Below are positions 1-64,000 of a stretch of DNA of 64,000 bases, one piece after another (the first letter of the stretch is position 1; the number at the start of each line of letters is the position of its first letter). A model generated the notes under the pieces. It was not told where the DNA came from and did not search any database. It worked only from the letters and a program-made list of their open reading frames with translations. Source of the stretch: Sorangium cellulosum (lineage in GTDB: Bacteria; Myxococcota_A; Polyangia; Polyangiales; Polyangiaceae); NCBI GenBank assembly GCA_020720045.1, contig DYPH01000001.1, positions 21,749 through 85,748 on the forward strand, in the 5' to 3' direction. The translations under genes and the position numbers were made by a program.

Positions 1-100
1 CGGACGCGTCGGCATCGAACTCCGCGCCGTCTCCCGCTTCGCGGACGGACGCGTCGGCATCGAACTCCGCGCCGTCTCCCGCTTCGCGGACGGACGCGTC
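1..100. repeat. 45-bp tandem repeat upstream of the first regulator gene
   Basis: Two complete 45-bp units (1-45 and 46-90) are followed by the first 10 bases of a third. Each unit holds the core CGCGCCGTCTCCCGCTTC followed by a GCGGACGGACGCGTC-like segment. The array may begin before the window. It ends about 20 bp before the start codon of the FHA/sigma-54 regulator, so it may be part of that gene's 5' region. The same sequence recurs inverted at about 4508-4582 and, slightly diverged, at 29290-29333. Confidence 0.9.
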
Positions 101-119
101 TGGCAAACGCCCCTTCCCC

Positions 120-2051
120 ATGGATGAAAATCCGAGCTACTTTGCGCGCCAGATGCCGCTCCTGAAATGGTTCCCTGCGCAAGGTACCGCCAAGTCGTTT
201 GTGCTCTTCAAGCCGGTGACGACCATCGGAGCCGCGCTCGGCAATGACGTCGTTCTCCCGGGTGGCGGCCTCGCCGCGACCCACGTGCAGGTGCTTTTTG
301 ACGGCCGAGATTTCAACCTGGAAGAGGTTGATAAACAAGGCGAAATCCTTGTTAATGGCAAGAAGAAGCGGCGCGCGCGCCTCGTCCACAACGACCGGCT
401 GACGCTAGGCCACGCCGAGGTCACGTTCAGCATGTTCGATGAGCCCCATCGGAGCGCACCTTCCGTGCAGAGTGCACAGGTTGGCGAGCCCCAGGGGACG
501 ACTCTCCATCACGTAGAGGGCGTCCGGAAGCTCCACGCCTTTTCGGAAAAGCTGATGACGGTCCGCGAAGAAGCGGAGATCCTTGAAGCGATGCTCGACG
601 CCGTCCTCGATGTGACCGGCGCAGAAAAGGGCTTTGTTCTCCTCCGCTCCGATGCCTTCGGCGGCGAAGCGACCCCCGGTCGCCCGGTCGTCCGTGCGAG
701 CCGCCACGTACGCGCCAACGCCCTCGGCGACGGCAGCGGCGCCATCTCCGACAGCATCGTGGCGCGCGTGCTCGACACGGGAAAACCGCTGATTGTAAGC
801 GATGCGCTCTCGGACGCCCAGTTCTCCGCCAGCGAGAGCGTGGTCGCCCTCCAGCTGAGTTCGGTGATGTGTGCGCCGCTCGTGTCGCAGGGGCACGTTA
901 TCGGGGCGCTCTACGTCGGCAACGACCGCGTCAAAGGGCTTTTCCAGCGCTCTCAGTTGGATCTTCTCTCCATTTTCGCCGCACAAGCGTCGCTCATCCT
1001 GCAGAACGCGACGCTCCTCTCGGCCCTGCGCGCCGACAAGGAGAAGCTCTCCGAAGAACTCCAAGACAAGCGCTTCGGCGACATCATCGGCGTCTGCCCG
1101 TCGATGCAGGAGGTCTTCCGGAAGCTGCAGAAGGTCGCCACGACCGATATTTCGGTCCTCGTCACCGGCGAGACCGGCACCGGCAAAGAACTCATCGCCC
1201 GCGAGATCCACCGTCGGAGCAACCGAGCGAACGGCCCCTTCATCGTCATCAACTGCGGCGCCATTCCCGAAAACCTGATTGAGAGCGAACTTTTTGGTCA
1301 TGTGAAGGGCGCCTTCACCGGAGCGATCGCGTCGCGCCCCGGGAAGTTCCAAGCAGCAGACAAGGGGACACTCTTCCTCGACGAAATCGGCGAACTCCCG
1401 CTGAATTTGCAGGTAAAGCTGCTCCGCGCCCTCCAAGAGCGGATCGTCTTCCGCGTGGGTGATTCGCGCCCCGAGAAGGTCGATATCCGAATCGTTGCTG
1501 CAACGAATCGCGTCCTCGAGGAAGAAATCAAACGCGGTAGTTTCCGCGAAGATTTGTACTACCGCCTCAACGTCGTGAACATCTTCTTGCCGCCGCTCCG
1601 GGAGCGCGGGGACGACGTCGTCGTGCTGGCGAAGGCGCTCCTTTCGAAGCACGCAGAGGAATTGCGCAGTCAAGTCCAGGGGTTCACCCCGCAGGCGCTG
1701 GCGGCGATCCGCAAGCACAACTGGCCGGGCAACATCCGCCAGCTGGAGAACCGAATCAAGAAGGCGCTCGTGATGTGCGAGCGCTCGGTCCTCGACGTCG
1801 TCGATCTGGAACTCGAGAAGCCGGGCGAAAGCGCGATTCTTCCTCTGGAAAAGGCGAAGGAAGACTTTCAGCGGCGCTACGTGCTTGAGGTCCTCGAGCG
1901 GAACAACGGCAACCGGACGCAGACGGCACGCGACCTCGGCGTCGACCCGCGCACGATCTTCCGCTACCTGGAGCGCGAAGCGAACCCGATGCCGAGTCAG
2001 GCTGGCGGGCTCCCGCTCCCCTCGACGCGCGGCGACGGTTTCGACCGCTGA
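120..2051 (+). CDS. FHA-GAF sigma-54-dependent transcriptional activator
   Basis: This 643-residue protein is a bacterial enhancer-binding protein. An FHA domain (about residues 25-105), expected to read phosphothreonine, is followed by a GAF sensory domain (about 135-300). The AAA+ core spans about 320-560, with Walker A GETGTGKE at 350-357, the sigma-54 contact loop GAFTGA at 397-402 and Walker B FLDEIGE near 419-425. A Fis-type helix-turn-helix lies at about 590-620. FHA plus GAF on one activator is a myxobacterial style of architecture, so it probably links Ser/Thr kinase signalling to sigma-54 promoters (inference). The start ATG follows the 45-bp repeat with no clear Shine-Dalgarno sequence. 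The target genes cannot be told from the sequence. Confidence 0.95.
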   Translation: MDENPSYFARQMPLLKWFPAQGTAKSFVLFKPVTTIGAALGNDVVLPGGGLAATHVQVLFDGRDFNLEEVDKQGEILVNGKKKRRARLVHNDRLTLGHAEVTFSMFDEPHRSAPSVQSAQVGEPQGTTLHHVEGVRKLHAFSEKLMTVREEAEILEAMLDAVLDVTGAEKGFVLLRSDAFGGEATPGRPVVRASRHVRANALGDGSGAISDSIVARVLDTGKPLIVSDALSDAQFSASESVVALQLSSVMCAPLVSQGHVIGALYVGNDRVKGLFQRSQLDLLSIFAAQASLILQNATLLSALRADKEKLSEELQDKRFGDIIGVCPSMQEVFRKLQKVATTDISVLVTGETGTGKELIAREIHRRSNRANGPFIVINCGAIPENLIESELFGHVKGAFTGAIASRPGKFQAADKGTLFLDEIGELPLNLQVKLLRALQERIVFRVGDSRPEKVDIRIVAATNRVLEEEIKRGSFREDLYYRLNVVNIFLPPLRERGDDVVVLAKALLSKHAEELRSQVQGFTPQALAAIRKHNWPGNIRQLENRIKKALVMCERSVLDVVDLELEKPGESAILPLEKAKEDFQRRYVLEVLERNNGNRTQTARDLGVDPRTIFRYLEREANPMPSQAGGLPLPSTRGDGFDR

Positions 2052-2101
2052 CCGTTCACGCTGCGCCGTAGGCAGGGAGGGCGATTTTTCCAAGGATTCT
2101 T

Positions 2102-4504
2102 GTGATTTCGCCCGCCCCTGCCAAGACCCTCCACGACCTCGAATACCCCCGCATGCTCGCCGCCCTCGTGGAGCGGTGCGTTTCGCCGCAAGGGGCCGCC
2201 GCCGCCGCTGCCCATCGCTTCGCCGAAGGGCGCGAGGCGGCTCGCCAGTGGATCGCCGAAGGGCAAGAGGCGATCGACCTGCTCTTTGCCGGCGAGCCGC
2301 TTCCGGTGGGGCCGCTCCGGGAGACCGGCGAGGCGCTTGCGCGGCTGCGGGCGTCCGGCGTCCTTGCCGGACCGGAAATTCGCGCGCTCCTTGAGCTCGT
2401 GCGGCTAGGGCGGACGCTGCGAAAGTTTGTGTCCCAACGAATCGGGCGACTCCCGGCGCTGAGCGCGATCCTCCTCACCGATCCGACCCTCGATCGCATC
2501 GAGGAGAGCCTCGGGACTTCCTTCGATGGCGATGGGGCGCTGGCCGACCACGCGAGCCCCCATCTTCGCGAACTTCGAAGTGAATTTCGAAATGCCCGCG
2601 GTCGTATGCTCGCACGCATGGAGGAGTTACTCGTCCGCCACGCCTCCATCATCCAAGAGCATTTCGTGACCGAGCGCGAAGGGCGTTGGGTGCTCCCGAT
2701 TCGCTCGGATGCCCACGAGCGCTTTCCGGGGATTGTGCACGCATCGAGCGCAAGCGGCGCCACCCTCTTCGTGGAGCCGCGGAGCGTGATTCCGATGGGG
2801 AATCGCCTCAAGGTCCTTGAGGGGGAAATCGCCCGCGAAGAGCTTGCAATTTACACACAAATGTCGAGCGACCTCGCCGAGCGCCTCCCCTCGCTCCTCG
2901 GCCTTGAGGCGGCGATCGCCCGTGCCGACGTCCTCGCCGCGATCGCCCGCCTCGCCGAAGAGCTCGGCCTCCAGTACCCAGTCCTTGCCGACGACGCACG
3001 CCTCGACCTGAAGAAGGCGCGCCACCCGATCCTGCTGCTCGACGGCGTCGACGTCGTCCCGAGCGATCTCTCGGTCGCCGCCGGCCATGCGGTCGTCGTC
3101 TCCGGACCAAACGCGGGCGGGAAGACGGTCGCCCTCAAAACCCTCGGACTTGCTGCGCTTTTCATCCGCGCCGGGCTTCCGATCCCCGCGGGGGCAGGCT
3201 CCTCCGTCGGCTATTTTGAGCAGGTCCTCACCGACGTTGGTGACGAGCAGAGCCTCCAGAAGAACCTCTCCACGTTCAGTGCCCACGTGCAGAACGTCGC
3301 CGGGATTCTTGAGGCGACCCGGGAAGGGGTCCTCGTCCTCCTCGACGAGCTCGCCGGCGGGACCGACCCCCGCGAAGGGGAGGCGCTCGCCGCAGGGATC
3401 CTTCAGTCGCTGTGCGCGCGGCGCGGCGCCGTCGTCGTCACGACGCACTACGAGGGGCTGAAGGCGCTCGCTCTGGCCGACGATCGGTTCACGAACGCCT
3501 CCGTCGGTTTCAATCGAGAGACACTGCTCCCGACCTTTCAGTTTTTGCTCGGCGTCCCCGGAAGCTCATCGGCCCTTTCGGTCGCCCGGCGCTTCGGTAT
3601 TCCAGGGACGGTTATTGAGCGAGCGGAGGGGTTCTTGTCCCGTGAAGATCGGAACTTCGACGAGGTCGTCAAACGCCTGGAGACGGAGCGGGCCGCCCTC
3701 GAGCTCGCGCGCCGCGCCGCCGAAGATGCCCGCGAAGAGGCAGATTCGTTGAAGCGCCAACTATCGGAGAGCCTTGCGACGATTGAGGAGCGCACGAAGG
3801 CCAAATTGGCGCGTGAGGCGAATGAAATCTACGAAGCGCTCCGAAAGTCTCGCGAAGAATTAAGGCAAGTGCGGGCGACGCTTCGCGCGAAGAAACCCGA
3901 TGAGTCCCAGGTGCGCGCCGCCGAAAAAGCGCTGGATCGTGTTGCGGCCGAGGTGCGCTTTGATGCCCCCCTCGGCCGTCTCCTCGGCGGCCCGGCGCCA
4001 GCCATCAACCCGCTCGCTGACGGCGTGCTCAAGAAGGGGCAACGCGTGTATGTTTCACGGATTCGGATGACGGCCGAAATCGTGGAGATCTTGGGCCCGG
4101 ATCAGATCCGTGTCGCCGCCGGTCCGATGAAGCTGATCGTGAGTCCGAGCGAGCTTGGCGAGCCGGAAGCCCCCGCCGAAGCGAAGCGCACCGGAAAGCG
4201 CCCAGCGAGCGACCTCTTGCCGCGCCGGGACACCGCGCCGGAAGTCGCCGTCCAGACGACCGACAACAGTTGCGATCTCCGTGGCTTACGAACCGATGAT
4301 GCCCTTGCGATGGCCGTCAGCTTCCTCGACCGCGCCCTCGGCAGCGGACAGAAAGTTGTATTCTTCATCCATGGCCACGGCACCGGCGCCGTCCGTGACG
4401 CGCTCCGCAAGGAGCTGGCAATGAGCCGCTACGTGGCGAACCACCGCCCCGGCGGCCCCCACGAAGGGGGCGACGGAGTGACCGCCGCGTGGCTCGCCGA
4501 TTGA
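2102..4504 (+). CDS. mutS2: Endonuclease MutS2 / ribosome-rescue ATPase
   Basis: At 800 residues this has the MutS2 layout: a core and lever region, an ABC-type ATPase with Walker A GPNAGGKT at 335-342 and Walker B LVLLDE at about 411-416, a long coiled coil (about 500-600), and a C-terminal Smr domain with DLRG near 722 and HGHGTGAVRD near 758. MutS2 lacks the mismatch-binding domain of MutS; family members suppress recombination or split collided ribosomes. The GTG start follows an AAGGA-like sequence at about 2091-2096. It lies 50 bp after the regulator on the same strand and may be co-transcribed. A true MutS is also present at the far end of the window. Confidence 0.95.
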   Translation: MISPAPAKTLHDLEYPRMLAALVERCVSPQGAAAAAAHRFAEGREAARQWIAEGQEAIDLLFAGEPLPVGPLRETGEALARLRASGVLAGPEIRALLELVRLGRTLRKFVSQRIGRLPALSAILLTDPTLDRIEESLGTSFDGDGALADHASPHLRELRSEFRNARGRMLARMEELLVRHASIIQEHFVTEREGRWVLPIRSDAHERFPGIVHASSASGATLFVEPRSVIPMGNRLKVLEGEIAREELAIYTQMSSDLAERLPSLLGLEAAIARADVLAAIARLAEELGLQYPVLADDARLDLKKARHPILLLDGVDVVPSDLSVAAGHAVVVSGPNAGGKTVALKTLGLAALFIRAGLPIPAGAGSSVGYFEQVLTDVGDEQSLQKNLSTFSAHVQNVAGILEATREGVLVLLDELAGGTDPREGEALAAGILQSLCARRGAVVVTTHYEGLKALALADDRFTNASVGFNRETLLPTFQFLLGVPGSSSALSVARRFGIPGTVIERAEGFLSREDRNFDEVVKRLETERAALELARRAAEDAREEADSLKRQLSESLATIEERTKAKLAREANEIYEALRKSREELRQVRATLRAKKPDESQVRAAEKALDRVAAEVRFDAPLGRLLGGPAPAINPLADGVLKKGQRVYVSRIRMTAEIVEILGPDQIRVAAGPMKLIVSPSELGEPEAPAEAKRTGKRPASDLLPRRDTAPEVAVQTTDNSCDLRGLRTDDALAMAVSFLDRALGSGQKVVFFIHGHGTGAVRDALRKELAMSRYVANHRPGGPHEGGDGVTAAWLAD

Positions 4505-4507
4505 GCC

Positions 4508-4582
4508 TCACCGCGTCCGTCCGCGAAGCGGGAGACGGCGCGGACTTCTTGCCAAACGCGTCCGTCCGCGAAGCGGGCGCAC
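4508..4582. repeat. Inverted copies of the 45-bp repeat family
   Basis: Two copies of GCGTCCGTCCGCGAAGCGGG stand about 48 bp apart just after the mutS2 stop codon. Read on the minus strand, this block matches the array at 1-100, including the core and the TGGCAA that follows the array there. The regulator-mutS2 pair is therefore bracketed by inverted copies of the repeat. There is no adjoining transposase. Confidence 0.8.
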
Positions 4583-4621
4583 TTTCCTGAAATACCTATG
4601 TATTTCTAGGCGCGACGTGGG

Positions 4622-6253
4622 CTAGCGACCGATCGCAAACAGGAAGACCGATGCGGCGCTGATGCAGGCCAAGCCGGCGAAGAGGAAACGCCCAACCCGG
4701 AAACGAGCGACCGCTGGGCGGAGGGCTTCGACGAGCGCCGCTTCTGTCCCCGCGACGACAAGAAGCGGCTTCGCGGGCGCGCCCCGAAGTACCGCGTGAC
4801 TCGCAACGCTCCTGTAGCCGCCACCAACCTGCCGCTCGCACCCGTCGGTCTCCCGCGCGACGCTCCCCAGCAAGTAAAGCGCTTCGCCGGGCAGCAGCGA
4901 CTCTTCGCGGACCCGGTAGGTGAACGACGGGGTCGGATGGACGAGCTTCGCGAGCGCCGGAGGAACGTCATCCCGTTCCGAACAAAAGAGATTGAAGGCG
5001 CAGTCTTGGGTGTAAAGTTCCCCGCGTCCCGATGGGTCCACAAGAGGAACTGTTTCCGGCCTAGCCTGTAGGAAAACAATATTTGTGACCGACGACTTCC
5101 CCTGGGGACGCGTCTCCCACACGGTGACCCGAGAAAAGGCGTAGGCGCGCTCCCCGAGCAAACTGGGGTGGACAGGTGCATCCGACGCAACATGCACCGA
5201 TAGTTCGACTTCTTTCCCATCCGCGGCGGCAAGCGGGGTCGTGGCGAGCGCCTCCGTGGGGGTCAGGAGAGCATCAACGTCGACCGCCATCCGCGCCATC
5301 CATCCGGCGACGAGCGCAAATAGGACCGGTGGCGCCAGTGACCCGACGGCCGACATCCACGTAATTTCAGGCGTAGCATTTCCAAGAATGAGTGTCGCAA
5401 CAAGCAGGGCCGCAAGAGCAATTCCCACCGGCATTCCGCGCGACTTTTCGGGTCGGCGATGGTGGGCGCGCAGGACTTCGATCATCCCCCAGCCCCGTCG
5501 ACCGCGGAGCCCTAGGAACCACGGAAATGCGACGATCAAGGTGAGCAGCCCAAGCCGCCCGGGAATCATGGCGACGGCGTCCCGCAAACGAAAATCGCGT
5601 GGGTCGGCGCCCGGCAGCGCCGCGGTGACGGCGAGTGGCTTTGTGGCGACGACCCGCCGAAAGAACCCCAGCCGAGGTACCGCCGGGCACGGCCCCAAGG
5701 TAGGGACTGGCGCGTGCGCGGCCGACGAGGAAGACGCGGCCGACGGGTCTTCACGAATGACGCATCCGTCCACAAAGACTGGGGAATCGGCGCGCGCGCA
5801 GCGAAGGCGGACGCGACCCCCCATCGCGATACGAGGGGCCCGTCTCCGCACCTCAGCCTCTTCCGCCGCGGTGGCGAGGTGGTAGGGCGTCCCCGGCATC
5901 GATGCATGTTGCACAGAAATCGGCAGGAGTTCGCCGTTCGGGAATTCGACGCCGGGTGACGTCCGGAAGATCCAATCGTCGTCGGTGCGCCAGCCGCCCC
6001 CCTTCCCGCTCACGAAGTGCTCGTGGAGGACCTCGCAAAAAGGCCCGAGGGCGGTCGGCGTTTCGGCGGCGCGGAGCCGCGCGACGCCCCAAATGGGTGA
6101 CCCGACGGTCCCTTCGAAATGCGCAGGAATCCTATAAAGCCGAAGTAACTCAGGAACTTCGTCAATAAGCGGCACCGCCAGACCGATTCCGATCGCCAGC
6201 GCGATGAGGGCCCCCGCCACCCTCCACACCCAGTCTTGGGCGGTGCGCGGCAT
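4622..6253 (-). CDS. GIDE-like multi-pass membrane protein
   Basis: This 543-residue protein has an N-terminal membrane segment (about residues 14-32), a soluble extracytoplasmic-looking region, three hydrophobic segments in the middle (about 230-320) and a final one at the C-terminus. The region from about 335 to 510 resembles the GIDE domain found beside the MUL1 E3 ligase RING in eukaryotes and as a stand-alone domain in bacteria: an AYAFSRVTVWE-type strand, a VPLVDPSGRGEL-type turn and a LLPGEALYLLGSV-type motif. No RING is present and the bacterial role of the domain is unknown. I chose the ATG at 6253 because GAGGGA precedes it; an upstream ATG at 6283 has no such signal. One exact TGCA-N3-TGCA site lies at 5903. 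Confidence 0.8.
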   Translation of the reverse strand: MPRTAQDWVWRVAGALIALAIGIGLAVPLIDEVPELLRLYRIPAHFEGTVGSPIWGVARLRAAETPTALGPFCEVLHEHFVSGKGGGWRTDDDWIFRTSPGVEFPNGELLPISVQHASMPGTPYHLATAAEEAEVRRRAPRIAMGGRVRLRCARADSPVFVDGCVIREDPSAASSSSAAHAPVPTLGPCPAVPRLGFFRRVVATKPLAVTAALPGADPRDFRLRDAVAMIPGRLGLLTLIVAFPWFLGLRGRRGWGMIEVLRAHHRRPEKSRGMPVGIALAALLVATLILGNATPEITWMSAVGSLAPPVLFALVAGWMARMAVDVDALLTPTEALATTPLAAADGKEVELSVHVASDAPVHPSLLGERAYAFSRVTVWETRPQGKSSVTNIVFLQARPETVPLVDPSGRGELYTQDCAFNLFCSERDDVPPALAKLVHPTPSFTYRVREESLLPGEALYLLGSVARETDGCERQVGGGYRSVASHAVLRGAPAKPLLVVAGTEAALVEALRPAVARFRVGRFLFAGLACISAASVFLFAIGR

Positions 6254-6340
6254 GTCGGATCCCTCGGCGCGGGTGCGTTCCATGCGCCCGAGGATACGGT
6301 CCCGGCACGCGCACGTCCTCTTTTCTGTGCGCTCAAACAG

Positions 6341-6373
6341 AGAAAGCGCCCTTTGCCAATGGCAAAAGGCGCT
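6341..6373 (-). terminator. Rho-independent terminator of pckG
   Basis: The arms AGCGCC-CTTTGCC and GGCAAAA-GGCGCT form a stem with one mismatch and a 3-base loop. On the minus strand it is followed by TTTCTCTGTTT. It begins about 20 bp after the pckG stop codon. Confidence 0.8.
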
Positions 6374-6394
6374 CTCGGTCGGCCGCGAAGGACC

Positions 6395-8185
6395 TCAGGT
6401 TACCGTCGGGTCGGCCATCAGCTCAATGCGGGCAAGCATCAAGTCGCGCTGGAGGCGGAGCACCTTCGGCATGCGCGGCCCCATCTGGTCGAAGAAGGCA
6501 TCGAGGCTCTCGAGCTCCTGCTTCCACTCGGTGAAGTTGACGCTCGTCGCCTCGTCGACGGTCTCCGAGGAGATCGCGAGTTCGGAGAGGTCGAGGTCGC
6601 CCGCCTTGGGGACCCAGCCCATCGGCGTCTCGTAGCCGCCAACGCGGAGGCGGCTACGATCAATGACCCATTTGAGCACGCGCATGTTCTCGCCGTACCC
6701 GGGCCAGAGGAAGGAGCCGTCCTTGCCCTTGCGGAACCAGTTGACCATGAAGAGCTTCGGCGGATTGGCGAGCTTCGTCTGCATCGCGAGCCAGTGACCG
6801 AAGTAATCCGCCATGTTGTAGCCGCAGAAGGGCAACATCGCGAAGGGGTCGCGGCGGACGATTCCGACGGCGCCAGTGGCGGCGGCGGTCGTTTCCGAAC
6901 CCATCGTCGCGCCAAAGAAGACGCCGTTCACCCAATTGAAGGCCTGCATGACGAGCGGCACCGTCGTCGCGCGGCGACCGCCGAAAATGATCGCGCTGAT
7001 CGGAACGCCCTTCGGGTCGTCCCAGTACTTGGAGAGGGCGGGGTTGTTCTGCGCGGGGGCAGTAAAGCGGGAATTCGGGTGGGCAGCCTTCTCGGTGGAG
7101 CCCTTCTTCCGGGGGCGCCCTTGCCAGTCGGTCGCCTCTTCCGGCGCCGGCGTCCCCATGCCTTCCCACCAAACATCTTTGTCTGACGTGAGCGCGACGT
7201 TCGTGAAAATCGTGTTTGAACGGATGGAGAGCATCGCGTTCGCGTTCGATTCCATGCTCGTTCCGGGGGCGACGCCGAAGTAGCCGGCTTCCGGATTGAT
7301 CGCCCAGAGGCGGCCGTCTTCACCGACGCGCATCCACGCGATGTCGTCGCCGACCGTCCAGACCTTCCAGCCCTTGAAGCGCTTCGGCGGGATCATCATG
7401 GAGAAGTTCGTCTTCCCGCAGGCCGACGGGAAGGCGGCAGCGACGTAGGTCGTCTCCCCTTCCGGGCTCTCGACGCCGAGGATCAGCATGTGCTCGGCGA
7501 GCCAGCCTTCCTTCCTGCCGAGGTAGCTGCCGATACGGAGCGCCAAGCACTTCTTCCCGAGAAGAACGTTGCCGCCGTAGCCGGAGCCGACCGACCAGAT
7601 CGTGTTGTCCTGGGGGAAGTGGCAGATAAAACGGCGTTCCGGGTTGCAATCGAGGGTGCTGTGGAGGCCGCGATTGAAGTCGTTCGAGTCGCCGAGCTGG
7701 TCGAGGGCGATCTTCCCCATGCGTGTCATGATGCGCATGTTAAGTGCAACATACACGCTATCAGTGACCTCAACGCCGACCTTGCTCATCGGCGAGCCGG
7801 CGGGGCCCATGATGTACGGGACGACGTACATCGTGCGGCCCGTCATCGAGCCGTCGAAGAGCGGCGTGAGCTTCGCGTAGGCGTCCGCGGGCGCCATCCA
7901 GTTGTTCGTCGGGCCCGCTTCTTCCTTCTCCGGCGTGCAGATGAAGGTGAGGTGCTCGACGCGGGCGACGTCGTTCGAGTTGGAGCGGTGGAAGTAGCAG
8001 CCGGGGCGCGTCTCGGGGTTGAGGGGCTCCAGGATGCCGGCACCCACCGCCTCCTCCGTGAAACGCTTGCGTTCCTCTTCGGAGCCATCGCACCAGACGA
8101 TGCGATCGGGCTTGGTGAGCTTCGCCATTTCATCGACCCACGCGAGGAGGGTCTTATTCGAGGTGAGTGAGGTCGGCTGGGTCAT
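6395..8185 (-). CDS. pckG: Phosphoenolpyruvate carboxykinase (GTP)
   Basis: This cytoplasmic enzyme interconverts oxaloacetate and PEP with GTP/GDP, the first committed step of gluconeogenesis. The 596 residues match the usual length. The GTP-PEPCK signature FPSACGKTN, the kinase-1a P-loop, is clear, as are the downstream segments [21 protein letters not shown] and the guanine-site region around [14 protein letters not shown] start at ATG 8185; a GTG 39 nt upstream adds an unconserved tail. No Shine-Dalgarno sequence is visible, but TAGACG lies 10 nt before this ATG, fitting a leaderless transcript. A strong terminator follows. With acs, glpK and isocitrate dehydrogenase nearby, growth on acetate, glycerol or amino acids is plausible. 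Confidence 0.97.
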
Positions 8186-8396
8186 TGCAAGCCAGCGTCT
8201 AGCGCAACCGACGGAGCCGCGCACCAGGGATCAAGAGCCGACCGGTCACGAAAGTGCACCGGCAAAAAGCGCACTTTGTACGCAATTTGCGCGGGCTTGT
8301 CATCGGCGCGGCTTTGGGGAATTGTGATCGGTTTTCGGTACGCGAAACGGGCAATGTTGCGGACCGGTGAGTGGGTGCTTCGGGAAAAGAGAGCTG

Positions 8397-8405
8397 TGCT
8401 AGCTT
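8397..8405 (+). promoter_or_regulatory. Putative extended -10 promoter (TGC-TAGCTT)
   Basis: TGCTAGCTT ends 9 nt before ATG 8415. It is one of four plus-strand TGCTAG sequences that I found, each upstream of a plus-strand start. A GTG at 8406 would abut the hexamer, which argues for the ATG as the real start. No good -35 box is visible. Confidence 0.4.
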
Positions 8406-8414
8406 GTGAAGCGC

Positions 8415-9128
8415 ATGCGCGTTTTTTTCGCCCTGGTCGCCCTGTCACTTCTCGCGTGCACCGGCACGCCGCCCCCCCCGCCGGCGGTCGTTGCCCCGAA
8501 AGCGCCCCCGCGCGACGACGGAAAAGGGGCGAATGCGGCGAAAGGTGGGGGCGGCGATGAGCATTTCGCCGCGCTTGAACAGCTAAAGGTTGCCCCCTTT
8601 GAAGGCAGAACCGATAAGCAAGATGCGCTCTTGGTTCCACTTCCCGATGGGCCCCGCTGGACGCGCGTGCGATTCTGGGGAGTCCCCAGTTTAGTCGGAT
8701 TTCGTTACGGAAAGGACCATCACGCGGTGGTTGGCGCGTTCCTCTCGGAAGTCGACGATTCTTCGAAGCAAGGGATTTGCGGCAAGAATTTTGAGTCCTT
8801 CGCCCAGCCATTCGTCGAGTCTTTTGACGTCGAGGTCAAACGCGAAAAGCCTCAGGCGTTTGCCTGGCGCGCCAAAGAAGACGCGGTCCCGCAAATCATC
8901 GAAGTTGAGGTCATGACCGCGAAGACGGCGACCCTCGCCGCCCGCGACGACTACGCGGGGGCCTACGCGGTCTACCCGGTCTGGGAGCGGCATTGCCTCG
9001 CCATCGGAATCGCCGTCCCGGCCCGCGGCGACATGGGCCGCGCGAAGGCGGTCCGTGATCGGTTTATCGCCGAGGCGTTTCCAAAGATCGTGCTGAAGAC
9101 TGCCCAGGCCCCCGAGAAGCGCTTCTAG
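8415..9128 (+). CDS. Hypothetical lipoprotein
   Basis: The 237-residue product begins with a short basic segment and a hydrophobic core ending in the lipobox LLAC, so it should be lipidated and anchored in an envelope membrane. A Pro/Ala-rich linker (about residues 18-45) leads to a soluble domain with three cysteines and repeated Lys/Glu segments. I recognise no family. The start is ATG 8415; a GTG three codons earlier is also in frame. It is divergent from pckG, and TAGCTT lies 9 nt before the ATG. Confidence 0.75.
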   Translation: MRVFFALVALSLLACTGTPPPPPAVVAPKAPPRDDGKGANAAKGGGGDEHFAALEQLKVAPFEGRTDKQDALLVPLPDGPRWTRVRFWGVPSLVGFRYGKDHHAVVGAFLSEVDDSSKQGICGKNFESFAQPFVESFDVEVKREKPQAFAWRAKEDAVPQIIEVEVMTAKTATLAARDDYAGAYAVYPVWERHCLAIGIAVPARGDMGRAKAVRDRFIAEAFPKIVLKTAQAPEKRF

Positions 9129-9134
9129 GCAGAG

Positions 9135-10109
9135 CTAAGCGCGCGGAAGACCGAGAAAAATTCTCACATCACCATCGCGCCCCTGAAGGGTAAACGCGGT
9201 GTCGTGGTGGGAGAAAAGCACCCGTTGACCATTCGAACGAAGCCGGACGCCGATCGCCTCGACCGCCTCCACGTCGCAGGCGCCATACGTGATGTGCTCG
9301 ACGCGGTCGCGAAGCGCCGGGACCGGCCGCGACGCTACCCGGGGGTCATGGAGGGCTGGCGTATGCGGCGTGTGGAGCGCGGTGGCGTCTTGGTCCGCGT
9401 CAAGGCGCGCAAGATCCTCGGCAGAAACCGCCCAAACGCTGGCCGTCTCGGGGCCGGGGGCCTCCGACAAATCGAGAAGCGGGACGCCGCGCCGGGGCTC
9501 GCGCGGGCGCGGAACGTGGGGAACGACGGCGAGAACTTCGCCGGTCGGCGGGCGTGCTTCGCCAGGGCTGAGCTGGGTGAACGTCGATGTCGCAGCAGGG
9601 GCGCGCATCGGCGGCGCGTCGCCGCCAGAGGACCGGGTGATCGGCACGCCGGAAACAGTTCGGTTCGGCTCCGTCCGAAGGGCTGGCGGCGGCTCGGTAG
9701 TGCCGCCAAAGCTCCGCAACGCCTGAACTTTATCGATGCCCGGCGAGTGCTCCGAGGCAAATGCAGGATACACAGAAATGCCGAGCGACGTCCCGGCCAG
9801 GATGCGACCGGCGACCGTCTCGAGCCCGTGGCCTGCGTCGCGGCTGAGCACGACGTAGAGTTCGTTCCCGGCGTCGTCTTCGAAGTCGAGGACGCCGTCG
9901 ATGGAGGCGAGGAGATAGGCGCCGCGAAGGAGGCGCGTCTGGCCGAGAGCACCAAGCGATGGGTCCCAAGAGGCGAGAATCGCATCCGAAATGCCGCCGA
10001 AGCCGCGAAGGACGACCTTGGTGCCCGGGAGCCCCTCGCCCATCGCAAGGGCGGCGCGTAGACCGAAGAAGAGAGGGGCTCCTGCGGGGATCGTCGCGAG
10101 ACGGCTCAT
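9135..10109 (-). CDS. Hypothetical protein with Pro-rich linker
   Basis: This 324-residue protein was not assigned to a family. Residues 1-120 look like a compact alpha/beta domain beginning MSRLATIPAGAPLFFGL. Residues about 130-240 are Pro/Arg/Ser-rich and probably disordered. The last 60 residues form another folded-looking segment. It has no signal peptide or membrane segment, so it is probably cytoplasmic. I start at ATG 10109 because upstream in-frame sequence overlaps the CPBP protease gene and has non-coding composition. TACTCA lies 6 nt before the ATG. It follows the protease on the same strand with a 64-bp gap. Confidence 0.7.
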   Translation of the reverse strand: MSRLATIPAGAPLFFGLRAALAMGEGLPGTKVVLRGFGGISDAILASWDPSLGALGQTRLLRGAYLLASIDGVLDFEDDAGNELYVVLSRDAGHGLETVAGRILAGTSLGISVYPAFASEHSPGIDKVQALRSFGGTTEPPPALRTEPNRTVSGVPITRSSGGDAPPMRAPAATSTFTQLSPGEARPPTGEVLAVVPHVPRPREPRRGVPLLDLSEAPGPETASVWAVSAEDLARLDADQDATALHTPHTPALHDPRVASRPVPALRDRVEHITYGACDVEAVEAIGVRLRSNGQRVLFSHHDTAFTLQGRDGDVRIFLGLPRA

Positions 10110-10173
10110 TGGTCGTGAGTAGACCCGATCCTCGCCGCCAGCGGCGAAAATTCGGCCGCGCGGCGCTTGCGTA

Positions 10174-11106
10174 TCAAAGGGACTTTCTGAGATCCGACGA
10201 CGGGTCGGTTGAAGCCACGCGTGGCGGCACCGCCGGCGCCGAGCGCCCTCCTCCCGAGGTTCCACGGACGGCGAACATCGCGAGACCGAGGAAAATCGCC
10301 GTGGCGAACAACGTCGCTTCTGGACCGTAGCTGCCGCCAGAAAACGCCGTATCCAGAGGCTCCGCGAGGAGAAATCGGTGATTCGCCCGGTAACCACTGA
10401 CCGGCGCTCCCCAGAGCCACCCCAAGGCAAAGTTCCACGCAAAGTGGAAGCCTACGGCTAAGCCAAGGTCTGGGAATACGTTACTATTTCCCGTCACGCG
10501 CTTTTGAGGAACGTAAACGTAAATCGCGAGGAGTAGACCAGCAAGCACCGTGTTGGTCGTTGAAAGCAACGACGCTCCGGCGTTTGAAGCGTGAGCAATT
10601 CCGAATACCGCCGCGGGAAGAACCAAGGATATGCTTCGCGGAAATACAAGCGCTAACGGCCCCGTGAGGGTGACGCGAAAGGCGAGTTCCTCAAAGGCAG
10701 CCCCGGCAAAGACGGCAGCCGCATCGAGCGCAATCATACCGACGGCGCGGACATCAGGCTCCGCGAGGGAGATCGTAAACCCACCAAGGCTTGCGCCGGT
10801 CAGGACGATCACCGTCGCGGCCACCGCACCGATCAACGATCCCTGGAGAAGACGCCGAACAGTGCCCGCAGAAAGCGCGAGGCCCATCGCACGACGGCGC
10901 CCGCCAAGGACCGCCGCAACGCCTTCGGCGATGACCAGCGCGCACGCCAGCTCGGCGCCAGAAATGGCAAGAAACCGGTGGGTTGGCGACACGCCCCCGA
11001 GCAACGCGGGGACGGCGCGCGTCACCGCAAAAAGCAGAACCGCCGCAACCAGGACGGTTGTGACGGTTGCCAAAGGGCGTCGGGCCGGCGGCTCCTGCGC
11101 GTTCAC
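10174..11106 (-). CDS. CPBP (CAAX-type) intramembrane metalloprotease
   Basis: This 310-residue membrane protein has about eight hydrophobic segments and the motifs of the CPBP/Abi family: EE-x3-R at 139-144 (FEELAFR), F-x3-H with His172 (FGIAHAS), and H-x3-N with His221 and Asn225. These residues form the active site in the Rce1-type fold. Bacterial members cleave or process membrane peptides and occur in bacteriocin immunity, but the substrate here is unknown. The GTG start lies 10 bp after the isocitrate dehydrogenase stop, so the two are probably co-transcribed. The last 40 residues are a Pro/Ser-rich tail. Confidence 0.9.
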   Translation of the reverse strand: MNAQEPPARRPLATVTTVLVAAVLLFAVTRAVPALLGGVSPTHRFLAISGAELACALVIAEGVAAVLGGRRRAMGLALSAGTVRRLLQGSLIGAVAATVIVLTGASLGGFTISLAEPDVRAVGMIALDAAAVFAGAAFEELAFRVTLTGPLALVFPRSISLVLPAAVFGIAHASNAGASLLSTTNTVLAGLLLAIYVYVPQKRVTGNSNVFPDLGLAVGFHFAWNFALGWLWGAPVSGYRANHRFLLAEPLDTAFSGGSYGPEATLFATAIFLGLAMFAVRGTSGGGRSAPAVPPRVASTDPSSDLRKSL

Positions 11107-11116
11107 AAAGGCTCAC

Positions 11117-12124
11117 TCACGTGCGGGCGATCGCTTGACAGAGCGCGTCGGTGAACTGGGCCGTCGTCGAGGTGCCGCCGAGGTCGCCGGTGCGGATCGG
11201 CGACTCTTGAAAGTGGCGGATGAGCGCCTTCTCGATCTTCTCCGCCGCGAGGTGCTCACCGATGTGGAAGAGCATCATGACTGCGCTCTGGATGAGCGCC
11301 GTCGGGTTGGCGATGCCTTTGCCGGCGATGTCGGGTGCCGAGCCGTGAACCGCCTCAAAGACCGCGGCTTCCTTAGCAATATTGGCACCCGGTACGATGC
11401 CCAGCCCGCCGACGAGTCCCGCGCCGAGGTCGGAGAGGATGTCGCCGTAGAGGTTCTCGGTCACGAGGACGTCGAGCCGGTTGGCGCTCTTCACCATCTG
11501 CATCGCGCAGGCATCAACGATGATTTCCGCCGGCTCAATCTTCGGATGCTTGAGCGCGACTTTCCGGAAGCTCTCGAGGAGGAGGCCATCCGAGAGTTTC
11601 ATGATGTTCGCCTTGTGGACGACCGTCACGCGCTTCCGCCCCATCCGCTCGGCGTAATCAAAGGCGTATTCGCAGATACGCGTGCAGGCGACTTCGGTGA
11701 TGAGTTTGATGCTCTGGGCGATGCCCGGCATGATCATGAGCTCAAGACCAGCGTACAAATCTTCCGTATTTTCGCGGACGATGACGATGTCGGTCCCCTC
11801 AAAGCGGGGCTCAAGGCCAGGGAGGCTCCGGATGGGGCGGACGTTCGCGTAGAGATCGAGGGCCTGACGAAGGCTCACGTTCACCGATTTGAAGCCCTTG
11901 CCGATCGGCGTACCGATTGGACCTTTGAGGGCGACTTTGTTCCGTTTGATGGAGTCGAGGACCTCCGTCGGAAGCGTCGTCCCGCGCGCTTCTGCGACCG
12001 CGGCGCCCGCGTTCTGGATGTCCCAGTCAATCTTCACGCCGGCCGCCTCAAGGACGCGCTGGGTCGCCTGTGCGACTTCGGGGCCGATACCGTCTCCGGG
12101 AATAAGCGTGATCGTATGAGCCAT
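11117..12124 (-). CDS. NAD-dependent isocitrate dehydrogenase
   Basis: The protein oxidatively decarboxylates isocitrate in the TCA cycle. At 335 residues it belongs to the short isocitrate/isopropylmalate dehydrogenase class, like the catalytic subunit of mitochondrial IDH3. Visible features are the N-terminal IPGDGIGPE, the substrate-recognition segment SVNVSLRQ followed by LYANVRP (typical of IDH rather than LeuB), VRENTEDLYAG, and the cofactor region EAVHGSAPDIAGKGIANP. No leuCD genes are nearby, which also favours IDH. The ATG at 12124 is preceded by GGGAG. Homoisocitrate or isopropylmalate dehydrogenase are the less likely alternatives. Confidence 0.92.
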   Translation of the reverse strand: MAHTITLIPGDGIGPEVAQATQRVLEAAGVKIDWDIQNAGAAVAEARGTTLPTEVLDSIKRNKVALKGPIGTPIGKGFKSVNVSLRQALDLYANVRPIRSLPGLEPRFEGTDIVIVRENTEDLYAGLELMIMPGIAQSIKLITEVACTRICEYAFDYAERMGRKRVTVVHKANIMKLSDGLLLESFRKVALKHPKIEPAEIIVDACAMQMVKSANRLDVLVTENLYGDILSDLGAGLVGGLGIVPGANIAKEAAVFEAVHGSAPDIAGKGIANPTALIQSAVMMLFHIGEHLAAEKIEKALIRHFQESPIRTGDLGGTSTTAQFTDALCQAIART

Positions 12125-12230
12125 GGCTCCCGCTTCTAAGGGAACTTGCCGCTCAAGTTCCACGGATTTCGCGCGGAATCGCCCACGAAACTTTTTCGCA
12201 GCAGTGGCACCGAGAGGCGCTTCGGAAAAT

Positions 12231-13532
12231 TCAGACGCGCAGCGCGCCGAACGCGGAAACGGCCGCGGCAAATCCCCGTTTTGCTTCTCGATCTGGCGCG
12301 CCGACCGCGAGTGCGACCAGGCGCTCGGGTGCGAACACACGGCACGCGAGCGCGACGACATCGTCGCGCGTGACCGCCTGGGCGCGGGCCCGCTCGTCGG
12401 CGAGGGAAAAGTCTCGAAGAAAGAGCCGTTCGGCGGCAACGTGGTCGACAAAATCCTCAGGTGCATCTTGCCACCCGTCGATGTCCCAAAACTGGCGCTT
12501 TCGAGCCACTTCCAGTTCGTCGTCGGTCGGCCCTTCGTCGGCAAAACGCCGCAGAAGACCGAGAATTTCGCTGGTAATTCGGGGGAGCCGCTCGTGGGTC
12601 GCCGACGCGGAAAAGTCGATTACGCCGTCGTCTTCGTAGGCATCCCAGTGGGCGCTCGTGTCGTAGCAAAGACCGAGTTCATCGCAGATGCGGTGATAAA
12701 GTCGCGTGGCCATTCCATCGTCGAGCATGCGGAGAATCAGTTCCAGCGGCGTCCGCTCGGGGGCGCCGGCGGCGATGCTCCGAAAGGAAAGACGGAGGGC
12801 CGTCTGGCTGCCTGGATCGGAGATCACCTTGCTGCGCGGAAATTTTTCGCGTGCAAATGAAGGAGGTTGCGCAAGGATCCGCACGCCTTCCGGCATCGCG
12901 GCGAAGGTGTCGTCGACGAGAAGACTTGCCGTTGCGCGGTCAAAATCGCCGGCGAGGGCGACGACCACATTCGCCCGCGTGTAGTGGCGGGAGAAGTGGT
13001 CGTGGAGTTCGTCGACGGTGAACCGCTCGACGTTCCCAAGGGGTCCGGTGATCGGGTACCCGAGCGGATGGGGGCCGTAGGTGAAGGCGCGGAGCTGGTT
13101 GTCCGGGTCGACGTCGCGGCCATCGTCGTCAAGATCTTCCAAGATCTCCTCACGGACGATATTCCGCTCGACGTCGATCGAGGAAAACGCAGGACGCGTA
13201 ACAACATTCCCGAAAATTCGGCAGGCTTCCCGAAGGTTTTCGCGAGGCAACGATACCGAAAAGAGCCCCGCATCGACTTGGGTATGGGCATACAGCATGC
13301 CCCCGAGCCGCTCAAAAGCGGCATTGACGTCGTGGGCGGTAGGGAGACCTTCGGTCCCCCGGTACATCATATGCTCCAAGAAATGGGAGATGCCGTTTGA
13401 GGCGGGCGTCTCGAAGCGGGAGCCGATTCGAACGTGGAGCGCAACGTGAGCACGGCGCCGGCCGGGCGTCGCAAGATGAACGACCTCCAAACCGCCAGCG
13501 GTTCGAAAGTGCTCAGGAATCAGCTCACTCAC
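12231..13532 (-). CDS. M16 family (pitrilysin-like) zinc metallopeptidase
   Basis: This 433-residue protein carries the inverted zinc motif HFLEH (His50, Glu53, His54), with a downstream acidic segment REEILED near 128-133 that should supply the third zinc ligand. Its size fits the single-chain, two-domain bacterial M16B peptidases related to the mitochondrial processing peptidase. There is no obvious signal peptide. Its GTG start overlaps the stop of the upstream PpiD-like gene by 4 nt (GTGA), so translation is probably coupled. The substrate is unknown; pairing with a folding factor suggests a role in protein quality control (inference). Confidence 0.93.
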   Translation of the reverse strand: MSELIPEHFRTAGGLEVVHLATPGRRRAHVALHVRIGSRFETPASNGISHFLEHMMYRGTEGLPTAHDVNAAFERLGGMLYAHTQVDAGLFSVSLPRENLREACRIFGNVVTRPAFSSIDVERNIVREEILEDLDDDGRDVDPDNQLRAFTYGPHPLGYPITGPLGNVERFTVDELHDHFSRHYTRANVVVALAGDFDRATASLLVDDTFAAMPEGVRILAQPPSFAREKFPRSKVISDPGSQTALRLSFRSIAAGAPERTPLELILRMLDDGMATRLYHRICDELGLCYDTSAHWDAYEDDGVIDFSASATHERLPRITSEILGLLRRFADEGPTDDELEVARKRQFWDIDGWQDAPEDFVDHVAAERLFLRDFSLADERARAQAVTRDDVVALACRVFAPERLVALAVGAPDREAKRGFAAAVSAFGALRV

Positions 13533-15466
13533 TCTTCCTTTTCCTGCGGTTCCGCGGAAGCTGCAGGGCCTGCGGCCGTGTACTTCGGCACGTACTTCAC
13601 GTCTTCCTTCGTTTTTTCGCGAAGGTCCTTCATGTACGTGTTGAGCGCCTCGGAGCGCTTCGACGCGACCTGCGATTCCATGTAGGTATCGCGCTCTTTT
13701 TCGAACTCTTCTTTCGTGGCGAGCTTCCGCTCCTTCAATCGAACCACCAGAAAGCCGTCTTCATCGGCTTCCGCGGTCTTTCCCGGGAAAGACATGGCAG
13801 GGCGCGAGTGGCCACGAACAACCTCCTTGTAGAGGTCCCCTTCCTTGCCTTCAAAGGCGAAGGTCGCGATCGTGCGCTCTACGGCTGCGTCCAAATTCGG
13901 GATCGGGTCGCCGCCTTTGTTGAACGAGCCAGAAGCAAGAAGGGCCGGTTTTTCCGGATCGGTCTTCGCGGAGGGGTCTTCTTCCTTCTTCGCGTCTTCC
14001 GGCTTCTTTTCGTCTTTTTTCGCCGGAGTTCCCGCATCCGACGGGGCGCCCGCGTCGGCCTTCTTCTCTTCCGGCTTCGCACGTTCCTTGACCTTGGCGA
14101 GGGGGAATTTGCCCGGTCCCGTCAGATCGGCGATGGCAGAGTCGACCGCTTCTTCGGGCTTTTTTCCGCCTTTGAGGCCGTCAAAAATCTTTTGAGCAAT
14201 CTCTTTGGTCTTCGCTTCAACACGAGACCTCGAGGCGGCGGCGCGGGCAATGTCTTTCTTGGCCTGCGCGAGCACCGCGTCGGCCTTGGACGGGTCGTCC
14301 TTGCCGATGATGTGCCAGCCGAATTGGGTCTCGACGGCCCCTTCCGTCGTCTGCCCCGGCTTGAGTGCCTTGGCGGCGTCGCGGAATTCGGGAACGAATC
14401 CATCGAGATCCTGCTCGGTGTACCAGCCGCCTTTGGAGGCGTTTCCGTCTTCCGAGAAGGCACGGGCGACGCTTGCAAAGGCGTCTCCCGCCTGGAGGCG
14501 CGCCCAGGCGTGTGCAAGCTTTTGCTGGGCAGCGGCGCGCTCCTTGGGCGACGCATTCGGGCTGACCTTGACGAGAATATGGCGGACGCGACCAGCGGTC
14601 GGTGCGTCGTCCTTCTTCTGCTCTTCCGCCTTCGCGTCGACTTCCTTCTTGTGGGCGTCGTCCTTCGACCACGCCTCGAACTCGGCCGCCGTCGGTTCGG
14701 GGAGCCACTTCGCGACGAAGCTCTCTTTGACGTTCACCGTCTCGACGGTCGCGTGGCTCTTCTCCCCGAGGTACGCCTCAAGCCCTTCTGCGTCACTTAC
14801 GCGGACGGGGGCCTGAATCAATTCGCGCATTTTTGACGCGAGGAGTTCCCGGCGCTGCCACTCTTCGTAAGCCTCCGTCGACCCGAGGAGGCGCTTCGCC
14901 ATCGTCTCGTAGGCCTTCTTGTCGAAGCTTTTTGTCTTTCCGCTCTGGAAGCCGAGGGGGATGTGCCCTTCGCCGCCGCCACGTCCGCCGAGCGGGTCGT
15001 TCAGCGGGACGGTGAAGGTGGCGACGCCTCCCATGACCGCTTCCAGGAGCTCGTCTTCGGAAACCGCAAGGCCCAACTTCTCGGCTTCATTCGCAAAAAG
15101 CTCGCGATCAACCAAGCCTTCCACGAGGAACTTCTTGAAGCGCGCTTCCGCACGCTGCACGATTTCCTCTTTCTTCTTCGCGTCGGTCGTCTGGAGACTG
15201 CCGAGCCCCATCGCGCGAACGAGGACCTCTTCCGAGCTTTCGCCGCCGCGGTCTTGCGGCTTCGTGATGCTGTAAATCGCCTTAAGCTGCCGGGGAGAAA
15301 CGCAGCGTCCGCCGACTTTAGCGACGCAATCTTCGGTAAATGCTCCGGAAATCGACCCGGTGCGGGCGCCGGGGCCCCACGTGAGCACAAGCCCACCGAC
15401 GAGGGCGACGGTCAACGTGCCGTAAACGATGGACGTGAGGTTCTTGCTGCGGAAAATTTCGAGCAT
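13529..15466 (-). CDS. PpiD/SurA-like membrane-anchored peptidyl-prolyl isomerase
   Basis: The 645-residue protein has one N-terminal transmembrane anchor (about residues 12-30), a helical SurA_N-like chaperone region (about 95-240), a parvulin domain (about 295-400, with GRVRHILVKV, GDAFASVARAFSED, KGGWY and FGWHIIG segments) and a C-terminal helical domain. A Lys/Glu/Asp/Pro-rich linker of about 60 residues interrupts the C-terminal part. This is the topology of PpiD, which is anchored in the inner membrane and faces the periplasm, where it helps newly exported proteins fold. ATG 15466 has no Shine-Dalgarno sequence. The gene overlaps the M16 peptidase gene by 4 nt. Confidence 0.9.
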   Translation of the reverse strand: MLEIFRSKNLTSIVYGTLTVALVGGLVLTWGPGARTGSISGAFTEDCVAKVGGRCVSPRQLKAIYSITKPQDRGGESSEEVLVRAMGLGSLQTTDAKKKEEIVQRAEARFKKFLVEGLVDRELFANEAEKLGLAVSEDELLEAVMGGVATFTVPLNDPLGGRGGGEGHIPLGFQSGKTKSFDKKAYETMAKRLLGSTEAYEEWQRRELLASKMRELIQAPVRVSDAEGLEAYLGEKSHATVETVNVKESFVAKWLPEPTAAEFEAWSKDDAHKKEVDAKAEEQKKDDAPTAGRVRHILVKVSPNASPKERAAAQQKLAHAWARLQAGDAFASVARAFSEDGNASKGGWYTEQDLDGFVPEFRDAAKALKPGQTTEGAVETQFGWHIIGKDDPSKADAVLAQAKKDIARAAASRSRVEAKTKEIAQKIFDGLKGGKKPEEAVDSAIADLTGPGKFPLAKVKERAKPEEKKADAGAPSDAGTPAKKDEKKPEDAKKEEDPSAKTDPEKPALLASGSFNKGGDPIPNLDAAVERTIATFAFEGKEGDLYKEVVRGHSRPAMSFPGKTAEADEDGFLVVRLKERKLATKEEFEKERDTYMESQVASKRSEALNTYMKDLREKTKEDVKYVPKYTAAGPAASAEPQEKEE

Positions 15467-15525
15467 GACGCGGCGGCGGCTGTATCAGGTTGCCGCCGGG
15501 CCGTCGATGGAATCGGCGTACTGCG

Positions 15526-15948
15526 TTACCGGGACGTGATCGCGCGCTCCCACGCAAGGGCAGCGCGCGCAAGCTGGCAGGCAGCCTCGAAGCTCGGCGC
15601 CGTCTGCACTACGTAAATCTCCAGAAACGTGTCGAGTTGCACCTCGCGGTCGGAAGGGCTCATCTGGGGAACCACCTCACGGCGCGCCTCAGAAAAACCG
15701 GTCGCAACGGCGACGGTGAGCTCGGCGATGTGCGCGAACACGGCCGCGTCGTCCATTCCCGGAAACACATGTTTTTCCGCGCGGAAACGGACTTGCACTT
15801 CGTGGGGCTCTTCTACGGAGACGCGAATCCCAGCGTCCATAATCTGGTTCTCGCGCACCCGTTCGGCGAGGACGATCCCGGCGGGGGTCGTCCGGTAGAC
15901 TTCGAAGCCCGCCTGGACGAGCGACTTCTTGAGTTCCTGAGGGGTCAC
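15526..15948 (-). CDS. Hypothetical protein, about 140 aa
   Basis: This is a short protein with no signal peptide or membrane segment that I do not recognise. It begins with an amphipathic helix (TPQELKKSLVQAGFEVYR), followed by strands such as HEVQVRFRAEKHVFPGMDD. The start is set at GTG 15948 because the open frame further upstream runs antisense through the PilZ gene and has non-coding composition. It lies 59 bp upstream of the PpiD-like gene on the same strand and may head that operon. Confidence 0.6.
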   Translation of the reverse strand: MTPQELKKSLVQAGFEVYRTTPAGIVLAERVRENQIMDAGIRVSVEEPHEVQVRFRAEKHVFPGMDDAAVFAHIAELTVAVATGFSEARREVVPQMSPSDREVQLDTFLEIYVVQTAPSFEAACQLARAALAWERAITSR

Positions 15949-16187
15949 GGGCGAGGTCTCGCGAGACGAGTTGCAAAAAGCCGAGGAGTCGGTGCGCGAT
16001 GGCGAACTGCCGTTGCGGAGGTCCGATGCTTCATGGAGGCGGCTGGGAAAGGAGGACCGAGTATCCGAAGCTGTGTGCGTCTTACAGGAATCGCACCGTT
16101 GACGAAACGCCTTTCCACGCATTCCTGAGGGAAGGCGTCGCCAGCGGGCCGTCCCGTGCCGCAAATTTACGCGTCCCGAGCGCCGGT

Positions 16188-16196
16188 TGCTAGGGT
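16188..16196 (+). promoter_or_regulatory. Putative extended -10 promoter (TGC-TAGGGT)
   Basis: TGCTAGGGT ends 7 nt before GTG 16204 of the PilZ gene, the spacing expected for a leaderless transcript. If the true PilZ start is ATG 16264, it would leave a leader of about 60 nt. Confidence 0.4.
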
Positions 16197-16203
16197 GTCG
16201 TCG

Positions 16204-16557
16204 GTGACCATTCGACGTAGCCTCACTCCGCCCATCGGGCTCTCTACGGACGCCATCCACGCCATGCGTCGCGCCGACCCCCGCGACGAAACCTCGGCAC
16301 GCGTCGTTTTCCGAGCCGCGCGCGGTACCTTTGATGGCTGGGCACTCAACATGAGCCGCGGCGGCCTCCGCGCAATCCTCGAAATTCGCGTCGACCTCGG
16401 TGAGTGTTTCGAAATCCAGGTCCACGACGATGACTTTCGTCCTGGAAGGGTCGTTTGGCTTCAGGAGGAGCCCGACGGCATGATCGTCGGCGTCGAGTAC
16501 CTCGACATCCGCGCGACCGTTCCGCCGGCCCCGAATGGCAGCATCCAGAGCCGTTAA
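16204..16557 (+). CDS. PilZ domain protein
   Basis: This small protein (117 residues from GTG 16204, or 97 from ATG 16264) is essentially one PilZ domain. It has Arg-rich residues before the barrel (RRADPRDETSARVVFRA), the second binding motif as NMSRGG, then strands ending RPGRVVWLQEEP and GVEYLD. PilZ domains bind cyclic di-GMP and control motility, polysaccharide secretion or gene expression. The first RxxxR motif is not a perfect match, so binding should not be assumed. It is transcribed away from the 140-aa gene and ends at a shared terminator with mlaC. Confidence 0.85.
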   Translation: MTIRRSLTPPIGLSTDAIHAMRRADPRDETSARVVFRAARGTFDGWALNMSRGGLRAILEIRVDLGECFEIQVHDDDFRPGRVVWLQEEPDGMIVGVEYLDIRATVPPAPNGSIQSR

Positions 16558-16575
16558 GTGCGTGACCCACCAAGA

Positions 16576-16614
16576 AAGAAAGCGGCTTCCCCTTCTCGGA
16601 GAAGCCGCTTTCTT
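16576..16614. terminator. Bidirectional terminator between PilZ gene and mlaC
   Basis: The arms AAGAAAGCGGCTTC and GAAGCCGCTTTCTT are perfect complements with A/T tails on both sides, so the hairpin can end transcription from either direction. It lies between two convergent genes. Confidence 0.88.
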
Positions 16615-16631
16615 GCTGGAACGGATGCCGC

Positions 16632-17243
16632 TTACTTGGCGACCTTCTCGTTGAGCTTCTTGACAATTTGCCCGTAGCCCTGACCGGCGGTCGTCAGCAT
16701 CTTGTGGAACTGATCGTAGTAGTTCTTGGAGAGGCTAGAGCCTTCCGTGACAATGTCGACAACGCGGTAACCGTTGCCCGAAGCGACAACGATGTAGTCG
16801 ACGGTTACCGGTGCCTCGCGAGTGTTTGCTTTCGACTTGGCGCTGGTCCGAACTTTCGTCTCGCCGCCGCTCTCCGTCGCCTTCTTGACCGTGACTTCGT
16901 AGTCGACCGTCTTATCGATATTCTTGCGGTAATTCTTCTCAACGAGCTTCCGGAGCAGCCCTTTGACTTCCGTCTTCTGAGCGTCGGTGAGGTCGGAAAA
17001 GTGATCGGTGCAGGTCTTGAGACCGGTCGGGCACGGGGCGCCGAAGGCCCGTTTCACAATCGCGTCGAAGTCGACCATCGTGTCGATTTCTGCGCTGACT
17101 TTCGTCGCCTCTTTGGCCTTCACAAGACCGAGGATCTTTGCGTGTTCAGTCTGTACGAAGGTGGCCGCCCCATCATCGGCGAACGACGGGGTGGCGGCAA
17201 AAGCGACCATCGAGAAAGCGAGGGTGGCGAGCATGCGCTTCAT
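16632..17243 (-). CDS. mlaC: MlaC/Ttg2D-type phospholipid-binding periplasmic protein
   Basis: The 203-residue protein has a signal peptide with predicted cleavage after SFA (residue 22) and a single domain of the Ttg2/MlaC family, seen in FDAIVKRAFG, LTDAQKTEVKGLLRKLVEKNY and the C-terminal YDQFHKML. MlaC ferries phospholipids between the outer-membrane MlaA complex and the inner-membrane MlaFEDB transporter. No mlaFEDB genes are in the window. An insert with two cysteines (CPTGLKTC, about 71-78) could form a disulfide. ATG 17243 has a good Shine-Dalgarno sequence (AAAGAGGT). It follows pilS with a 148-bp gap. Confidence 0.88.
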   Translation of the reverse strand: MKRMLATLAFSMVAFAATPSFADDGAATFVQTEHAKILGLVKAKEATKVSAEIDTMVDFDAIVKRAFGAPCPTGLKTCTDHFSDLTDAQKTEVKGLLRKLVEKNYRKNIDKTVDYEVTVKKATESGGETKVRTSAKSKANTREAPVTVDYIVVASGNGYRVVDIVTEGSSLSKNYYDQFHKMLTTAGQGYGQIVKKLNEKVAK

Positions 17244-17391
17244 AGAGACCTCTTTCCTGGAATTCGAGGGGCCGCGACGCGGCCTTCTAAGTTCGCCCGG
17301 GATCGGGCAGCGAGAACAAGTGCCGTTTGCGGCGCGAGGGGGTTGGACGGAGGCGCTTCTAGGGGATTCAACGGAAGGCGCAACCATTTGG

Positions 17392-18810
17392 TTACCCCTT
17401 CCTGACCTCTGCCCCCAGCTTTCCCGGAACGCTCTCGGAGGTGCTCCGAAATGGGGGCAGCGTGACAAAAGAGCGACGATTTCGAGGAATTGTGAGGCGA
17501 AATCGTGCGCCTCGCGGTTCGGCGTCCTCCACGGAAATACGCGCGCCGTGCTTGCTGTGCTCGTCGACAATGCGACGAACAACGGCGAGTCCAAGCCCGG
17601 CGCCATGGGTGCGCGTTGTAAAGAAGGGATCGAAAAGTCGCGCGCGCCGCTCGGGCGGTACGCCGGCCCCCTCGTCGTCGACCAGGAGCTCCAAGGGGCG
17701 GTCAGGGTGGGATTCGTTGAGGACCCGCACATGGATCACCCCGCCTGACGGGGTCGCTTGGACGGCATTTCGAAGGAGATTCCAAATAATCTGGCGAAGT
17801 TGCGCGAGATCGAAGTAGCCGATCGCGGAAGCGGGCCCCTCAAAGCGGATATCGACCTCGGCGCCACGATTGGAGGCGGTCGCGAGTTTGGCAATGTCGG
17901 ACGCAATCGCAACAACATCGACGCTTTCTGGGGCGGCGGGGCGCGGACGTGCGAGGTCCATCATGTCGCTGACAAGGTCCTCGAGGCGGGCCACCTCCAC
18001 CGTCACGATGTCGCACAAGGCGCGATCTTCGGCGGTGAGTCCGGGAGCTTCGCGAAGGATTTCAACACTTCCCGATATCGCCCCCAACGGATTGCGGATT
18101 TCATGGGCAAGCCCAGCCGCGATCCGCCCCAGCACCGCAAGACGCTCGGCGGCTTCCGCCCGCTCCCGCGCTTCGACGAGTTCGCCGCCCGTCGCGCGAA
18201 CCCGGTGGGCGAGGTAGCCAGACAGCACGGCAACAACAACAATTCCAAGCCCGTTGAGCAGGAACGCCCAGCCAACGTCGTGGGGTGTTGTTGCCCATTC
18301 GATGTGCTGCTCGGTCGGCGCGTGGAGCAGACCTCGAACAGCGGCGAGACAGAGCCCACCATAGAGGACAAGCGCCGCGACCGCCGCGAGGACGGCACCG
18401 CGACGCCCCACGAGCACCGCTGCGATTACACACGTCAGGGCGTAGAGGGTGCTCGCGCCGCTGGTGGGGCCGCCAGAAACGTAAACAACAACCGTCCACG
18501 CACACTGATCAAGGAGAAGCTGTGCGACGGCGAGCGTGCGCGTGAAGCGCCCGATGCGAAGCGCCCCCGCGTAGGCGGCGCCCAGCACAAACCCGGCGCC
18601 GATTGTCGCAAGGAGCAATCCGCGGCTTGTCGGAAAACTCGATAGGGCACCGCGGAAATAGAAGAACGCGGTGCCCGTAAGGAGCACGAGCAAGAGGAGC
18701 AGCCGTGCTCCCGTCACCCAAACGAGGCGCTGGCTGAAGAGCGCGTCTTCCTTGGACGCAGAAACGCCAGCAACGGGCACCTCCCGAGCTGGCGTGACGT
18801 GGTTTTCCAT
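17392..18810 (-). CDS. pilS: PilS-like membrane sensor histidine kinase
   Basis: At 472 residues this has about six N-terminal transmembrane helices (residues 33-200), a HisKA domain with the phospho-acceptor His236 in LAHEIRNPLGAISGS, and a HATPase domain with the N box (NLLRNAVQA), G1 (DDEGAGVP) and G2 (HGAGLGLAVV). Six membrane helices, this kinase type and a position 20 bp after pilC match PilS, which with the sigma-54 regulator PilR controls pilin expression. No pilR or pilA is in the window, so another nearby activator or a distant PilR could be its partner. The gene symbol rests on context as much as sequence. Confidence 0.8.
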   Translation of the reverse strand: MENHVTPAREVPVAGVSASKEDALFSQRLVWVTGARLLLLLVLLTGTAFFYFRGALSSFPTSRGLLLATIGAGFVLGAAYAGALRIGRFTRTLAVAQLLLDQCAWTVVVYVSGGPTSGASTLYALTCVIAAVLVGRRGAVLAAVAALVLYGGLCLAAVRGLLHAPTEQHIEWATTPHDVGWAFLLNGLGIVVVAVLSGYLAHRVRATGGELVEARERAEAAERLAVLGRIAAGLAHEIRNPLGAISGSVEILREAPGLTAEDRALCDIVTVEVARLEDLVSDMMDLARPRPAAPESVDVVAIASDIAKLATASNRGAEVDIRFEGPASAIGYFDLAQLRQIIWNLLRNAVQATPSGGVIHVRVLNESHPDRPLELLVDDEGAGVPPERRARLFDPFFTTRTHGAGLGLAVVRRIVDEHSKHGARISVEDAEPRGARFRLTIPRNRRSFVTLPPFRSTSESVPGKLGAEVRKG

Positions 18811-18830
18811 GGGCCGCGGTCGTTACCGGC

Positions 18831-20039
18831 TCATTCGGCCTTGATCTTCCCGGCAATCGAGAAAATCGGAAGGTACATTGCGATAAGGACGACGCCTACC
18901 GTTCCGCCGATGCCGACCATCATCGCCGGCTCAATCAAACTGGTGAGTGCGCCGACGGCAACGTCGACTTCGTCGTCGTAGAAGTCAGCAATCTTGTTCA
19001 GCATCTGGTCGAGCGCGCCGGTTTGCTCGCCGACGCCGATCATCTGGACGACCATCGGAGGGAACACGGCCGTTTCCCCCAGCGGTTCGGCCATATTCTT
19101 CCCTTCCCCGATACGCATGCGGGTGAACAGAATCGCCTCTTCAATGAGGACATTCCCCGCCGTTTTTGCAACGATATCCATGGCATCCATGATCGGGACG
19201 CCGGAGCCGAGCATCGTTCCAAGGGTGCGAGTAAACCTCGCGACGGCGACCTTCCGAATCACGTCTCCGAAGATCGGGAGTTTGAGGAAGATCTTGTGAT
19301 ACATCCGCTTGCCCTTAGGCTGCTTGTACCACCACACATTCGCGCCGCCGATGCCGCCGACAAGGACGACAATCAGCAAGAAATAGTGGACGAAGAACTC
19401 GGAAACCATGATGACAAGCTGCGTAAGATATGGCAGCTCATCCTTCGCACCGAGGTCTTTAAAGACGGTTTGAAAGCTCGGGATAACCCAACCGAGAAGG
19501 ATCGAGAGAACGGCCGCGAAGACGACGACAACGACGCTCGGGTAGACGAGCGCGCCGCGCACCTGGCGGGCGAGCTTCATGTTCTTCTCGCGGTAGGCGG
19601 CGAGACGCTCGAGGATTTCGTCAATCTTTCCGCCTTCTTCACCGGCCTGGAGGAGGTTGGTGAAGAGCGGGTCGAACACCTTTGGGTGGCGACGGAGGGC
19701 GTCCGAGAAGGTTGAGCCCCCCTCGACGGTCGCTTTGATGTCCCGCAGAATCTTCGCGAAGTGGGGATTCTCGGTCTGCCCCTGAAGGATGTCGAGACAC
19801 TGGACGATCGGGAGACCGGCGTCGATCATCGTCGCCAGTAGGCGCGTGAACGTGACGATATCCTTCGAGTTAACGCCGGTACCGATCTGAAAATTGATGC
19901 CCGACTTCTTCTTGACCTTCGTCGGTGTGAGCTGTTGGGCACGGAGCTTCGAACGGACGGCGTCCTCGTTCTCCGCTTCCATGCTCCCTTTACGCACCTC
20001 ACCGGTACGCGCGGACGCTTCCCAGACGAACTCGGCCAT
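18831..20039 (-). CDS. pilC: Type IV pilus inner-membrane platform protein PilC
   Basis: The 402-residue protein has the two T2SF repeats of PilC/GspF proteins (around FTRLLATMIDAGLPI near residue 80 and FTRTLGTMLGSGVPI near 280) and three membrane segments, the last at the C-terminus. The N-terminal cytoplasmic domain has the usual KLRAQQLTPTKVKKK segment. PilC is the platform on which the PilB and PilT motors act. The upstream pilB and pilT genes are not here: the next gene upstream runs the other way. GAAGGGA lies about 10 nt before ATG 20039. Confidence 0.95.
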   Translation of the reverse strand: MAEFVWEASARTGEVRKGSMEAENEDAVRSKLRAQQLTPTKVKKKSGINFQIGTGVNSKDIVTFTRLLATMIDAGLPIVQCLDILQGQTENPHFAKILRDIKATVEGGSTFSDALRRHPKVFDPLFTNLLQAGEEGGKIDEILERLAAYREKNMKLARQVRGALVYPSVVVVVFAAVLSILLGWVIPSFQTVFKDLGAKDELPYLTQLVIMVSEFFVHYFLLIVVLVGGIGGANVWWYKQPKGKRMYHKIFLKLPIFGDVIRKVAVARFTRTLGTMLGSGVPIMDAMDIVAKTAGNVLIEEAILFTRMRIGEGKNMAEPLGETAVFPPMVVQMIGVGEQTGALDQMLNKIADFYDDEVDVAVGALTSLIEPAMMVGIGGTVGVVLIAMYLPIFSIAGKIKAE

Positions 20040-20153
20040 GCCCACTGATCCCTTCACACTGCGGCAATCGTCAAGGTGCAAATGCGCAAAAGACGGCTGC
20101 TTCTCGGAGTGCCCATCGACAAAGACGGGTGGCCAGAGGATACCGAGGTCGCG

Positions 20154-21290
20154 ATGAAAGAGGCAATGTTCTGCGCCCCTCCCCCCTTCGAAGATCGACC
20201 GGAGTCGCTGACAGCGGCCGCCGCATGGGCCGTTCAAGCAGGCGTCGCGCCGAACGTTGCAGTCGCGTTTTCGACGATAACCGGCGAGAGCGCCTTCGCA
20301 GGGGATGCAGATTCCTTCTTCGACCTCGCGTCAATTACTAAGTCTTTTTGTGCAGTTGCGTGCATTCATGCCGGGCTCCCGCTGGCTACGCCGGTCGCAG
20401 AAGTCCTCCCCGGGTTGAGCCAATCTCCGGTGGCGCGAACGCCCCTCCTCTGGTTGCTCTCGCACCGCGCAGGTCTCGTCGATCACGTGCCGCTTTTTCT
20501 ACCGTTCCTCGAAGACGAACGCGCTACGGCGCGGCCACGTACAGGTCTTCTGCCGCGCGCCGAGGCCCGCGTGACCGTCGCCGAACGACTCCGGTCGGAC
20601 CGCGGTGAGCCCGACCCGGTCTTCGGCTTCCCCCCGATCTACAGCGATCTCGGCTATTTCCTCGCCGGTGAAATGCTTGCATCTTACACAGGCACGCCGG
20701 ACGCCGGGGCCGCGATCCGTGCCGTGCTCCTCGAACCGCTCGACCTCGCGGACGCCCTCGGGACCGCCCGCGACTTGCGCCTCGACGAACGCCTTCCACG
20801 GGTAGTTCCTACGGAATTCGTGCCGTGGCGCGGCGGCGTCGTCCACGGCCGCGTTCATGACGAGAACGCGTTTGTCTTGGAAGGTTCGGGAGGTGCAGGC
20901 CACGCAGGGCTTTTTGGGACGGCGCGTGCCCTCGCAGCTTTCGGGCAACTCCTGGTGGAAGCTGCCGGCGATCGCGGCCCGCTCGCGCATCGAGATTTTC
21001 AAGAACTTCTTGCAGTTCGTCCCGGGGGAACCTTGCGCGCCGGCTTTGACGGCAAGAGTGTTGAGGGCTCGTCCGCCGGTCGCCAGGCTGGGCCGAACGC
21101 CTTTGGCCACCTCGGTTTCACAGGAACCTCGCTCTGGATCGACCCCGATCTCGGCGTCGCAACCGTATTTCTCACCAACCGGGTCTCGCCGACGCGAGCC
21201 TCCACCCACATTCGCCAGGCGCGGCCGATCGTGCACGATCTGCTGTTCACGCGCGGAATCTCCACCGACCGCGGTAGGCTCCACCCATGA
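20154..21290 (+). CDS. Serine hydrolase of the beta-lactamase / EstB family
   Basis: This 378-residue protein has the class C beta-lactamase-like triad: Ser60-x-x-Lys63 in LASITKS, Tyr163-Ser-Asp (YSDLGYF) and a late His-Leu-Gly motif at about 319 (HLGFTGT). Members of this clan are mostly esterases, peptidases or amidases rather than true beta-lactamases. It has no signal peptide, which argues against a resistance role. I start at ATG 20154 because GAGG precedes it; a GTG at 20076 would add 26 unconserved residues. Its stop overlaps the UbiB-type gene start by 4 nt. A TGCATCTTACA site lies at 20678. Confidence 0.87.
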   Translation: MKEAMFCAPPPFEDRPESLTAAAAWAVQAGVAPNVAVAFSTITGESAFAGDADSFFDLASITKSFCAVACIHAGLPLATPVAEVLPGLSQSPVARTPLLWLLSHRAGLVDHVPLFLPFLEDERATARPRTGLLPRAEARVTVAERLRSDRGEPDPVFGFPPIYSDLGYFLAGEMLASYTGTPDAGAAIRAVLLEPLDLADALGTARDLRLDERLPRVVPTEFVPWRGGVVHGRVHDENAFVLEGSGGAGHAGLFGTARALAAFGQLLVEAAGDRGPLAHRDFQELLAVRPGGTLRAGFDGKSVEGSSAGRQAGPNAFGHLGFTGTSLWIDPDLGVATVFLTNRVSPTRASTHIRQARPIVHDLLFTRGISTDRGRLHP

Positions 21291-23062
21291 CTGCGATTCG
21301 TGCGTTGCCACCGGCCAAGGAGCCACCGCAGAGGGAAGACTCGGCGCCGTCGGCAGCGCCCCAGCGGCCGGAGCCACCGCGAAAGCGCCCAAAACTTCGC
21401 ACAGAGCGGGGCCTCGGCTCAAATAGCTTTCGATTTGTGCGGGCGTACGCAACGACGTTCCGCGTTCTGGGTAGCTATTTGTTGCTCTCCACGCTCGGGC
21501 GGCTCTTCGGGCGCAAGTGGTATTTGAAGCGCCTACCCGACGTCCATCGGCGGAATGCGCTCCGCGTGGAAAAGACGATCCTGGTGCTCCAGGGCCTTTT
21601 TATCAAAGTTGGCCAACTACTTAGTATTATGGCCAATTTCCTCCCGGACGAGTTCCGGGAGCCCCTAGAAGGTCTCCAAGATCAGGTGCCGCCTCGACCC
21701 TTTTCGGAGATTAAGAACCGAATTGAGTACGAGTTTGGAAAAGGCCCCCACGAGCTTTTTTCCCGCTTTGAAGAGCGACCGCTCGCGAGCGCTTCCCTCG
21801 GGCAGGTACACGAAGCGACGCTGCCGGACGGGCGACGCGTCGCCGTAAAGGTGCAGCATGCAGATATCGATCGCATCGTCCGCCTCGATCTGACGACCAT
21901 CCGACGTATCCTGCGAATTGTGCAGTGGTTTGTGCCGGTACAGGGGCTTGACTCCTACTACCACCAGGTCAAAGAGCTTCTGCGTCAAGAACTCGACTTC
22001 GAGATGGAGGCCGACAACGTCGAGCGGATTTCGAAGAATTTCCTCGACGATCCTCGCGTCAAGTTTCCGGTACCCGTCCGGGAATACTCCACAAAGAAAG
22101 TCCTCACATCGACGTTTGTGACCGGCGTCAAAATTGGCGATAGTGATGGCCTCGCGAAGCTAAACATCGACAAGAAAGAGCTCGCATCCCGCCTCGTCCG
22201 GGTCTTCTGCCAGATGATCTTCAAGGACGGGATTTATCACGCAGATCCGCACCCGGGAAATATCCTCGTCGACAGCGACGGGAACATCATTCTCCTCGAT
22301 TTTGGAGCAACTGCTGAGCTTTCCAGCTCGATGCGTGAGGGAATCCCCGAGTTTCTTGAGGGGGTATTCCGCCGCGATACCGGCCGCCTCATCAAAGCGC
22401 TCCGAAAGATGGGGTTCCTCTCGCGCACAAGCGGCGAAGAGACCAGCGAGCGCGTCGTGGAATTCTTCCACCGTCGCTTCCAAGAAGAGATCAAGATCGA
22501 GTCCTTCAACCTGAAGGACGTGAAAATCGACCCGCAAAAGAGCATCGAAGGATTGCTCGATTTGCGAAAGATGAACGTCGGACTCAAAGAGCTTTCCGAG
22601 GTCTTTCACATCCCGAAGGACTGGGTGCTCCTTGAGCGGACGATCGTCCTCGTCTACGGGACCTGCTCCCTCCTCGATCCCGAGCTCGAACCGATGGGGA
22701 TCGTCCAGCCGTACCTCTACGATTTTGTTCTTGGAAATCGAGACTTTACGCAGATCGCCGTCGAGACCGTTCGCGACATGGCGATGGAGGCGGTCACCCT
22801 CCCGGAAGACATTCGCAAGTACCTCCGGAAGGCAAACCGGGGCCAGCTGGAGATTCGCGTTCGGGGCCTCGATGACGGCGTCCGCCAACTTGCGCGCTCG
22901 ACGCGACAAATCATCCTCGCCGCCGGCGCCCTCGGCCTCGGTTCCTTCGCCCTTCGCCTCCGCGAGCACGCCGATCCGCTTGCGCGCCCGCTCGGCTACG
23001 GCGCCGGCACGCTTGGCGGGCTGCTCGTCCTCTCGCTCCTCTTTCAGCGAAGCGCCCGCTGA
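21287..23062 (+). CDS. ABC1/UbiB (AarF) family atypical kinase
   Basis: At 591 residues it shows the hallmarks of the UbiB/ADCK family: the KxGQ motif (FIKVGQ, 105-110), the Ala-rich nucleotide loop ASASLGQVHEA (167-177), the ion-pair Lys188, the catalytic loop HADPHPGN (318-325) and the DFG at 338-340. Two hydrophobic segments close the C-terminus, as in membrane-anchored members. The first 40 residues are Pro/Arg-rich. These proteins support quinone synthesis or lipid homeostasis through ATPase activity. ATG 21287 overlaps the stop of the serine hydrolase gene (ATGA), so the two may act together. Confidence 0.94.
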   Translation: MTAIRALPPAKEPPQREDSAPSAAPQRPEPPRKRPKLRTERGLGSNSFRFVRAYATTFRVLGSYLLLSTLGRLFGRKWYLKRLPDVHRRNALRVEKTILVLQGLFIKVGQLLSIMANFLPDEFREPLEGLQDQVPPRPFSEIKNRIEYEFGKGPHELFSRFEERPLASASLGQVHEATLPDGRRVAVKVQHADIDRIVRLDLTTIRRILRIVQWFVPVQGLDSYYHQVKELLRQELDFEMEADNVERISKNFLDDPRVKFPVPVREYSTKKVLTSTFVTGVKIGDSDGLAKLNIDKKELASRLVRVFCQMIFKDGIYHADPHPGNILVDSDGNIILLDFGATAELSSSMREGIPEFLEGVFRRDTGRLIKALRKMGFLSRTSGEETSERVVEFFHRRFQEEIKIESFNLKDVKIDPQKSIEGLLDLRKMNVGLKELSEVFHIPKDWVLLERTIVLVYGTCSLLDPELEPMGIVQPYLYDFVLGNRDFTQIAVETVRDMAMEAVTLPEDIRKYLRKANRGQLEIRVRGLDDGVRQLARSTRQIILAAGALGLGSFALRLREHADPLARPLGYGAGTLGGLLVLSLLFQRSAR

Positions 23063-23123
23063 AAAAAAACGACGAAACCGGCCCGCGACAAACGTCGACG
23101 TCGCCGGTAGTTTGCTCGCCCCT

Positions 23124-24608
23124 ATGGCGAAATACCTCCTTGCGATCGATCAAGGGACGACCGGCTCCACGGCGCTCCTCGTGACCCCTTCCGGCGAGAC
23201 GATCGCCCGAGCAACAACCGAGTTTCCGCAGCATTTTCCGCAATCTGGTTGGGTCGAGCACGACACGGACCAGATCCGCTCGTCCATCGAAAGCTCGGTG
23301 AGGCAGGCGCTCGTCGAGGCCGGGGCACGCGGCGAAGAGATCCTCGCGATCGGCATCACGAACCAGCGGGAGACGACCGTCGTTTGGGACCGGAAGAGCG
23401 GCCGCCCGATTCATCGCGCGATCGTCTGGCAATGCCGCCGCACTGCAGACGCTTGCCGCGCCCTCGCCGAAGCCGGCCACGCCGATCTCTTTCGCAAACG
23501 GACCGGGCTCGTCCTCGATGCCTACTTTTCGGGCACAAAAATCGCCTGGATCCTCGATCACGTGCAGGATGCACGCAAACGTGCCGAGGCCGGCGAACTG
23601 GCCTTTGGGACGATCGACAGCTGGCTCGTCCACGAATTGACCGGCGGTGCCGTCCACGTGACCGACGTGACGAACGCTTCGCGTACGCTCCTGTTCGACA
23701 TTCGCCGGCTCGCGTGGGACGCAGAGCTTGCGGCCCTCCTGAACGTACCGATGAACATGCTCCCGAAGGCGGTCGGGAGCGCCGAAATTGTCGGCGTTAC
23801 CAACGGTTTGAGCTTCCTGCCCGATGGAATACCGATCGCAGGAATCGCTGGCGATCAACAGGCGGCGCTCTTCGGGCAGGCCTGCTTTGAGGCAGGGGAT
23901 GCCAAGTGCACCTACGGCACGGGCGCCTTCGTGCTCGTGAATACGGGTGGCGACGCACCGGTGAGCGAAAACGGCCTCGTGACGACGATCGCCTGGAAAA
24001 TCGGCGACAAGACGACCTGGGCCCTCGAGGGGAGTGCCTTTATCGCCGGGGCCGCCGTCCAGTGGCTCCGTGATGGGATCGGGATGATCGGGTCTGCCGC
24101 CGAAGTGGAGGCGCTCGCGGCGACCGTCGACGATGCCGCCGGCGTCGCGTTTGTACCGGCGCTCGCTGGCCTCGGCGCGCCCCATTGGGATCCGAACGCG
24201 CGCGGGGCCCTCGTCGGCCTCACGCGCGGGACGACGCGGGCGCACATTGCGCGAGCCGTCCTCGAAGGAATCGCGTTTTCCGTAGACGATTTGCTGGGTG
24301 CGATGGCGAAAGATGCAAAGCGCACTCTTTCGTCGTTGAAGGTCGACGGCGGTGCGGCGCGCAACGATTTGCTGATGCAGTTCCAAGCAAACCTCTCCGA
24401 CGTTGTCGTCGAACGGCCGACCGAGTTGGAGTCGACGGCGCGCGGCGCAGCGATGCTTGCCGCGATTGGCGCAAAGCTCGTCGATGGCGACGGTGCGGCC
24501 GCCCTTTGGAAGCGCGATCGGAGTTTCCGGCCGGAATTTGCCGCAGAGACGCGGGCCTCCAAGCGAGAACGCTGGGCGCGCGCGGTCGCTGCAGCGCGAC
24601 TTGGCTGA
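23124..24608 (+). CDS. glpK: Glycerol kinase
   Basis: This 494-residue FGGY kinase phosphorylates glycerol to sn-glycerol-3-phosphate. It has the N-terminal phosphate loop DQGTTGST (8-15), the GlpK-specific ITNQRETTVVW, the FGTIDSWL segment, GDQQAALFGQ with the GTGAF loop, and the C-terminal KVDGGAARNDLLMQFQ motif. No glpF or glpD is adjacent. No Shine-Dalgarno sequence is seen; TAGTTT lies 10 nt before ATG 23124. It carries one exact TGCA-N3-TGCA site (23563) and one variant (24314). Confidence 0.97.
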   Translation: MAKYLLAIDQGTTGSTALLVTPSGETIARATTEFPQHFPQSGWVEHDTDQIRSSIESSVRQALVEAGARGEEILAIGITNQRETTVVWDRKSGRPIHRAIVWQCRRTADACRALAEAGHADLFRKRTGLVLDAYFSGTKIAWILDHVQDARKRAEAGELAFGTIDSWLVHELTGGAVHVTDVTNASRTLLFDIRRLAWDAELAALLNVPMNMLPKAVGSAEIVGVTNGLSFLPDGIPIAGIAGDQQAALFGQACFEAGDAKCTYGTGAFVLVNTGGDAPVSENGLVTTIAWKIGDKTTWALEGSAFIAGAAVQWLRDGIGMIGSAAEVEALAATVDDAAGVAFVPALAGLGAPHWDPNARGALVGLTRGTTRAHIARAVLEGIAFSVDDLLGAMAKDAKRTLSSLKVDGGAARNDLLMQFQANLSDVVVERPTELESTARGAAMLAAIGAKLVDGDGAAALWKRDRSFRPEFAAETRASKRERWARAVAAARLG

Positions 24609-24801
24609 GCGGCGCAAGTAACGCGAAGCAGCACGGAAAATTCCCCGGATCTTGCGTGCTTGCTTCGCGATCTTCCCCCCTAAATTTTCGCGACGGCGTT
24701 ACACTCAGGGGACGTCAGCGGTGACTCTCTCGCGCGGCCCGCGTCGAGACGAGCGCGCCGACGTCGAGCCGTTTCGCCCTTCGCTTCCCCGCAGGTCCAC
24801 C

Positions 24802-25614
24802 ATGTCCGATCTCCCTCCGCAAGCGCCCGTCCGCGAAGTCCCCGTCGACTGGGAGGCGCTCGAAGATGCGTTCGAGAATAACGCGCCGGAAGTGCACAGT
24901 TATCTGCATTTGACGACCGGGGAAGTCTTGCGAGTGGTGGACGGCGTCGCCGACCCCCAGATGCACGTGCGAATCGCCTCCGACGGCCAATATCTGCGCA
25001 TTGACCCGGTAAGTTCTCGCGAACAGTACCGCTGGATGGAACGATTCATCCCAATGGTCGAAGAGGGGGAGCTTCGGACGAAGCTTGGCGTCGCCATCGA
25101 CGGAAAAGGGGCGTTTCGACGTTTCAAAGATGTGCTGATGACCTACGGCGCCGATCGCGAGCGCTGGTTTACGTTCCGCAGCGAGCGCCTGCGGACGTTT
25201 ATGGAAGCCTGGCTTTCGGCCCACGGCATCAAAGCGGCGCCCCGCCCCCAGTGGGTCGATGCGCCGGCCTCGGCGGTTTCCGTGGAAGAACAGCCGAGTT
25301 CGGTGAACTTGGAAGCGGCCACCTCGGAGCCGGAAGCACCGAAGTCTCAAAGCGCGCGGCGCCCGCGAAGTGCAGAGGCGAGCCGGCATCATTTGCGCGA
25401 AGTGGCCGAAGGACTTGGGCCGCGCGAACTCGACACACTTGTCGCTTTCGCCGAATTTCTCAAAGCCCGTAGGGCGGCGCGCGGTTTCGCCCATCATTAC
25501 GAACACCAGCTCCAGGAACGGGAATCTCGCCGTCATTTGGAGACCTCCCCAATCCTCGATCTCGAGGCCGATCGGGAGAGCACCCCCTCCCTCCGCGACG
25601 GTGGCGAGAAGTAG
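24802..25614 (+). CDS. UPF0158 family protein
   Basis: The first 150 or so of 270 residues match the UPF0158 family as I know it: VDWEALEDAFENN, the TGEV turn, YLRIDPV, the helix YRWMERFI, and the end of the domain around FKDVLM and WFTFRSERLR. The family's function is unknown. The rest is a Glu/Ser/Pro-rich linker followed by a charged helical tail. The start is ATG 24802. A possible -10 (TACACT, about 24701) lies 100 bp upstream in the 190-bp gap after glpK, which otherwise shows nothing I can identify. Confidence 0.8.
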   Translation: MSDLPPQAPVREVPVDWEALEDAFENNAPEVHSYLHLTTGEVLRVVDGVADPQMHVRIASDGQYLRIDPVSSREQYRWMERFIPMVEEGELRTKLGVAIDGKGAFRRFKDVLMTYGADRERWFTFRSERLRTFMEAWLSAHGIKAAPRPQWVDAPASAVSVEEQPSSVNLEAATSEPEAPKSQSARRPRSAEASRHHLREVAEGLGPRELDTLVAFAEFLKARRAARGFAHHYEHQLQERESRRHLETSPILDLEADRESTPSLRDGGEK

Positions 25615-25615
25615 C

Positions 25616-26434
25616 GTGTCGGAGCGGGCCCGCCGCCGTCCGCTTCGCGGGTGCGTCGCGCAGGCTTTCGGCGCGCTTGTCATTCTTTGCAGCGCACCGG
25701 CATCGGCCGATGGTCCGTCGCCGACCACCGGCGAGATTCCCGTCGACCAAGTGGCCGTTCGCTATTCGGCCCCCGAACTCGGCGGTTCTGCCCATCCGCG
25801 CTTCATTACCCTGCGCGAAGTGACGTTTTTTGCACGAATTGAAGCACTCGGTACCGACGGTGCTGTCGCAACCGACTTCGTAGCCCGCTATGGAAAGTCG
25901 GCCTACGAGCGCCTCATTGCGGAAGATTTGCTCGCCAGCGTGGAGGCACAAGCGCTGACATCACCCGTCCCGCGCACCGCGCTTCGGCCCACCGATGGGG
26001 GCGTCCGTGAGGCGACACGAACCGCCGCACAGATCGCGCGCATGGTCACCAGCGCGCGCTCCGAACTTGTTCGACGCATCGGCGACGAAAAGCAGCTGCA
26101 GGCGGCTCTCGCGGCCGACGGCATCAGCGCCGACGAATTCGACGGGCGCATGCGTCGCCGCGCATTGGCACTCTTCTATTTGGACCGAAATGTGACCCCG
26201 ATGCGCGAACCCCAGGAAGACGAGCTTCTTCGGGCGTTTCGCGGCGGTTCGCACCCGTTTCGAAACGAGAAATGGGAAACGGCGCGCACCAAGTTCGTTC
26301 CCTATTTTGTCGACGATCGCTTCCACCAGGCTGCCATCGAATACTTGCAAGCTGCACGTACCCGCGTGAAGATCGCCACGCCATCGCCGGAGCTTCTTCT
26401 GTCGGCCAGCGAGCGCTCGCGCCTCGGAAAGTGA
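25616..26434 (+). CDS. Secreted SurA N-domain-like protein
   Basis: From GTG 25616 the 272-residue product has an Arg-rich N-terminus and a hydrophobic stretch ending in CSAPASA, a probable signal peptide. The mature part (TFFARIEALG, then helices with paired charges, and FFRGG-like turns) resembles the helical chaperone domain of SurA/PpiD proteins without a parvulin domain. This is a fold-level guess. The GTG is 2 bp after the UPF0158 stop, and the next gene starts 2 bp after this one ends, so the three form a tight operon. Near the start, the DNA CCGCTTCGCGGGTGCGTC echoes the dispersed 45-bp repeat. Confidence 0.7.
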   Translation: MSERARRRPLRGCVAQAFGALVILCSAPASADGPSPTTGEIPVDQVAVRYSAPELGGSAHPRFITLREVTFFARIEALGTDGAVATDFVARYGKSAYERLIAEDLLASVEAQALTSPVPRTALRPTDGGVREATRTAAQIARMVTSARSELVRRIGDEKQLQAALAADGISADEFDGRMRRRALALFYLDRNVTPMREPQEDELLRAFRGGSHPFRNEKWETARTKFVPYFVDDRFHQAAIEYLQAARTRVKIATPSPELLLSASERSRLGK

Positions 26435-26435
26435 C

Positions 26436-27470
26436 ATGATCGGCCGCCCGACTGCCCTCGCGATCGCCCTTGCCATTGTTGCCGGCGGCCTTCTTTTTGT
26501 GCCCGGCCGCAACTCCAACGGAGGGGTTGCCCAAGGACCGGCTCGCGCGGTGCCCTTGCGCGTCGGCATCGTGTTCGACGTCGGCGGGCGTGGCGACAAG
26601 AGCTTCAACGACGCCGCCTACGCCGGCTCGGAACGGGCCGTCCGCGAGCTCGGAGCCGACGTCGCTTACCTGGAGCCTTCCGGCGCCGAAGATCGGGAGG
26701 CCGGCCTAAGGCTCTTCGCGGCGCGCGGCTACGACCTCGTGATCGCCGTCGGCTTCATCTTCTCGCCGGACGTCGACGTCGTTGCGCGCGCCCATCCAAA
26801 TGTGCATTTTGCATGCATTGACTACTTCCCAGGCCGCGACGGCGTGCCGGCAAACGTCGCTGCCCTTGCCTTTCGCGAGGAGGAAGGGAGCTTTCTTGTG
26901 GGTGGCGCGGCAGGCTTGCTCTCCAAGAGCAAACACGTCGGCTTCGTCGGCGGAATGACCGGTCCCTTGATCAAGAAATTCGAGGTAGGCTACTCGTTTG
27001 GGGTCCACCGCACCTGCCCGGAATGCGTGGTTCATGTCGCGTATGCCGGGTCATCGCCAGATGCTTATCGAGATCCCGCAAAAGGGAAAGCTCTCACAGA
27101 GAGTCAGGTCGCAGCGACGGCGGATGTCGTCTACCACGCCTCCGGAGCGACCGGCCACGGAGTCTTCGAAGCGGCAAAGCTAGCCGGAATTTCAGCGATT
27201 GGTGTCGACGTCGACCAACACGACGAAATGCCCGGCGCCGTAGTAACCAGCATGGTCAAACGGGCCGATGTCGCAATTTTTGAAACGGTAAAAGCGGTCG
27301 CTGAAGGGCGCTTCAAAAGTGGCTTTCAAGTATTTGGCCTCAAGGAAGAAGGGGTCGACTGGGTCCACGAAGGGCCCCACGCCGACCGCCTTCCCGACGC
27401 GCTCAAACGACGCGTCGAGGCGCTCCGCGAAGACGTGAAGAGCGGCCTCATTCACGTCCCCGCCGAATAA
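26436..27470 (+). CDS. BMP/PnrA-family substrate-binding protein
   Basis: The 344-residue protein belongs to the BMP family of ABC-transporter binding proteins, whose best known members bind purine nucleosides. Family features are VGIVFDVGGRGDKSFNDAA, an IAVGF-type strand, and FREEEGSFLVGGAAGLLSK followed by VGFVGGM. An N-terminal hydrophobic segment should anchor or export it, but there is no lipobox cysteine, unlike typical BMP lipoproteins. No permease or ATPase gene is adjacent, so it may serve a distant transporter or act as a sensor. Confidence 0.88.
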   Translation: MIGRPTALAIALAIVAGGLLFVPGRNSNGGVAQGPARAVPLRVGIVFDVGGRGDKSFNDAAYAGSERAVRELGADVAYLEPSGAEDREAGLRLFAARGYDLVIAVGFIFSPDVDVVARAHPNVHFACIDYFPGRDGVPANVAALAFREEEGSFLVGGAAGLLSKSKHVGFVGGMTGPLIKKFEVGYSFGVHRTCPECVVHVAYAGSSPDAYRDPAKGKALTESQVAATADVVYHASGATGHGVFEAAKLAGISAIGVDVDQHDEMPGAVVTSMVKRADVAIFETVKAVAEGRFKSGFQVFGLKEEGVDWVHEGPHADRLPDALKRRVEALREDVKSGLIHVPAE

Positions 27471-27483
27471 GCTCCCACCGCCC

Positions 27484-29190
27484 TCAGGCGTTTCCGTCGA
27501 GGCGGACGTGCACGGTCTGCGTGCCGAGGCGTGGGGCGCTGACCGAAATGGCGATCGGCGATGCGTCGCCCGCGTGGACCTCGAAGCGGGCGAAGCTATG
27601 CGAGACGCTCCCGCGGCTCTCGAGACCGAAGATGCTGTGGGCATGTTTGCCGCGGCCCCAACCCTCCAGGTGGCCGACGGTCACGATGGCGCGATGGGGG
27701 TCGACAAGGCGGCTCCGATTGAGGACCTCGACGCGGATCGGATCGCTGTGTTCGAGCGCTTTTTTGCTCGGAACGACGTAGCTCGGGAGGTAGCCGGCGT
27801 TCGTGATCGTGACCTCGACAGTGACCCGGTCGCCGTGGCGTTCGACGGTTGTGGCGGTTACGGCAACCTGGGGGGCGAGGGCGGCCACGCGAAGAATCAT
27901 GGCGATTTGGGCGTCGCAAACGGCGTCAAGTTGCTCATTCGGCGGGTTCCACAGGCCGACGCGAACGTCCATTCCGCCGACCTCGACGGCGCCGAACTGA
28001 GGATGTTCAACCGCCTTCCAGGGGCGATTGATTCTCCCTTTGTTCTTCTCCCGATCCCAGACGCCGACCTTCTCCATCTCCTCGCGAGAAAGCTCATTGT
28101 AGCGGTCGACAAATCGCTTCTTTTTGGGGAGACCTACCTGCTCGAAAAGGTCCCATAGTTCACAGGCCCACGCGTAGATGCCACGCTGTTCCCAGGCGTA
28201 GTCGACGAGATCGCCATAGAGGGGCTTGTCGGCGGTGTAGGTGAACTCCTCAAAGCCATTCACCATCGGGTACTTGCCGTGGGTCTCTGCAAGATCTGAA
28301 ATTTCCTTCCAGATAGCAAGATCGCCAGCGTCCATCTTGCCATCGGGTACCGTCCCCGACGGGCGAATGTAGACGCCGCCAAAGCAGTGGTAGTTGGACC
28401 ATGCGAAGATCTCGGGATGATTCGCGGTAAACTCGACGACCGCCCGCGACTCCGGCTCGGAGAGCGGGTAAAGGCCGGCGCCCCCCTGCTCGGGTTCCGG
28501 TTTCCAGCCGTAGGGGAAGTTGCGATTCAAATCGACATCATTGTCGTCGAGGAAGTAAGGATCTGGGATATTTCTTCCGTCCCAGTTCTCCACAAATCCT
28601 TCGGGAAAGATCTTGTAAAAGGGCCCCTCGTCGTTGAGTCCCCGGGGCACCATCCAGCCGGGGACGACGGCGCTCTCGACGAACTCACCGGTCGCGTCGC
28701 GCTTCCGCAAGAGGGCGACCTGCCCGTCGCCGTCGACGTCGCCGAGGCGGAAGTAGGGCTTTTTCCCGCGCTGGCGGCGGTTGCGGGGGTTCGAGCGCAC
28801 GTAGCGCCCCTCGTTCAGAATCACCTCCGCCCCGTCGGGACTCATCCGCGGAAGTATGTAAAATACAACATTCTTGACGGTGGCCAGCTGGGTGGTGTTC
28901 AGCCCGTAAGTCGCCTCGCCAGCATGAATTTTCGCCACCGCCTCGGCGATCGCGAGCGACACGTTCGTCCCGCAGAGCTCGGATGCGTGCATGTTCCCGT
29001 CAATCCAGAACGCCGGTCGGCGGTCTTCGCGGGCGTCGGGCGTACCGACCGTCAAAAGGAGGAGTTCGCGCCCCTGCTCGCTCGTTCCGATCGACTGCAC
29101 ACTGCACACATCAGGGAACCGAGCGGCGAGGCCGGTCGCGGCGGCTTGGAGGGCGTCGAAGTTGAGGTAGTCGCTTCGGAAGTCCGTCAT
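27484..29190 (-). CDS. M14 family zinc carboxypeptidase
   Basis: This 568-residue protein has the M14 zinc signature HxxE in GNMHASELCG (His68, Glu71) with a later histidine in SNYHCFGG as third ligand, and a probable catalytic Glu in YAWACELWD. The catalytic domain spans about residues 10-400; the last 150 residues form a beta-rich domain (VTVEVTITNAGYLPSY) of the kind seen beside secreted peptidases. No signal peptide is visible from ATG 29190 or from the GTG five codons upstream. It converges on the BMP gene with 13 bp between stop codons. Confidence 0.92.
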   Translation of the reverse strand: MTDFRSDYLNFDALQAAATGLAARFPDVCSVQSIGTSEQGRELLLLTVGTPDAREDRRPAFWIDGNMHASELCGTNVSLAIAEAVAKIHAGEATYGLNTTQLATVKNVVFYILPRMSPDGAEVILNEGRYVRSNPRNRRQRGKKPYFRLGDVDGDGQVALLRKRDATGEFVESAVVPGWMVPRGLNDEGPFYKIFPEGFVENWDGRNIPDPYFLDDNDVDLNRNFPYGWKPEPEQGGAGLYPLSEPESRAVVEFTANHPEIFAWSNYHCFGGVYIRPSGTVPDGKMDAGDLAIWKEISDLAETHGKYPMVNGFEEFTYTADKPLYGDLVDYAWEQRGIYAWACELWDLFEQVGLPKKKRFVDRYNELSREEMEKVGVWDREKNKGRINRPWKAVEHPQFGAVEVGGMDVRVGLWNPPNEQLDAVCDAQIAMILRVAALAPQVAVTATTVERHGDRVTVEVTITNAGYLPSYVVPSKKALEHSDPIRVEVLNRSRLVDPHRAIVTVGHLEGWGRGKHAHSIFGLESRGSVSHSFARFEVHAGDASPIAISVSAPRLGTQTVHVRLDGNA

Positions 29191-29232
29191 TGCCCCATAC
29201 GCCACCGAGCGACGCTCTGCGGCAAGGGTTTT

Positions 29233-29241
29233 TGCTAGGAA
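29233..29241 (+). promoter_or_regulatory. Putative extended -10 promoter (TGC-TAGGAA)
   Basis: TGCTAGGAA lies about 50 bp upstream of the GH25/FG-GAP lipoprotein start, in the 101-bp gap shared with the divergent carboxypeptidase gene. It matches three other TGCTAG sites at plus-strand gene fronts. No -35 box is obvious. Confidence 0.35.
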
Positions 29242-29289
29242 TCGCCTGCCCTCCCCTCCCCGCGGTCCCCCTTTCGGGGTAGACCGGCA

Positions 29290-29333
29290 AAATGCGTCCG
29301 CATCGAACTCCGCGCCGCCTCCCGCTTCGCGGA
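29290..29333. repeat. Diverged 45-bp repeat copy inside a signal peptide
   Basis: About 40 of 43 positions match the repeat unit at 46-100. Here the repeat includes the ATG at 29292 and encodes the basic N-region of the lipoprotein that follows, so an otherwise intergenic repeat has become coding. Confidence 0.8.
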
Positions 29334-31565
29334 CCGACGCTTCGGCTCCGTGCCCTTGGCCTCTCTGCTGCCCTCGCGGCTCCGCTATTCTCCTGCGGGG
29401 GCGACGAGCGAGACCTGGGAACGACGACGGCGCCGCTCGTTGTCTGCGCGAAGGGGGCGACGACGCCAGGCATGGACGTTTCCTACTACCAGGGGACGAT
29501 CAACTGGGATGCAGTGAAGGCCTCTGGTATCGAGTTTGCCATCGTCCGCACCGGCGACGGTACCTTTGAAGATCCGCAGTTCCCGACCTATTGGAGCGAA
29601 GCAAAGCGGGTCGGTCTCATTCGTGGGACCTACCACTTTTTCCGTCCCGGTAAAGACCCGGTCCAGCAGGCCGATATCGTGATTGCGAAGGTTGGAAAGC
29701 TCGCTGCGGAAGACCTCCCGGTGACCGCCGACGTGGAAGCGACCGACGGCGTCCCTTCTGCGACGATTGTTGCAAAACTTCACACCTTTATCGACCGCAT
29801 CGAGGCGGGCACCGGCAAGAAGCCGATGATCTACACCGGGACCTGGTTTTGGGATCCCCAGGTAAAGTCCTCGGATTGGTCGAAGACGCCACTTTGGCTA
29901 AGTCACTACACAAATGGTTGCCCAAACTTGCCGGTCCCCTGGGCCGACTGGGCCCTTCATCAATACACAGACAAGGGGACCGTCCCTGGCATTTCCGGCG
30001 GCGTCGACCTCAACCGCTTCAACGGCACCCTTGCCGATTTGAAGGCCTTCGCGATTGCATCGAATTCCTGCGCGGCGGAAGTCTGTAATGGCAAAGATGA
30101 TAACTGCGATGGCGTAATTGATGACGGCGAGGTTTGCGAATTGGAAGCGCTCCACCGCGACCTCGCCAGCTACGCACCGCCACGAACGACCGACGTCAAC
30201 GGGGACGGAAAGGCCGATGTTTGCGGCCGGGGCGCTGCTGGGCTGTGGTGCCACCTCTCGACGGGAAGCGGCTTCGGCGCCGCGACCCCCGTCGTGGCAA
30301 TTTCGAACGCGGCCGGCTGGGACGACCCGAAGTACAGCAGCTCGCTGCGCATGGGCGACATCGATGGCGACGGGAAAGCAGACGCCTGCGCCCGCGGAAA
30401 AGACGGCGTCCGGTGTTGGCTCGGCTCGGGAACCGGCCTCGGCACCGAAGTCGTAGGGCCAAACCTCACCGACGCGAGCGGCTGGGGCGACCCCGCCTAC
30501 GGAACGACGCTCCGGCTCGCCGACTTCGACGGAGACGGTCGTGACGACGTCTGTGCCCTCGCGGCCAAGGGGGTCGCCTGCTGGCGCTCCCTCGGAACGT
30601 CCTTCGGCCCGCAGGTCGATGGGCCGGCTTGGTCGACGGCGGCCGGCTACTCTTCCGCGAAATATTACGGGACGTTCCGGACGGGCGACCTCGACGGCGA
30701 TGGTCGCGACGACGTCTGCCTTCGTGGCCCCGCGGGCATCGAATGTGCGCTCTCCGACGGCACCGGCTTCCCCAAGAAAGTGGTCGGCCCGGAACTTTCC
30801 GATGCGAGCGGCTGGGGCGACGTATCCCTTTGGAGCACGATCCGCGTGGCCGACGTCACCGGGGACGGGCGCGCCGATCTGTGTGCCCGTTCGAAGGTCG
30901 ACTACCAGTGTTGGGCGTCGACGGGATTTGGCTTTGATCGCGCCGTCGAAATCGCGGCATGGAGCGACGCCGCCGGGTGGAACGACCCGTCCAACTACCG
31001 GACAATTCGAGCAATTGACCTCGATGGCGACGGTGCCTCGGAGATCTGCGGCCGTAGTAACGACGGCGTTCAATGCTACAAGCCGGGCGGAACAAACCCT
31101 ATTTCTGGCCCCGCCTGGACCGACGCCGTTGGCTGGAGTCTGCCCGCCTACTACGACACGATCCGCGCAGGTGACGTCGACGGCGACGGAAAGGCCGACC
31201 TCTGCGCGCGCGCCGCCGCAGGTTTCCGCTGCATTCCGTCGACCGGCACTGGCTTCTCCGGGGAGGTCGCCTCGGCAGAATTTTCCGACAAGGACGGCTG
31301 GGGCAAGGAGCCTTACTACCCGACGATCCTGTTCGGCGGTCCGGGAAAGCCGCGCCCGCATCCTGGTTCCCGCGATGGCGGCGTTCCCGCCAGCGATGGA
31401 GGATCGGTGCAGGATGCAGGTACCAGCGGAGGGGACGACGGTGACGGCGATGGTGGCTGCGCGTGCCGAGCGGCAGCGCCCCACGGATCGGCATCGGCGG
31501 GCGGCGGGATCGTCGCAGTTGCGCTCCTACTAGGCGCCGCGCGGCGACGGAGGAATCGCCTTTGA
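29292..31565 (+). CDS. GH25 lysozyme-like lipoprotein with FG-GAP repeats and MYXO-CTERM-like tail
   Basis: The 757-residue protein starts with an Arg-rich signal peptide ending near the lipobox-like LFSC (Cys35). A glycoside hydrolase 25 domain follows (about 57-255) with the acidic residues of GH25 muramidases: Asp62 in GMDVSYYQG and Asp147/Glu149 in TADVEA. Then comes a CNGKDDNCDG metal-binding motif, as in MopE-like proteins, and about seven FG-GAP/VCBS-type repeats (DVNGDGKADVC and variants), probably a calcium-binding propeller. The end has a Gly/Asp-rich linker, a GGCACR-type cysteine motif, a hydrophobic segment and a final Arg cluster, matching MYXO-CTERM sorting signals. Expected location is the cell surface, acting on peptidoglycan. 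It overlaps the next gene by 4 nt. Confidence 0.92.
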   Translation: MRPHRTPRRLPLRGPTLRLRALGLSAALAAPLFSCGGDERDLGTTTAPLVVCAKGATTPGMDVSYYQGTINWDAVKASGIEFAIVRTGDGTFEDPQFPTYWSEAKRVGLIRGTYHFFRPGKDPVQQADIVIAKVGKLAAEDLPVTADVEATDGVPSATIVAKLHTFIDRIEAGTGKKPMIYTGTWFWDPQVKSSDWSKTPLWLSHYTNGCPNLPVPWADWALHQYTDKGTVPGISGGVDLNRFNGTLADLKAFAIASNSCAAEVCNGKDDNCDGVIDDGEVCELEALHRDLASYAPPRTTDVNGDGKADVCGRGAAGLWCHLSTGSGFGAATPVVAISNAAGWDDPKYSSSLRMGDIDGDGKADACARGKDGVRCWLGSGTGLGTEVVGPNLTDASGWGDPAYGTTLRLADFDGDGRDDVCALAAKGVACWRSLGTSFGPQVDGPAWSTAAGYSSAKYYGTFRTGDLDGDGRDDVCLRGPAGIECALSDGTGFPKKVVGPELSDASGWGDVSLWSTIRVADVTGDGRADLCARSKVDYQCWASTGFGFDRAVEIAAWSDAAGWNDPSNYRTIRAIDLDGDGASEICGRSNDGVQCYKPGGTNPISGPAWTDAVGWSLPAYYDTIRAGDVDGDGKADLCARAAAGFRCIPSTGTGFSGEVASAEFSDKDGWGKEPYYPTILFGGPGKPRPHPGSRDGGVPASDGGSVQDAGTSGGDDGDGDGGCACRAAAPHGSASAGGGIVAVALLLGAARRRRNRL

Positions 31566-32164
31566 GTCACGCGCGATTCGGGGCACTCGTGGGACTGAGT
31601 TTTCTTGGGAGTGCCTGCGGCGGCTCGCCACGATCGGCGAATGCAGTGCCAGACGCGGAAGTGACGACGGCCGAGGCCCCGGTTACCGTCAACATCGGCC
31701 CCGCAAAGATCGTCGCCGACGAAACGGAAGCCAGCCGGCGCTGCATCTTCCCAATCGTCGCGAAGAATTTCAAAGCTAATTCGAATACATGCACGGTCAC
31801 TTCCGGCGTCCTTCCCAACGACGGCGGACGGCTTCCGATCGCGCCGAACGTCCCGCCCCGGATCGGAATCCTCACAGCCCCCTGCGGCACCGTCGAAGGG
31901 GAGGTCACGGCGGATTTCGGATCCGCCGACGATGAATCGGGGCAACGGGCTATTTTCCGGGGCACCGGCACTGCGGATCAATTGAACCTAGAACGCATCA
32001 TCATCACCCCCTTCTTTGGGTGCAACTGGCGCGTTCGGGAGAAGATCTCTGGCTCGGCCCGCGACGGGGCCCTCCGCTACACCTACGCGGAGGAGCGAGT
32101 CGACGCGGGCTGCACAAATTCGTCGGCGTGTACCGCGTCTGCCATCCTCGAACTGGCGGAATAG
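31562..32164 (+). CDS. Small cysteine-rich lipoprotein coupled to the GH25 protein
   Basis: The TTG at 31562 overlaps the stop of the GH25 gene (TTGA). From it, the 200-residue product has a signal peptide with lipobox GSAC and several cysteines (CIFPIVA, NTCTVTSG, TAPCGT, FFGCNW, DAGCTNSSACTAS) that could pair in the periplasm. It belongs to no family that I recognise. An upstream in-frame ATG (31463) would place 33 hydrophilic residues before the signal peptide and is unlikely. A terminator follows at once, so the gene closes the operon and is probably a partner of the GH25 protein. Confidence 0.75.
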   Translation: MSHARFGALVGLSFLGSACGGSPRSANAVPDAEVTTAEAPVTVNIGPAKIVADETEASRRCIFPIVAKNFKANSNTCTVTSGVLPNDGGRLPIAPNVPPRIGILTAPCGTVEGEVTADFGSADDESGQRAIFRGTGTADQLNLERIIITPFFGCNWRVREKISGSARDGALRYTYAEERVDAGCTNSSACTASAILELAE

Positions 32165-32170
32165 ACAAAG

Positions 32171-32196
32171 AAAAGCCCCTCATCAGAGGGGCTTTT
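32171..32196. terminator. Bidirectional terminator
   Basis: AAAAGCCCCTC and GAGGGGCTTTT form a perfect 11-bp stem with a 4-base loop. It lies between the convergent lipoprotein and gcvH genes, with A and T runs suited to both strands. Confidence 0.9.
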
Positions 32197-32224
32197 CAAC
32201 AGACCGCGCGGCGTGAACCGGCGA

Positions 32225-32608
32225 TCACTGCTTGGCGAGGTGGGCTTCGTAGTCGGCGGCGTTGAGGAGGCCGGTCACGTCGGCGTCGGCTTCGAGGACG
32301 ATCATCCACGCCTTTCCATAGCAGTCGTCATTGACGAGCTCGGGAGCGCTATCCAAAGCACCATTGACTTCGACGATCGTGCCACTGAGCGGCGCGTAGA
32401 GATCGCTCAGCGTCTTCACGCTCTCGATGGTGCCGAAGGCTTTGCCTGCTTCGATCTTCTGGCCGACCTTGGCGTCCAAGGAGACGAGCGTGATGTCACC
32501 GAGCTGCTCGACGGCGAACGCGGTCACGCCGACGGTGACCTTGCGCCCTTCGACGCGGGCCCACTCGTGGTCTTTTGTGTACTGGAGGTCAGCGGGGACG
32601 GTGCTCAT
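32225..32608 (-). CDS. gcvH: Glycine cleavage system H protein
   Basis: This 127-residue carrier shuttles the aminomethyl group of glycine between the P and T proteins. The lipoylated lysine is Lys65 in ESVKTLSD, preceded by the typical GTIES turn. The N-terminal YTKDHEWARVEG and the AELVNDD-like segment are standard. The gene follows gcvT by 3 bp. gcvP, encoding the decarboxylating subunit, is not in the window. Confidence 0.97.
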   Translation of the reverse strand: MSTVPADLQYTKDHEWARVEGRKVTVGVTAFAVEQLGDITLVSLDAKVGQKIEAGKAFGTIESVKTLSDLYAPLSGTIVEVNGALDSAPELVNDDCYGKAWMIVLEADADVTGLLNAADYEAHLAKQ

Positions 32609-32611
32609 TTT

Positions 32612-33745
32612 TCAGTTTCCTTTCGAACGCTTGTAGAAGGGCGTCTTCACAACAATGGCCGCGATCGCCTTGCCGCGGCAATCGACGAAGAACTCGGTTC
32701 CGACCTCGGCAAGGGCCGCCGGCAGGTAGCCGAGGCCGATGTTCTTATTGAGCGTCGGTGCGGGGCTCCCGCTCGTGCAGATGCCAACGACATTGCCGTC
32801 CTTGTCCTGAAGGGGGTAGCCGTGGCGGGCGATCCCCTTGCCGGTCACTTCAAAGCCGACAAGTTTCCGGGGCAAACCGGCTTCTTTCGCCGCCTTCAGC
32901 GCTTCTTTCCCGACGAACATCTCTTTTTCAAACTTCACAACCCAGCCGAGGCCGGCTTCGAGGGGGTTGGTCGTCTCGTCGATCTCGTTCCCGTACAGGG
33001 AGAGGCGCGCTTCGAGGCGGAGGGTATCTCGGCAGGCGAGACCGCAGGGCTCGATGCCAAATTCACGCCCGATTTCGAGCAGTTGACGCCAGAGGCTCGG
33101 CGCATCGGCGAGGTCGCAGAAGATCTCGACGCCGTCCTCGCCGGTGTAACCGGTGCGCGCGACGGTCGCGCGGACGTTGCAAAGAACGCCATCGGTGAAC
33201 GAAAACGGGCGGAGCTGGGAAAGGCCCGGTCCGTCGCCACCGCAGCGAGCAAGAATTTCAAACGCTTTCGGCCCCTGGAGGGCGAGGAGCGCCGTCTTGT
33301 CGGAGACGTCTTCAAAGTCGCAGTGGTTCTCGGCAGCCTTCTTGAAGACGCCGACGATCTTCGCGCGATTTGACGCATTGCAGACGATCAGGAAGCGATC
33401 GCGGGCCGCCTTGTAGACGATGAGATCGTCAAGAACCTTCCCGTCCTCGTTGCAGCAGCAGGTGTAAAGCGCCTGGCCGTCTTGGAGGCGGCTGCAGTCG
33501 TTCGTCACGAGGTAGTCGACGACCTGGGCGGCATACTCGCCGGAGAGGACGAGCTCCCCCATGTGGCAGACGTCAAAGAGGCCGGCCGCGGTACGGACCG
33601 CCTGGTGCTCCTTGACGACACCTGCATACTGCACCGGCATTTCGTAGCCGGCGAAGGGGACGAGCCGCCCCCCGAGCGCTTTGTGCTCGGCGTGGAGCAC
33701 CGTCTGCTGGAGCGGGGTCTGCGGGGCGTTGGATTCGTCGCTCAT
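32612..33745 (-). CDS. gcvT: Glycine cleavage system T protein (aminomethyltransferase)
   Basis: The 377-residue enzyme releases ammonia and moves the methylene group from the H-protein to tetrahydrofolate. Family motifs include [34 protein letters not shown], the substrate-binding [15 protein letters not shown] and the C-terminal barrel. No Shine-Dalgarno sequence is seen; TAGGTC on the minus strand lies 9 nt before ATG 33745. I looked for a glycine riboswitch in the 170-bp upstream gap and did not see one. It forms an operon with gcvH. Confidence 0.97.
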
Positions 33746-33915
33746 GGAGTCGGCGACCTAGCTCATCTCGTGGAATTTTACCCGCGCTAAGTGTGCGGCG
33801 GCGCGCATCCAAGCGGCCCGGCCCGGCCATGATTCCAGGTTGCGCAATCCTCAGAATGAATCTCTATTCACTTCCTGACTTGACGCAATGAGCCAACCTC
33901 GGAAAGCTTGTGCGT

Positions 33916-34782
33916 ATGAGCACTCCGACGCCCCCGTCCCCGTTCCCAACCGCCACCAACCCGTGGGATCGCGCGGCGGCAGGCTACCTCACCGAGTGGG
34001 TACCGCGTTTTGTCCCCTACCATCGGAACTTGATCGCCGAACTCGCGCTCGGGGAGAGCCAGAAGGTTCTCGTCGTTGGCGCCGGCCCCGGCTCCGAGGC
34101 AGTCATTGCAGCGCGGCAGGTCGGCCCTCGTGGGCGCGTGCGGGCGACCGACACGAGTGAACAGATGGTTGCACTCTGCAGCGATCAGGCGAAGCGGGCC
34201 GGCCTCGATGGCGTGATTGAGAGCGCCGCCGGCGACGTCGCCGACACGATCGGTGGTCCCTGGGACGCCGTCGTCTCCGCCTTCGGCCTCTGGCAAATCG
34301 CCGACGACGCTCGCGTCGCCGTGGTGCGCGGTTGGGGCGAAGCGCTCGCGCCCGGCGGGAAGGTCGGCGTGCTCACCTGGGGGCCAACCGACGCGACCGG
34401 CCCCTTTGAGCTGCTTTCGGCGTCCCTCCGCGAAATCGTTCCGAGTTTCCGCCAAACAAACCGCCAACGCCTCGCCGCTCGCGAGCCGATGGAGCAGCTG
34501 TTCAAGGACGCCGGCCTCTCGATGGTTCGATTGACGGTCGTCGCCCACCCGCATCATTTTTCCACCGCCGAGCAGTTCGTCGCCTCCCTCCGCGACGCCT
34601 GCACGTGGCGCTCCGTCTGGGACGAACTTGGGAACGAAACGCTAAATCGCGTCGCTGCGAGCTTTTACGACAAAGTCGGCGGCCCGGAATCGCCGCTCAA
34701 CTTCGATCCGGCGGCCACGCTCGCGATCGCCTCCCGCCCCGGCGAAGAGGTTGTACTTTCCACGCGTACGATCATCGGGTGA
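33916..34782 (+). CDS. Class I SAM-dependent methyltransferase
   Basis: In this 288-residue protein the SAM-binding motif I is VLVVGAGPGSE (about 50-60), followed by the acidic ribose-binding strand RATDTSEQM and the motif IV-like VVSAFGLWQI. It resembles UbiE/ArsM-type small-molecule methyltransferases; the substrate cannot be read from the sequence. It lies just before metK, which makes SAM, though a 240-bp gap separates them. GTG 33910 is an alternative start. It contains an exact TGCA-N3-TGCA site at 34170. Confidence 0.85.
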   Translation: MSTPTPPSPFPTATNPWDRAAAGYLTEWVPRFVPYHRNLIAELALGESQKVLVVGAGPGSEAVIAARQVGPRGRVRATDTSEQMVALCSDQAKRAGLDGVIESAAGDVADTIGGPWDAVVSAFGLWQIADDARVAVVRGWGEALAPGGKVGVLTWGPTDATGPFELLSASLREIVPSFRQTNRQRLAAREPMEQLFKDAGLSMVRLTVVAHPHHFSTAEQFVASLRDACTWRSVWDELGNETLNRVAASFYDKVGGPESPLNFDPAATLAIASRPGEEVVLSTRTIIG

Positions 34783-34859
34783 ACGCCGGAAACGCGCGAC
34801 GCACCAAGTAACTGTTGTCGCCTTCGCGTCATTTCTTTAGAGCGAAGGAACCTGCACTC

Positions 34860-34908
34860 GTGCTCACCGGTTCTCCACCGTTCTTCGCGGTTCCGGACGG
34901 GCGAGCAC
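34860..34908 (+). other. Nested hairpin in the metK 5' region
   Basis: Three nested pairings can form: GTGCTC (34860-34865) with GAGCAC (34903-34908), CCGG (34867-34870) with CCGG (34893-34896), and ACCG (34877-34880) with CGGT (34888-34891). It lies about 120 bp before the metK start in the 243-bp gap after the methyltransferase gene. It does not match the SAM riboswitch classes that I know. It could be part of a structured leader or a weak terminator for the upstream gene. Confidence 0.3.
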
Positions 34909-35025
34909 ATCTCCAATCGCTGCGCCGACGGGCGCCGCATTTTGGGGGGCGGTTTCATCGCCCCTCGCTTATCGCGCCCTGCTCGCAGCCGCGCGACAGC
35001 CCCTCTCCCGAGGTCTACGCACCAA

Positions 35026-36282
35026 ATGGCACGCTACCAGTTCACTTCTGAGTCGGTCACCGAAGGGCATCCGGACAAGATTTGCGATCAGGTCTCTGAC
35101 GCGATCCTCGACGCGATCCTCACCAAGGACAAGCGCGCCCGCGTTGCTTGCGAAACCCTCGCAAAGACTGGCTTTATCGTCGTCGCCGGCGAGATCACGA
35201 CCACGGCGATGGGCGTCCTTTCGGAGATCCCGGGCATCGTCCGCCAGACGATCAAGGACATCGGCTACACGAGCTCGGACATGGGCTTTGACGCCGCGAC
35301 CTGCGCGATCATGACGGCGGTCGAAGGGCAGAGCCCGGACATCGCCCAGGGCGTGAACGAAGGGGACGGCCTCTTCAAGGAGCAGGGGGCCGGCGACCAG
35401 GGGCTCATGTTCGGCTACGCCTGCAACGAAACGCCCGACCTCATGCCGGCGCCGATCGACTACGCGCACAAGCTCGCGCGCCAGCTCTCGGCAGTCCGCC
35501 ACTCGGGGAAGCTGAAATACCTCCGCCCCGACGGGAAGACGCAAGTCACCCTCGAGTACGAAAACGGCAAGCCGCTCCGCATCGATGCCGTCGTCGTCAG
35601 CTCCCAGCACGCGAAGAGCGTCAAGCACAAGCAGCTCGTCGAAGAGATCCGCGTCAACGTCATCGACAAGGTCCTCCCGAAGCACCTCGTCGATAAGAAC
35701 ACGAAATATTACATCAATCCGACCGGGCGCTTCGTCGTCGGCGGACCGATGGGCGACGCCGGCCTCACCGGCCGCAAGATCATCGTCGACACCTACGGCG
35801 GCATGGGTCGCCACGGCGGCGGCGCGTTCTCCGGCAAAGACCCGACGAAAGTCGATCGCAGCGCCTGCTACTACGCGCGCTACGTCGCGAAGAATATCGT
35901 CGCCGCCGGCCTCGCCGATCGCTGCGAAGTTCAGGTCGCCTACGCGATCGGCGTCGCGAAGCCGGTCGGCGTTTACGTGAACACGTTCGGGACGGCGAAG
36001 ATCGACGAAGAGAAGATCGCGAAGTACGTCTCCGAACAGTTCGATTTCCGCCCGAAGGCGCTCATCGAAGAGCTCGAACTCCTCCGCCCGCTCTACAAGG
36101 CGACGGCGGCCTACGGCCACTTCGGCCGCAAGGAGTTCCCCTGGGAAAAGACGACCCGCGCCGCCAAGATGGCCGACGATCTGCTCGGCACCAAGGTCAA
36201 GGGGACGAAGGTCGAAGCGCCCGCGGCGAAGGCCGAAAAGGCCGAAAAGAAGCCGGCGAAGAAAGTCGCGAAGAAGAAGTGA
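35026..36282 (+). CDS. metK: S-adenosylmethionine synthetase with Lys/Ala-rich tail
   Basis: MetK makes SAM from methionine and ATP. The N-terminus ([17 protein letters not shown]), the GAGDQG loop and the [16 protein letters not shown] segment are diagnostic. At 418 residues it is longer than the usual 380-400: the enzyme ends at about residue 385, and some 30 extra residues rich in Lys, Ala and Glu follow, ending in a run of lysines. Such tails resemble histone H1-like or nucleic-acid-binding extensions. The ATG is set by homology, with GAGG about 11 nt upstream. A strong terminator follows. Confidence 0.97.
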
Positions 36283-36322
36283 GCCCAGAGCGCATCTTGC
36301 GCTTTTGAGTACACGACAACGA

Positions 36323-36359
36323 AAACGCCTCCGAGGGTCCTCGGGGGCGTTTCTCTTTT
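36323..36359 (+). terminator. Rho-independent terminator of metK
   Basis: AAACGCCTCCGAGG pairs with CCTCGGGGGCGTTT around a 2-base loop and is followed by TTTCTCTTTT on the plus strand. It lies about 40 bp after the metK stop. Confidence 0.9.
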
Positions 36360-36371
36360 GCGCGTCCTGTT

Positions 36372-37034
36372 TCAGTAGTTGGCGACCAAGAAGAGCGCGA
36401 ACGCGTGATTCAAGGTCGACGTCGGCTCACGGACGAGCGCCTGCAAGAGGTAGCCCCCTTCGAGGCGCCATTGCTTACCGACGTCCCCGGTCGCACCAAC
36501 AAAGACGCGATTTTGATCAATGAATTTAGGTTGATAAGCCGTCTTTGATGGTGCAACGAAGAACTCGTTCCAGACGAGCAACCCGGCGCCGCGCTCGGCG
36601 AACGGCCGCACGAGGACACGGGCAAGGAGGCGTCCACGAAAGCCGGGATCGTCGTCGCGGAAACGGACTTCGCCACGCGCGCGGAAGACGACAGAGACGC
36701 GGCCGTCTTCGAAGGTCGGCGTCCAGAGCGCCTGGGCAACGGCGCGCTGCTCGCTGGGGCCGTCAAAGGGGGACGGGGCGACGTATGCGTAGCCGGCGCC
36801 GAGTTGAGTCGTAGGCGTCGGCCGCCAGGCGACGACAGGACGGACAAGAAACGTGTGGGATACACCATCCTCGCGAAAGCGGCTCTGGATGTCGACGTCG
36901 AAGCGCACCTTCGGCGTCTGGGCACCGACGAAAACCCCCGTCCGCAGCTGGACCGAATCGGTCGCAGCGGCGTCGGGGGTGTAGAGGGCGATGGGGACGG
37001 CGAGGGCGATCGCGGCACGCCAGCGAGCGTTCAT
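36372..37034 (-). CDS. DUF2490-like outer-membrane beta-barrel protein
   Basis: The 220-residue protein has a signal peptide (cleavage near AAA-TDS) and alternating amphipathic strands ending in an aromatic-flanked C-terminus (FLVANY), as in outer-membrane barrels. Its QNRVFVGATGDVGKQWRLEGGYLLQ segment fits the DUF2490 family. The function is unknown. I start at ATG 37034, with TACGCA 6 nt upstream; another start six codons earlier is possible. It converges on metK. Confidence 0.8.
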   Translation of the reverse strand: MNARWRAAIALAVPIALYTPDAAATDSVQLRTGVFVGAQTPKVRFDVDIQSRFREDGVSHTFLVRPVVAWRPTPTTQLGAGYAYVAPSPFDGPSEQRAVAQALWTPTFEDGRVSVVFRARGEVRFRDDDPGFRGRLLARVLVRPFAERGAGLLVWNEFFVAPSKTAYQPKFIDQNRVFVGATGDVGKQWRLEGGYLLQALVREPTSTLNHAFALFLVANY

Positions 37035-37090
37035 AACGATTGCGTAACACAAGCGGGGCCCGCGACCCAGTTGCGTAAACGCGCGTTATC

Positions 37091-37453
37091 TCAAGGGGCG
37101 ACGGCCGGTTTTGGCGCGAACTGCTCCCAGGCGGCGAGGACCTCGGCGGCGTACATCAGCGCCGGCCCGCCCCCCATGTAGACGGCAACTGCGAGCATTT
37201 CCTCGACTTCTTTTCGCGTCGCGCCGAGGCGATGGAGCGCCTTCACGTGAAAGCCTACGCAGCCCGAGCAGTGCTGGGTGACCCCGATGGCGAGGGCGAT
37301 GAGTTCCTTGTATTTTGCAGGTACCTCCCCCGCGGCGAGGGAAGCCTTGGCGAGCTGCCCGAAGGCGGTCATCGCCTCCGGTTGCGCCTTCCGGAAGGGG
37401 GCGAGGTTGCTGTTGATCGATGCGACGAGCGTTTCATGGTCGAAGGAACTCAT
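37091..37453 (-). CDS. Carboxymuconolactone decarboxylase / AhpD-family protein
   Basis: The 120-residue protein is a single CMD domain with the AhpD-type redox motif Cys62-x2-Cys65 and His69 (HCSGCVGFH), so a peroxidase or thiol-reductase role is more likely than a true decarboxylase. Both cysteines are present. The Pro/Ala-rich C-terminus is short. The start at ATG 37453 is supported by GGGGAG 6 nt upstream; the longer in-frame sequence before it is not protein-like. It lies 222 bp after the aminotransferase gene on the same strand. Confidence 0.9.
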   Translation of the reverse strand: MSSFDHETLVASINSNLAPFRKAQPEAMTAFGQLAKASLAAGEVPAKYKELIALAIGVTQHCSGCVGFHVKALHRLGATRKEVEEMLAVAVYMGGGPALMYAAEVLAAWEQFAPKPAVAP

Positions 37454-37622
37454 GAAACGCTCCCCTGCGAGTGGTGTGCCGATGGGGGCGCCGTGCGCGC
37501 TGCAAATGCGGCGCGCACGCGCACCGAGCGCGCGAGGAAACTTGGCACAACCTTGGCAGATGTCGCGGCCAGTGCCAACGGTGCATCGCCGGGAACAGCG
37601 ACCTGAAACGCGCCGCAACCGA

Positions 37623-37663
37623 GTGAAACATGAGGCGACTTTGCGCTTCATGGGGCGTTTCAC
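37623..37663. other. Interrupted inverted repeat in a 222-bp gap
   Basis: GTGAAACATGA at 37623-37633 is mirrored by TCATG and then GTTTCAC ending at 37663. It lies just after the aminotransferase stop and about 170 bp before the CMD gene. It has no T-run, so it is not a standard terminator. It could be an operator; I see nothing else in the gap at 37454-37675. Confidence 0.3.
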
Positions 37664-37675
37664 GACGTTCCGCCG

Positions 37676-39001
37676 TCAGCCGTTTGCAAGCACCGTAAGC
37701 GCGTGGTCGTAGGCCTCGAAGCCGAAATCGAGCTCCGCCTCGGTAACCACAAGCGGCGGCGCGAACATCACGCAGTTGAAGCGGCCGAAGGTGTAGACGC
37801 CGCGCTCGCGGAGGGCTCCGAAAAACGCCTTCATCGGGGCGGCGCTCTTGGCGTCGGCCCACGGAACAAAGGGCTCCTTCGTGGCGCGGCTCTTCACGAG
37901 TTCCAGTGCAAAAAATGCCCCCATTCCGCGAACTTCGCCGATGATCTCGTGCTTCGCGGCGAGCGCCTCAAGGCCGGCGCGGATCTTCGGTTCGAGGACG
38001 TCACGGGCCCGCGCGAAGGTCCCGCCCGCTTCGTAGGCCTCAAGCGTGGCGACGCCGGCAGCGACGGCGAGCGGATGCCCCGAGTAGGTGTGGCCGTTTG
38101 GGAGCGGCCGGTCGTCGAAGGTTTTCGCAAGCGATTCCCGGACCATGACGCCACCAAGCGGCACGTAGGCGGAGGTGACCCCCTTCGCGAAGACGATGAG
38201 GTCGGGGACGACGCCGAGGCGCTCGCCAGCGAAGGCGGCGCCGGTGCGCCCGAAGCCGGTCATCACTTCGTCGAACACGAGCAGGATGCCGTACTTTGTG
38301 CAGAGTGCACGCAAACCTTCCAGATAGCCGGCCGGGTAGACGACGACGCCGTTGGATCCGACGATCGGCTCGATCAGCAACGCCCCGATTCGATTGGGAC
38401 TTTCGTGCATCACGATGCGCTCAAGCTGGGCAAGAGCGCGCTCGCACTCCTCTTCCGGGGTCGTCGCGAAGAAGGGGCTCCGATAGGGGTACGGTGCGAA
38501 GAAACGGATGACACCGGCACCGCCGTGGGCCTCGCCGGTCCAGCGACGGTCTTCCCCGGTGAGCTCGATGCTCTGACCGCTGGCGCCGTGGTAGCTCCGG
38601 TAGGCGGTCAGGATCTTCGAGCGGCCGGTGAGGGCGCGCACGATGCGGACCATGTCGTCGTTCGACTCGGCGCCGCCGGTGGTGAAAAAGACGCGAGCCC
38701 CCTCGTCCCACGGGGACATTTTCGAGAGCTTTTCCGCGAGGATGGCTCGCTTGTCGTTGAACCACGCCGGGCTCGAGTAGCAAAGCGTGTGCGCCTGGTC
38801 GGCGATCGCCTTTGCGACCGCCGGGTGGCTATGACCAAGGTTCACAGCGACGAGGCCCGAACCGGCATCGAGGTACTTCTTCCCGGTCTCGTCGAAGAGG
38901 GAACTCCCTTCGCCGCGCACGAGCACCGGGGCACGAAAACCCCCTTGCGCAATCCATGGGGTGAGGACGTGACGGGCGTGGAGTTCGGCGAGTTCGGTCA
39001 T
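37676..39001 (-). CDS. Class III (omega) aminotransferase
   Basis: This 441-residue PLP enzyme has fold-type I class III motifs: YLDAGSGLVAVNLGHSHP, FFTTGGAESND, the YHGAS loop, LLVFDEVMTGFGRTG with the PLP-contacting Asp, and the lysine-bearing LIVFAKGVTSAY. Relatives use beta-alanine, taurine, 4-aminobutyrate or similar amines with pyruvate; the substrate is not certain. ATG 39001 is preceded 7 nt upstream by TAACTG and has no Shine-Dalgarno sequence. It is divergent from acs across a 297-bp gap, in which I find no clear feature apart from a possible TAGGCT -10 for acs near 39102. Confidence 0.92.
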   Translation of the reverse strand: MTELAELHARHVLTPWIAQGGFRAPVLVRGEGSSLFDETGKKYLDAGSGLVAVNLGHSHPAVAKAIADQAHTLCYSSPAWFNDKRAILAEKLSKMSPWDEGARVFFTTGGAESNDDMVRIVRALTGRSKILTAYRSYHGASGQSIELTGEDRRWTGEAHGGAGVIRFFAPYPYRSPFFATTPEEECERALAQLERIVMHESPNRIGALLIEPIVGSNGVVVYPAGYLEGLRALCTKYGILLVFDEVMTGFGRTGAAFAGERLGVVPDLIVFAKGVTSAYVPLGGVMVRESLAKTFDDRPLPNGHTYSGHPLAVAAGVATLEAYEAGGTFARARDVLEPKIRAGLEALAAKHEIIGEVRGMGAFFALELVKSRATKEPFVPWADAKSAAPMKAFFGALRERGVYTFGRFNCVMFAPPLVVTEAELDFGFEAYDHALTVLANG

Positions 39002-39298
39002 GGCTCGCCAGTTAGGGGGCAACTCCGCCGAATTGCAACGATCGGAAACGCGCAAATGATGCACCGCGCAAGCGCTTTTCCAGTGACCGCGCGAATCGCT
39101 CCGATAGGCTCCTCGTCCCCCGCGTGAATTCAGGCCCTCCGCCCTTGGCGGAGCCCTGGTGCCTCGAACGGTTCCGGCCCGGTGCAGCAGTGCCGCCTCC
39201 GCAGAAACCCGCCGGCGCACGTTGCGCGCGGCCTCCGAAGTGACGCCGCCTCCCCGCGGCGATCTGCAAAGCGCTCTGGCGCTGGTGAAGGTGAAAGC

Positions 39299-41305
39299 AT
39301 GACCGAGTCGACTGCGAAGACGAACGAAACCGTCGCCCCCTCGGAGGGCTTCGTCGCCCAGGCCCGCGTCGCGTCCAAGGAGGCCTACGAGGCTCTTTGG
39401 CGGCAGAGCATCGAGGATCCCACTACCTTCTGGCAGGAACAGACGAAAGATCTCGTTTTTCGCACGCCTTGGACGGCATTTTCCGACGGCGTCCCCCCCT
39501 ACTCCGAAGGGGAGATTCCCGGTCCCGACGGCGCAGCGCCGATGACGTTTTTCCCCGGGGCGACGCTCAATCTCACCGAGAGCTGCCTCGACCGACATTT
39601 GACGACTCCGGCGCGCACCCGCGCGGCGCTCATTTTCGAAGGGGAGCCGGGAGACACACGAACGCTCACCTATTTCGAGCTCCATCGCGAGACGGTACGC
39701 CTCGCCGCGGCCCTCGCCGATCTCGGCGTGCAGGCCGGCGATCGTGTCGCCATCTACATGGGAATGGTCCCCGAGGCGGCGATCGCAATGCTCGCCTGCG
39801 CCCGCCTTGGGGCGACACACACCGTTGTATTTGGCGGATTTTCGAGCGATGCGCTCCGCGATCGCATCAATGACTGCGGCGCGAAGGTCCTCCTCACTCA
39901 GGACGGCGCCTGGCGCCGTGGCCACGCGGTCCCGCTCAAAGACATGGCCGACACGGCCCTGTTGGAGACGCCGACGATTGAGAAAGTGGTCGTCCTTGCC
40001 CGGATTGGCGCCGAGCGTTGTCACAGCCACCTGAAGCCGGGTCGCGACATTGATTGGCACGATCTGGTCTCCCGCGTCCCGTCGCCGAAGAGCATTGAAC
40101 GCGCCATTCGTCCGGCCGCCTTTGACGCCGAACACCCGCTATTTGTCCTCTATACGAGCGGATCTACCGGAAAGCCGAAGGGGGTCCTTCACACGACGGC
40201 CGGCTATCTTGCGGGCGTCCACGTGACGTCGAAATACGTCTTTGATCTTCGGGAAGGCGATCTCTATTTCTGCACCGCCGACGTCGGCTGGATCACCGGC
40301 CATAGCTATTTGGTCTACGGGCCCCTCTCTTGCGGCGCGTCGATTCTTCTCTACGAAGGCGCTCCGAACTTCCCCGACTGGGGCCGCTTCTGGAGCGTGA
40401 TTGAGCGGCACGGGGTATCGATTCTCTACACGGCGCCGACGGCAATTCGCGCGTTCATGCGCCAGGGGGAAGAGTGGCCAAACCGCTACGATCTCTCCAG
40501 CTTGCGCCTCCTCGGATCGGTCGGCGAGCCGATCAACCCGGAGGCTTGGCTCTGGTACCACCGCACGATCGGCGCCGAGCGCTGCCCGATCGTCGACACC
40601 TGGTGGCAAACGGAGACCGGCTCGATCATGCTGACGACGCTCCCGGGCGCGGTCGCTGCGAAACCAGGCGCGACCGGACTGCCGCTCTTTGGCGTCGAGA
40701 TGACGATCGCCGACGACGAAGGCGCCCTCCATGACCGCGGCGCCGCCAACGGAAAGCTCGTGATCAAGCGACCTTGGCCGAGTATGGCGCGGACGCTCTG
40801 GAACGACAACGTCCGCTACGGGGAGACCTACTGGAAGGCGATCCCGGGGCGCTACTTCACCGGCGACGGCGCCCGTCGCGACGAAGACGGCTACTTCTGG
40901 GTCACCGGACGTATCGACGACGTCCTCAATGTCTCCGGACACCGCATCGGTACCGCCGAAATCGAGAGCGCCTTGGTGAGCCACAGCGCGGTGGCGGAGG
41001 CGGCGGCCGTCGGTCGACCGGATGAGATGAAGGGGCAGGCGCTCGTTGTCTTCGTGACCTTGAAGGAGGGGAAGCAGGCCGGCCCCGTCTTGAAGAACGA
41101 GCTCGCCGCGCACATTGATCGCGAGATCGGAAAGTTCGCGCGGCCTGACGAAATTCGCTTCACCGATGCGCTGCCGAAGACGCGCAGCGGAAAAATCATG
41201 CGGCGTCTTTTGAAGGATGTGGCTGCGGGCACCGTGAGGGCCAATCAAGACACGTCGACCCTCGAAGACCTTGGTGTTCTCGCGAAGTTGCAAGCGGAAG
41301 ACTGA
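39299..41305 (+). CDS. acs: Acetyl-CoA synthetase (AMP-forming)
   Basis: The 668-residue enzyme activates acetate to acetyl-CoA through acetyl-AMP. Motifs of the ANL family are clear: the P-loop [15 protein letters not shown], the Acs-type [25 protein letters not shown], and the C-terminal hinge and catalytic lysine in TRSGKIMRR, where reversible acetylation usually regulates Acs. Propionyl-CoA synthetase is a less likely alternative. ATG 39299 has GAAGG at good spacing. With pckG and NAD-IDH it fits acetate use. A terminator follows. Confidence 0.95.
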
Positions 41306-41318
41306 GCAACTTCCGGAC

Positions 41319-41360
41319 AAGAAAAGCCGGCGCCCTTTCGAGGTGCGCCGGCTTTTTCTT
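41319..41360. terminator. Bidirectional terminator after acs
   Basis: AAGAAAAGCCGGCGC pairs with GCGCCGGCTTTTTCTT around a loop of about 11 bases. It ends acs and also faces the convergent 178-aa gene. Confidence 0.87.
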
Positions 41361-41378
41361 TGCCTGAAGGGCGGTGTA

Positions 41379-41915
41379 TCAGTCGTCTTCTTCTGCGCGA
41401 GGATCCCGTCGCGTCACGCGCATTTCTTCGCGGACTGCGCGAAAAGGAACATCAGCAGTTCGCGAGAGCCGCGCGGTGACGGTGGCCACGATTCCCGACT
41501 GGGGCGGCGGTGTCATCCGCGGAATTCGCGGAACTTCGGGGACGACCCCTTCAAAAAGCTCGTGGTCAAACGCGGGAACTTTGGGCGTCGCCCGCTCGTG
41601 GGACGACACGTTTGTCTCCGCCCGGCGCGACGCCGGATCGGAGAACACGTTTGTCTCCGCCCGGCGCGACGCCGGATCGGAGAACACGTTTGTCTCCGCC
41701 CGGAGTTCGCCGGCCGACGACGCATTCGCTCGCACTTCTTGAATCCGAACGGCCTCGCCGCTCGCGGTCCACGGGACATGCGGGAGCCGCGGCGCAGACG
41801 GACGCTCCGTCGGTCGGGTTTGGGACGATTCAGTCCCCTCGGCGAGCCCCCGGATGTCGTCGGACAAAGCCCGCGAATCTTTGGCGGAAGAACGGTGATC
41901 CAAAGCCCCCTCCAT
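41379..41915 (-). CDS. Hypothetical protein with 13-residue tandem repeats
   Basis: The 178-residue product of ATG 41915 has no recognised domain. The first 70 residues are charged and probably disordered. Two and a half copies of a 13-residue repeat built on AETNVFSDPASRR follow, then a Pro-rich segment and an amphipathic end closing with EEDD. Other frames are also open here because of the repeat, but this one ends just before the shared terminator, as a real gene would. It is either a linker-like regulatory protein or a spurious frame. Confidence 0.45.
   Translation of the reverse strand: MEGALDHRSSAKDSRALSDDIRGLAEGTESSQTRPTERPSAPRLPHVPWTASGEAVRIQEVRANASSAGELRAETNVFSDPASRRAETNVFSDPASRRAETNVSSHERATPKVPAFDHELFEGVVPEVPRIPRMTPPPQSGIVATVTARLSRTADVPFRAVREEMRVTRRDPRAEEDD
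41608..41704. repeat. 39-bp tandem repeat (2.5 copies)
   Basis: The unit begins ACGTTTGTCTCCGCCC and repeats exactly at 41608-41646 and 41647-41685, then partly to 41704. The period is 13 codons, so the frame is kept. No spacers are present, which rules out a CRISPR array. Confidence 0.9.
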
Positions 41916-42070
41916 CTCCCCTGCGAACCAACTTCAACGAACCAAGGCGGTCCGCCGCTCCTCATCCCGATGCCGCGTCGCATCGGAGATTGAGGCCACC
42001 GTCAAAGCTATCGCCATCCAGCGAACCGATGCGCAACGTTATCGTGCAGACGCAACAATAGGTCGCAACT

Positions 42071-43433
<1,363 letters not shown>

Positions 43434-43499
43434 AACGTCGCCGGAATTCGCTGGTTCCAAGCAGCAAATTTCATCTCAAATTCACGAAAATACGCAAAG

Positions 43500-43520
43500 T
43501 CCCGCCCAAACGAGGCGGGA
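43500..43520 (+). other. Hairpin in the glnA leader
   Basis: TCCCGCC and GGCGGGA form a 7-bp stem with a 7-base loop, 32 bp before the glnA start. There is no T-run, so it is not a full terminator. It could modulate translation or read-through from glnB. Confidence 0.4.
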
Positions 43521-43552
43521 GAATGCGTCCCCATCACGAGGAAATTGGCACC

Positions 43553-44968
<1,416 letters not shown>

Positions 44969-44985
44969 AACCGACGTTTTCATGA

Positions 44986-45025
44986 AAGAAAGCCCGCTTC
45001 TCGCGAGAGAAGCGGGCTTTCTTTT
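44986..45025. terminator. Bidirectional terminator after glnA
   Basis: AAGAAAGCCCGCTTCTC and GAGAAGCGGGCTTTCTT pair perfectly around GCGA, with a T-run on the plus strand and an A-run ahead. It separates glnA from the convergent signalling operon. Confidence 0.92.
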
Positions 45026-45043
45026 GGGCTCTGCAAGCTTCGG

Positions 45044-47125
45044 TCAGCGACCGAGTCGGTAGCCGAGTGTCAGAAAGGCGGCCCGCGGCACGATGACGCC
45101 GACTTCGTGATTCACATCGGTCTGCCCCCGGAAGCCGACCTCGCCGAAGAAGGTCCCCGGACCTCCGCCGAGCGCGACGCCAACTGCCCCTTCACCACCG
45201 GCCAGGATGGCGTTCCCCTTTGTCGCGCCCGCCGAAGAGCTGAAGCGACTCGTCTGGAAAGCGACGGTCGGCGCCACGCTGATGTAGGGGACAACCGCTG
45301 AATTTTTATCCCCAAAGCGGAGCGCAAACGGGAAGGCGAGCGCGAGCTCTTCGTGGGCGGTCACGGTAACGGGGGCGTTGTTGAAGACGAGTCCCGCATC
45401 CTTAGACCCGGTCGAGGCGTCAACGCCGATGCGTGCGCCGGCAGAGAACGTGTTCTTGGTGCCGACGGGGACGAGGTAGCCGAGCCCCCCGAAGAAGCGC
45501 GCGGTGACGTTGGTGTCGAGCCCGACGCCCAACTCGCCGTAGATGGCGGAGTCTCGCGTTGGGCCGGTCGTCGGCGCTGACGCCTTGGGGGCCGGCGGCG
45601 CAAGCGGCCCCGTTTGCGTCGGAGCTTCATCCCCGAGCGCAATTGCAAGAGTATACGGCGACTTCGCCGCAGAGGCGTCTACGTAGAGCGCGTAGACCCC
45701 CTCGCCTTGGCCGTCGACGCGCCCGAGGCGAACCGCCAGGTCCGACGGGGCGACACGGAGCGAACGCCCCGGGATCGGCGCACCATCGGGGGCGGAGAGC
45801 TTGACTTGCACCCATTGACCGGCGGCGGGGGACGCCGAGGTCGTCGAGAGCACGTCGACGCGGAACGCCTGCGCGGGGAGCGCCTCGAGAACGAGCGGGA
45901 CGCCGTCGGAGCCGTCGCTCGCCTTACCGCAGCGAACGGCGTGCTTCTTGCTCGCGTCGACGGCAGGGACCTTTTCTCCGGCGACGACGGGACCGCCGTC
46001 GACGCTGCAGAACGCACCGGCGATGCGGACTTGTCGTTGCCCGAAGGCCCCCTTCGATTCGTCGACGGGGACCACGCTCACCGTCTTTGCCGACTGAAAG
46101 GCCCCTTCGAAGCCTTCACTGTCGATCGCCGAAGCACGCACATAGACGTCGCCCGTTTCCGCGACCGGAATCGCGAAAGATTCGGTCCCCGCAGGCACCT
46201 TGACGTCGGCGACGAGGTCGGTAAATGCCGCATCGCGTGCAACTTGCACATGATGAACGAGCGGGGTCGCCTCCTTCGTAAGCGCGGCGGTCAAGAGTCC
46301 GCTTGGCGCGCCGTTGATCGTCGGAGCCAGCACGAGAGACGGCGGGGAGTGAACGAACGTCGGGACCGCCGGAAGCGGCTTCGGCGTAGTCGGCGCCTTC
46401 CCCTTCTCTGCTTTTGAACCGTAATTCTCAGGAATTGCGACCGTCTTCTTCTGCGCGGTCACCGAGGCCTTTCCTCGGTAGTTCGAAACGATCGCCGTTT
46501 TGGCCGCGTCGACCTTGACCTGGGTCTCGCCAGCGACGGAGATCTTCGCCGCTTCCGTCGAGACCGATTGGGGCTTCGCCGCGGCGCCGAGGCGCGCACG
46601 GAGGGTGCCGAAGACAAGCGTTGTGTCGGGAACGGCGTGTGCGTATTTGTTTTCCGCGCCGCCGAGGATCACGACCAGCGTCTCTTCACCGAGCCCCAAG
46701 CGAGAGTCGTCTTTGAAACGAACATCTGCGCTCGAATTCGTCGCCGTGGCGACCTTATTTCCGCGGAAGAGGGCGTCTTCCTTCTTCGCCGGTCGCGAAT
46801 CGGGCACCTGAACGATCACCTGATTCCGAAACGCGGTCAAACGCGCATCCGGGCCATCTTTGTCGGCTTTTGGCGGGAATAAAAGCACCGTACCGGGCAC
46901 AAGGTTGTGGGGGAGCGGCCCAAGACCGGGGTTTGCGGTATGGATGAGTCCCACGCCGCGCGGGTCTTTGTACACGCGCAATGCCAACTTGGCGCACGTG
47001 TCCCCTTTTTGGACCGTGTAGCGAACGGTCCCCGGGGCATCGTCTGCGTGAGCGATGCTCGCAGTGGCGACGATCGCGGAAATTACAAAAGGAAAGCTTC
47101 TTAAAAGGGATTGACGCATCTTCAT
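45044..47125 (-). CDS. Secreted LysM-FecR-like protein with C-terminal barrel-like domain
   Basis: The 693-residue protein has a signal peptide (to about AHA27), a LysM domain (about 34-85, RYTVQKGDTCAKLALRVY and the PGTVLLFPP close) expected to bind peptidoglycan, and a FecR-like region (about 100-240) with VATATNSSADVRFKDDSRLGL. Beta-rich, Ig-like modules follow (about 280-510). The last 180 residues alternate like an outer-membrane barrel and end in GYRLGR. It may bridge the cell wall and outer membrane and pass envelope signals inward (inference). Its ATG overlaps the stop of the Ser/Thr kinase (ATGA), so their products should be made together. Confidence 0.8.
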   Translation of the reverse strand: MKMRQSLLRSFPFVISAIVATASIAHADDAPGTVRYTVQKGDTCAKLALRVYKDPRGVGLIHTANPGLGPLPHNLVPGTVLLFPPKADKDGPDARLTAFRNQVIVQVPDSRPAKKEDALFRGNKVATATNSSADVRFKDDSRLGLGEETLVVILGGAENKYAHAVPDTTLVFGTLRARLGAAAKPQSVSTEAAKISVAGETQVKVDAAKTAIVSNYRGKASVTAQKKTVAIPENYGSKAEKGKAPTTPKPLPAVPTFVHSPPSLVLAPTINGAPSGLLTAALTKEATPLVHHVQVARDAAFTDLVADVKVPAGTESFAIPVAETGDVYVRASAIDSEGFEGAFQSAKTVSVVPVDESKGAFGQRQVRIAGAFCSVDGGPVVAGEKVPAVDASKKHAVRCGKASDGSDGVPLVLEALPAQAFRVDVLSTTSASPAAGQWVQVKLSAPDGAPIPGRSLRVAPSDLAVRLGRVDGQGEGVYALYVDASAAKSPYTLAIALGDEAPTQTGPLAPPAPKASAPTTGPTRDSAIYGELGVGLDTNVTARFFGGLGYLVPVGTKNTFSAGARIGVDASTGSKDAGLVFNNAPVTVTAHEELALAFPFALRFGDKNSAVVPYISVAPTVAFQTSRFSSSAGATKGNAILAGGEGAVGVALGGGPGTFFGEVGFRGQTDVNHEVGVIVPRAAFLTLGYRLGR

Positions 47126-48546
47126 CGTCCTCGTTTGACGAGACGCAGCACGCGGCGAGCCAACCCCTCGCGTGCCTCGTTTTCGCCGATCGCATCGGCC
47201 GCCCCGGCACGGATCCAGGTTGGAATCGCCGCTGCGCTGCCGCGGAATACCACGATCGCCGGGATCTTCTGGTGCACGGTTGACTCCTTGAGTCGCGTGA
47301 GTCGCGCTACAGCATCGTCGCCGTCGCCCATCACTAAAACGAGGACGCGGACCGGCTCGTCTCCGAAGAAGGCGGGCGGGAGTTCGTCGCCGTCGTGGAT
47401 GCGGGCGCGGCACCCCGCGACGCTCGTGGAGTCGCGAAGCGCCAGCGTCTCTTCCGAACTCTTCGTCCAAAGAATTACGCGAGGGGGCGTACCTTCCGGC
47501 AGCGCGCTCATCGTCCCCGAACCAGCGCCGCGATGTTGAAAGGAACCGGTCAGTGCCCGCTCTTCGCGGGAGAGGCCCGCCGCACGGAGACGCTCCGCCG
47601 TTGCCAACGCGACGAGGGTGTCAGCGTCCGTTCCGCGGACCGCCGACGACAGCGCGACCCGAAATTCATGAGCGGTCCAGCGCTGTTCCGGGGCCTTGGC
47701 GAGCGCCTTCGCGACGACCTTCTCAAGACCGATCGACACCTCCGGACGACGCCCGTGGTCGGCCATCGGCGGAGGCTCAACGAGCACGTGGGCCGCGAGC
47801 AGACCGCCAAGGTCGGGCGCGTCGAACGGGGGGAGCCCGGTAAACGCTTCGTGCAACATGCATCCAACGGCGTAGATGTCGGCGGCAGGGCCGATCTCGC
47901 GCCCCTGGAACTGCTCAGGGCTCATGTACACGGGGGTCCCTTGGAAGGTCCCTTCACGGGTGATGCGTGAGCCGGCGTCCTCCTGGGCCGTGGAGACGGC
48001 GAGCCCGAAATCGAGAACTTTTACGTGGTCTTCTCGCCCCGCGAGCGCGAGACGCATGACGTTCTCCGGCTTCATGTCGCGGTGGACAATACCTGCACCA
48101 TGCAAGCTTTCGAGCACCGATAGGATTTGGTCGAACAGCCCCGCGATCCGCGTCGTCGGGAGAGGGCTCCGATCGGGGCCAAAAAGATCGGCGAGCGGTT
48201 CGCCGTGGACCTCCTCCATGACCAGGAACGGGACCGCCTCGAAGGCGCTCGGACCGTGGATCCCGAAGTCGTGGATGGCGACGACGTTGGGGTGCTGAAC
48301 GCGTGCCAAGAGCTGGGCCTCACGTACGAAACGTGCTCGAAATTCGCTCGCTTGCTCCGGTGGGCCGAGCAGAAATTTCATGGCGACGGTGTGCCCGAGC
48401 GACGCGTGCGCGGCCCGCCAGACTTCCCCCATGCCCCCGCGCCCGAGGAGCGTTTCGAGGACGTAACGCCCGGCGATGATCGTCCCCGGCGCGAAGAGGA
48501 GCGGCGCCTCGCCGGCGTGCGGTGCAGTGTTTTGCGGGATGTTCAT
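47122..48546 (-). CDS. Ser/Thr protein kinase with degenerate receiver-like C-terminus
   Basis: The 474-residue protein begins with a Hanks-type kinase domain (about 25-290): glycine loop LGRGGMGEVW, AMKFLL lysine, catalytic HRDMKPENVM, DFGLA, and activation segment GTPVYMSPEQ. After a linker, residues about 350-470 resemble a response-regulator receiver fold (PRVILWTKSSEE, VLVLVMGDGDD, IPAIVVFRG, RAGAADAIGE), but the acidic pair at its start is missing, so it is unlikely to accept phosphate. No membrane segment is present. It overlaps the cyclase gene upstream and the LysM/FecR gene downstream by 4 nt each. It is a natural source of phosphothreonine for the divergent FHA activator. Confidence 0.92.
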   Translation of the reverse strand: MNIPQNTAPHAGEAPLLFAPGTIIAGRYVLETLLGRGGMGEVWRAAHASLGHTVAMKFLLGPPEQASEFRARFVREAQLLARVQHPNVVAIHDFGIHGPSAFEAVPFLVMEEVHGEPLADLFGPDRSPLPTTRIAGLFDQILSVLESLHGAGIVHRDMKPENVMRLALAGREDHVKVLDFGLAVSTAQEDAGSRITREGTFQGTPVYMSPEQFQGREIGPAADIYAVGCMLHEAFTGLPPFDAPDLGGLLAAHVLVEPPPMADHGRRPEVSIGLEKVVAKALAKAPEQRWTAHEFRVALSSAVRGTDADTLVALATAERLRAAGLSREERALTGSFQHRGAGSGTMSALPEGTPPRVILWTKSSEETLALRDSTSVAGCRARIHDGDELPPAFFGDEPVRVLVLVMGDGDDAVARLTRLKESTVHQKIPAIVVFRGSAAAIPTWIRAGAADAIGENEAREGLARRVLRLVKRGR

Positions 48547-50396
48547 TCGTCCACCACAAGTTCAAAGATTTCGACCGGGGCCGACTTTCCACGAAGGGCG
48601 CGTTCCCCGAGAGAGCGAAACACGAAATCTTCCGCTTGGGTCGCGACCGCCTGCGTGACGAGCGTTTGGCCGGGCCGGGCAAGCGTCTCAAGGCGCGCCG
48701 CGACGTTTACCGCATCGCCTACCGCGGTAAATTCCATGCGTCGCTCGCTCCCCAAGTTGCCGACGACTGCGTCCCCCAGAGCCACTCCGATGCCGATGCG
48801 GACGTCGAAGCCGAAACGGTCTTGCCATGAGGGGGCGCTCGCCGCGACGAAGCGGTGCATGTCTTCGGAGGCGGCAACTGCCCGCCGGGCCGCCTCCGCA
48901 GGATCGGCTTCGTCCATGGCGCCAAAGACGGCCATGATGCAATCGCCGAGGAACTTGTCGACGACGCCGTCATGGCGAAAGACGACCTCCGAGAGAATGC
49001 CGAAAAGTTCATTGAGAAAGGCGGAGACATCCTCGGGTGCCGCCTTCTCTGCGAAGGGAGTAAATGCGACGACATCGGCAAAGAGAACCGCGACGATCTT
49101 TCGGCGCCCTCCAAGAGCCATCTCTGCCTCCCCGGCGGCAATCCGCGTCGCGAGGGCCTCGGGGAGGAACCGGGAAAGATCGTTGCGGACCGCCTCCTGA
49201 CGACGAAGCTCCGCCTCACCGTCGGCAATACCTTGCGCCATGCGCGTGAGTGCATCACCGAGATCCTCGAGTTCATCGCCAGTGCGCACGGTGCTCGCCG
49301 CAGAAAACTCTCGTTTTCGATAACGATTTACGAGGCGCACCAAGCTCGCGATCGGTTCCGTCGTCCGTCGCGCAAGCACCGTCCCGAGGATCAGCGCGAG
49401 CAGGAGCGCGCCGCCACTCGCAAAGAAGAAGGCGCGGCGAGTCGCGCCGAGCTCGGCGAATGCCTCCGCCTCTGGTCGCCCCGTGCAGAATACAAGCGCT
49501 CGTGCTGGGTCCTGCACCACCGTCCCGACCCACTGGGCGCCGGACTGCGTTCGAAACGTCCCGGACAACTCAAAGGAGACTTTCTTCCCAGCATCTCCAC
49601 CGCGATCAATGCTCTTCACGAGGCTTTTTGCGTCGGCTAAGGGGAGCCCACCGGCAAGCGGCTGGAGGCTCGCGTCGAGGATCGAAATGCGACCCGCTGC
49701 ACCGAGGTGCCGCCGGCTGATCTCGTCGAGCCGCTCATCGAAGACGCGAATCGGGATCCACGAGACGACGAAACCGACCAACTCGTCGCCGACGCGTTCT
49801 GGCTCAATCAGCCGAAGGGAGTCGCCATCGCGAAGGAGGGCGGCACCTCCGTCGACCAATTCTGGGAGTTTTTGTGGAGGTTTACGGGGGGTAGCGCCGG
49901 CGACGGTTCCGACGGCGGCGAGGCGAAAATTCCCTTCCGGGTCGTAGACGGCCAGGTCAGAGACGACCGTGTTCCGCTTCACGGCCCCCTGAACGAGGGA
50001 GAACGCCGCTGCGTCCGTGAGATCACCGTTTGCGAGAATTGCAGCGACATCGGCGGCAAGGCGCCCATTTTCCGCCAACGCCTCGTCGATCCCTCGCCGG
50101 GATAGAGACGTTGCCGCGAGTTCAAGTTCGTTCTCGACGCGGACGAGGCCACTCCGCTGTACCGAAAGTCCGCGCTCCGCGACGACCACGAGCGGGACGA
50201 GTGCAGCGATCAAGATCGCGGCGGCCCACTTGGTACGAAGGGAAAAACGGATGGTGCGCGCCGGGGGGAGCGTCGTTGGCGTGAGGGATGCGCCCCGGGG
50301 GGCAACAGAGGATGACACCGGGCCGTGTATGGCTTCCCTGGCGCCGCGCTGCAAGGAAAGAACGCTGAAGAAGGTGGAACCAATCGCGTCTAACAA
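48543..50396 (-). CDS. Membrane class III adenylate/guanylate cyclase with HAMP-like linker
   Basis: The protein has up to 617 residues. Two transmembrane segments (about 58-74 and 325-345) flank an extracytoplasmic sensor domain that resembles a Cache fold. A HAMP-like linker (ARRTTEPIASLVRLVNRYRKREF) leads to a class III cyclase catalytic domain (about 430-610) with metal-binding aspartates in LFADVVAFTPFAE and DKFLGDCIMAVFG, and the transition-state residues in GDAVNVAARLE. The product, cAMP or cGMP, cannot be fixed from sequence. The start is uncertain: TTG 50396 gives the longest form and GTG 50318 is a good alternative. It leads the operon and overlaps the kinase gene by 4 nt. Confidence 0.92.
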   Translation of the reverse strand: MLDAIGSTFFSVLSLQRGAREAIHGPVSSSVAPRGASLTPTTLPPARTIRFSLRTKWAAAILIAALVPLVVVAERGLSVQRSGLVRVENELELAATSLSRRGIDEALAENGRLAADVAAILANGDLTDAAAFSLVQGAVKRNTVVSDLAVYDPEGNFRLAAVGTVAGATPRKPPQKLPELVDGGAALLRDGDSLRLIEPERVGDELVGFVVSWIPIRVFDERLDEISRRHLGAAGRISILDASLQPLAGGLPLADAKSLVKSIDRGGDAGKKVSFELSGTFRTQSGAQWVGTVVQDPARALVFCTGRPEAEAFAELGATRRAFFFASGGALLLALILGTVLARRTTEPIASLVRLVNRYRKREFSAASTVRTGDELEDLGDALTRMAQGIADGEAELRRQEAVRNDLSRFLPEALATRIAAGEAEMALGGRRKIVAVLFADVVAFTPFAEKAAPEDVSAFLNELFGILSEVVFRHDGVVDKFLGDCIMAVFGAMDEADPAEAARRAVAASEDMHRFVAASAPSWQDRFGFDVRIGIGVALGDAVVGNLGSERRMEFTAVGDAVNVAARLETLARPGQTLVTQAVATQAEDFVFRSLGERALRGKSAPVEIFELVVDE

Positions 50397-50556
50397 TCGC
50401 AGTTTGGCAATGATGTCCGTTCGCTACACATGATGCATTCTCGCGCCGGATCATCTCTGTACCACCTGCACGACCGCCCCGGATCTGACGCGTACCAGCA
50501 GTAAAAACAGCGGAAAAGAACTTCGCATTACCGATTGGTACGCTGCCTCCGTTCTC

Positions 50557-50565
50557 TGCTAGGCT
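50557..50565 (+). promoter_or_regulatory. Putative extended -10 promoter (TGC-TAGGCT)
   Basis: TGCTAGGCT lies about 45 bp before the start of the FHA/sigma-54 activator gene. A TTGGTA 19 bp upstream is a possible but badly spaced -35 box. The 214-bp divergent region at 50397-50610 holds no sigma-54 promoter that I can recognise on either strand. Confidence 0.4.
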
Positions 50566-50610
50566 CCTTCGCTCCGCTTCGAAACCTGCCCTCAATCCCA
50601 CAGACTGACG

Positions 50611-52017
50611 ATGCCCAATTCAATTTCCGACGATCGTCTCACCTTTGAAGCTTTGACGCCGGTTTATACCGGAAAGAGCGCAACCGGTCGCTTTGAAGTT
50701 GTGGTTGAGCGTGAGGCGGGCAAGCCGCTGGCACGGACCGCAGTGCTCGACGGAGATTACCTGAGGATCGGGTCTCATCCGAGTAACAATCTCGTGATCG
50801 ACGACCCGCAGGTTTCCAGATTTCATTGCCGGATTACCCGCGACGAGAAGGGCTGGCGCCTTCACGATTCGGGCTCGCTCAATGGGACTACTCTGGCAGG
50901 GTTGCGTGTACAGGATGCATTTATTCCTGAGGCGGGCGGCATCGTTGAAATCGGCGGGTCGGTCCTTCGCCTAAAGGGGAAGCCTTCGGCGGCGAGCGTC
51001 GACCTTACGGAAGCGGCTCGGCTTGGGCACCTTCACGGCGGCAGCGTCCCTATGCGACGCCTTTTCGCGCTCGTTGAGCGCGTCGCGGCGAGCGACAGCA
51101 ATGTGCTGATTGAAGGCGAGAGCGGCACCGGTAAAGAACTGGTCGCGTCGGAGATCGTCCGAGCGGGAAATCGCGCAAAGAAGCCGTTCGTCATTGTCGA
51201 TTGCAGCGCGATTTCGCCGAACCTTATCGAGAGCGAGCTCTTCGGTCATACCCGAGGCGCGTTCACCGGCGCCGACCGAGACCGGATTGGCGCGTTTGAG
51301 GCGGCGCAAGGGGGCACCGTATTTCTCGACGAAATCGGGGAGATGCCCCTCGAAATGCAGCCAAAACTTCTGCGCGCGCTTGAGGCGCGAGAGATCCGGC
51401 GCATCGGCGAGGCTTCCACCCGGAAGGTCGATGTTCGCGTCATCGCCGCCACGAATCGACGCCTCGAGCGCGAGGTAAACCAGGGTCGCTTCCGGGAAGA
51501 CCTCTACTTCCGGCTGTCGGTCGTCACGCTCCGCGTGCCACCGCTCCGCGAGCGCATCGAAGATCTGCCGCTCCTCGTGCGGAATTTCTTGGAAGTCCTT
51601 GGCGCCAACGAGAGCGCCCACCTGTTCACCAAGGACGTGCTTGATGATCTCAGCCGTCACGAGTGGCCAGGAAACGTCCGCGAGCTTCGGAACTTCGTCG
51701 AACGAACCGTTGTTCTTCAAACAACTTCGCCGACATACAGCGACGCTCCCTTTGGCAACCGGACGCCGTCCCAGCCGCCTCGCGCAGAAAGTGCCGGCCC
51801 TCAGCCCGTCGACCTCGCCGTCTCGTTCCGCGAGGCGAAAGAGCGAACCATCGCCGACTTTGAGCGCCGGTACATCGGGTCCCTTCTCGATTGGTCCGAC
51901 GGCAACATCAGCCGCGCCGCCCGAAAGGCCCAGATGGACCGGATGAATCTTTACCGCCTGATCCAGCGCTACGGACTGCGCGACACGCGCGTCCTCGACC
52001 GCGACGAAAAAGAGTGA
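50611..52017 (+). CDS. FHA sigma-54-dependent transcriptional activator
   Basis: The 468-residue activator has an N-terminal FHA domain (about 45-120; [18 protein letters not shown] and SGSLNGT hold the phosphothreonine-binding residues), a sigma-54 AAA+ core with Walker [15 protein letters not shown] and FLDEIGE, and a C-terminal Fis-like helix-turn-helix ([20 protein letters not shown]). It lacks a receiver domain, so activation probably comes through phosphothreonine recognition. It is divergent from the cyclase-kinase operon, whose kinase is a plausible partner. A terminator closes the gene. Confidence 0.95.
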
Positions 52018-52023
52018 CCTGCG

Positions 52024-52060
52024 AAAACGGCACTGTTTCACGAGGAAACAGTGCCGTTTC
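52024..52060. terminator. Terminator after the FHA activator gene
   Basis: AAACGGCACTGTTTC pairs with GAAACAGTGCCGTTT around a short loop, followed by an AT-rich stretch ending in TTTTG. It also faces the convergent HiPIP gene. Confidence 0.9.
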
Positions 52061-52103
52061 AAATTTTGTTTCGGAACGTTTCGAGACGTTTCGCCGGGAA
52101 GCG

Positions 52104-52412
52104 TCAGCTACCCGTCGCGACGAACGCGAGGCAGCCGCCATTCGGGTGGATCGGACCGGGGACCTTCTCGCAGGTCCCGCAGGCCTCGGCGCCGGCCGTC
52201 TTGAACCACTTGCAGCCCGAGCAGGGTTTGCCGGGCGTCATTGTCGTGTCGACGTACTGGACCCCTTTTCGGGTGGCCTTCTGGTCCGCCGTGAGCGCGC
52301 TTTCATCCGCGCAAGATAGGTCTTTCTTGCAGGCGGCGAGCGCAGGAATTGCGGCGATGGCGGCGGCGGCGGGGAGGAATTGCAGAAAACGGCGGCGGTT
52401 GATCGGTTCCAT
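52104..52412 (-). CDS. High-potential iron-sulfur protein (HiPIP)-like lipoprotein
   Basis: The 102-residue protein has a twin-arginine motif (NRRRFLQ) and a signal ending in the lipobox ALAAC (Cys28), so it should be exported folded and lipidated. Cys64, Cys67, Cys81 and Cys94 have the spacing of HiPIP cluster ligands, with NGGC before the last. HiPIPs carry electrons in the periplasm. One extra cysteine (Cys78) is present. It is divergent from thrA with a 75-bp gap. Confidence 0.87.
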   Translation of the reverse strand: MEPINRRRFLQFLPAAAAIAAIPALAACKKDLSCADESALTADQKATRKGVQYVDTTMTPGKPCSGCKWFKTAGAEACGTCEKVPGPIHPNGGCLAFVATGS

Positions 52413-52487
52413 GAGCGCTTTTCAGCAACACGCGTGCCCAGCAGATCGCCCCACGGAGGCGCACCGTTTCGAGTAACGTGCTGCGTC

Positions 52488-55061
52488 GTGATTGCGCACA
52501 AATTTGGTGGGTCGAGTCTCGCAAACGCCGAACGCATCGCCCACGTCGTCGATGTCCTCCTCGCCCGCACCGGCGACGGTACACAGGTCGTGGTCGTCTC
52601 CGCGATGCAGGGGGTGACCGACGCGCTCCTCGCGCTTGTCGTGAAGGCGGCTGCGGGCGACGAGACGTGGCGAAACGACGTTGAAACGCTGGCCACCCGC
52701 CATCGCGCGGTGGCTGAAACGCTCCTTGAAACCCCCACGGGGCTCCTCGCGACGTTCGACGACGAATTTCGTGCCCTCACCGCCCTCCTCGACGCCCAAG
52801 CAAAAATTGGGGCGGTTTCGTCCGACTTGCGCGACCTCATTTCCGGCCTTGGCGAGGTGTGGTCGTCCCGAATTGTCCACGCCCTCTTCGTTGCGCGCGG
52901 CGCCGCCGCAACAGCCCGCCTCGACGCCCGAGACGTCCTTGAGGTCACCACGAGCGACCTGGGCGCCCACGTCGACTGGGAACGTTCCGAGGGGCGCCTC
53001 GCTGCCTGGCGCGAGCAACAAGCGCCCTTCGCGCGCGTGGTGGTTACCGGCTTTGTCGCACGAAGCGCCGGGCGGATTACGACGCTTGGGCGGAACGGCA
53101 GCGACTACTCCGGTGCCATTTTTGCCGCATTGTTTGGCGCCAAGGAGCTTCATTTGTGGAGCGACGTTGTCGGCGTGCTCTCCGCAGACCCTCGACTGGT
53201 GCCGGAGGCGGTCCTCATTCCAGACCTTAGCTATTCAGAGGCCTGCGAGCTCGCCTACTTTGGTGCAAAGGTGGTGCATCCGCAGACAATGGCGCCGGCG
53301 ATTGCGCGGCAAATTCCGATTTTTGCGCGGAGTACCTTTACCCCGGAGCATCCAGGGACGCGCATCGGCAATCGCCACGAACCGGCGGCCGCCCAAGACG
53401 CCGTGAAGGGTGTGACGACGTTCTCGGGCCTCGCCATTCTGAACATCGAAGGGGCCGGAATGATCGGCGTCCCGGGGACGGCGGAGCGCGCGTTCCAAGC
53501 GCTCAAACAAAGCGGCGTTTCCGTCGTCATGATTTCGCAGGGGAGCTCCGAGCACTCCATTTGCTGCGTCGTCCGCGCCGAACAGGCCGAGCACGCACGC
53601 GTCGCCGTCAGCGAGGCGTTCCGCCGGGAGCTCGACGCCAGGCAGCTTTCGGACGTCGCCCTCACGGGAGAAATTGCGGCGCTCGCCGTCGTCGGCGATG
53701 GAATGGCGGGGACTCCCGGCATCGCCGCGCGCCTTTTCGGCGCGCTCCGGAAGGCGAATGTCAACGTACGCGTGATCGCCCAAGGGGCCTCCGAACGGAA
53801 CATCTCCGTCGCCATCGACGCCAAAGACGCGACGCGCGCCCTCCGCGCCGTCCATGCCGCGTTCTACCTATCGGCGCACACGATTTCCGTCGGCGTGCTT
53901 GGCCCCGGCAACGTCGGGCGCGCGGTGCTCCGCCAGCTTGCGGCGACTCGGAAACGCTTGCTTTCCCAGGGAATTGATCTCCGCGTGCGGGCGATTGGCG
54001 GCCGTCAAGCGATGCTTCTCGGGGAGCAAGTCCTGCCCGACGACGGTCAGATGCCCGAGCTCACAACGGGTGCCGGGGGCGCCTCTGGAAGTGGGCCCTC
54101 CGTCTCCTCTCGCGACGACGCCGTTGCCAGTAAATTCGCTGGCGGTCGCGAACAGACGGGCCCCCAGTCCCCAAGGTCGCCGTTGCCCACCGATCTGGCG
54201 GCGTTCGCCGATCATGTGCAGAGCGCACATATCCCCCACGCGGTGATCCTGGACTGCACGTCGACCGGCGAAGCGCCTTCCCACTACGCCGAGTGGCTCG
54301 CCCGCGGAATCCACGTGATCACGCCGAACAAGCAGGCCGGCTCGGGTCCGCTCGCCCGCTACAAACAGGTGCGGAATACACGCAATCCGGGCCTCTTCAA
54401 GTATGAGTCGACGGTCGGCGCTGGCTTACCGGTCATCACGACGCTCCGGGACCTCCTCGACACCGGCGACGAAGTCCTCTCGATTGCTGGAATTTTTTCC
54501 GGCACGCTCGCGTATCTTTTCAACCGTTACGACGGCTCGGTCCCCTTCAGCGCGCTCGTCCGCGAAGCGAAAGAGCTCGGCTATACGGAGCCCGATCCCC
54601 GCGACGATCTCTCCGGCCTTGATGTCGCACGGAAGCTCGTCATCCTCGCCCGCGAGCGCGGTGACGCGATGACCCTCGAACAGGTCGCGCTGGAGTCACT
54701 CGTTCCCGAAGCGCTTCGAGACGTGCCGCGAGACGAGTTCCTTGCGCGCCTTTCCGAGCTCGACGGGCCCCTCGAGGAACGCTTCCAGGCGGCACAGACC
54801 CGCGGCGAAGTGCTTCGTTACGTTGCGCGCCTCGGTGGTCCGATGGAGGCCTCCGTGGGTCTTGTCGCGCTGCCCGCCGACCACGCCTTCGCCCACATCC
54901 GACTGACCGACAACATCGTGCAGTTTACAACCGACCGCTACCGGGCGAATCCGCTCGTCGTCCAGGGGCCCGGGGCTGGTCCCGAGGTGACGGCGGCCGG
55001 CGTGTTTGCCGATTTGCTCCGCGTCGCGGCGGCAACCGGCGCGGCGACGGCCGTGCGCTAG
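52488..55061 (+). CDS. thrA: Bifunctional aspartokinase / homoserine dehydrogenase
   Basis: The 857-residue fusion catalyses the first and third steps from aspartate to threonine. The aspartokinase part opens with IAHKFGGSSLANAERI and is followed by paired ACT domains (about 305-460), the likely threonine-feedback site. The homoserine dehydrogenase part starts near 470 with VGVLGPGNVGRAVL and carries CTSTGEAP, HVITPNKQ, GIFSGTLAYLFN and YTEPDPRDDLSG. A Gly/Ser/Pro-rich insert of about 45 residues (about 525-570), not found in E. coli ThrA, lies inside the NAD(P) domain. GTG 52488 has TAACGT 8 nt upstream and no Shine-Dalgarno sequence. It heads a thrA-thrB-thrC operon. Confidence 0.96.
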   Translation: MIAHKFGGSSLANAERIAHVVDVLLARTGDGTQVVVVSAMQGVTDALLALVVKAAAGDETWRNDVETLATRHRAVAETLLETPTGLLATFDDEFRALTALLDAQAKIGAVSSDLRDLISGLGEVWSSRIVHALFVARGAAATARLDARDVLEVTTSDLGAHVDWERSEGRLAAWREQQAPFARVVVTGFVARSAGRITTLGRNGSDYSGAIFAALFGAKELHLWSDVVGVLSADPRLVPEAVLIPDLSYSEACELAYFGAKVVHPQTMAPAIARQIPIFARSTFTPEHPGTRIGNRHEPAAAQDAVKGVTTFSGLAILNIEGAGMIGVPGTAERAFQALKQSGVSVVMISQGSSEHSICCVVRAEQAEHARVAVSEAFRRELDARQLSDVALTGEIAALAVVGDGMAGTPGIAARLFGALRKANVNVRVIAQGASERNISVAIDAKDATRALRAVHAAFYLSAHTISVGVLGPGNVGRAVLRQLAATRKRLLSQGIDLRVRAIGGRQAMLLGEQVLPDDGQMPELTTGAGGASGSGPSVSSRDDAVASKFAGGREQTGPQSPRSPLPTDLAAFADHVQSAHIPHAVILDCTSTGEAPSHYAEWLARGIHVITPNKQAGSGPLARYKQVRNTRNPGLFKYESTVGAGLPVITTLRDLLDTGDEVLSIAGIFSGTLAYLFNRYDGSVPFSALVREAKELGYTEPDPRDDLSGLDVARKLVILARERGDAMTLEQVALESLVPEALRDVPRDEFLARLSELDGPLEERFQAAQTRGEVLRYVARLGGPMEASVGLVALPADHAFAHIRLTDNIVQFTTDRYRANPLVVQGPGAGPEVTAAGVFADLLRVAAATGAATAVR

Positions 55062-55099
55062 GCAAAAACAGCTCGGCAAAGTCGTGATAGACCGCGGCC

Positions 55100-56092
55100 A
55101 TGCGCTCCGCGACCGCCTTTGCCCCCGCCTCCGTCGGCAACGTTGCCGTCGGCTTCGATCTCCTCGGCCACGCCCTCGTGGGGGCCGGCGATCGTGTGAC
55201 CGTCACCGTCGCGAACCACGGGACGGTGAAGATCACGGCGATCACGTTTGCCGGCATCGAACCAATCGCGCTCCCCGGCGAGGCGGCGCGGAACACCGCC
55301 GGGCGGGCCCTCCTCGACCTCCTCGGCCATCTCCACGAAAATGGGCTTGAGGCGGCCGATCTTGGCTTTGACGTCGCCATTGAGAAGGGGATCGCGCTCG
55401 GGTCGGGGATGGGCGGTTCGGCCGCATCTGCGGTCGCTGCCGTGGTCGCCGCGAACGCGCTTCTGACGACGGCGCTTCCGATTGATGCACTCTACAGGTA
55501 TGCCGTCGGCGGCGAGGCGCTTGCGAGCGGCGCCGCCCATGGCGACAACGTCGCCCCGATGCTCCTCGGTGGTCTCACCATCGCGCCGGCGATTTCCGAG
55601 GGGATCATCACACCGGTGCGCGTGCCGGTCCCGAAGTGGTTGCATGTTGCACTTGTGCATCCCCACTTCGTCCTCGAAACCAAGACGGCACGTGCTGCCC
55701 TCGCTGGCGACTACCCGCTGAGCGCCTTCGTCCACCAGAGCGAGAACCTCGCGCTGGTACTTGCGGGCCTCTACACAAATGACGCAGGTCTCCTCCGTCG
55801 CGGCCTACGCGATGGATTGATCGAACCTCGCCGCGCGCCACTCATTCCTGGTTTCTCGGCGGTCAAGCAGGCTGCCCTCGACCACGGTGCCCTCGGGGCG
55901 AGCATCTCTGGCGCCGGCCCGAGCGTCTTTGGTTGGTTCGCCTCGGAAGCCGACGCGACCCGCGCCGGAGCTGCCATGGCAACCGCCTTCGCCGACGCGG
56001 GGCTCCCCTCGGACGTCGTGATCTCGCCGGTCGCCGCCCCCGGCGCCGTCGTCGAACAGCGAAATTTCACCGCCACCCCCGGGGCGCGATGA
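55100..56092 (+). CDS. thrB: Homoserine kinase
   Basis: This 330-residue GHMP kinase phosphorylates homoserine. The N-terminal APASVGNVAVGFDLLGHAL and the ATP loop GIALGSGMGGSAASA are diagnostic, and the C-terminal SGAGPSVFGWF is the third GHMP motif. It starts 38 bp after thrA, with TAGACC 6 nt before the ATG, so a secondary promoter is possible. Its stop overlaps the thrC start (ATGA). It has one exact TGCA-N3-TGCA site (55641) and one variant (55487). Confidence 0.97.
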   Translation: MRSATAFAPASVGNVAVGFDLLGHALVGAGDRVTVTVANHGTVKITAITFAGIEPIALPGEAARNTAGRALLDLLGHLHENGLEAADLGFDVAIEKGIALGSGMGGSAASAVAAVVAANALLTTALPIDALYRYAVGGEALASGAAHGDNVAPMLLGGLTIAPAISEGIITPVRVPVPKWLHVALVHPHFVLETKTARAALAGDYPLSAFVHQSENLALVLAGLYTNDAGLLRRGLRDGLIEPRRAPLIPGFSAVKQAALDHGALGASISGAGPSVFGWFASEADATRAGAAMATAFADAGLPSDVVISPVAAPGAVVEQRNFTATPGAR

Positions 56093-57432
56093 TCGACTTC
56101 GTCAGTACGCGCGCGCCGACCGGGCCCGGTCTTGCGCTTTCCGAGGCGCTGGCCCAGGGGCTCGCCCCCGACGGCGGTCTTTACGTCCCCCGGGCGTTCC
56201 CCCGACTCGATCCGGCGATTTTTCAAGAAACAACGCTTGTTGGCCGGGCCGTCCGCCTCCTGGCGCCCTTCTTTGCCGGCGATCGTCTGGAAGCCGAACT
56301 TCCGGCGATCCTCGCGGCCGCCTTCCCCTTCGGCGCGCCGCTTTGTGAGGTGTCGGGCGCCGGTCGAAGCTACCGTTTCTTAGAGCTTTTCCACGGGCCG
56401 ACCGCCGCCTTCAAAGATTTTGGTGCGCGCTTCCTGGCCGAATGTCTGTCCCGCAACCTGGAAGAAGAGACGACGATCCTTGTCGCAACCTCCGGGGACA
56501 CCGGCGCCGCCGTCGCCGGCGCTTTCCATGGACGCCCCGGCTTCCGTGTCGTGATCCTGTACCCGGATGGCCGCGTCTCGCCCCGGCAGGCCCACCAGCT
56601 CGGCGCCTTCGGTGGAAACGTCGAAACCTATCGTGTTTCCGGAACCTTCGACGACTGCCAGGCGATGGTGAAGGCCGCCTTTCAGGCGCCGCGCCCGCGG
56701 ACCGGCCGGAAGCTCGCCTCGGCGAACAGCATCTCCCTCGGGCGCCTACTCCCACAAATGACCTATTACGCAGATGCAGTTCTGCGCGCCGTTTCCTCAC
56801 CGCCTTTGGCGGTTCCGGGCGGACGCGCAGATGCAGCATTGTCATGTGCTGCGAGGTCGAGCGACGGAGCACACGAAACTTCATTTGTAATTCCGACGGG
56901 GAACCTCGGAAACGCATTTGCCGCCTGGATGGCCCGCGCCCTTTCCACGGATACCGGGCGGCGGTTGCCGATCGGCACACTCACCCTCGCGACGAACGCA
57001 AACCGGATGCTGGTCGACTACGTCACAACCGGCGCGGCGGCCCCGGCGGCGACGATCGCGACCCTCGCCAACGCGATGGACGTGGGCGCTCCGAGCAACC
57101 TGGAACGGCTCCGGCATTTCGCGAGCGATCGCGCCGGGATCGCGGCAGTCTCCGTCGACGACGCTGCCATCGCAGCAACGATCGCCACCGTTTTCCGCGA
57201 GACCGGCTACGCGATCTGCCCCCACACCGCCTGCGCGGTCGCCGCCGCTCCCGCCGACTTCGACGGCGTCTTTGTGGCGACGGCCCACCCGGCCAAGTTC
57301 GACACCATCGTCACGCCGATCTGTGGCCCGGTCGCCGTCCCAACCGGGCTCGCCGAGCTCCTTGCCCGCGAAGCGCACGCGGCACCGCTCGCAGCGAACG
57401 CCGAAGCCCTCCTCGACGCCCTCCGCGGCTAG
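56089..57432 (+). CDS. thrC: Threonine synthase
   Basis: This 447-residue PLP enzyme converts O-phosphohomoserine to threonine. The N-terminus (STRAPTGPGLALSEALAQGLAPDGGLYVP) and the PLP lysine in TAAFKDFGARF fit the bacterial class II (E. coli-type) enzyme. VATSGDTGAAVA and GNLGNAFAAW are further PLP-site loops. ATG 56089 overlaps the thrB stop. The TAG stop shares bases with the mutS stop on the other strand (CTAG), with no terminator between. Confidence 0.96.
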   Translation: MIDFVSTRAPTGPGLALSEALAQGLAPDGGLYVPRAFPRLDPAIFQETTLVGRAVRLLAPFFAGDRLEAELPAILAAAFPFGAPLCEVSGAGRSYRFLELFHGPTAAFKDFGARFLAECLSRNLEEETTILVATSGDTGAAVAGAFHGRPGFRVVILYPDGRVSPRQAHQLGAFGGNVETYRVSGTFDDCQAMVKAAFQAPRPRTGRKLASANSISLGRLLPQMTYYADAVLRAVSSPPLAVPGGRADAALSCAARSSDGAHETSFVIPTGNLGNAFAAWMARALSTDTGRRLPIGTLTLATNANRMLVDYVTTGAAAPAATIATLANAMDVGAPSNLERLRHFASDRAGIAAVSVDDAAIAATIATVFRETGYAICPHTACAVAAAPADFDGVFVATAHPAKFDTIVTPICGPVAVPTGLAELLAREAHAAPLAANAEALLDALRG

Positions 57433-60095
57433 AGCAGCGCCTTGAGCTGGGCGAGGAACGTCAGCGCTTCGAGGGGCGTTAGGCGATCGATGTCGACGTT
57501 CTTCAGCGTCTCGAGGACAGGACTCGGCTTTGAGGGGGCAAACAACGTCAATTGAGGCGTCGGCGTCCCCTTGCGCGGGCTCCCCCCAAAGGAGCCCCCT
57601 TCAAGTTCGTCAAGCACCGTGCGCGCTCGGGCCAGCACCGGCTCCGGCATGCCGGCGAGGCGCGCGCAGGAGACGCCGAAGCTCCGTGACGCCGCCCCCG
57701 CTTGTAGCTTGTGGAGGAAGACGAGGTCCCCTTCAAATTCACGAGCAGATACGCTGACAAGGCCACAGGTCGGGCGCCCTTCCGCGAGCGCTGCGAGCTC
57801 GTGGTAGTGGGTCGCGAAGAGGCCCCGACACTGGACGGTGTCGTGGAGGTACTCGGCGACCGCCCAAGCGATCGCGAGGCCGTCCCAGGTGCTCGTCCCG
57901 CGGCCGATCTCATCGAGAATCACCAAGCTCTTTCGCGTGGCGCTCCGGAGAACATTCGCGGTTTCCTTCATTTCGACCATGAAGGTGCTCTCGCCGCGCG
58001 CGAGGTTGTCGCTCGCGCCGACGCGGGTGAGCACCCGGTCGACGACGCCAATGTGGGCGCGCTTGGCCGGGACGAAGCTCCCCGCCTGGGCGAGCACGAC
58101 GAGGAGCGCCGTCTGCCGCAAGTAGGTCGATTTGCCCGCCATATTCGGCCCGCTGACGAGCTGAAGCCTCGCCAGGGGCGCGTCCTTCGGCGACGAAATC
58201 TCTTCGCGGCGGGCGTCGAGGGTCGTGTCGTTGGCGACAAAGCGTCCGGCGGCGGCGAGGCGCTCGACGACCGGGTGGCGCCCGTCGACGATCTGCAGCG
58301 CATGCCCGTCGTCGACGGTCGGTCGCCGGTAGTCGAAGCGCTCGGCGATCTCGGCGAGGCCGGCAGCGACGTCGAGGGCGGCGAGCGCCTCGGCGACGGC
58401 GCGAAGGACCGGTGCCTGCGAGGAAATTTGCACGCAGAGCGCTTCAAAGAGCTCCGCCTCCCGGCGGACGAGCGTCTCCTCGGCGGCGGCGAGTTTGTCG
58501 GCGAGGGCGTCGAGCGCTTCGTTCGAATAGCGCTCCCCGCCGGCGACCGTCTGCTTACGCCGCCACGTCGCCGGAACCTTCCCAACGTGAGTCTTGGTGA
58601 CCTCGACGTACCAGCCGAAGACCCGTGTATACTTCACCTTTAGGCTCGGGATGTCGTGGGCGTCCCGCAGCTCGGTTTCCAGAGCAAGCATGCGCTCTTG
58701 CCCGTGGCGACGGAGGTCGGTCGCTTCGTCGTGGTCCCGATCGTAGCCGGCGCGGAAGACGTTCCCCTCCCCTTCGAGCTTCACGGTGAGTGTATCTTGC
58801 AGCGCCTCATCGAGGAGGCGAGCCAGTTCTACACAGCGGAAGTCGGCGGCTTGCTCGCCAGGCAGCGCGAGAAGCTGGCGGGCAATAGATGCACCCTGCA
58901 GCAAATCTTTGGAGGTCCCGAGGACGTCGGCGATCGGCCCAAGGGCGACGACGGTTGCGCGGAGGGCACCGACGTCGCGGGGGCCGGCGCGCCGCTGAAG
59001 GACGCGGCCGACGAGGCGCTCAAGGTCTTGGGTGTGACCGAGAAGTGTCCGAACTTCCGTGCGAATCGACGGGTTCTCCGCAAAGAATTGAACCTCGTCG
59101 TGGCGCCTTCGAATCGCGCCGACATCGACGAGCGGCGCGAGGAGGCGGCGTCGAAGCAGGCGGGCGCCGGGCCCCGTCTTCGTCGCGTCGACCTGGGCGA
59201 TCAGGGAGCCTTCCGTTCCGCCGTCGAAGGTCCGTGCAATTTCCAGGTGTCGCAGCGTCGCCTCATCGAGGACGAGGCTCGTCTCGGGGGCATATCCCGT
59301 GAGTTTCGCGAGCGGCAGCGTGCCGTGGGGCTCCGACGCAAGGCCATAGGCGAGCACGAATGCGGCGGCGCGGCGGGCGAGCGGGTCGACCACCGAGGCG
59401 GTCGGCTCGGGAAAATGGGCGGCAAGGAGACGATCGGCCTCCTCGGCGGACGGCGCTTCCCGGGGGGCGCTGCGGGCGACCTTCGGCCGGGCGGCACGGA
59501 AGGCATCGCCGACGGCGGTGGCCCCTTCGTTTTCGAGGAGTTCGCGAGGATCGAGGCGTACAAGCTCGGCAAGCGCGACCGGGCCGTCGGCGACCGCGCA
59601 GGCCAAGAGCTCGCCGGTGGTGACGTCGAGGGCGGCCACGCCAAAGCGCCCCGACGCAGCGACGATGGCGGCGACAAAGAGGTTCTCCCGCGCAGGGAGA
59701 GCGCTGTCGTCGTAGACGATGCCGGGGCTCACGACACGGACGACCTCCCGGGGGACGATCCCCTTGCAGGTCGACGGGTCGGCCATTTGCTCGCAGATCG
59801 CGATCGTGAAGTTCTGGTCGAGGAGCCGTTGGATGTAATTTGCAGCGGCGTGGTGGGGGACCCCCGCCATCGGGATCTCGTCCGGGCCCCCCTTCGCACG
59901 TGCCGTCAGCGTGAGATCGAGGGCGCGTGACGCGCGGACGGCGTCGTCGAAAAACAGCTCGTAAAAGTCGCCCATCCGGAAGAACAGAAGCGCGTCCGGA
60001 TACCCCCTTTTTGCCGCATAGTACTGGCGGAGAAAAGGGGTTTCATTCCGAACAGGCGTCCCGTCCGCGGCGACTGCGTTCTTCTTCGAAGCCAT
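57429..60095 (-). CDS. mutS: DNA mismatch repair protein MutS
   Basis: The 888-residue protein begins with the mismatch-reading domain, with Phe and Glu of the FYE motif in FFRMGDFYELF. The connector, core and clamp follow, then an ATPase with Walker A GPNMAGKST (about residue 645-653), Walker B LVILDEIGRGTS and the ATHYHEL histidine. The length is close to E. coli MutS (853). No mutL is nearby. It converges on thrC with overlapping stop codons and lies 19 bp before the large lipoprotein gene on the same strand, which may be co-transcribed. It has an exact TGCA-N3-TGCA site (58890) and a variant (58791). Confidence 0.98.
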   Translation of the reverse strand: MASKKNAVAADGTPVRNETPFLRQYYAAKRGYPDALLFFRMGDFYELFFDDAVRASRALDLTLTARAKGGPDEIPMAGVPHHAAANYIQRLLDQNFTIAICEQMADPSTCKGIVPREVVRVVSPGIVYDDSALPARENLFVAAIVAASGRFGVAALDVTTGELLACAVADGPVALAELVRLDPRELLENEGATAVGDAFRAARPKVARSAPREAPSAEEADRLLAAHFPEPTASVVDPLARRAAAFVLAYGLASEPHGTLPLAKLTGYAPETSLVLDEATLRHLEIARTFDGGTEGSLIAQVDATKTGPGARLLRRRLLAPLVDVGAIRRRHDEVQFFAENPSIRTEVRTLLGHTQDLERLVGRVLQRRAGPRDVGALRATVVALGPIADVLGTSKDLLQGASIARQLLALPGEQAADFRCVELARLLDEALQDTLTVKLEGEGNVFRAGYDRDHDEATDLRRHGQERMLALETELRDAHDIPSLKVKYTRVFGWYVEVTKTHVGKVPATWRRKQTVAGGERYSNEALDALADKLAAAEETLVRREAELFEALCVQISSQAPVLRAVAEALAALDVAAGLAEIAERFDYRRPTVDDGHALQIVDGRHPVVERLAAAGRFVANDTTLDARREEISSPKDAPLARLQLVSGPNMAGKSTYLRQTALLVVLAQAGSFVPAKRAHIGVVDRVLTRVGASDNLARGESTFMVEMKETANVLRSATRKSLVILDEIGRGTSTWDGLAIAWAVAEYLHDTVQCRGLFATHYHELAALAEGRPTCGLVSVSAREFEGDLVFLHKLQAGAASRSFGVSCARLAGMPEPVLARARTVLDELEGGSFGGSPRKGTPTPQLTLFAPSKPSPVLETLKNVDIDRLTPLEALTFLAQLKALL

Positions 60096-60114
60096 GATTG
60101 AGCGGTCGCTTGCG

Positions 60115-63100
60115 TCAGTTCACGGACGGGCGTCCGAGTGTGAGCGTCGACAGGTCAATGAGGACAAGGCCCTGGGCGGAACCATCGACAACCGCCAATT
60201 CTCCCAACGACTCAATGTACTGGAGGCTGCGCGGAGAGACCGCAGAACTCTGAGCGGCGAGGTTGTAGATCAACGACGAATAACCGCCGCGCGTCTGGAA
60301 ACGGAAGGTCATGTCACGGCCCGGCGCCGTCGACTGGCCAGCCCCAACCGCCCCCGACGCCGCTTCGTAGGCGACGAAGGAGAAGAACGGATTGCGGAAG
60401 GCGAGCGGGCTGTTGCGGTCGACGGCGACGAAGCCGGTCGGCGACGTCGGGCGGGGCGACGGGAAGACACGCGATTCAAGGAGGCGTTCGCGGTCGCTGC
60501 AGGAGAGCACGCACGCGCCCGACGGATCACGGCTCACGTGATGCAAGTAGCCGCTCGCCGAGCCGACCGCGACGAAGCTCGCGCCAGCGCGAACTTGAAA
60601 GGAGACGCGGTCTTGGAAGCAGCAGCGGGCGCGACGCAAAAGGTCGGCGTTTGAACCGTCAGCGGGGACGACTTCGCGGGCCGAGATCCCCTTCGCGCGG
60701 TCGGTGTAGCCGAAGCGGCCGAGGACCAGCCGGTCGTCGTAGGCTTCCAGAATCGGCAAATCGCGTTCGAGAAGCTCGTCGGAGACGTTTCCGAAGGTCG
60801 CTTGGCAGAGCGCCTGCCGCTGGTTGGCCGACCCGGGCAGGACCGCTTCGCAGCTGCTCGGGAGTACGCCGTCGGTCCACCAGGGGTCGCTCGCCGGGAC
60901 GACGTCGTTGGTGATCTGCACGTAATCGGCGAGTGTTTTCGAGGGATTTCGGCTCGGCGCTCCGCCGCTTGTCGCCAGTGCCGGTGTGAGTCGTGTCGCC
61001 CGTTCGCGCCCCGCGTAGGCGTCTTCGACGCCTCGCCGGCAGAAGAGTGCATCTTGCTGCGCGAGGATGAGCGACTTCTCGCCGTCGGTGGAGGAGAGCC
61101 GCCCCGAAAGGCCGCCAAAGCCGGGCAACGCCCCTTCGTAAGTGACCGTCCACGTCTGGTCGACTTGGAGTTCGGGGGCCTCCCAGGAGAGGCGGACGCC
61201 AGGGACCGACGTAGCGCTCGGCGTGGTGACGCTCGCATCAGCGACGGCGGTTGGGTCGGCGAGCGTGAAGTCGCGTACCGCGGTCGTCGTCGGCAAAATC
61301 GTAGGGTATTTGGCAGCTTCCGGCCCCTGGGTCGGCAGGGGTGCATCGACGAGCGAGAGCGTCGGCGGCGAGGCGAGAGCCGGGATCTTGCGCCCTTGAT
61401 CGGCGTCCTCGCGCAGGAAGTAGCTGGTTCGCGGGCGGTGGGGGGCCGACACCGGGTAGTAGGCTTCGTCGGTCGTCGCGCCCGAGGCGGCGATCGGGGC
61501 GCCGTAGGGGTCGCTCGACGGACCGACCGGCATGGGCGGCGTGGCATCGGAAACCGGAACGGTTCCGCCAAGATCGGCGGGCCGGCGGCAGGGGGCATCC
61601 CAGTCGTCGACGTCGATGACCGTGACCTCGCCGTTCGTCAGCGTCACGAAGCCGAAGATGCCGCGGAGACGGTTCGGTCCAAGCGCCGTCGCGGTGTAAT
61701 TCCCGTTCGCCGTGTAGGCGACGCCGTCGTCGGTCGCTCCGGGGTTCGGATTGCAGAGGAGCCCGGTCTTCGGCGACGGGAGGACATTCCCCTTGGCGTC
61801 GCGGAGCAGCGGGAAGTCGTGGCGGGCAAAGGCGACCTGCGCCGCTTTCGCGCCAAACACGAGGCGGTCGGGCGCCTGGAAGGGGTTCGCCTCGGGATGG
61901 GGGCGTTGGAGGGGGGCCCGCGAAGCGGTTGTCGGATCGGTCGCGTCAAACACCGCGATCGAGCCATCGACGCTATCGATCGCGTAAAGGAACCGCTTGA
62001 AATTGCGGGTCGGCGGGCTCACGGCGACGGAAAGCGTCCCACCGACGCGCGTCGCATCGACCGCCGACGTCAGGACGTACGGGGCGAGCTCTTTCGGCTT
62101 TGCCGGATCGGCGACGTCGATGACGTGAACCACCGGCCGTGCACTATCTGCAAGATACAAGTAGTGATCGTCGCGGGCACCGTCGCCAATTCGTGGCGCA
62201 TCGGAGGCTTCGGGAACTGCGCCTGCATCGCCCGTTCCGGCATCACCCGTTCCGGCATCACCCGTTCCGGCATCACCCGTTCCGGCATCGCCGGAGCCGC
62301 CGTCGGCTCCCGCATCCCCTGCAGTTTTGCAGCCTGCGGGGGCCCCCGGCAGCGGAATTGCAGCGGTGCCACCGTCAAATCCGAGCCCGTCCCCCCAGCT
62401 TTGGCCGGCTGGGACGGCGTTCGGGGCGCCGGCAACCTCGATGCTTCCAAGGATCGGGCACGCTTCGACAGCGCCGGGAACGAGGCTCCCGGTCGCGGTG
62501 AACGGTGCCGCGTCGAGGATGAGCACGCGTGCCGGATCGAGGCGCGTGCCGCCAAGTACGACGGCGATGCGGCCCGGCGACGCGAAGGGGTTCGTCGCGT
62601 CGTTCGGCAGCGCGAAAACACGCGAGGGGCGCGACGGGAGTGCGCAGGCCCGGTAGGCGAGGAGCGAAGGGGGCGGCGTCGCGCCGACGAAAAAGCCCTG
62701 CCCGAGAAGACCGACGGTCGGCGCGCCGTACAGCGCATAGGCGCCTGGGGAGCCGCCTGCGACGAAAATCGTGGAACTGTCAGAACTTGCGGCAACGTCC
62801 GTCGGAAGCACGGGGGCGACGATCGGGTCGACGCCAGGGGTGGTGCGATCGACGTCGAGGATCGACGAAGACGAGAGATCCACGGCGGCAAGCTCACCGC
62901 GGGTCGTCTGCGTCACGAAGCCGACGACATGTGCGAGGGCGGCAGACGGGTCGATCGCACCGGGGACCTTCGGGCACTCGCTATCGGGAACGGCGACAGG
63001 CTCGATGAGGGTGCGGACGCCGTCCTTGACGGTCGCAACCCGAACGCACACCGTCGCCAAGCGCTCGGCGCGATCGAAGGTGCGGAGGGCCTCCTGGGCC

Positions 63101-63201
63101 GGGGCGGAAGCGCAGCCGAATTCGCCGACGGCGCTCGCGGCGAGCACAGCGAGCGGAAGAAGCGCGGGGGGAAGCAGGTAAGCTACACGGAAACGCATCA
63201 C
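60115..63201 (-). CDS. Large surface lipoprotein with propeller-like repeats
   Basis: The 1028-residue protein has a signal peptide and a cysteine at FGC (about 30) that could be lipidated. Much of the sequence consists of beta-rich modules with Asp/Gly/Pro turns and phrases such as RLRGIFGFVTLTNGEVTVIDVDD and HYLYLADSARPVVHVIDVADPAKP, typical of YVTN or WD40-like propellers. A run of GDAGT pentapeptides lies at about residues 300-325. Many cysteines suggest disulfides and an extracytoplasmic place. No enzyme motif is seen. It overlaps the upstream gene's stop by 4 nt. The function is unknown. Confidence 0.82.
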   Translation of the reverse strand: MMRFRVAYLLPPALLPLAVLAASAVGEFGCASAPAQEALRTFDRAERLATVCVRVATVKDGVRTLIEPVAVPDSECPKVPGAIDPSAALAHVVGFVTQTTRGELAAVDLSSSSILDVDRTTPGVDPIVAPVLPTDVAASSDSSTIFVAGGSPGAYALYGAPTVGLLGQGFFVGATPPPSLLAYRACALPSRPSRVFALPNDATNPFASPGRIAVVLGGTRLDPARVLILDAAPFTATGSLVPGAVEACPILGSIEVAGAPNAVPAGQSWGDGLGFDGGTAAIPLPGAPAGCKTAGDAGADGGSGDAGTGDAGTGDAGTGDAGTGDAGAVPEASDAPRIGDGARDDHYLYLADSARPVVHVIDVADPAKPKELAPYVLTSAVDATRVGGTLSVAVSPPTRNFKRFLYAIDSVDGSIAVFDATDPTTASRAPLQRPHPEANPFQAPDRLVFGAKAAQVAFARHDFPLLRDAKGNVLPSPKTGLLCNPNPGATDDGVAYTANGNYTATALGPNRLRGIFGFVTLTNGEVTVIDVDDWDAPCRRPADLGGTVPVSDATPPMPVGPSSDPYGAPIAASGATTDEAYYPVSAPHRPRTSYFLREDADQGRKIPALASPPTLSLVDAPLPTQGPEAAKYPTILPTTTAVRDFTLADPTAVADASVTTPSATSVPGVRLSWEAPELQVDQTWTVTYEGALPGFGGLSGRLSSTDGEKSLILAQQDALFCRRGVEDAYAGRERATRLTPALATSGGAPSRNPSKTLADYVQITNDVVPASDPWWTDGVLPSSCEAVLPGSANQRQALCQATFGNVSDELLERDLPILEAYDDRLVLGRFGYTDRAKGISAREVVPADGSNADLLRRARCCFQDRVSFQVRAGASFVAVGSASGYLHHVSRDPSGACVLSCSDRERLLESRVFPSPRPTSPTGFVAVDRNSPLAFRNPFFSFVAYEAASGAVGAGQSTAPGRDMTFRFQTRGGYSSLIYNLAAQSSAVSPRSLQYIESLGELAVVDGSAQGLVLIDLSTLTLGRPSVN
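62233..62292. repeat. 15-bp tandem repeat coding Gly-Asp-Ala-Gly-Thr
   Basis: Four copies of CGTTCCGGCATCACC follow one another, the last with one change. On the minus strand they encode the Asp/Gly-rich linker in the large lipoprotein. The 15-bp period keeps the reading frame, so the copy number could vary by slippage. Confidence 0.92.
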
Positions 63202-64000
63202 GACCCTTTCGGTGCCGTCGGCTCCCCGAGGGAGAAGACGACCGTCTCAAAGGAACCGCCGGCGGCGGTGGCATCAAGATCGAGCACCTGCACGTAAGAG
63301 CGGAGAAAGCTTGCCAAATAGGCAAATCGAAAGCGATGAACGGGGAGCGTTGTGCCCCCCTTGGTGACGGTCCCGAGCGGCGCCTGGTCGTTGCGGGCTG
63401 CCGCGTCGAAATCGAAGGGGTCGAAGGCGAGCGCGAAGGGGCCCGGCGCCGTCCGGATGATGTTCTCGACGGCGGTCGTCTCTGGGTCGATCACGTAAAG
63501 AATGCCGGCGTCGTAGCAGAGGACGAAGAGCTTCAGCGCGTAGGCACCATCACGCTCGACGACTGGTGCAAGATACACGCGAGAAGGGCCGCCCGAGAGG
63601 GGGATGCTCCCCTGGAAGTCGAGGCGCGTGCCGTCGTAACCGCCGCCCGTTCCTGTATTTTCGCCGACGGTGCCGACAAGTAGCGACGCCGGGGAGCGGC
63701 TCGCGACAAAGGCCCGCGCCGGCTTACGTGCGCAGGCCTGGAGCTTGTTGGCGCGGTCGGGATCATTCGCGGCAACCTTGGCTTTGCAACGAACGCGCGG
63801 CGAAGGATCAAACACGATTCCGCGTGTGTCGACGCCGGAAGCATTTCCGCTGACGAGGACCTCGGTCTCCTTCGTGAGGAACGGGCGTACCGTCGAGGAC
63901 CCGGTGTCGGCGACGTAACGGAGGAGGGTCAGCCGGCCGGAAGAGCGGCTTGTTGTGTAAAAGGCTGGCCGCGGAACTTCGTTGGAAAGGAAGGCGTCGG
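63198..64000 (-). CDS. Propeller-like secreted protein, C-terminal part only
   Basis: The reading frame is open to the window edge, so the start lies beyond 64000; about 266 residues are visible. A GTG at 63815 exists, but the upstream sequence is equally coding, with segments such as RSSGRLTLLRYVAD and EVLVSGNASGVD. The visible part has repeating beta motifs (FVASRSPASLLVG, LKLFVLCYDAGILYVIDPET) like a YVTN-type propeller and resembles the style of the next gene, with which it overlaps by 4 nt. The two probably form one surface complex. No enzymatic residues are recognised. Confidence 0.8.
   Translation of the reverse strand, partial: DAFLSNEVPRPAFYTTSRSSGRLTLLRYVADTGSSTVRPFLTKETEVLVSGNASGVDTRGIVFDPSPRVRCKAKVAANDPDRANKLQACARKPARAFVASRSPASLLVGTVGENTGTGGGYDGTRLDFQGSIPLSGGPSRVYLAPVVERDGAYALKLFVLCYDAGILYVIDPETTAVENIIRTAPGPFALAFDPFDFDAAARNDQAPLGTVTKGGTTLPVHRFRFAYLASFLRSYVQVLDLDATAAGGSFETVVFSLGEPTAPKGS

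Follow-up and report, generated by a model that had tools for sequence, protein, structure and literature searches.

A 45-bp repeat of one myxobacterial genus, probably inserted directly after the start codon of existing lipoprotein genes

A short repeat that otherwise lies between genes coincides here with the start of a lipoprotein signal peptide, which raises the question of whether the repeat brought the export signal or entered a gene that already had one. The stretch analysed (64,000 nucleotides; hereafter the window) belongs to contig C296 of the source genome (G000; 6.34 Mb, 357 contigs). We consider it very likely that the arrangement arose when a non-coding mobile repeat of 45 bp, restricted to one genus, inserted once, right after the ATG of an existing lipoprotein gene.

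The window copy and its repeat family

The relevant features of the window are as follows.
9 to 101, forward strand: two tandem element copies, intergenic, with the next called gene 18 nt downstream
4511 to 4577, reverse strand: two partial or whole element copies, intergenic
29292 to 29294, forward strand: host start codon ATG, which with the next C (ATGC) fits the element target A-[CGT]-GC
29295 to 29339, forward strand: 45-nt element copy, codons 2–16, encoding residues 2–16 (RPHRTPRRLPLRGPT) of the lipoprotein
29292 to 29396, forward strand: predicted lipoprotein signal peptide, with an element-extended n-region, h-region and lipobox LFSC (Cys35), read partly from the sequence
29292 to 31565, forward strand: host gene, a GH25 and FG-GAP protein of 757 aa with a MYXO-CTERM-like tail

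The border of the copy at 29295 to 29339 can be slid by 1–2 nt because GC is present at both ends. The repeat copy reported at 29290–29333 in the initial annotation is real: positions 29294–29346 are identical to the copy at 6–58 at 49 of 53 positions (92%), the 16-mer CATCGAACTCCGCGCC has an exact match in the window at that same copy, and CCGCTTCGCGGACGGACGCG occurs six times in the window with up to three mismatches, against 0.28 expected. The accompanying proposal that the repeat encodes the basic n-region of the GH25/FG-GAP lipoprotein signal peptide also held, the element forming codons 2–16. The stretch at 25616, thought to be a similar repeat, shares only an 11-mer and is absent from the 14 best repeat-HMM hits (E up to 50), and it therefore has no recognisable status as a copy. 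The tail of the GH25 protein (31450–31565) is MYXO-CTERM-like, being Cys-rich with a hydrophobic stretch and RRRRNRL, such that, together with the N-terminal lipobox, one protein displays two possible membrane anchors.

A search with a 20-nt core at up to three mismatches retrieved 284 matches in G000 versus 4 for the reversed control. At up to two mismatches, 252 were found in G000, 96 in G001 (the sole congener genome compared), and 0–6, close to the control, in each of 95 further genomes from the family and order. The element is abundant only in one uncultured myxobacterial genus. The sequence analysed amounted to 845 kb for G000 and 333 kb for G001, mostly surrounding element copies; among the matches listed, it covered at least 227 G000 copies, forming 139 arrays, and at least 73 G001 copies, out of the totals of 284 (three mismatches) and 96 (two mismatches).

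Copies occur alone or in head-to-tail arrays with a period of 45; among the matches listed, the 139 arrays examined in G000 comprise 92 solo and 47 tandem cases. Array copy number differs between G000 and G001 loci (8 vs 2, 6 vs 3, and 4 vs 1). Alignment of 115 solo copies revealed sharp borders, A(82%)-[C/G/T]-GCGT on the left and GGACGCGT on the right, with no conservation beyond them in these copies. Both ends carry a GC(GT) direct repeat, so that a 2–4 bp target-site duplication of the kind that marks MITEs is inseparable from target overlap. The DNA fold (−12.8 kcal/mol) has a z of −0.84 versus dinucleotide shuffles, so that the hairpin is no stronger than that of shuffled sequence; the predicted stem is bulged, with GC at its base and a 3-nt TTC loop. 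No Rfam family matched the window.

Empty sites and the host signal peptide

The most direct evidence on what the host gene already possessed comes from a G000 lipoprotein gene (C226:5202) whose congeneric locus (G001 C127) lacks the element. The G001 protein begins MHRSGPFAPVIALVLAAC, whereas the version with the element reads M-RMARTPRRLPLRGRT-HRSGPFAPVIALVLAAC. At the DNA level, ..GACATGCATCGAAGCGGCCCC.. compares with ..CACATGCGTATGGCAAGAACTCC...GGACGGACGCATCGAAGCGGCCCC.., an exact 45-nt in-frame gap after the start codon with conserved flanks. A second empty site, of two units and likewise in frame, was found inside the 1076-aa C182 gene. Among the signal-peptide cases, the empty site is observed for C226; for the other seven genes, the window gene included, it is reconstructed in silico. 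Removal of the element in silico left a complete lipoprotein signal in all eight genes; for the window gene minus 45 nt, the signal reads MLRLRALGLSAALAAPLFSC, and an orthologue of that gene with an empty site would be expected to read ATGC|TTCGGCTCC.

Homologues outside the genus agree with this picture. A related GH25 protein of G004, from another genus, begins MLLRLRSLAALSSGALSVLVVSVAGC, and its alignment starts at residue 17 of the window protein, the first residue past the element. For DUF885, alignments with orthologues from other genera begin around residue 20, or inside the element where the residues are unrelated. Orthologues outside the genus are lipoproteins that lack the element.

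From the C226 empty site and the in silico removals, it follows that the ATG, h-region and lipobox belong to the host gene. As judged from sequence, the element lengthens an existing n-region by 15 residues, about five of them Arg, and the export signal is the host's. Insertion, and not deletion, is the probable polarity, since counts of the element in other genera do not rise above background. The initial annotation had the repeat supply the ATG and donate export signals, its n-region turning non-secreted ORFs into new secreted proteins. The recurrence of an identical register in many secreted proteins would fit such a donation, but the start codon, h-region and lipobox of C226 pre-existed in the element-free orthologue, every reconstructed empty site retains a signal, and the orthologues of other genera are lipoproteins regardless, which makes donation highly improbable.

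It is very unlikely that the element remains untranslated, serving as a 5′ regulatory hairpin with translation beginning downstream, as Di Nocera et al. 2013 (PMC3733652) cautioned may be the case for many N-terminal REPs. The ORF of the window gene has its ATG at 29292, preceded in frame by a TAG at 29280, and no other in-frame ATG, GTG or TTG was found ahead of the h-region, nor any from the end of the element to Met60; a downstream start would therefore cost the protein its export signal. In C226, the element lies behind a pre-existing start codon, and the fold described above is no better than that of shuffles. Because no other start codon precedes the window gene's h-region, the longer n-region is probably translated.

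Recurrence in lipoprotein genes and the target site

Across the two congeneric genomes, eight independent lipoprotein genes display ATG plus element in the identical register MRxxxTPRRLPLRGRT, and the element is in frame over its 45 nt in all eight. They are listed here with two variants.
Window gene (C296), GH25 and FG-GAP: ATG plus element
C183 and its G001 orthologue C64, lipoprotein: ATG plus element
C201 and its G001 orthologue C103, DUF885 lipoprotein: ATG plus element
C40:12761, lipoprotein: ATG plus element
C40:14305, lipoprotein: ATG plus element
C226:5202, G000 lipoprotein: ATG plus element, with the congener locus C127 empty
C218:8288, lipoprotein: ATG plus element
G001 C163, lipoprotein: ATG plus element
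C169/C160, variant with a Sec-type signal: element placed a few codons into the reading frame
C556/C234, variant with an N-terminal membrane segment: element placed a few codons into the reading frame

The initial annotation had named a lack of further cases among secreted proteins as a refutation of its proposal; instead, there are seven more lipoprotein genes in the same register and the two variants. The N-terminal in-frame insertion is kept in the second MAG at C201/C103, C183/C64 and C169. At G000 C132, the orthologue of G001 C163, a trimmed remnant with a 30-nt in-frame deletion reads MRSQRTPRPFPLAALIVALAALPVLAC. The window gene's N-terminus is absent from the G001 assembly, and a search of G001 for the C40 lipoproteins did not find them.

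These genes belong to a larger set of 80 independent coding insertions in unrelated protein-coding genes of the two genomes, as delimited by a home-made dicodon gene caller, adopted since codon-only coding scores were too weak. In G000, 61 of the 139 examined arrays lie wholly within called genes while the coding share of the sequence is about 88%; coding insertions are therefore depleted yet common. Within called genes, most copies lie internally or C-terminally and are read in the neutral frame A (FASNSAPSPASRTDA) or in rA (SVREAGDGAEFDAN), a reverse frame. The Arg-rich reading, RLHxTPRRLPLRGRT, is that of frame P. An N-terminal position with a hydrophobic segment following was found for 9 of 14 independent frame-P insertions, whereas the remaining frames gave 4 of 66 (Fisher p = 5e-6); C218:8288 is a tenth frame-P N-terminal case, counted as internal owing to the start that was chosen for it. 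Signal peptides were called here by a simple hydrophobicity/lipobox rule, not SignalP.

Coding copies are not confined to signal peptides. A non-secreted P-loop kinase-like protein (G000 C293:42706, L144:4007–4053) is a counter-example that begins MDRQTTPRRLPLRGRTRIVLEGVTGAGKSS, the element extending its N-terminus directly ahead of the Walker A motif. Large genes with copies read in a neutral or an acidic frame are G000 C182:73408 (L115), C134, C224, C340, C245 and C256, and in-gene copy number at such sites is sometimes unequal between the two species, yielding natural protein-length variants.

The target site offers a reason for the recurrence at start codons. Solo copies lie in targets near A-[CGT]-GC|GT; ATG followed by C matches, and ATGCGT, a Met-Arg start, matches fully. 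Among ATGC-flanked copies, with orthologues merged, 8 of 16 are gene-start copies, against 121 of 5122 ATGC sites (2.4%; p ~1e-9). Genes starting ATGCGT are themselves biased toward export, with a signal or TM N-terminus in 10 of 12 versus 173 of 522 ATG genes by the simple rule. The match of the target to ATGCGT and the exported bias of such genes together explain the signal-peptide bias: signal peptides in 8/8 ATG-register genes have a chance of 0.23 given the ATGCGT-start background. That all eight are lipoproteins has a chance of 0.0009 given 5 lipoproteins among 12 ATGCGT starts, or 2e-6 given ATGC starts. This lipoprotein-specific bias, resting on 12 background genes, may or may not be a sign of selection.

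The preferred reading, one insertion after an existing start codon, would proceed as follows. The element would insert at a target resembling A-[CGT]-GC|GT, which a Met-Arg start ATGCGT fits, and would add exactly 15 codons, always in the same frame (Rxxx-TPRRLPLRGRT), placing an Arg-rich stretch ahead of a complete signal peptide; the empty site of C226 shows this addition to a pre-existing signal, which for the other seven genes, among them that of the window, is a reconstruction. Frame P is fixed because the 45-nt unit is readable after ATGC in that frame only, and insertions are automatically in frame and Arg-rich because the unit is 45 nt long without stops in the frames read. Persistence is probable given that 45 nt is a multiple of three, that no stop occurs in the frames read, and that n-regions tolerate positive charge.

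Beyond such tolerance, the Arg-rich extension could have been selected for retuned export (Sec/SRP, or a Tat-like RRLPL), with an enrichment exceeding target chance. The lipoprotein figures and the several insertions that stay in frame in two species point in this direction, but the ATGCGT background numbers 12 genes of which 10 have signal or TM N-termini, so that signal peptides are expected, the C132 insertion has been trimmed, and tolerance accounts for most of the pattern; we regard such domestication as unlikely. It is quite unlikely, too, that a mobile repeat with a Met-Arg-start target acts as a recurrent n-region cassette that alters export rate or route (e.g., Tat) and is kept by selection. 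In a high-GC genome in which several contigs start or stop within repeat copies, one might suspect an artefact of MAG assembly, or an Arg- and GC-rich sequence that arose by chance or convergence, but the probability is negligible: this explanation was rejected on the 284 versus 4 control matches, the same insertions in the congener MAG and the precise 45-bp gap.

Comparison with known repeats

Several repeat systems invite comparison. Rickettsia RPEs (Ogata et al. 2000, 2002, per PMC10969869) are short dispersed repeats found in frame in unrelated genes and translated; those first reported are ~150 bp and palindromic, and some lie at N-termini. The 45-bp element resembles them in its in-frame occurrence in unrelated protein-coding genes. 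By their description, it differs in length, taxon, head-to-tail tandem units and weak hairpin, lacking a strong palindromic fold, and in recurrently targeting the codon after the ATG of lipoprotein genes. Enterobacterial RU-2 corresponds to residues 1–30 of the predicted Yersinia YPO1552 signal peptide, distant homologues of which have unrelated signal peptides (Delihas 2007, PMC2759123). There, too, a small mobile sequence encodes part of a predicted signal peptide; whereas RU-2 offers one strong case, the present element occurs in at least eight genes, in one register and limited to the n-region, and both an empty site and an explanation by target site are at hand.

GTAG/CGTC-tagged REPs are small, dispersed, partly palindromic repeats of intergenic and intragenic location, the CGTC-tagged ones being without a dedicated transposase, mostly arranged as head-to-head dimers with a CCA tail, and defined by an 8–9 bp stem with complementary A/T at its first two positions and a loop of 4–5 nt (Di Nocera et al. 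2013, PMC3733652). The element is likewise small, dispersed, intergenic and intragenic. Its bulged, GC-based stem and TTC loop, its head-to-tail arrays of 45-nt period and its consensus without a CCA tail set it apart from CGTC REPs, and, unlike in a GTAG REP/REPtron, the RAYT-like genes (n = 2) are not flanked by it; membership in either group was rejected on stem, dimer orientation, CCA tail and RAYT flanking. The two genes in question (L241:1408–2352 and L242:1351–2328, in G000 C83 and C219) are paralogous RAYT/Y1-type tyrosine transposase genes of ~314–325 aa. With no element copy within ~1.4 kb of either, RAYT was rejected as a linked mobiliser.

MIRU-VNTR-type repeats form dispersed tandem intergenic arrays of ~45–100 bp units whose copy number varies between strains. 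The varying tandem arrays of the element are similar; in contrast, solo copies of it go precisely into a defined target, which may lie right behind a start codon. No report of this 45-bp repeat in myxobacteria was found in the open-access literature.

In-frame genic repeats are already known; what sets the present case apart is the recurrence in one register, the empty site and the target-site cause. The element offers an unusually clean example of protein sequence gained from repetitive DNA, in the same gene class, codon and frame, its target being a Met-Arg start, and the natural plus/minus pairs permit asking how far n-region length and charge can grow. N-terminal likeness among these lipoproteins should not be taken as homology, since protein searches linked unrelated proteins via the element.

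A second dispersed GC-rich repeat family, GCGTCCGCCCGGAACCGCCGnAGGCGGTGAGGAAACGGCGCGCA, with a tandem period of 57, is present in both congeners (window 56782–56829, reverse strand; L077:7131–7200; ~40 copies in the fetched loci). The C40:14305 gene contains one copy, and its protein therefore carries two repeat families. The window also has short tandem repeats of 39 and 15 bp, both multiples of three and unrelated to the element, at 41601–41717 and 62207–62304, respectively.
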